Source of the DNA: Acidobacteriaceae bacterium
Lineage (GTDB): Bacteria > Acidobacteriota > Terriglobia > Terriglobales > Acidobacteriaceae
Length of the DNA: 13,482 bases
Direction of reading: 5' to 3'
Assembly: GCA_003135495.1 (NCBI GenBank)
Contig: PLBX01000119.1
Span: 1-13,482 of the forward strand
Shown here: positions 1 to 13,482 of the stretch, piece by piece
Layout: every line of letters starts with the position of its first letter
How positions within the stretch are numbered: the first letter of the stretch is position 1
Notes under the pieces: generated by a model
Databases searched by the model: none
Told to the model about the DNA's origin: nothing
What the model saw: the letters and a program-made list of their open reading frames with translations, nothing else
Program-made: the position numbers and the translations under genes

Positions 1-114
1 TCGCAAGCCGTGCTTCCTCCCGACGAGGAGTTCGCAGCCGACGAAGAGTGGTCTCAATTTTTGGATGAGACCCAACAAGCCCAACTTGTCGAGGCTCAGC
101 AGCAGCAACAATAG
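1..114 (+). CDS. C-terminal tail of an unidentified plus-strand protein (5' end outside window)
   Basis: Frame 1 is open from the window edge to a TAG at 112-114 and gives the last 37 residues of a protein. The tail is acidic (PPDEEF, ADEEW) and ends in a polyglutamine run encoded by CAG/CAA codons. No family can be recognised from so short a piece. It converges on the cupredoxin gene, with 33 bp between the two stop codons, which fits a real gene end. I infer coding from the open frame and the convergent geometry only. Confidence 0.6.
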   Translation, partial: SQAVLPPDEEFAADEEWSQFLDETQQAQLVEAQQQQQ

Positions 115-147
115 TAGGAGCGTCCAAGGCTGCGTTAAACTTCTGGC

Positions 148-870
148 CTAAGGTCGCGCATACGCAGGACTATCGGGATCGGGGCGGTCATAGTCGCGAC
201 CATACTTATTCTTGTGCGCAACTTCCAGGCTCGATTCCGGCAGACTGAAATTTCCGAGGAAGTTATCGTTCGAAGTTACCGTTATCTCCCGCTGCACAGC
301 CTGCAAAGCATCTGTCGAAACCGAGGAGTGGAAAACATGCATTTGGTATCGGCCGGGAAGAACACCGCTAAGGCTAATCTCGCCGCGCCCGTTGGAGATC
401 GCGTAATACGGAGTGGTGAGGGCAATTACCACGGCGCTCATCTGCGGATGAATGTTGCAGAAGATGAAAGATATGCCTGGCTTGTCGAATCTGACAAATT
501 GAGTTGAACCGCTTTCGTAGAGTCCGAGATCGAAGCGTTTTCCGTCGAACAACGAAAACACATTGTGAAAAAAAAGATCCCGGTTGGGAAATTCGACCTG
601 TCCACCCGCCGGAATTACCAGCAGCGAGGGATGAAAACTCTTATCCTTCTGCACTAGCTGAGGGATTGGTGATGTTTGTCGGGGTGGCTGCGGCGCGGGA
701 GTCGTTCCCACAGGAGTGAGCCAGACTACAACTTTTGAGGCGTCGGAGACGTGGCGCCCGCTCCGCGTGAGTTGTACTTTGCCCTTGAGTTCCACATTCT
801 GCGCACTGGCAAGAACGCAAGTCAGCAGTACGACGCAGACCATCAGCCGGCAATGAGCGATGCGAAACAT
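148..870 (-). CDS. Periplasmic cupredoxin-domain protein (plastocyanin / methylamine-utilisation-like)
   Basis: The 240-residue product starts with a signal peptide (residues 1-23, hydrophobic VCVVLLTCVLA, likely cleaved after ASA), so it is exported to the periplasm. Residues about 75-150 form a cupredoxin domain. The FHN histidine is H102, and the C-N-I-H-P-Q-M motif supplies C138, H141 and M144, a complete type-1 copper ligand set. The spacing C-x2-H-x2-M is that of short-loop cupredoxins found next to methylamine-utilisation or cytochrome genes. A carboxypeptidase-regulatory-like beta segment (GRGEISLSGVLPGRYQMHVFH) follows at 161-181, and the tail is charged. The ATG lies 2 bp after the porin stop (TGA-TC-ATG), so it is almost certainly translationally coupled as the last gene of the two-component/porin operon. 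It may be an electron carrier or a copper-binding protein; the partner is unknown. Confidence 0.85.
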   Translation of the reverse strand: MFRIAHCRLMVCVVLLTCVLASAQNVELKGKVQLTRSGRHVSDASKVVVWLTPVGTTPAPQPPRQTSPIPQLVQKDKSFHPSLLVIPAGGQVEFPNRDLFFHNVFSLFDGKRFDLGLYESGSTQFVRFDKPGISFIFCNIHPQMSAVVIALTTPYYAISNGRGEISLSGVLPGRYQMHVFHSSVSTDALQAVQREITVTSNDNFLGNFSLPESSLEVAHKNKYGRDYDRPDPDSPAYARP

Positions 871-872
871 GA

Positions 873-2480
873 TCAGAATAATATTCCGATGGCCAGGTTG
901 AGTTGATTTGTGGAACTGGCGTCGCTGTAAATGGGGAAAGTTCGCAGCCGTCTAAATTCAGCCGAGAACAATAAGTCTGACCGTGGCCGATAAACCAGAT
1001 TTTCAAGCGTGCCACGATTGCGGCCCAGGATCGTGCTGAAATTATCGGCATCGACGGCAAAACCGCGAATGTCGCTGGCAAACGCGTTGTCCTCCGCGAA
1101 GACGCCATTCAATTCCAGTTTGTTCGTGAGCTGAAATTTGAGCTGGCTCCATCCCCCAGCGGAGTCCAGACCACGAATGCTTGTAGACGCGTAAGAAGGA
1201 TCGCCGCCAAACAAAACCGCGCGACCGATGCCCGCTCCCAAGCCTCCCACGCCGCGGCCACGATAAAATTCACCGGATAGAGTCAAGCGGCGCAGGATAG
1301 GGATCTGCCAATCCGCCATTCCCGCCCATGCGTCAACATTGCGCCCCCATGACCAGTTCTGGCGGCCAAAGTAACCCGCCGCGGCAAAACTCAATTGGTG
1401 GTCAAACACAGTGCGCGACCATGCTGTGCGCATGGCGTAGGCCGGCTGACCCGATTGCTCGCCGGCTTGGGCCGTCCGGTAGAACGGATTGTAGGGCGGC
1501 TCCCAATCAAGATTGTCGAGGATTCCTGCCTGCAACGTAAGAGTCTGTTGCGCCGGAAGTTCAAAACGATGTTCGACGCGAATCTGCGGCGTCCATCCCC
1601 AAAGATTTCCCGCGTACGCGAAAGCCGGAATCGCGAGCGAGGCGAAAGATGTTGGAGAAAGCGGTGAAATAAAAAGGGAATCCTGCCCAGCGATCACGGA
1701 GGTGTTCTTCCAATCGAGGTGCACACTGGCAGTCTGAATGCGCGCGATGCCAAAGTTGACGCCGTTGTTAGTCGAAGGGAATCCCCCGCCGAAATCGAAC
1801 TGCACACTGGCCGAACTTTTCGCGCCGGCAAAAGTCGGCCCAAAAAGTTCGAGGCCAATCTCGGTTTGTCGCAACGTAGCTCCAAAAGTTGCTTGCGGAT
1901 TGCCGGGAGCAACCGGTTGCGCAAAATTGGGCAGGTCGAGGTTGTCGGAAGCTCCCACGTTGTGAAACGCGTTCATCAATACGATTCCGGAGAGGCGGGC
2001 GCGATACTTGGCGGCGGTTTCAACCTTGGTCTGATACTGCTCGTCAATTTTCGAGCTCAGCAACTGGCTGGATTCTTCCAGCTTTTGAACTCTGCTTCCC
2101 AAGTCCGCGGTTGGACTCTCCGAGGCGTCTGAAAATGAGGCCGAACTTGTGTCATGAGGCTTGGATTCTGTTCGAGCTAAAGTGGCGTTGGCGCTTGGCG
2201 CGGTCGAAACTGCAAGAGGCGCGAGGAGCTTACGCGTGTCCTGCAGTTCTTGACGTAGTTCCCGCATCTCCGCGCGCGACTGCGCATTTTCGACGCGCAT
2301 TCGCTCGATCATGGCCCGTAATTCCAGGACTTGCACGTTGAGTTCACGAAGCGAGGAATTCTCGGGCTGCGATGCTTTCGCGGAGACACTTTCCTGCGCG
2401 GCCGTAAGCGTGATCAGCAAAATTGAAACAGCTGCTGTTTGAATGACCGTACGAAGCGCAAAGGCTCTATGATCTTTCAC
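873..2480 (-). CDS. Coiled-coil outer-membrane porin-like beta-barrel protein
   Basis: The protein has 535 residues from the chosen GTG. The frame is open further up to an ATG at 2531, but the GTG at 2480-2478 follows an AAGGAGG and puts a normal signal peptide (basic DHRAFALR, then VIQTAAVSILLITLTAAQ) at the true N-terminus. After the signal come an alpha-helical coiled coil (about residues 40-86, repeated LRxLxxQ/ELRxMI patterns), a Ser/Ala/Thr-rich linker, a short second coil (LGSRVQKLEESSQLL) and then about 350 residues of alternating polar/aromatic strands. It ends in LAIGILF with a C-terminal phenylalanine, typical of outer-membrane barrels. The architecture resembles DcaP-type coiled-coil trimeric porins (family knowledge; not searched). 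The substrate is unknown. It lies third in the operon, behind a sensor kinase, so it is likely the regulated transport component, and it is coupled to the cupredoxin gene by a 2-bp gap. Confidence 0.82.
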   Translation of the reverse strand: MKDHRAFALRTVIQTAAVSILLITLTAAQESVSAKASQPENSSLRELNVQVLELRAMIERMRVENAQSRAEMRELRQELQDTRKLLAPLAVSTAPSANATLARTESKPHDTSSASFSDASESPTADLGSRVQKLEESSQLLSSKIDEQYQTKVETAAKYRARLSGIVLMNAFHNVGASDNLDLPNFAQPVAPGNPQATFGATLRQTEIGLELFGPTFAGAKSSASVQFDFGGGFPSTNNGVNFGIARIQTASVHLDWKNTSVIAGQDSLFISPLSPTSFASLAIPAFAYAGNLWGWTPQIRVEHRFELPAQQTLTLQAGILDNLDWEPPYNPFYRTAQAGEQSGQPAYAMRTAWSRTVFDHQLSFAAAGYFGRQNWSWGRNVDAWAGMADWQIPILRRLTLSGEFYRGRGVGGLGAGIGRAVLFGGDPSYASTSIRGLDSAGGWSQLKFQLTNKLELNGVFAEDNAFASDIRGFAVDADNFSTILGRNRGTLENLVYRPRSDLLFSAEFRRLRTFPIYSDASSTNQLNLAIGILF

Positions 2481-2484
2481 ACAT

Positions 2485-2490
2485 CCTCCT
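2485..2490 (-). promoter_or_regulatory. Shine-Dalgarno that fixes the porin GTG start
   Basis: On the minus strand, AGGAGG (within GAAGGAGGATGT) lies 4 nt upstream of the GTG at 2480-2478. The spacing is slightly short, but no comparable site precedes the upstream ATG at 2531. The GTG also gives a conventional signal peptide. Confidence 0.6.
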
Positions 2491-2556
2491 TCACGACATT
2501 CGGGTCGCCACGAAATCGAAAAGGGCATCACCTATCAGAATGTCGAATTGAGTTTC

Positions 2557-4407
2557 TTAGTCGCGCTCGCTGTTCACAGGTGAAAAAGGATTCCTTTTCA
2601 GTTCATCGCGGTCGCCATGCTCAAGTTTGTCCGGAGCGCGTCCGGGGACCGTGATGCGAAAAACTGTTCTAGCATCCGTCGCAGGTTCGGCCGCAAAAGT
2701 GCGTTCCACCGAAACGTCGCCGCCGTGATCCTGCACGATCTTCTGCACGACTGCGAGCCCAAGCCCCGTGCCATTCTCTTTGCCGAAACTCACAAAGGGA
2801 TGAAACAGCTTGTCGCGAATTGATTCCGCGATCCCGGGGCCATTGTCCGATACAGAGATTACGATCGCATTGCCCGCACGCTGGATTCTGACCTCAACGC
2901 TTCCGTCTGTGCTGGGCGCCGCTTCGCAAGCATTGAGAAGAAGATTGTACAGAGCGCGCTCAAGTTTACGAGGATCGAACCACGCCAAACTTTGATCCTC
3001 ATTATGCATCTGGATAGAGGTTCCTTGGTGGCGCGGGTGCAATCGAACCGCGTGCATGGCCCGCTGCGCCGTTTCCGCGACGCTGGCATAAGTTGGAGTC
3101 AGCGACTCACTGGTTCTCGCGAACTCAAGCAGTGAATCGATGAGGTCGGTCATCTGATTTACTCCGGTTCGGACTTCCTGATACAACTCTTCGCGCTGCG
3201 CGGAGGTTAGCCGGCCGTCGCAAAGGAATTCAGAATTAGCGACGACGGCGGCCAGCGCGTGGCGAAGATCGTGTGAAATCGAGCTTGCCATGCGCCCAAT
3301 CGTCGCCAGCTGTTCAGATTCCAATAAAGCCTGTTGCGTCTTGAGCAGACTGGCGCGCATGCGGTCGAACGCCGCAGTCAGTTCCGCGACCTCATCGCCT
3401 CCGCGCCGGTCAAGCGGATGGTGAAAATCTCCACGTTCCAAAGCCCGTACGCCTTCCACCAAAGTAGCCAGCGGGCGGGTGAAGGTATGCGAAATGAGGA
3501 AGACCAGGCCGCTGCCCACCAGGACAGCAGCAAGACCCAGCAACAGCAGCAGACGATTGAGATTGTCGAGGAACTTGGCGGCCTGATCGTAGGAGCCGAG
3601 CACGGTCAGGCGCACAGGAATTTGGTGCTGGCCCGACAAGTCCAGCGACGCAGCTACAAAGTTTTCGTTGCCAACTTCAACATCATGAGGATCAGCTCGC
3701 GAGGATTGCGTTGCCAAGGCTCGCAGACCTGGGCTTTCAGTTTGGACCGGTGTCAGGGTTGTAGCAACGATCTCATTGCCATAGGAAAAAGCGACCTGAC
3801 TAGCAGAGACTTTGCTGATCTCGCGGGCGAAACGGTCATTGATTTCATAGCCGATGATCAAGAATCCGAGCAACGGGCCTTCCGTTTTCGTGCCAAAGTA
3901 GACTGGCTGCACAAAAGTCTGGTACAGGTGGTGGGCGTCGAACCACCAATGGCTGGATTCGTCTTCGTTTAAGGCGCTCTCAAAATATTTTTGGGCTGCT
4001 TCGCGGGCGAAGCCCGCTGATTTCGTGTGGAGAGCCACCACCGCGCCGTTGCGGTCGGCGAGCACCAGAAGATCGCTTCCGGTCAATGACCACACATCTT
4101 TTGAGGCGTCCTGAATAGTTGCGGGATCGTGCGCCGTCATGATGGCTCTCGTGATCGGCAGGTAGGCGACCAATTCCGCGGAACTCGAAAACATCAGTTC
4201 GCGATCATGCTGAAAATTCCGAAAGGTAGTGACCGAGTTCTGCAGGTCCTGCGAAATTCCTTCGCGCACATGGTGCCGCACGCTGTGTCGTACGATCAGA
4301 AGGGCCAACGCGGTCAGGCCCGTGGTAATCAATACCATTGAAAGAAGGAAACGCGTGCGCAAGCGGGTCCGCGACCCCAGCGCACTTCGGAAGTGTTCTG
4401 GAGACAT
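2557..4407 (-). CDS. Membrane sensor histidine kinase (Cache-like sensor, HAMP, HisKA, HATPase)
   Basis: From the ATG at 4407 the product has 616 residues. A TTG ten codons upstream (4437), 6 bp after the regulator stop, is the alternative start; neither has a clear ribosome site. Numbered from that TTG: TM1 is about 30-49, and residues 50-290 form a periplasmic sensor with Cache-like features (SDLLVLADRNGAVVAL, then a second half after LLGFLIIGYEI), plausibly of the dCache type. TM2 is about 295-316 and HAMP about 317-368 (RPLATLVEGV...GDEVAELTAAFDRM). The HisKA H-box is SISHDLRH with phospho-acceptor H389. The HATPase has its N-box asparagine at N502 (LLLNACEAA), DNGPG at 531-535 and GTGLGL at 556-561, so all catalytic boxes are intact. 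It should autophosphorylate on H389 and pass phosphate to the adjacent regulator. The ligand is unknown; position next to a porin and a cupredoxin suggests an envelope or nutrient/metal signal. Confidence 0.92.
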   Translation of the reverse strand: MSPEHFRSALGSRTRLRTRFLLSMVLITTGLTALALLIVRHSVRHHVREGISQDLQNSVTTFRNFQHDRELMFSSSAELVAYLPITRAIMTAHDPATIQDASKDVWSLTGSDLLVLADRNGAVVALHTKSAGFAREAAQKYFESALNEDESSHWWFDAHHLYQTFVQPVYFGTKTEGPLLGFLIIGYEINDRFAREISKVSASQVAFSYGNEIVATTLTPVQTESPGLRALATQSSRADPHDVEVGNENFVAASLDLSGQHQIPVRLTVLGSYDQAAKFLDNLNRLLLLLGLAAVLVGSGLVFLISHTFTRPLATLVEGVRALERGDFHHPLDRRGGDEVAELTAAFDRMRASLLKTQQALLESEQLATIGRMASSISHDLRHALAAVVANSEFLCDGRLTSAQREELYQEVRTGVNQMTDLIDSLLEFARTSESLTPTYASVAETAQRAMHAVRLHPRHQGTSIQMHNEDQSLAWFDPRKLERALYNLLLNACEAAPSTDGSVEVRIQRAGNAIVISVSDNGPGIAESIRDKLFHPFVSFGKENGTGLGLAVVQKIVQDHGGDVSVERTFAAEPATDARTVFRITVPGRAPDKLEHGDRDELKRNPFSPVNSERD

Positions 4408-4443
4408 TTGGGAAACGTGTTCTGGTGAAGGGTTCAAATAGTT

Positions 4444-5187
4444 TCAGCGAATGAATTTGTAACCAACTCCGTGCACGGTGCGGAAGTGTACAGGATTGGC
4501 CTGGTCTCGTTCCAATTTTTGCCGAAGCTTCAGGATGTGGTTATCGACAGTGCGGGTTGAGGGATAATTCTGGTATCCCCAAACATCGTTGAGTAGTTCA
4601 TCCCGGCTGATGACTCGGTCCACATTTTCCACCATAAACTTTAATGTCTTGAATTCCTGTGGGGTCAGGACTACCAGCTTACCGTCGCGCAGCACTTCCA
4701 TTTTCTTGAAGTCAATCGTGATGTCGTCGAAACGCACGAGACCAATGTTTGTTCTTCTTGAGGTGTGGCGCAGGGCGGCGCGCACGCGCGCCAGCAGTTC
4801 TCTGGGACTAAAAGGCTTGGTGACATAATCGTCGGCTCCCAACTCCAGCAGTAAGACCTTGTCGGAGACGTCGCTGGCGGCGCTTAAAACCACGATCGGC
4901 AAGGTTGGCGCCCGAGCCTTGATCATTCGGCATAAATCGCCTCCTGAAAGTTTGGGTAAGCGGAGGTCAAGAATGATAACCGCTGGGGGAACGGCCTGAA
5001 AGCTCTCCAATGCCGATTGTCCGTTCGCTTGAACTTCCACCGTAAAGCCTTCAGTTTCGAACATGCGCTTGAGCGCCTTCTGGACAGCGGGGTCGTCCTC
5101 GACTACGAGAATTCTGCCTGTTGGTTGTTCGAAGCTCATCGGATCTGCCGAGTTGAACGCGCTAAGTTGAATCACTGATTGACCCAT
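4444..5187 (-). CDS. OmpR/PhoB-family response regulator
   Basis: The 247-residue product has a receiver domain at about 25-140 and a winged-helix DNA-binding domain at about 150-247. In the receiver, the acidic pocket is E30-D31-D32, the phospho-acceptor is D74 (VIILDLRLP), the switch residue is S102 (VVLSAAS) and the conserved lysine is K124 (YVTKPF). In the effector domain, LTPQEFKTLKFMV is the transactivation-loop region, TRTVDNHILKLRQKLE (211-226) is the recognition helix and RTVHGVGYKF forms the wing. The start is the ATG at 5187-5185, preceded by GGAAGG with 8 nt spacing; an internal ATG (M17) would also keep the whole receiver. It is the first gene of the four-gene operon and the cognate partner of the kinase that follows. 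Its upstream region carries an 11-bp-spaced direct repeat of the type bound by PhoB-like proteins, which suggests autoregulation. Confidence 0.95.
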   Translation of the reverse strand: MGQSVIQLSAFNSADPMSFEQPTGRILVVEDDPAVQKALKRMFETEGFTVEVQANGQSALESFQAVPPAVIILDLRLPKLSGGDLCRMIKARAPTLPIVVLSAASDVSDKVLLLELGADDYVTKPFSPRELLARVRAALRHTSRRTNIGLVRFDDITIDFKKMEVLRDGKLVVLTPQEFKTLKFMVENVDRVISRDELLNDVWGYQNYPSTRTVDNHILKLRQKLERDQANPVHFRTVHGVGYKFIR

Positions 5188-5235
5188 AAAGGGTACCTTC
5201 CCACATTCCAGTTCGTCTTTTTTAGTGACGGATGC

Positions 5236-5260
5236 TGAGGTTACGGATACCTCAACCTCA
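5236..5260. repeat. Inverted repeat TGAGGT-N7-ACCTCA with a tandem ACCTCA copy
   Basis: TGAGGT (5236-5241) and ACCTCA (5249-5254) form a perfect 6-bp inverted repeat with 7 nt between. ACCTCA is immediately repeated at 5255-5260. It lies about 50-70 bp upstream of the response-regulator start, in what would be the operon leader. It could be an operator or a small RNA hairpin; chance is also possible at this length. Confidence 0.35.
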
Positions 5261-5318
5261 ACAGGAATAACTAAACATACATCGTTCTTATTCCACTTTT
5301 AGCGCCACCAGCGGAAGT

Positions 5319-5336
5319 TTGACAAATTTTTGACAT
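5319..5336 (-). promoter_or_regulatory. PhoB-box-like direct repeat (candidate operator of the two-component operon)
   Basis: On the minus strand the sequence is ATGTCAAAAATTTGTCAA: two TGTCAA copies 11 bp apart. The E. coli Pho-box consensus CTGTCATAAATCTGTCAT (established knowledge) matches at 14 of 18 positions, including both TGTCA cores and the A/T-rich spacer. It lies 132 bp upstream of an OmpR/PhoB-family regulator gene in the same orientation. On the plus strand the same bases read as two TTGACA hexamers, so a -35 role towards the plus-strand gene is the competing reading. No good -10 box is found 16-18 bp further on in that direction. Confidence 0.45.
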
Positions 5337-5572
5337 TTGCGAGGACTCCCTGAAATCCCTCCAGCGGAAGCTGCGAGACCGGCATGGGGCGGTGCGCCTC
5401 CTCAAGTTCAGTGTAGAACCGAGACGCTCAGATCGGTTACAGACGCGGACAATAAATTTGCCAACTGATGACATCCCTATGACACGGTTGCGGGACCGCA
5501 GCCATAGCATTCCTCCCGAGGCCAAGTTAAATCGCATTCGGACTTGCGCCGGACGATCCCGTCTCAATCACA

Positions 5573-5579
5573 AAGGAGG
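5573..5579 (+). promoter_or_regulatory. Shine-Dalgarno fixing the TIGR03118-like gene start
   Basis: AAGGAGG lies 7 nt upstream of the ATG at 5587-5589. It decides in favour of this start over upstream in-frame start codons and places a signal peptide at the N-terminus. Confidence 0.85.
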
Positions 5580-5586
5580 AATTAAC

Positions 5587-6612
5587 ATGCCTCGTTTCTT
5601 CAGTCGTTCTCTTGCCGCTGTTTGTTCGCTCGGACTCATGCTGATGCTCTTTCCTGGCATAGCCGCAGCGCAATATCAACTCACCAACCTTGTCTCCAAT
5701 CAGAAAGGAGCAGCGTCACATACCGATCCACTGCTAGTGAATGCATGGGGACTCGCTTATGGGCCCGGTGGACCGTTCTGGGTCAGCGACAACGGAACGG
5801 GTTGGTCAACACTTTACACCGCCTCAGGCATGAAGGAAGCTTTCGAAGTTCAGATTCCTAAAGCGAGTGGCGACGGACCCGGTTCACCTACCGGCATCGT
5901 GTTTAACAACTCACAAGATTTCCAGGTTCAGGGATGGGCTTCGATCTTCCTGTTCGCGACGCTCGACGGCAGCATTGTTGGATGGGCGCCGCAATCGAAT
6001 CCCACGACTGGGATTGTTGCGGTCACAATTCCGGGCGCTGTCTTTAGGGGTTTGGCTAACACCAGCAGAGCTTCTGGGAATTTATTATTCGCGGCGGACA
6101 ATGCCAACAACAAAGTAGATGTATTCGATGGCGCGTTCAAGCTGGTGAAGTCGTTTACCGACTCCACTCTTCCCGCGGGCTTTGCGCCGTTTGGCATCAG
6201 CGACTTCGGTGGGCTGGTCTATGTTTCCTTTGCGTCGTCTTCGGGAGCGCCGGGCGGTTACATTGATATCTACAGTGAAGGCGGCGTTCTTCTGAAGCGT
6301 CTGGCGCAAGGCGGTGCGCTTAACCAACCCTGGGGTTTCGCGATAGCCCCAAAGAATTTCGGCCCGCTGAGCAATACGCTGATGGTTTCCAATAACACCA
6401 ACTCGGGAACGATCAACGCGTTCAATAGCGTTACCGGGCAGTTCGTGGGGACAGTCAAAAACTCGGCGGGCAAGAATATTGTGATTCCGCAGCTATGGGG
6501 AATTGAGTTTGGAGGCGGGACGGCAAACGATGGGGCTCAAAACGAGCTGTTTTTTACCGCTGGCCCGGACAACAATTTGGCAGGCACATTCGGCAAGATC
6601 GCGATCAACTGA
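5587..6612 (+). CDS. Secreted TIGR03118-like beta-propeller protein
   Basis: The 341-residue product has a signal peptide at 1-28 (basic RFFSR, hydrophobic SLGLMLMLFPG, cleavage after IAAA). The mature part opens with YQLTNLVSN, then DPLLVNAWGLAYGPGGPFWVSDNGTG, the hallmark region of the TIGR03118 family of uncharacterised exported proteins. Repeats of the type FRGLAN, LLFAADNANNKVDVFDG, PFGISDFGGLVYVSFA and QPWGFAIAPKNFG look like NHL/beta-propeller blades. The family is sometimes linked to PEP-CTERM sorting, but this copy ends in FGKIAIN with no PEP-CTERM tail, so it is probably soluble or surface-loose. Length is normal for the family. It stands alone, divergent from the two-component operon, with a strong ribosome site. 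Its biochemical function is unknown. Confidence 0.88.
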   Translation: MPRFFSRSLAAVCSLGLMLMLFPGIAAAQYQLTNLVSNQKGAASHTDPLLVNAWGLAYGPGGPFWVSDNGTGWSTLYTASGMKEAFEVQIPKASGDGPGSPTGIVFNNSQDFQVQGWASIFLFATLDGSIVGWAPQSNPTTGIVAVTIPGAVFRGLANTSRASGNLLFAADNANNKVDVFDGAFKLVKSFTDSTLPAGFAPFGISDFGGLVYVSFASSSGAPGGYIDIYSEGGVLLKRLAQGGALNQPWGFAIAPKNFGPLSNTLMVSNNTNSGTINAFNSVTGQFVGTVKNSAGKNIVIPQLWGIEFGGGTANDGAQNELFFTAGPDNNLAGTFGKIAIN

Positions 6613-6673
6613 TTGCCGCAGGGTTGCGCCATTCTTTTGTTAGGTCACTCAGAGTTTATAGGAAGAGATACAA

Positions 6674-6717
6674 CACGGGCCCGGCGACAGGTTCTGACGC
6701 CTGCCACCGGGCTCGTG
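6674..6717. terminator. Strong hairpin between convergent genes, terminator-like
   Basis: CACGGGCCCGG (6674-6684) pairs with CCGGGCTCGTG (6707-6717) over 11 bp with one G-U wobble. Inner arms CAGG (6688-6691) and CCTG (6700-6703) extend the stem over an 8-nt loop. It lies about 60 nt after the TIGR03118-like stop and about 60 nt beyond the stop of the opposing small-gene cluster, so it could serve both. No run of T follows on the plus side and only a mildly T-rich stretch on the minus side, so a canonical intrinsic terminator is not proven. Confidence 0.45.
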
Positions 6718-6779
6718 ACACTCCCAGTCATTGGGACGGGCTCTCCCTTTACCTCAAACAGTCAACCCCCTTGCGAGGA

Positions 6780-7007
6780 CTATTGCTGCTCAATTCTGCG
6801 TACGATGTCGTCGATTGTTCCCGTCATGCGGCCCAGTAACAACTTCTCCTGCGCCGAGAGAACGCTGGAAATGGTTGATGAGATAAGGACATCCTCTACC
6901 TCATCTCGCGCCCCAACAAGCTTAGCAATCACTCGGACGTGACTGCTTGACTTTTCTTCCCCAATAGCCCCGGATTCAATTAAGGTCTTGGTATCGTTAT
7001 CTGTCAT
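6780..7007 (-). CDS. Small protein of unknown function (75 aa)
   Basis: The start chosen is the ATG at 7007-7005, preceded by AGAGG with 5 nt spacing. It overlaps the end of the upstream small gene by 11 bp (ATGACAGATAA contains both the start and the other stop). An open stretch further upstream would only overlap the neighbour more. The product is mixed-charge and soluble, with no signal peptide or membrane segment. The second half (VEDVLISSTISSVLSAQEKLLLGRM and the C-terminal DDIVRRIEQQ) looks helical. I do not recognise a family. The overlap indicates translational coupling with the 103-residue product, and the two may work together. Confidence 0.6.
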   Translation of the reverse strand: MTDNDTKTLIESGAIGEEKSSSHVRVIAKLVGARDEVEDVLISSTISSVLSAQEKLLLGRMTGTIDDIVRRIEQQ

Positions 7008-7308
7008 GGTGCCTCTGGAGGTCGAGCTTCCACAGGTGGGGGAGACCAGTGGGTTGAGCGAGGCCCTGCTGTTCAAGTGTTGCGAATGCCGCATCGATGG
7101 CGCTCCTTGCCTCGCGAAGACGGAAAGCTATCTCAGTGGCATCGATTACCACAACTTCTGTTTTATAAACTTGGTTGCGCAGTCGCCCGAAGTCCAGAAT
7201 AGCTTGCATTAGTTCCTCTTTTTGCTTCTGGGTATCGACGTGCGACCATCGGGCAAGGAAACCATGCGCCACGGTACTCATAACTTCGCGCCAACGAACT
7301 AATTGCAT
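6997..7308 (-). CDS. Small helical protein of unknown function (103 aa)
   Basis: The ATG at 7308-7306 has a weak GGGG ribosome site 7 nt upstream; a second ATG at codon 10 is possible. The product is soluble and probably mostly alpha-helical. Heptad-like segments (TQKQKEELMQAILDFGRLRNQVY at about 26-48, EIAFRLREARSAIDAAFATLEQQ at about 59-81) suggest a helical bundle or coiled coil. No known domain is recognised. It sits 25 bp after the 73-residue gene and overlaps the 75-residue gene by 11 bp, so the three form one small transcription unit. Confidence 0.6.
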   Translation of the reverse strand: MQLVRWREVMSTVAHGFLARWSHVDTQKQKEELMQAILDFGRLRNQVYKTEVVVIDATEIAFRLREARSAIDAAFATLEQQGLAQPTGLPHLWKLDLQRHHDR

Positions 7309-7333
7309 GAACGACCCCGGTAAAAAGTGTGCG

Positions 7334-7555
7334 TTACTTTGCCTGTTTTCGGCCTATCGATCCCTGATACATTTTGGCCATTCGTAAAAGGGTCTTGGCA
7401 CCGGTGTCACCCATGAGCGCATGGACCGTCAGTCTTGTCTCCGCTTGTTCTGGCGTCAGCTTATTAACTTTCGGAGCGCTGTAGGACTTTAATTGCCGTT
7501 TTTGATTGGTATCACTTAAATGGTGCGCGTTTTGCCCGATTCCACCTGAGTCCAC
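7334..7555 (-). CDS. Small protein with YxxP/KLTPEQA leader-like segment (73 aa)
   Basis: The start is a GTG at 7555-7553 with AGAGG 6 nt upstream. After a polar N-terminus, the core reads KSYSAPKVNKLTPEQAETRL, then TVHALMGDTGAKTLLRM. A Y-x2-P-x-V/L motif followed by LTPEQA and a GDxGAKxLL segment resembles short acidobacterial proteins I remember, whose N-terminal part looks like a RiPP leader (lasso leaders also use YxxPxL). I see no maturase, protease or PqqD/RRE gene nearby, so a RiPP role is speculative. It has no signal peptide and a basic C-terminus (GRKQAK). It is the first gene of a three-gene cluster. Confidence 0.55.
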   Translation of the reverse strand: MDSGGIGQNAHHLSDTNQKRQLKSYSAPKVNKLTPEQAETRLTVHALMGDTGAKTLLRMAKMYQGSIGRKQAK

Positions 7556-7625
7556 AATTCGCCTCTCGCTTGCAGCAAAGTAATCTCAGGGTTCATTTGA
7601 GACGAGAAACCAGTATGTGCATTGG

Positions 7626-7655
7626 AAGAATGATTCTTGTTCCAGAAACGGAACA
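7626..7655. repeat. Two adjacent palindromes upstream of the small-gene cluster
   Basis: AAGAAT-G-ATTCTT (7626-7638) is a perfect 13-bp palindrome. It abuts a second one, TGTTCC-AGAAAC-GGAACA (7638-7655, within CTTGTTCC). Both lie in the 191-bp gap between the one-TM gene end and the GTG at 7555, 70-100 bp upstream of that start. They could be operators for the cluster or RNA structure ending the upstream transcript. No T run follows. Otherwise I see nothing in this gap. Confidence 0.35.
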
Positions 7656-7746
7656 CAAGCCCGGCCGTGGAGGAGGAATTTGCGGCTAAGAAGATCGCAT
7701 AACACCGGGGGGTTGAAGCATTGCAATCTAACCCTGTGCACGAACG

Positions 7747-8274
7747 CTATGAAGTTTGTCTTCGTGCGCTTTGCAGCATGCTGTAACGAGCGAGCAAGCC
7801 AATGGAGCGTCCATGGTGCTCGATTAACGATTGAGGGCTCGGCAAGCGAAGACTGGGGAAAGTAGCGATAATGAATAGCCGTCCCATGGTAGCCAGCGCC
7901 AGCATGCGCATTTCGACGGCGTCCGCTGCAATTTGTTTTCCCAGTTCCGCCAAACTCGGGTCGTCGCTCCCGCGCGCAGCATTTCCGAAGCGGCTGAATT
8001 GGAGCGCAATGTGAGACAGAGCTCTAGCGTAGGCTAGGGCCGCCCACGCTCTTTCGCGTTTTATTTTCAGGAACTCATCGGCAGGCAGGCACGAACGAAG
8101 AAATATTTCTTCTTCCGGATCAACGAGATTGCGGAAAGCCTCAATATCCAAAGAGCCCATCAATGACCGAGCGTGGTCAAGGGCTAACGGTCCTCTGCGC
8201 TGTCGAACGGCCACGGACGTAAGGGCTATCACGACAAGAACCGCCAAACCGATATAAATCGCGGCGGGACTCAT
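7747..8274 (-). CDS. One-TM membrane-anchored protein of unknown function (175 aa)
   Basis: I chose the ATG at 8274-8272 because it forms a classic ATGA overlap with the stop of the seven-TM gene. An ATG ten codons upstream is possible, but its purine stretch directly abuts the start. One transmembrane helix (about residues 4-22, IYIGLAVLVVIALTSVAV) is followed by RQRR, giving a cytoplasmic C-terminal domain of about 150 residues that is helical. It includes ALDHARSLMGSLDIEAFRNLVDPEEEIFLRSCLP, then KIKRERAWAALAYARALSHIA. I recognise a general resemblance to an acidobacterial family that accompanies seven-TM proteins, but know no function. Translational coupling to the seven-TM gene suggests a physical partner. 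Confidence 0.75.
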   Translation of the reverse strand: MSPAAIYIGLAVLVVIALTSVAVRQRRGPLALDHARSLMGSLDIEAFRNLVDPEEEIFLRSCLPADEFLKIKRERAWAALAYARALSHIALQFSRFGNAARGSDDPSLAELGKQIAADAVEMRMLALATMGRLFIIATFPSLRLPSPQSLIEHHGRSIGLLARYSMLQSARRQTS

Positions 8275-9032
8275 AGCAAAAATCGCTTCAATGCCAGGTT
8301 CCATTCCTTCATCTCAGCCATAGGCCGTTCGCTGTGTTGGATTCTTATTCTCGCCGGAATAATCAAGTATCCCAGCCAGACCACAACAGCGACGTGATAC
8401 CCTCCGGTCGGCAATAGGTTCAGAACTTTCGCGGCGGAAACCGAAAGGTCCTCCGTATGCATTGCCCAGTTAGCAAGTTCCACGCTCGATAGAACTCCAA
8501 AGCCGAATGCCATTCCGAAAGCATAGCTTTGCAAAGATAAACCCAACAGACCTGAGAAGAGGAATAAAAAAAGCACTAAGCCGCACTGAATAATCGCCAC
8601 GCCCCGCTCCACCCACGCCGTCCCCGCTATAAGCGTGCTGGACGTATGACCGGACGAGAAAACTGAGCACAAAATAGCGAGAGTTACCAGAAACAGGGTC
8701 GTCCATCGGAGAGAAACGCGAGCCACCGTCTCTGATTGTTTTTGTTCTCGGAAGATGTTATCGAAAATCTCTTGAATCACGCCAAATCGGAGCGCCGTGC
8801 TAATAGCCAATGTGCCCAGGTAAATGTGCGCATAGTAAGCGCCCAAGTTGAGATTGCGCTGGGAAACCAGAAACAGCAGAACAAATTCTATTATCTCGTA
8901 GCAGACATACCCGAAAAAAACGGGATATTTGACGTGCAAGCGCCGTTTCAACAATAGAAATGCAACCCACGTAAGAAGGAGATGGGGCGCGATCCAGAGA
9001 TAGAGGAGGACAAGATTGTACCAATGTATCAT
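8271..9032 (-). CDS. Seven-transmembrane protein of unknown function (253 aa)
   Basis: From the ATG at 9032 the protein starts MIHWYNLVLLYLW and has seven predicted membrane spans at about 7-28, 36-56, 67-90, 108-125, 143-164, 168-190 and 206-227, with a short basic cytoplasmic tail. The frame is open further up to a TTG directly after the peptide gene stop, but that extension is polar and unconvincing. No ribosome site is evident at the ATG, so translation may be coupled. The IQEIFDNIFREQ loop after TM3 resembles a motif I associate with acidobacterial seven-TM proteins. No transporter or enzyme signature is seen. It lies between a secreted mini-peptide gene (69 bp upstream) and a one-TM gene overlapping by 4 bp, consistent with a sensor, exporter or immunity role; this is inference. 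Confidence 0.75.
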   Translation of the reverse strand: MIHWYNLVLLYLWIAPHLLLTWVAFLLLKRRLHVKYPVFFGYVCYEIIEFVLLFLVSQRNLNLGAYYAHIYLGTLAISTALRFGVIQEIFDNIFREQKQSETVARVSLRWTTLFLVTLAILCSVFSSGHTSSTLIAGTAWVERGVAIIQCGLVLFLFLFSGLLGLSLQSYAFGMAFGFGVLSSVELANWAMHTEDLSVSAAKVLNLLPTGGYHVAVVVWLGYLIIPARIRIQHSERPMAEMKEWNLALKRFLL

Positions 9033-9101
9033 CCGGCTTAGAGTTGAATATATTTGCCGGAAAGCCAATTTGCAATCCCTGAATCTCGCCCCGGATTCCA
9101 A

Positions 9102-9224
9102 TTATGTGGGTGGTATGCAACCGGTCTTATCGCAGATCGGGAGAGGGTTGCCGTCGGCAAAGCTCGATGCGGACGTGACCAACAGAATGACGCCTATTGC
9201 CAAAACTCGCAGAATGTTCTTCAC
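9102..9224 (-). CDS. Secreted mini-peptide, 40 aa, mature part about 18 residues with CxxxxC
   Basis: The gene starts at a GTG (9224-9222) with AAGGAG 7 nt upstream, an excellent ribosome site for so small a frame. The product has a short basic start (KNILR), a hydrophobic core (VLAIGVILLVTSA) and a signal-peptidase site near SSFA. This would release a mature peptide DGNPLPICDKTGCIPPT or one residue longer. The peptide is proline-rich, with two cysteines four residues apart that could form a disulfide. It precedes the seven-TM and one-TM genes on the same strand. A peptide signal, bacteriocin-like effector or structural peptide are all possible. I recall similar acidobacterial peptides with an ADGNPxPxC core, but could not search. 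The frame is open upstream, but that part lacks a signal peptide. Confidence 0.7.
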   Translation of the reverse strand: MKNILRVLAIGVILLVTSASSFADGNPLPICDKTGCIPPT

Positions 9225-9231
9225 GGTATTG

Positions 9232-9237
9232 CTCCTT
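9232..9237 (-). promoter_or_regulatory. Shine-Dalgarno of the secreted mini-peptide
   Basis: On the minus strand, AAGGAG lies 7 nt before the GTG at 9224. It is the main argument that this 40-codon frame is translated and starts with a signal peptide. Confidence 0.7.
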
Positions 9238-9253
9238 GATGGGAATGGAGACA

Positions 9254-9271
9254 CCGTGCTACTCTGCACGG
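9254..9271. repeat. Perfect inverted repeat upstream of the mini-peptide gene
   Basis: CCGTGC (9254-9259) and GCACGG (9266-9271) flank a 6-nt loop, ending about 30 nt upstream of the mini-peptide GTG. The repeat is either a DNA operator or a short hairpin in the leader. The divergent plus-strand gene begins only 60 bp away, so it could regulate either. Confidence 0.4.
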
Positions 9272-9330
9272 ACAATTGACTGTTCGCGCGCCCGTCGCGC
9301 TTAACAACTCTTTTCGGAAAGTGTAAAACT

Positions 9331-9798
9331 GTGGTCCTTCTATCAGCTATCCAAGACTTCGAAGGCAGAACGCTGAGTGCCGTTCCTGGATTGTTGGGGA
9401 AATTGCGGTATGTCGCGCTCCTGTGCAAGAACAAGGGAGAAGGTTTTCACTGGGGATTACAGAAAATCTATGGAAGCGGAGCGGCCGAGAAGGCGATCAA
9501 GAACTCGCACCGAGCGCTGATCGGGCAAGTACTGAGAACTCCATTGCGGGATCTTGAGGAAGACCTGAGGCACTCGGCGGCGCGAGCGCAAGTTACGGAG
9601 TTTGAGTTGTTAGCTTGCTTCGGAACGTCTGAGCGGAACGCGCCTCCAGTTCAGAATTTTCGGGCTTCAGAAAAACATTTCATGTCAGTTCTGCACACTC
9701 TTTCGGCTCTGGCTCAGCATAACGCACTTGCCATCCCCCAAAACGTATTGCCGCCCCCACCACCTGCCCAATCACCTCGGCCTCCTGTGGGTGCTTAA
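9331..9798 (+). CDS. Conserved-looking protein of unknown function with Pro-rich tail (155 aa)
   Basis: The start is a GTG at 9331-9333 with GGAAAG 9 nt upstream. The first 80 residues (VLLSAIQDFEGRTLSAVPGL, then GKLRYVALL, HWGLQKIYG and SHRALIGQVLRTPLRDLEEDL) are compact and look like a real, mostly helical domain. I associate it with small acidobacterial proteins, and know no function. The C-terminus is proline-rich (VLPPPPPAQSPRPP). There is no signal peptide or membrane span. The last 39 codons overlap the end of the opposing XRE gene, an unusually long convergent overlap for two genes that both look genuine. It is divergent from the mini-peptide gene; a TTGACT at 9276-9281 could be its -35 element, but the -10 is poor. 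Confidence 0.7.
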   Translation: MVLLSAIQDFEGRTLSAVPGLLGKLRYVALLCKNKGEGFHWGLQKIYGSGAAEKAIKNSHRALIGQVLRTPLRDLEEDLRHSAARAQVTEFELLACFGTSERNAPPVQNFRASEKHFMSVLHTLSALAQHNALAIPQNVLPPPPPAQSPRPPVGA

Positions 9799-10489
9799 GA
9801 GTTCGAATCGAAACTGGTGACAAGGGATGCGATTGCAGAATGATGCGATCGCCACTGACGTTACACCACGAACAGACAAAACCAGCACGGGTTTCGACAA
9901 AGTAGATCGGACGCTCCATCTCAGAGCGCCAAACACCTTCAACCACACGATTCTTAGTTTCGTCTATCTGCACGAAGCTGCCGGGCGGAAGCAAAGGGTA
10001 CATCGTGAAATCTTCTGTGCCTATATAGCCGTAGGTGTATCGGTCATCGGCGAGTGTCGAGAGGTAGGTGAGCGGCACCACACCCCATTGCTCGATCATG
10101 CGCGCCATATTTGTTGTCCGAGAGAGTGAGAAACCAGGGTCCAGCCGCACCGGAATCTTTGCTTCAGTCGCTACTCCTGAAACCTCGGTGAGATGTGACC
10201 GATTCGGTCGCGCAGACCCGAGATCGGCAGCCATATCATTCAGATCGACGCCATACCACGACAGCAGAGCACGGTAATCGGAACGATAGATTGCCGCCAA
10301 CGTATATAAACGAAAAATGCTGGGAACAACTCCCTTTGTCTCGATATCGGACAGTCGACTCGGCGGAATCGCAAACTCGTCATTCCCTAGCCTTCGCGCA
10401 ACTTGAATGCTGCCGGTCTCCACATCTCGCATCGTGTAACCAAGCGATTCTCTCATCGCCCGAAGCCTATGCCCACCAGCAAGCGACAC
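9680..10489 (-). CDS. XRE-type HTH regulator with S24/LexA-like C-terminal domain
   Basis: The 269-residue product starts at a GTG (10489-10487) 7 nt after a run of seven G that can act as ribosome site. Residues 7-80 form an XRE/Cro-type helix-turn-helix (HRLRAMRESLGYTMRDVE, then PPSRLSDIETKGVVPSIFRLYTLAAIY). Residues about 130-250 have the layout of a LexA/CI S24 fold (YGYIGTEDFTMYPLLPPGSFVQID, then RPIYFVETR, CSWCNVSG, AEVIGQVVGAA). The serine-methionine of the S24 active site is replaced by T162-M163, and no catalytic lysine is obvious, so it probably does not self-cleave and may instead bind a ligand or partner. Such proteins look common in Acidobacteriota. The C-terminal 39 codons overlap the convergent 155-residue gene. 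A good promoter lies immediately upstream. Confidence 0.88.
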   Translation of the reverse strand: MSLAGGHRLRAMRESLGYTMRDVETGSIQVARRLGNDEFAIPPSRLSDIETKGVVPSIFRLYTLAAIYRSDYRALLSWYGVDLNDMAADLGSARPNRSHLTEVSGVATEAKIPVRLDPGFSLSRTTNMARMIEQWGVVPLTYLSTLADDRYTYGYIGTEDFTMYPLLPPGSFVQIDETKNRVVEGVWRSEMERPIYFVETRAGFVCSWCNVSGDRIILQSHPLSPVSIRTLKHPQEAEVIGQVVGAAIRFGGWQVRYAEPEPKECAELT

Positions 10490-10513
10490 TCTAGCACCCC
10501 CCCAATTTCGACA

Positions 10514-10542
10514 ATACTAGCAGTCATATTCAGCCAAGTAAA
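10514..10542 (-). promoter_or_regulatory. Sigma-70-type promoter of the XRE gene (extended -10)
   Basis: On the minus strand: TTTACT (10542-10537), a 17-bp spacer ending in TGC, then TAGTAT (10519-10514). The TGn before the -10 makes it an extended -10 promoter. The predicted transcript start near 10507 leaves a leader of about 18 nt that just includes the G-run ribosome site. Confidence 0.55.
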
Positions 10543-10626
10543 ACGAATCGAGGCCCGGCTTGTTCGAGTTTCGTAACACACATGATCGGTCTACTCTATT
10601 GCAGCAATGGGACTTCCAAGGTTCTT

Positions 10627-10788
10627 TCATTCTCGTAGTTTACGGCCCTCTGGCGCCTTCGGAAATCCATCGGCGTCTTCCGGACGTGCTTTGTTTGTTA
10701 TTCGTAAAGTATTGTCAAAGGATGTTACGAGAAGCGACAGCTTCGCGTAGTCAGGGAAGATAGCTCCTGGAACAATGTCAGCTCGCAT
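10627..10788 (-). pseudogene. Remnant of a peroxiredoxin-like (redoxin) gene, N-terminal end only
   Basis: A GAGGA ribosome site 6 nt upstream precedes an ATG at 10788-10786 that opens MRADIVPGAIFPDY, which I recognise as the conserved N-terminus of AhpC/peroxiredoxin-like proteins. These normally continue as ELPDHT, a KLSEL segment and a downstream cysteine motif. Here the text jumps to AKLSLLVTSF, suggesting an internal deletion, then becomes unrelated and stops after 53 residues with no catalytic cysteine. It lies directly downstream of an alpha/beta-hydrolase remnant on the same strand. The alternative is a genuine short peptide gene, since its start signals are intact. The rest of 10490-10855 holds the XRE promoter and nothing else I can identify. 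Confidence 0.4.
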
Positions 10789-10855
10789 AGGAAATCCTCA
10801 ACACCCTGAATGCACATCGCCGGTTGACGTTTCAATCCGTTAGTAGCCGGCGCTC

Positions 10856-11077
10856 TCAGCGACTTGAGTTAGTTTGCCGCGCCCGGAACGCCTCAACTGA
10901 AGAGCCGAGAAAATCGCGGACCAATGTGGAAATCTGATCCGCAGCCGTGTCCAATGCGAAATGACCGGCTTCGAGAACGTGAACTTCAGCGCTCGGCACA
11001 TCTTTGCGATAGCGCTCCGGTTCGCCGAGATCGAACGACAGATCGTACTTGCCCCAGATCACCAGCAGGCGCGGCTG
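10856..11077 (-). pseudogene. C-terminal fragment of an alpha/beta hydrolase
   Basis: The 73 codons following the TAG at 11080-11078 read QPRLLVIWGKYDLSF, then VPSAEVHVLEAGHFALD, then ISTLVRDFLG. This is the C-terminal third of an alpha/beta-hydrolase fold enzyme: strand 7 with the acid residue in WGKYD, and the catalytic histidine in GHFAL. The nucleophile elbow, cap and N-terminal part are absent. The fragment is in the same frame as the upstream glycosidase, separated by one TAG. The residues just before the TAG (RRYSERE) look like the hydrolase sequence that usually precedes QPxLLVxWG, so the junction probably lies inside the glycosidase frame. No independent ribosome site is evident, so expression is unlikely unless by readthrough. 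Confidence 0.7.
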
Positions 11078-13482
11078 CTACTCGCGTTCGGAGTAACGTC
11101 GCGGAGACGGAAGAGTCACGGCCCCACCGACCGCGATTGAAAACTCCTTCTTTGCGGACACGCCATCGAGACCCTCAGCCGTAAACTTCACCTTGTAATT
11201 TCCGGCGGCCGTGTACGCATGAGTCAGAGTTGAGCCATCAGCGACGGTTCCATCGCCGAAATCCCAGTGATAGGCGAGCGCGGGAACTCCATCGGCCGCC
11301 ACCTTGCTGGAGAATTCTATCTCTTCCCCGATTTTTGCTTGAGACTGTACCTGGAAGGCAATCGACGGTGCGGTGGCGGGAATTGAAGCATCAATAATCT
11401 TGATGAGCTTGACCGAGTGTGCGGGCTGATTCTCCAGGCGCAGCGCTTCGTGGTCCACCGCCAGCGGATGATTTTGCGCAAGGATGTCGAATAACTTGTA
11501 TGAGCGTCCGGAGGGAAGCTTTAGATCGCTAAAAGTCAAAGTGTGCGAGCGCGATTGCTCGGTCCAGTTAAAGACCGCCAAAATGGACTGACGCTGGTCT
11601 TGGGGTAGCCAAAACACGCTAGGTTGCTCGTCATTGTCCTCGTAACTCAGAAGATCCAGAGGCAAAGCCGCTCTCCCCAATTTTGCCATCGCGAGCAAAT
11701 CAGGATTCTCGACTAGCGCCACGCGTTCCGCATCTTTCCCTAGGGTCGGAAGGTCGTCGCCAATTTCGAACATTCCTCCTGAAACCGCAGCGAGGGCGAT
11801 GGAGACCCCCGCCTCGTTCAACGTAAGAGGAGCTTGAATGGTACGTTCTTCGAGAAGTTGGCGGGAAACTGTGAAGGCGTCCGGATCCTCAATGAAAAAG
11901 TTCCGGTGCATGTAATAGCGTGCAGCAATGCCGGGCTCGGCTTCCTTGCTGCGGAGAAACGCGTGACCGGTATCCTGAGATACCCGGCCTTCATCCACCA
12001 AACCTACAGGGTTCAACATTGGACTGCCATCTTTGTCGAGCAGCACATCGTTTCCGACTGTCTTGCGAATAATCTCCAGACCAAGCCGCTGCGCTTCAAG
12101 CGCCGATGTATTCGGACGATGGTAGTAACCCTCAATTGCCGAGTTATCCATGAAGTCGAGCTTGATGTAACGCGCGCCCCATTCTTTGACTAACGTGTTA
12201 TAAGTCTGCCGCAGATATTCCTGCGCTTCAGGATGTGTGACGTCTAAGACGAAGAGACGTTCGCCCTCGACCTCTTCGGCTTTGCCGATGCAGATGGGAT
12301 CGCCATGGGCGTTGTGCACCAGCCAATCTTTATGGTGCTCGTAGATCCAGGCGCGCTCGCCCACTTCAAAGGGAGCGGTCCAAACGCCTACTTTCAATCC
12401 CAATCGGGCTACGCGATGAGTTATGTCCCACATGCCATGCGGAAATTGCGAAGCATTCGGAGTTGCATATTCGCTGCGCGAGTATCCGTAACCCAGGTCG
12501 AAATGAAAATAGTCGTAGCCGAGGTTCCTCAGGTGCTGGGCGAGCCATTCAGCGTTTGTCAGCGCAGCGCCTTCGGTGATCTTGAAGTAAAACGCAGTCC
12601 AGCTCCACCATCCGAGCATATTGTTTGCGCTCACGCGGCTGTGATGGAGCTCGCGAATCGCGGCGCCATAGTTTTCCAGTTGCGAGTGGTAGTGATTTCC
12701 GGCGGCAAACATCAGGCGCTCTGAAGAAATTGACTCGCCCGCTGGTAGAGGAACGTTTAATTCGATCAGGTTTTCGGCCGGGCCTTCGCGCAGGCCGGAT
12801 TCCTCATCGGTGGCTTGTATCTCGGTCGTTCCAGTCGAATCGATGGTGAATGCGGCGATGGCGGGTCCGTCCGGCGATGAAGATTCGGTCTGCAGATGAA
12901 TGATGGTGAGGAAGCGATTGGAAGTGAGGGCGCCCCAAAACAGGCTCTCATGGCTGTCGCGGTTGTAAATTAGCTGGCTGCCCACGGCCCGATGCATTCC
13001 CTTGGGAGCTCTTCCCAGGTTGTAAATCTGTAGCGGCGGCCAATCTTCGCTGAAGCTATCGGAAAGAACGCGGTCGCTTTTTTGCGCGCCCGCTAGATCG
13101 ATCGTTCTGCTTCCGACAGCCTCGACGCTTCGGATGCTTTGGATCGTGGCTGCTTTGCCTGTGTAATTCCGTACCTCGGCCCCGATGACGCCGAAAGATT
13201 TGCCCTCGTAGATTTGCAGCGTGTAGGCGAGATCGGGGAAAGTCGATAGTCCGGAGGAGGTGATTGTAATTTTCTTGCCATGTCCGAGAGCATCGTCGAA
13301 GTTCGACTGAGCGATGTCGTGTTTCGGATAATCGGTTGACTTAACCCATTTGTGATCGATCTCCGCCGCGACTCTTGCCTGGATGACGCTGTGCCCGTCG
13401 CTTCCAGATCGGATTTCGTAGGTTCCATCGGGCTGAATTACGACGGCTAGCCCGGCGGCGGACGCACTGAGCCGCACGGGCG
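11078..13482 (-). CDS. Alpha-galactosidase-like glycoside hydrolase (GH36/GH27 type) with PKD domain; 5' end outside window
   Basis: The frame is open to the window edge. About 800 residues are visible, and no signal peptide is seen, so the true start is upstream. Numbered from the first in-window GTG (13477): residues 1-270 are an N-terminal beta-sandwich. Residues 285-560 are a TIM barrel of the melibiase clan (WWSWTAFYF, LGYDYFHFDLGYGY, LKVGVWTAPF, YIKLDFMD, DEGRVSQDTGHAF). D441 in KLDF is the expected nucleophile, and D502 in RVSQD the expected acid/base. Residues 600-695 are a C-terminal beta domain. Residues about 703-783 are a PKD domain (YHWDFGDG at 736-743, HAYTAAGNYKV at 753-763), usually extracellular. 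It likely releases terminal alpha-galactose from oligo- or polysaccharides; the exact substrate is unknown. The last dozen residues before the TAG seem derived from a fused alpha/beta hydrolase, so the natural C-terminus may be lost. Confidence 0.88.
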   Translation of the reverse strand, partial: PVRLSASAAGLAVVIQPDGTYEIRSGSDGHSVIQARVAAEIDHKWVKSTDYPKHDIAQSNFDDALGHGKKITITSSGLSTFPDLAYTLQIYEGKSFGVIGAEVRNYTGKAATIQSIRSVEAVGSRTIDLAGAQKSDRVLSDSFSEDWPPLQIYNLGRAPKGMHRAVGSQLIYNRDSHESLFWGALTSNRFLTIIHLQTESSSPDGPAIAAFTIDSTGTTEIQATDEESGLREGPAENLIELNVPLPAGESISSERLMFAAGNHYHSQLENYGAAIRELHHSRVSANNMLGWWSWTAFYFKITEGAALTNAEWLAQHLRNLGYDYFHFDLGYGYSRSEYATPNASQFPHGMWDITHRVARLGLKVGVWTAPFEVGERAWIYEHHKDWLVHNAHGDPICIGKAEEVEGERLFVLDVTHPEAQEYLRQTYNTLVKEWGARYIKLDFMDNSAIEGYYHRPNTSALEAQRLGLEIIRKTVGNDVLLDKDGSPMLNPVGLVDEGRVSQDTGHAFLRSKEAEPGIAARYYMHRNFFIEDPDAFTVSRQLLEERTIQAPLTLNEAGVSIALAAVSGGMFEIGDDLPTLGKDAERVALVENPDLLAMAKLGRAALPLDLLSYEDNDEQPSVFWLPQDQRQSILAVFNWTEQSRSHTLTFSDLKLPSGRSYKLFDILAQNHPLAVDHEALRLENQPAHSVKLIKIIDASIPATAPSIAFQVQSQAKIGEEIEFSSKVAADGVPALAYHWDFGDGTVADGSTLTHAYTAAGNYKVKFTAEGLDGVSAKKEFSIAVGGAVTLPSPRRYSERE

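Follow-up and report, generated by a model that had tools for sequence, protein, structure and literature searches.

A reading frame of 40 codons with a signal sequence, encoded beside a seven-transmembrane (seven-TM) and a one-TM protein in an acidobacterial contig, raises the question whether so short a frame is a real gene and, if it is, what the peptide does together with its membrane-protein neighbour. The first-pass annotation of this DNA had proposed a peptide-based system of these three genes, with signalling, export or toxin/immunity as the candidate functions. The window (the whole stretch of 13,482 nucleotides that was analysed) belongs to a draft genome of 4.76 Mb that is 75 % complete.

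The mini-peptide gene (9102..9224, minus strand) encodes 40 aa from a GTG start, with AAGGAG situated 8–13 nt upstream of the GTG and a signal sequence followed by the tail DGNPLPICDKTGCIPPT; the short gene, its strong ribosome site and its signal peptide were all found in the window as announced, and so was the mature sequence, which comprises 17 residues and not the 18 originally given. The seven-TM gene (8271..9032, minus strand, 253 aa) begins 69 bp after the peptide stop on the same strand, in agreement with the earlier reading. The minus-strand bases 8274..8271 read ATGA and join it to the one-TM gene (7747..8274, minus strand), which encodes 175 aa with a cytosolic helical domain. This overlap holds provided that the ATG at 8274 is the start, as the longest one-TM ORF begins at 8304 and encodes 185 aa. 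Two genes absent from the initial three-gene set are also part of the locus: C8 (9331..9798, plus strand), encoding a small soluble protein and divergent from the peptide gene, and a gene for an XRE-type HTH regulator of 269 aa (9680..10489, minus strand). At their convergent 3' ends the HTH and C8 genes share 119 bp (9680–9798), and both frames are conserved across loci.

No credible Pfam or NCBIfam match was obtained for the mini-peptide, the seven-TM or the one-TM protein, and among the five proteins of the locus only the HTH part gave a family match, weak and below the cut-off. NCBIfam, PHROGs, PADLOC and PDB sequences provided no usable family for the locus proteins. Elsewhere in the window, beyond the locus, a histidine kinase (2557–4437) and response regulator pair occupies positions 2557–5187, and a Melibiase-type glycoside hydrolase with a PKD domain positions 11078–13477. 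The histidine kinase was not a syntenic neighbour of the locus in the other loci compared.

A database search with the peptide returned five proteins of 41–57 aa with 59–83 % identity; one of them, ABSG02_04015, adjoins the seven-TM homologue ABSG02_04010 in a Terriglobales MAG. Short ORFs with a signal-like start and a P..C..C tail were then counted in 80 oriented seven-TM loci (700,802 bp) against a Markov-3 null. The pattern was fitted by 80 ORFs, in comparison to 3.4 expected per equal length (1.2 with a ribosome site), and 75 of the 80 adjoin the seven-TM gene on the same strand, the other five lying away from it, one each in L081, L084, L087, L095 and L106. Purifying selection was evident from dN<dS in all 33 tandem peptide pairs compared (two of the four L070 copies being used) and in all eight orthologue pairs, with nearly equal values for L107/L108 (0.052 and 0.061); for the window peptide and that of L095 dN was 0.26 and dS 1.1. 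A chance ORF was rejected on the basis of the excess over Markov-3 sequence and of dN<dS. The mini-peptide gene is thus real and protein-coding.

The association of the peptide with the seven-TM protein was evaluated at 116 seven-TM loci, five of which (L066, L083, L099, L118 and L121) were left out as contig-end cuts. Among the remaining 111, a Cys-containing signal-peptide ORF adjoins the seven-TM gene at 87, another small signal-peptide ORF at 14 (L057, L060, L074, L082, L085, L086, L087, L091, L101, L106, L117, L122, L125 and L135), and none was found at 10 (L076, L077, L079, L080, L084, L138, L148, L152, L163 and L164, the single candidate of L164 being judged spurious). The figure of 87 was reached after hand correction of an automatic rule that had flagged 85 of the 116 loci: L057, L082 and L087 were removed since the flagged ORF was apparently spurious, and L050, L102, L103, L155 and L159, with Cys peptides outside the rule, were added. 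The loci were not de-replicated in these counts, and L061 and L116 share one peptide. The earlier proposal had depended on homologous short frames being present near orthologous seven-TM genes, and such frames of the Cys type were indeed found at 87 of the 111 loci.

A single-sequence peptide search of 396 phylum genomes gave matches at E<=0.1 in 14 genomes, several of them within long frames, and was superseded by profile A4, built from 30 window-type peptides. At E<=0.05 this profile matched sequences in 64 of the 100 genomes analysed from the family. All 53 matches at E<=1e-5 in these 100 genomes adjoin a seven-TM gene on the same strand, including G440:C106 and G472:C86 at 61 and 88 bp from seven-TM matches. 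Proximity was scored down to E 0.0085 against the seven-TM matches listed, which placed at least 13 of 16 matches with E between 1e-5 and 1e-3, and at least 6 of 16 with E between 1e-3 and 1e-2, beside a seven-TM gene. The peptide gene lies upstream of the seven-TM gene in 52 of the 70 near matches scored and downstream in 18; the latter order is also that of a second pair on contig C324 of the window's own genome. The peptide and the seven-TM protein therefore form a near-obligate pair.

The signal sequence and a P-x-C tail are conserved across the peptide family. Together with the pairing and with dN<dS, this substantiates the proposal of a conserved peptide and seven-TM system in acidobacteria. 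Because of the signal sequence the mini-peptide is probably exported. CxxxxC, the spacing named in the first-pass annotation, did not hold as a family trait: most peptides have one or two Cys at variable spacing, and some, e.g. those of L060, L074, L117, L125 and L135, have no Cys in the tail and stand alongside the same seven-TM family. The Cys-free tails of L074 and L117, encoded beside short seven-TM genes, contain a GSPxPxP or GLHGPLPVPMP unit repeated 2–3 times. Peptide genes also occur in tandem, with six copies in L067, four in L070 and three each in L063, L071, L072 and L094. The tails differ strongly between lineages and are conserved inside tandem arrays, which fits a ligand with dose dependence.

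The seven-TM profile was detected in 94 of the 100 family genomes (in 71 when only the 73 good genomes are counted) and, in a sample of the phylum, in 43 of 44 family genomes and, weakly (E 1e-6 to 1e-10), in 8 of 352 others. The seven-TM family is core in this acidobacterial family. An alignment-based scan for named relatives of the gene yielded 29 loci, in acidobacterial MAGs. Seven of the eight loci from outside the family were examined, and a Cys-rich signal-peptide ORF was present upstream in two (L181 from the same class and L184 from the same phylum) and absent in five; three further loci within the family all have one upstream. Two distant relatives outside the family, L178 and L183, are followed by similar one-TM ORFs of 60–69 aa, perhaps stand-ins for the one-TM gene.

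The seven-TM ORFs comprise about 230–350 aa with no recognised fused domain, neither kinase nor cyclase. A Pfam search with 117 members at E<=0.1 listed 13 families, none of them fitting. An initial AlphaFold2 model had a pLDDT of no more than 56.6, and its fold matches were set aside; a more diverse alignment gave a second model, with seven long helices and a C-terminal helix, on which the structural comparisons are based. The charge pattern predicts an N-out/C-in topology. The cytoplasmic halves of the helices are more conserved than the periplasmic halves (mean entropy 1.86 vs 2.52, p 4e-7), with 23 low-entropy positions in the former vs 4 in the latter, and no catalytic-looking set was seen among the invariant columns of the alignment. 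In a VIA-align comparison GPCRs, including peptide receptors, constituted 44 of the 50 matches listed, a resemblance below the tool's caution line for helical bundles. Neither Foldseek nor a viral structure library gave a match to the model at E<=0.001.

Two locus subtypes were distinguished. In the short subtype, to which the window belongs, the gene order is HTH>, <C8, peptide>, seven-TM>, one-TM>. The one-TM gene is conserved behind short seven-TM genes and accompanies this subtype only; of the three genes first proposed as a system, those for the peptide and the seven-TM protein form the near-obligate pair. The long subtype has a seven-TM protein of ~300 aa, no linked regulator or one-TM gene, and neighbours which we take from their sequence to be gyrB, rpsA and infC. 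At E<=1e-10 the HTH protein was found in 55 of the 100 family genomes; the count for C8, at E<=1e-4, was 47. Among 54 HTH loci (49 with closer and 5 with distant HTH homologues, several being contig-end cuts), C8 is present in 45, the seven-TM gene in 36 and the one-TM gene in 39. No seven-TM gene was found in L140, L142, L143 and L146, where C8 is followed directly by the gene for the one-TM protein; this protein may for this reason be a component of the regulatory part of the system. L131 and L147 show HTH and C8 only. The HTH protein carries a C-x-W-C motif (CSWC in the window, CCWC in the consensus), with the two Cys in 96 and 100 % of 64 sequences. Its C-terminal domain presumably resembles S24/LexA, a domain for which Pfam gave no match.

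Between C8 and the peptide gene, about 94–115 bp before the peptide start, a palindrome-like motif with the consensus TTGTTACGATTTCCGAAAAC was found in 41 loci. Its score had a median of 21.3 and a minimum of 6.1 (shuffled 99th percentile 8.4) in these same 41 loci, on which the eye-seeded matrix had been trained; the independent tests are the counts upstream of HTH genes and in other loci. Upstream of the HTH gene, 18 of 39 loci had a motif score beyond the 99th percentile of shuffles, vs 4 of 39 for HTH coding sequences, a control that is itself above the ~0.4 expected from shuffles; among seven-TM loci outside the training set the motif occurred in 1 of 63. In the window the operator candidate between C8 and the peptide gene (9310..9329, score 21.0) is a training-set site, and two further copies are outside the training set: one at 10560..10579, 71 bp upstream of the HTH gene (score 16.7), and one at 7637..7656, 91 bp downstream of the one-TM gene and before small candidate ORFs (score 15.4). 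These sites had not been listed in the first-pass annotation. The simplest reading of this arrangement is that the HTH protein would regulate the C8/peptide promoter as well as its own gene. A second recurring motif, ATTATCACGG, was noticed roughly 30–50 bp before the peptide start in L125, L126, L129 and other HTH-linked loci, and is possibly a promoter or another operator.

Of the functions first suggested, signalling appears the most likely, favoured by the pairing and the conservation. The locus may encode a peptide ligand and a stand-alone seven-TM receptor, i.e. a peptide signalling module, a reading that we hold tentatively, at a little short of even confidence. The exported mini-peptide would act as a ligand through its short Pro/Cys tail, free or membrane-tethered, which would meet the seven-TM protein from the periplasm; the seven-TM protein would pass the signal to its own conserved cytoplasmic face. 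In the window's subtype the signal would be relayed by the cytosolic domain of the one-TM protein; the long subtype may use the seven-TM protein's own C-terminal tail instead. In the window's subtype an autoregulated loop would also result from binding of the HTH regulator to the operator-like sites that precede C8/peptide and the HTH gene itself, with C8 as likely partner or antagonist of the regulator. Binding, signal direction, regulator–site contact, the functions assigned to C8 and to the one-TM protein, and the nature of the process under control are what we infer here. The near-obligate pairing, dN<dS, the N-out/C-in topology, the cytoplasmic conservation, the lack of a catalytic-looking set, the GPCR-like matches (not significant), the HTH/C8 linkage and the motif were counted in support of signalling. 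Counted against it were the non-significance of the GPCR resemblance, the 10 of 111 loci without a candidate peptide, the long subtype without linked regulator or one-TM gene, and the result of a co-variation analysis. In that analysis 79 peptides were typed and 77 pairs used, the rest having no seven-TM sequence over 200 aa, and the partial correlations of the tail with the periplasmic and cytoplasmic halves of the seven-TM protein were 0.22 and 0.28 (permutation p for the difference 0.82). The corresponding values were 0.21 and 0.12 in the window-type subset, a difference that was not significant, and in the non-window subset the cytoplasmic correlation was the larger (0.42 vs 0.17). The predicted stronger co-variation of the tail with the outer than with the inner half was thus not observed.

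For this reason a second reading was retained, in which the peptide is not a signal but a permanent small subunit or periplasmic cofactor needed for folding, assembly or activity of the seven-TM protein, which could be e.g. a transporter or channel. We regard this as rather doubtful. It agrees with the near-obligate one-to-one adjacency, with a tail that co-varies with the whole seven-TM protein rather than its outer half, and with the hydrophobic stretch, which on our reading of the sequence could remain as an anchor in some members (e.g. L104–L114). However, arrays of up to six peptide copies per seven-TM gene suit ligand dose better than stoichiometry, and the strong differences of the tails between lineages and the cytoplasmic position of the conserved face also speak against a subunit.

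A bacteriocin-like toxin with the seven-TM protein as its immunity protein would match a common layout, in which a small Cys-containing peptide for export is encoded next to a protein with several membrane spans. The distribution of such systems is usually patchy, whereas the seven-TM gene is core; this and the conserved inner face make toxin/immunity less likely, and with no PADLOC or PHROGs family of note we consider it improbable. Lower still we place a redox or metal device, in which the Cys pair would sense or carry a metal or oxidant to be taken up or reported by the seven-TM protein: the one or two Cys of most peptides and the conserved Cys of the HTH C-x-W-C motif would suit it, but the Cys spacing is variable and the Cys-free tails occur beside the same seven-TM family.

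The proposed peptide signalling module was compared with known systems. In AgrD/AgrC and ComX/ComP, the peptide quorum sensing systems of Gram-positive bacteria, a small exported peptide is likewise encoded beside a multi-span membrane protein with a linked regulator. Unlike these, the seven-TM protein described here is acidobacterial and has neither a kinase domain nor a Pfam match, and the peptide has an ordinary-looking signal sequence with no linked gene for a dedicated processing protease. The AgrB family gave no Pfam match in any of the 117 seven-TM members, and no conserved linked histidine kinase was seen. With GPCRs, including peptide receptors and Ste2, the protein shares seven helices, the predicted N-out/C-in topology and a conserved cytoplasmic face; it differs in that none of the 117 members matched a GPCR Pfam profile, the structural matches were not significant and identity was about 10 %. 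G proteins are, to our knowledge, not expected in bacteria. The idea of a seven-TM sensor is familiar from the bacterial 7TMR-DISM, 7TMR-HD and LytS-type receptors, which have fused cytosolic output domains and a Pfam family of their own, whereas the 117 members have no such Pfam match or fused domain and the gene pairs with a peptide gene. Microbial rhodopsins are alike in their seven-helix arrangement (4hyj is in the Foldseek rows with TMq 0.49) and unlike in the Lys of TM7 that binds retinal, as no Lys occurs in the invariant or nearly invariant columns, and in the lack of a Pfam match. No description of such a gene pair was found in the titles and abstract openings of a literature search covering mainly openly accessible papers. 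We consider the locus new with respect to both its protein families and their combination.

At its most far-reaching, the finding would mean that a family of soil acidobacteria has, as a core feature, a bacterial equivalent of signalling by peptide hormones and GPCRs. The exported mini-peptide would be the ligand and the seven-TM protein its receptor, GPCR-like in fold and free of a kinase; in one subtype a one-TM protein would relay the signal and HTH and C8 would form an autoregulated circuit, and tandem copies of the peptide gene would amplify the dose. We regard this full picture as unlikely. The pair raises the question whether the logic of a peptide and a GPCR-like receptor could operate in bacteria with no fused kinase. 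Should the function prove to be peptide signalling, the locus would represent a novel class of a type of biology already known. The pair also adds a family of very short genes that are easily skipped by annotation. Acidobacteria are among the commonest soil bacteria, and the pair of peptide and seven-TM protein, being core and near-obligate, offers a concrete candidate, open to testing, for communication by peptides among them.
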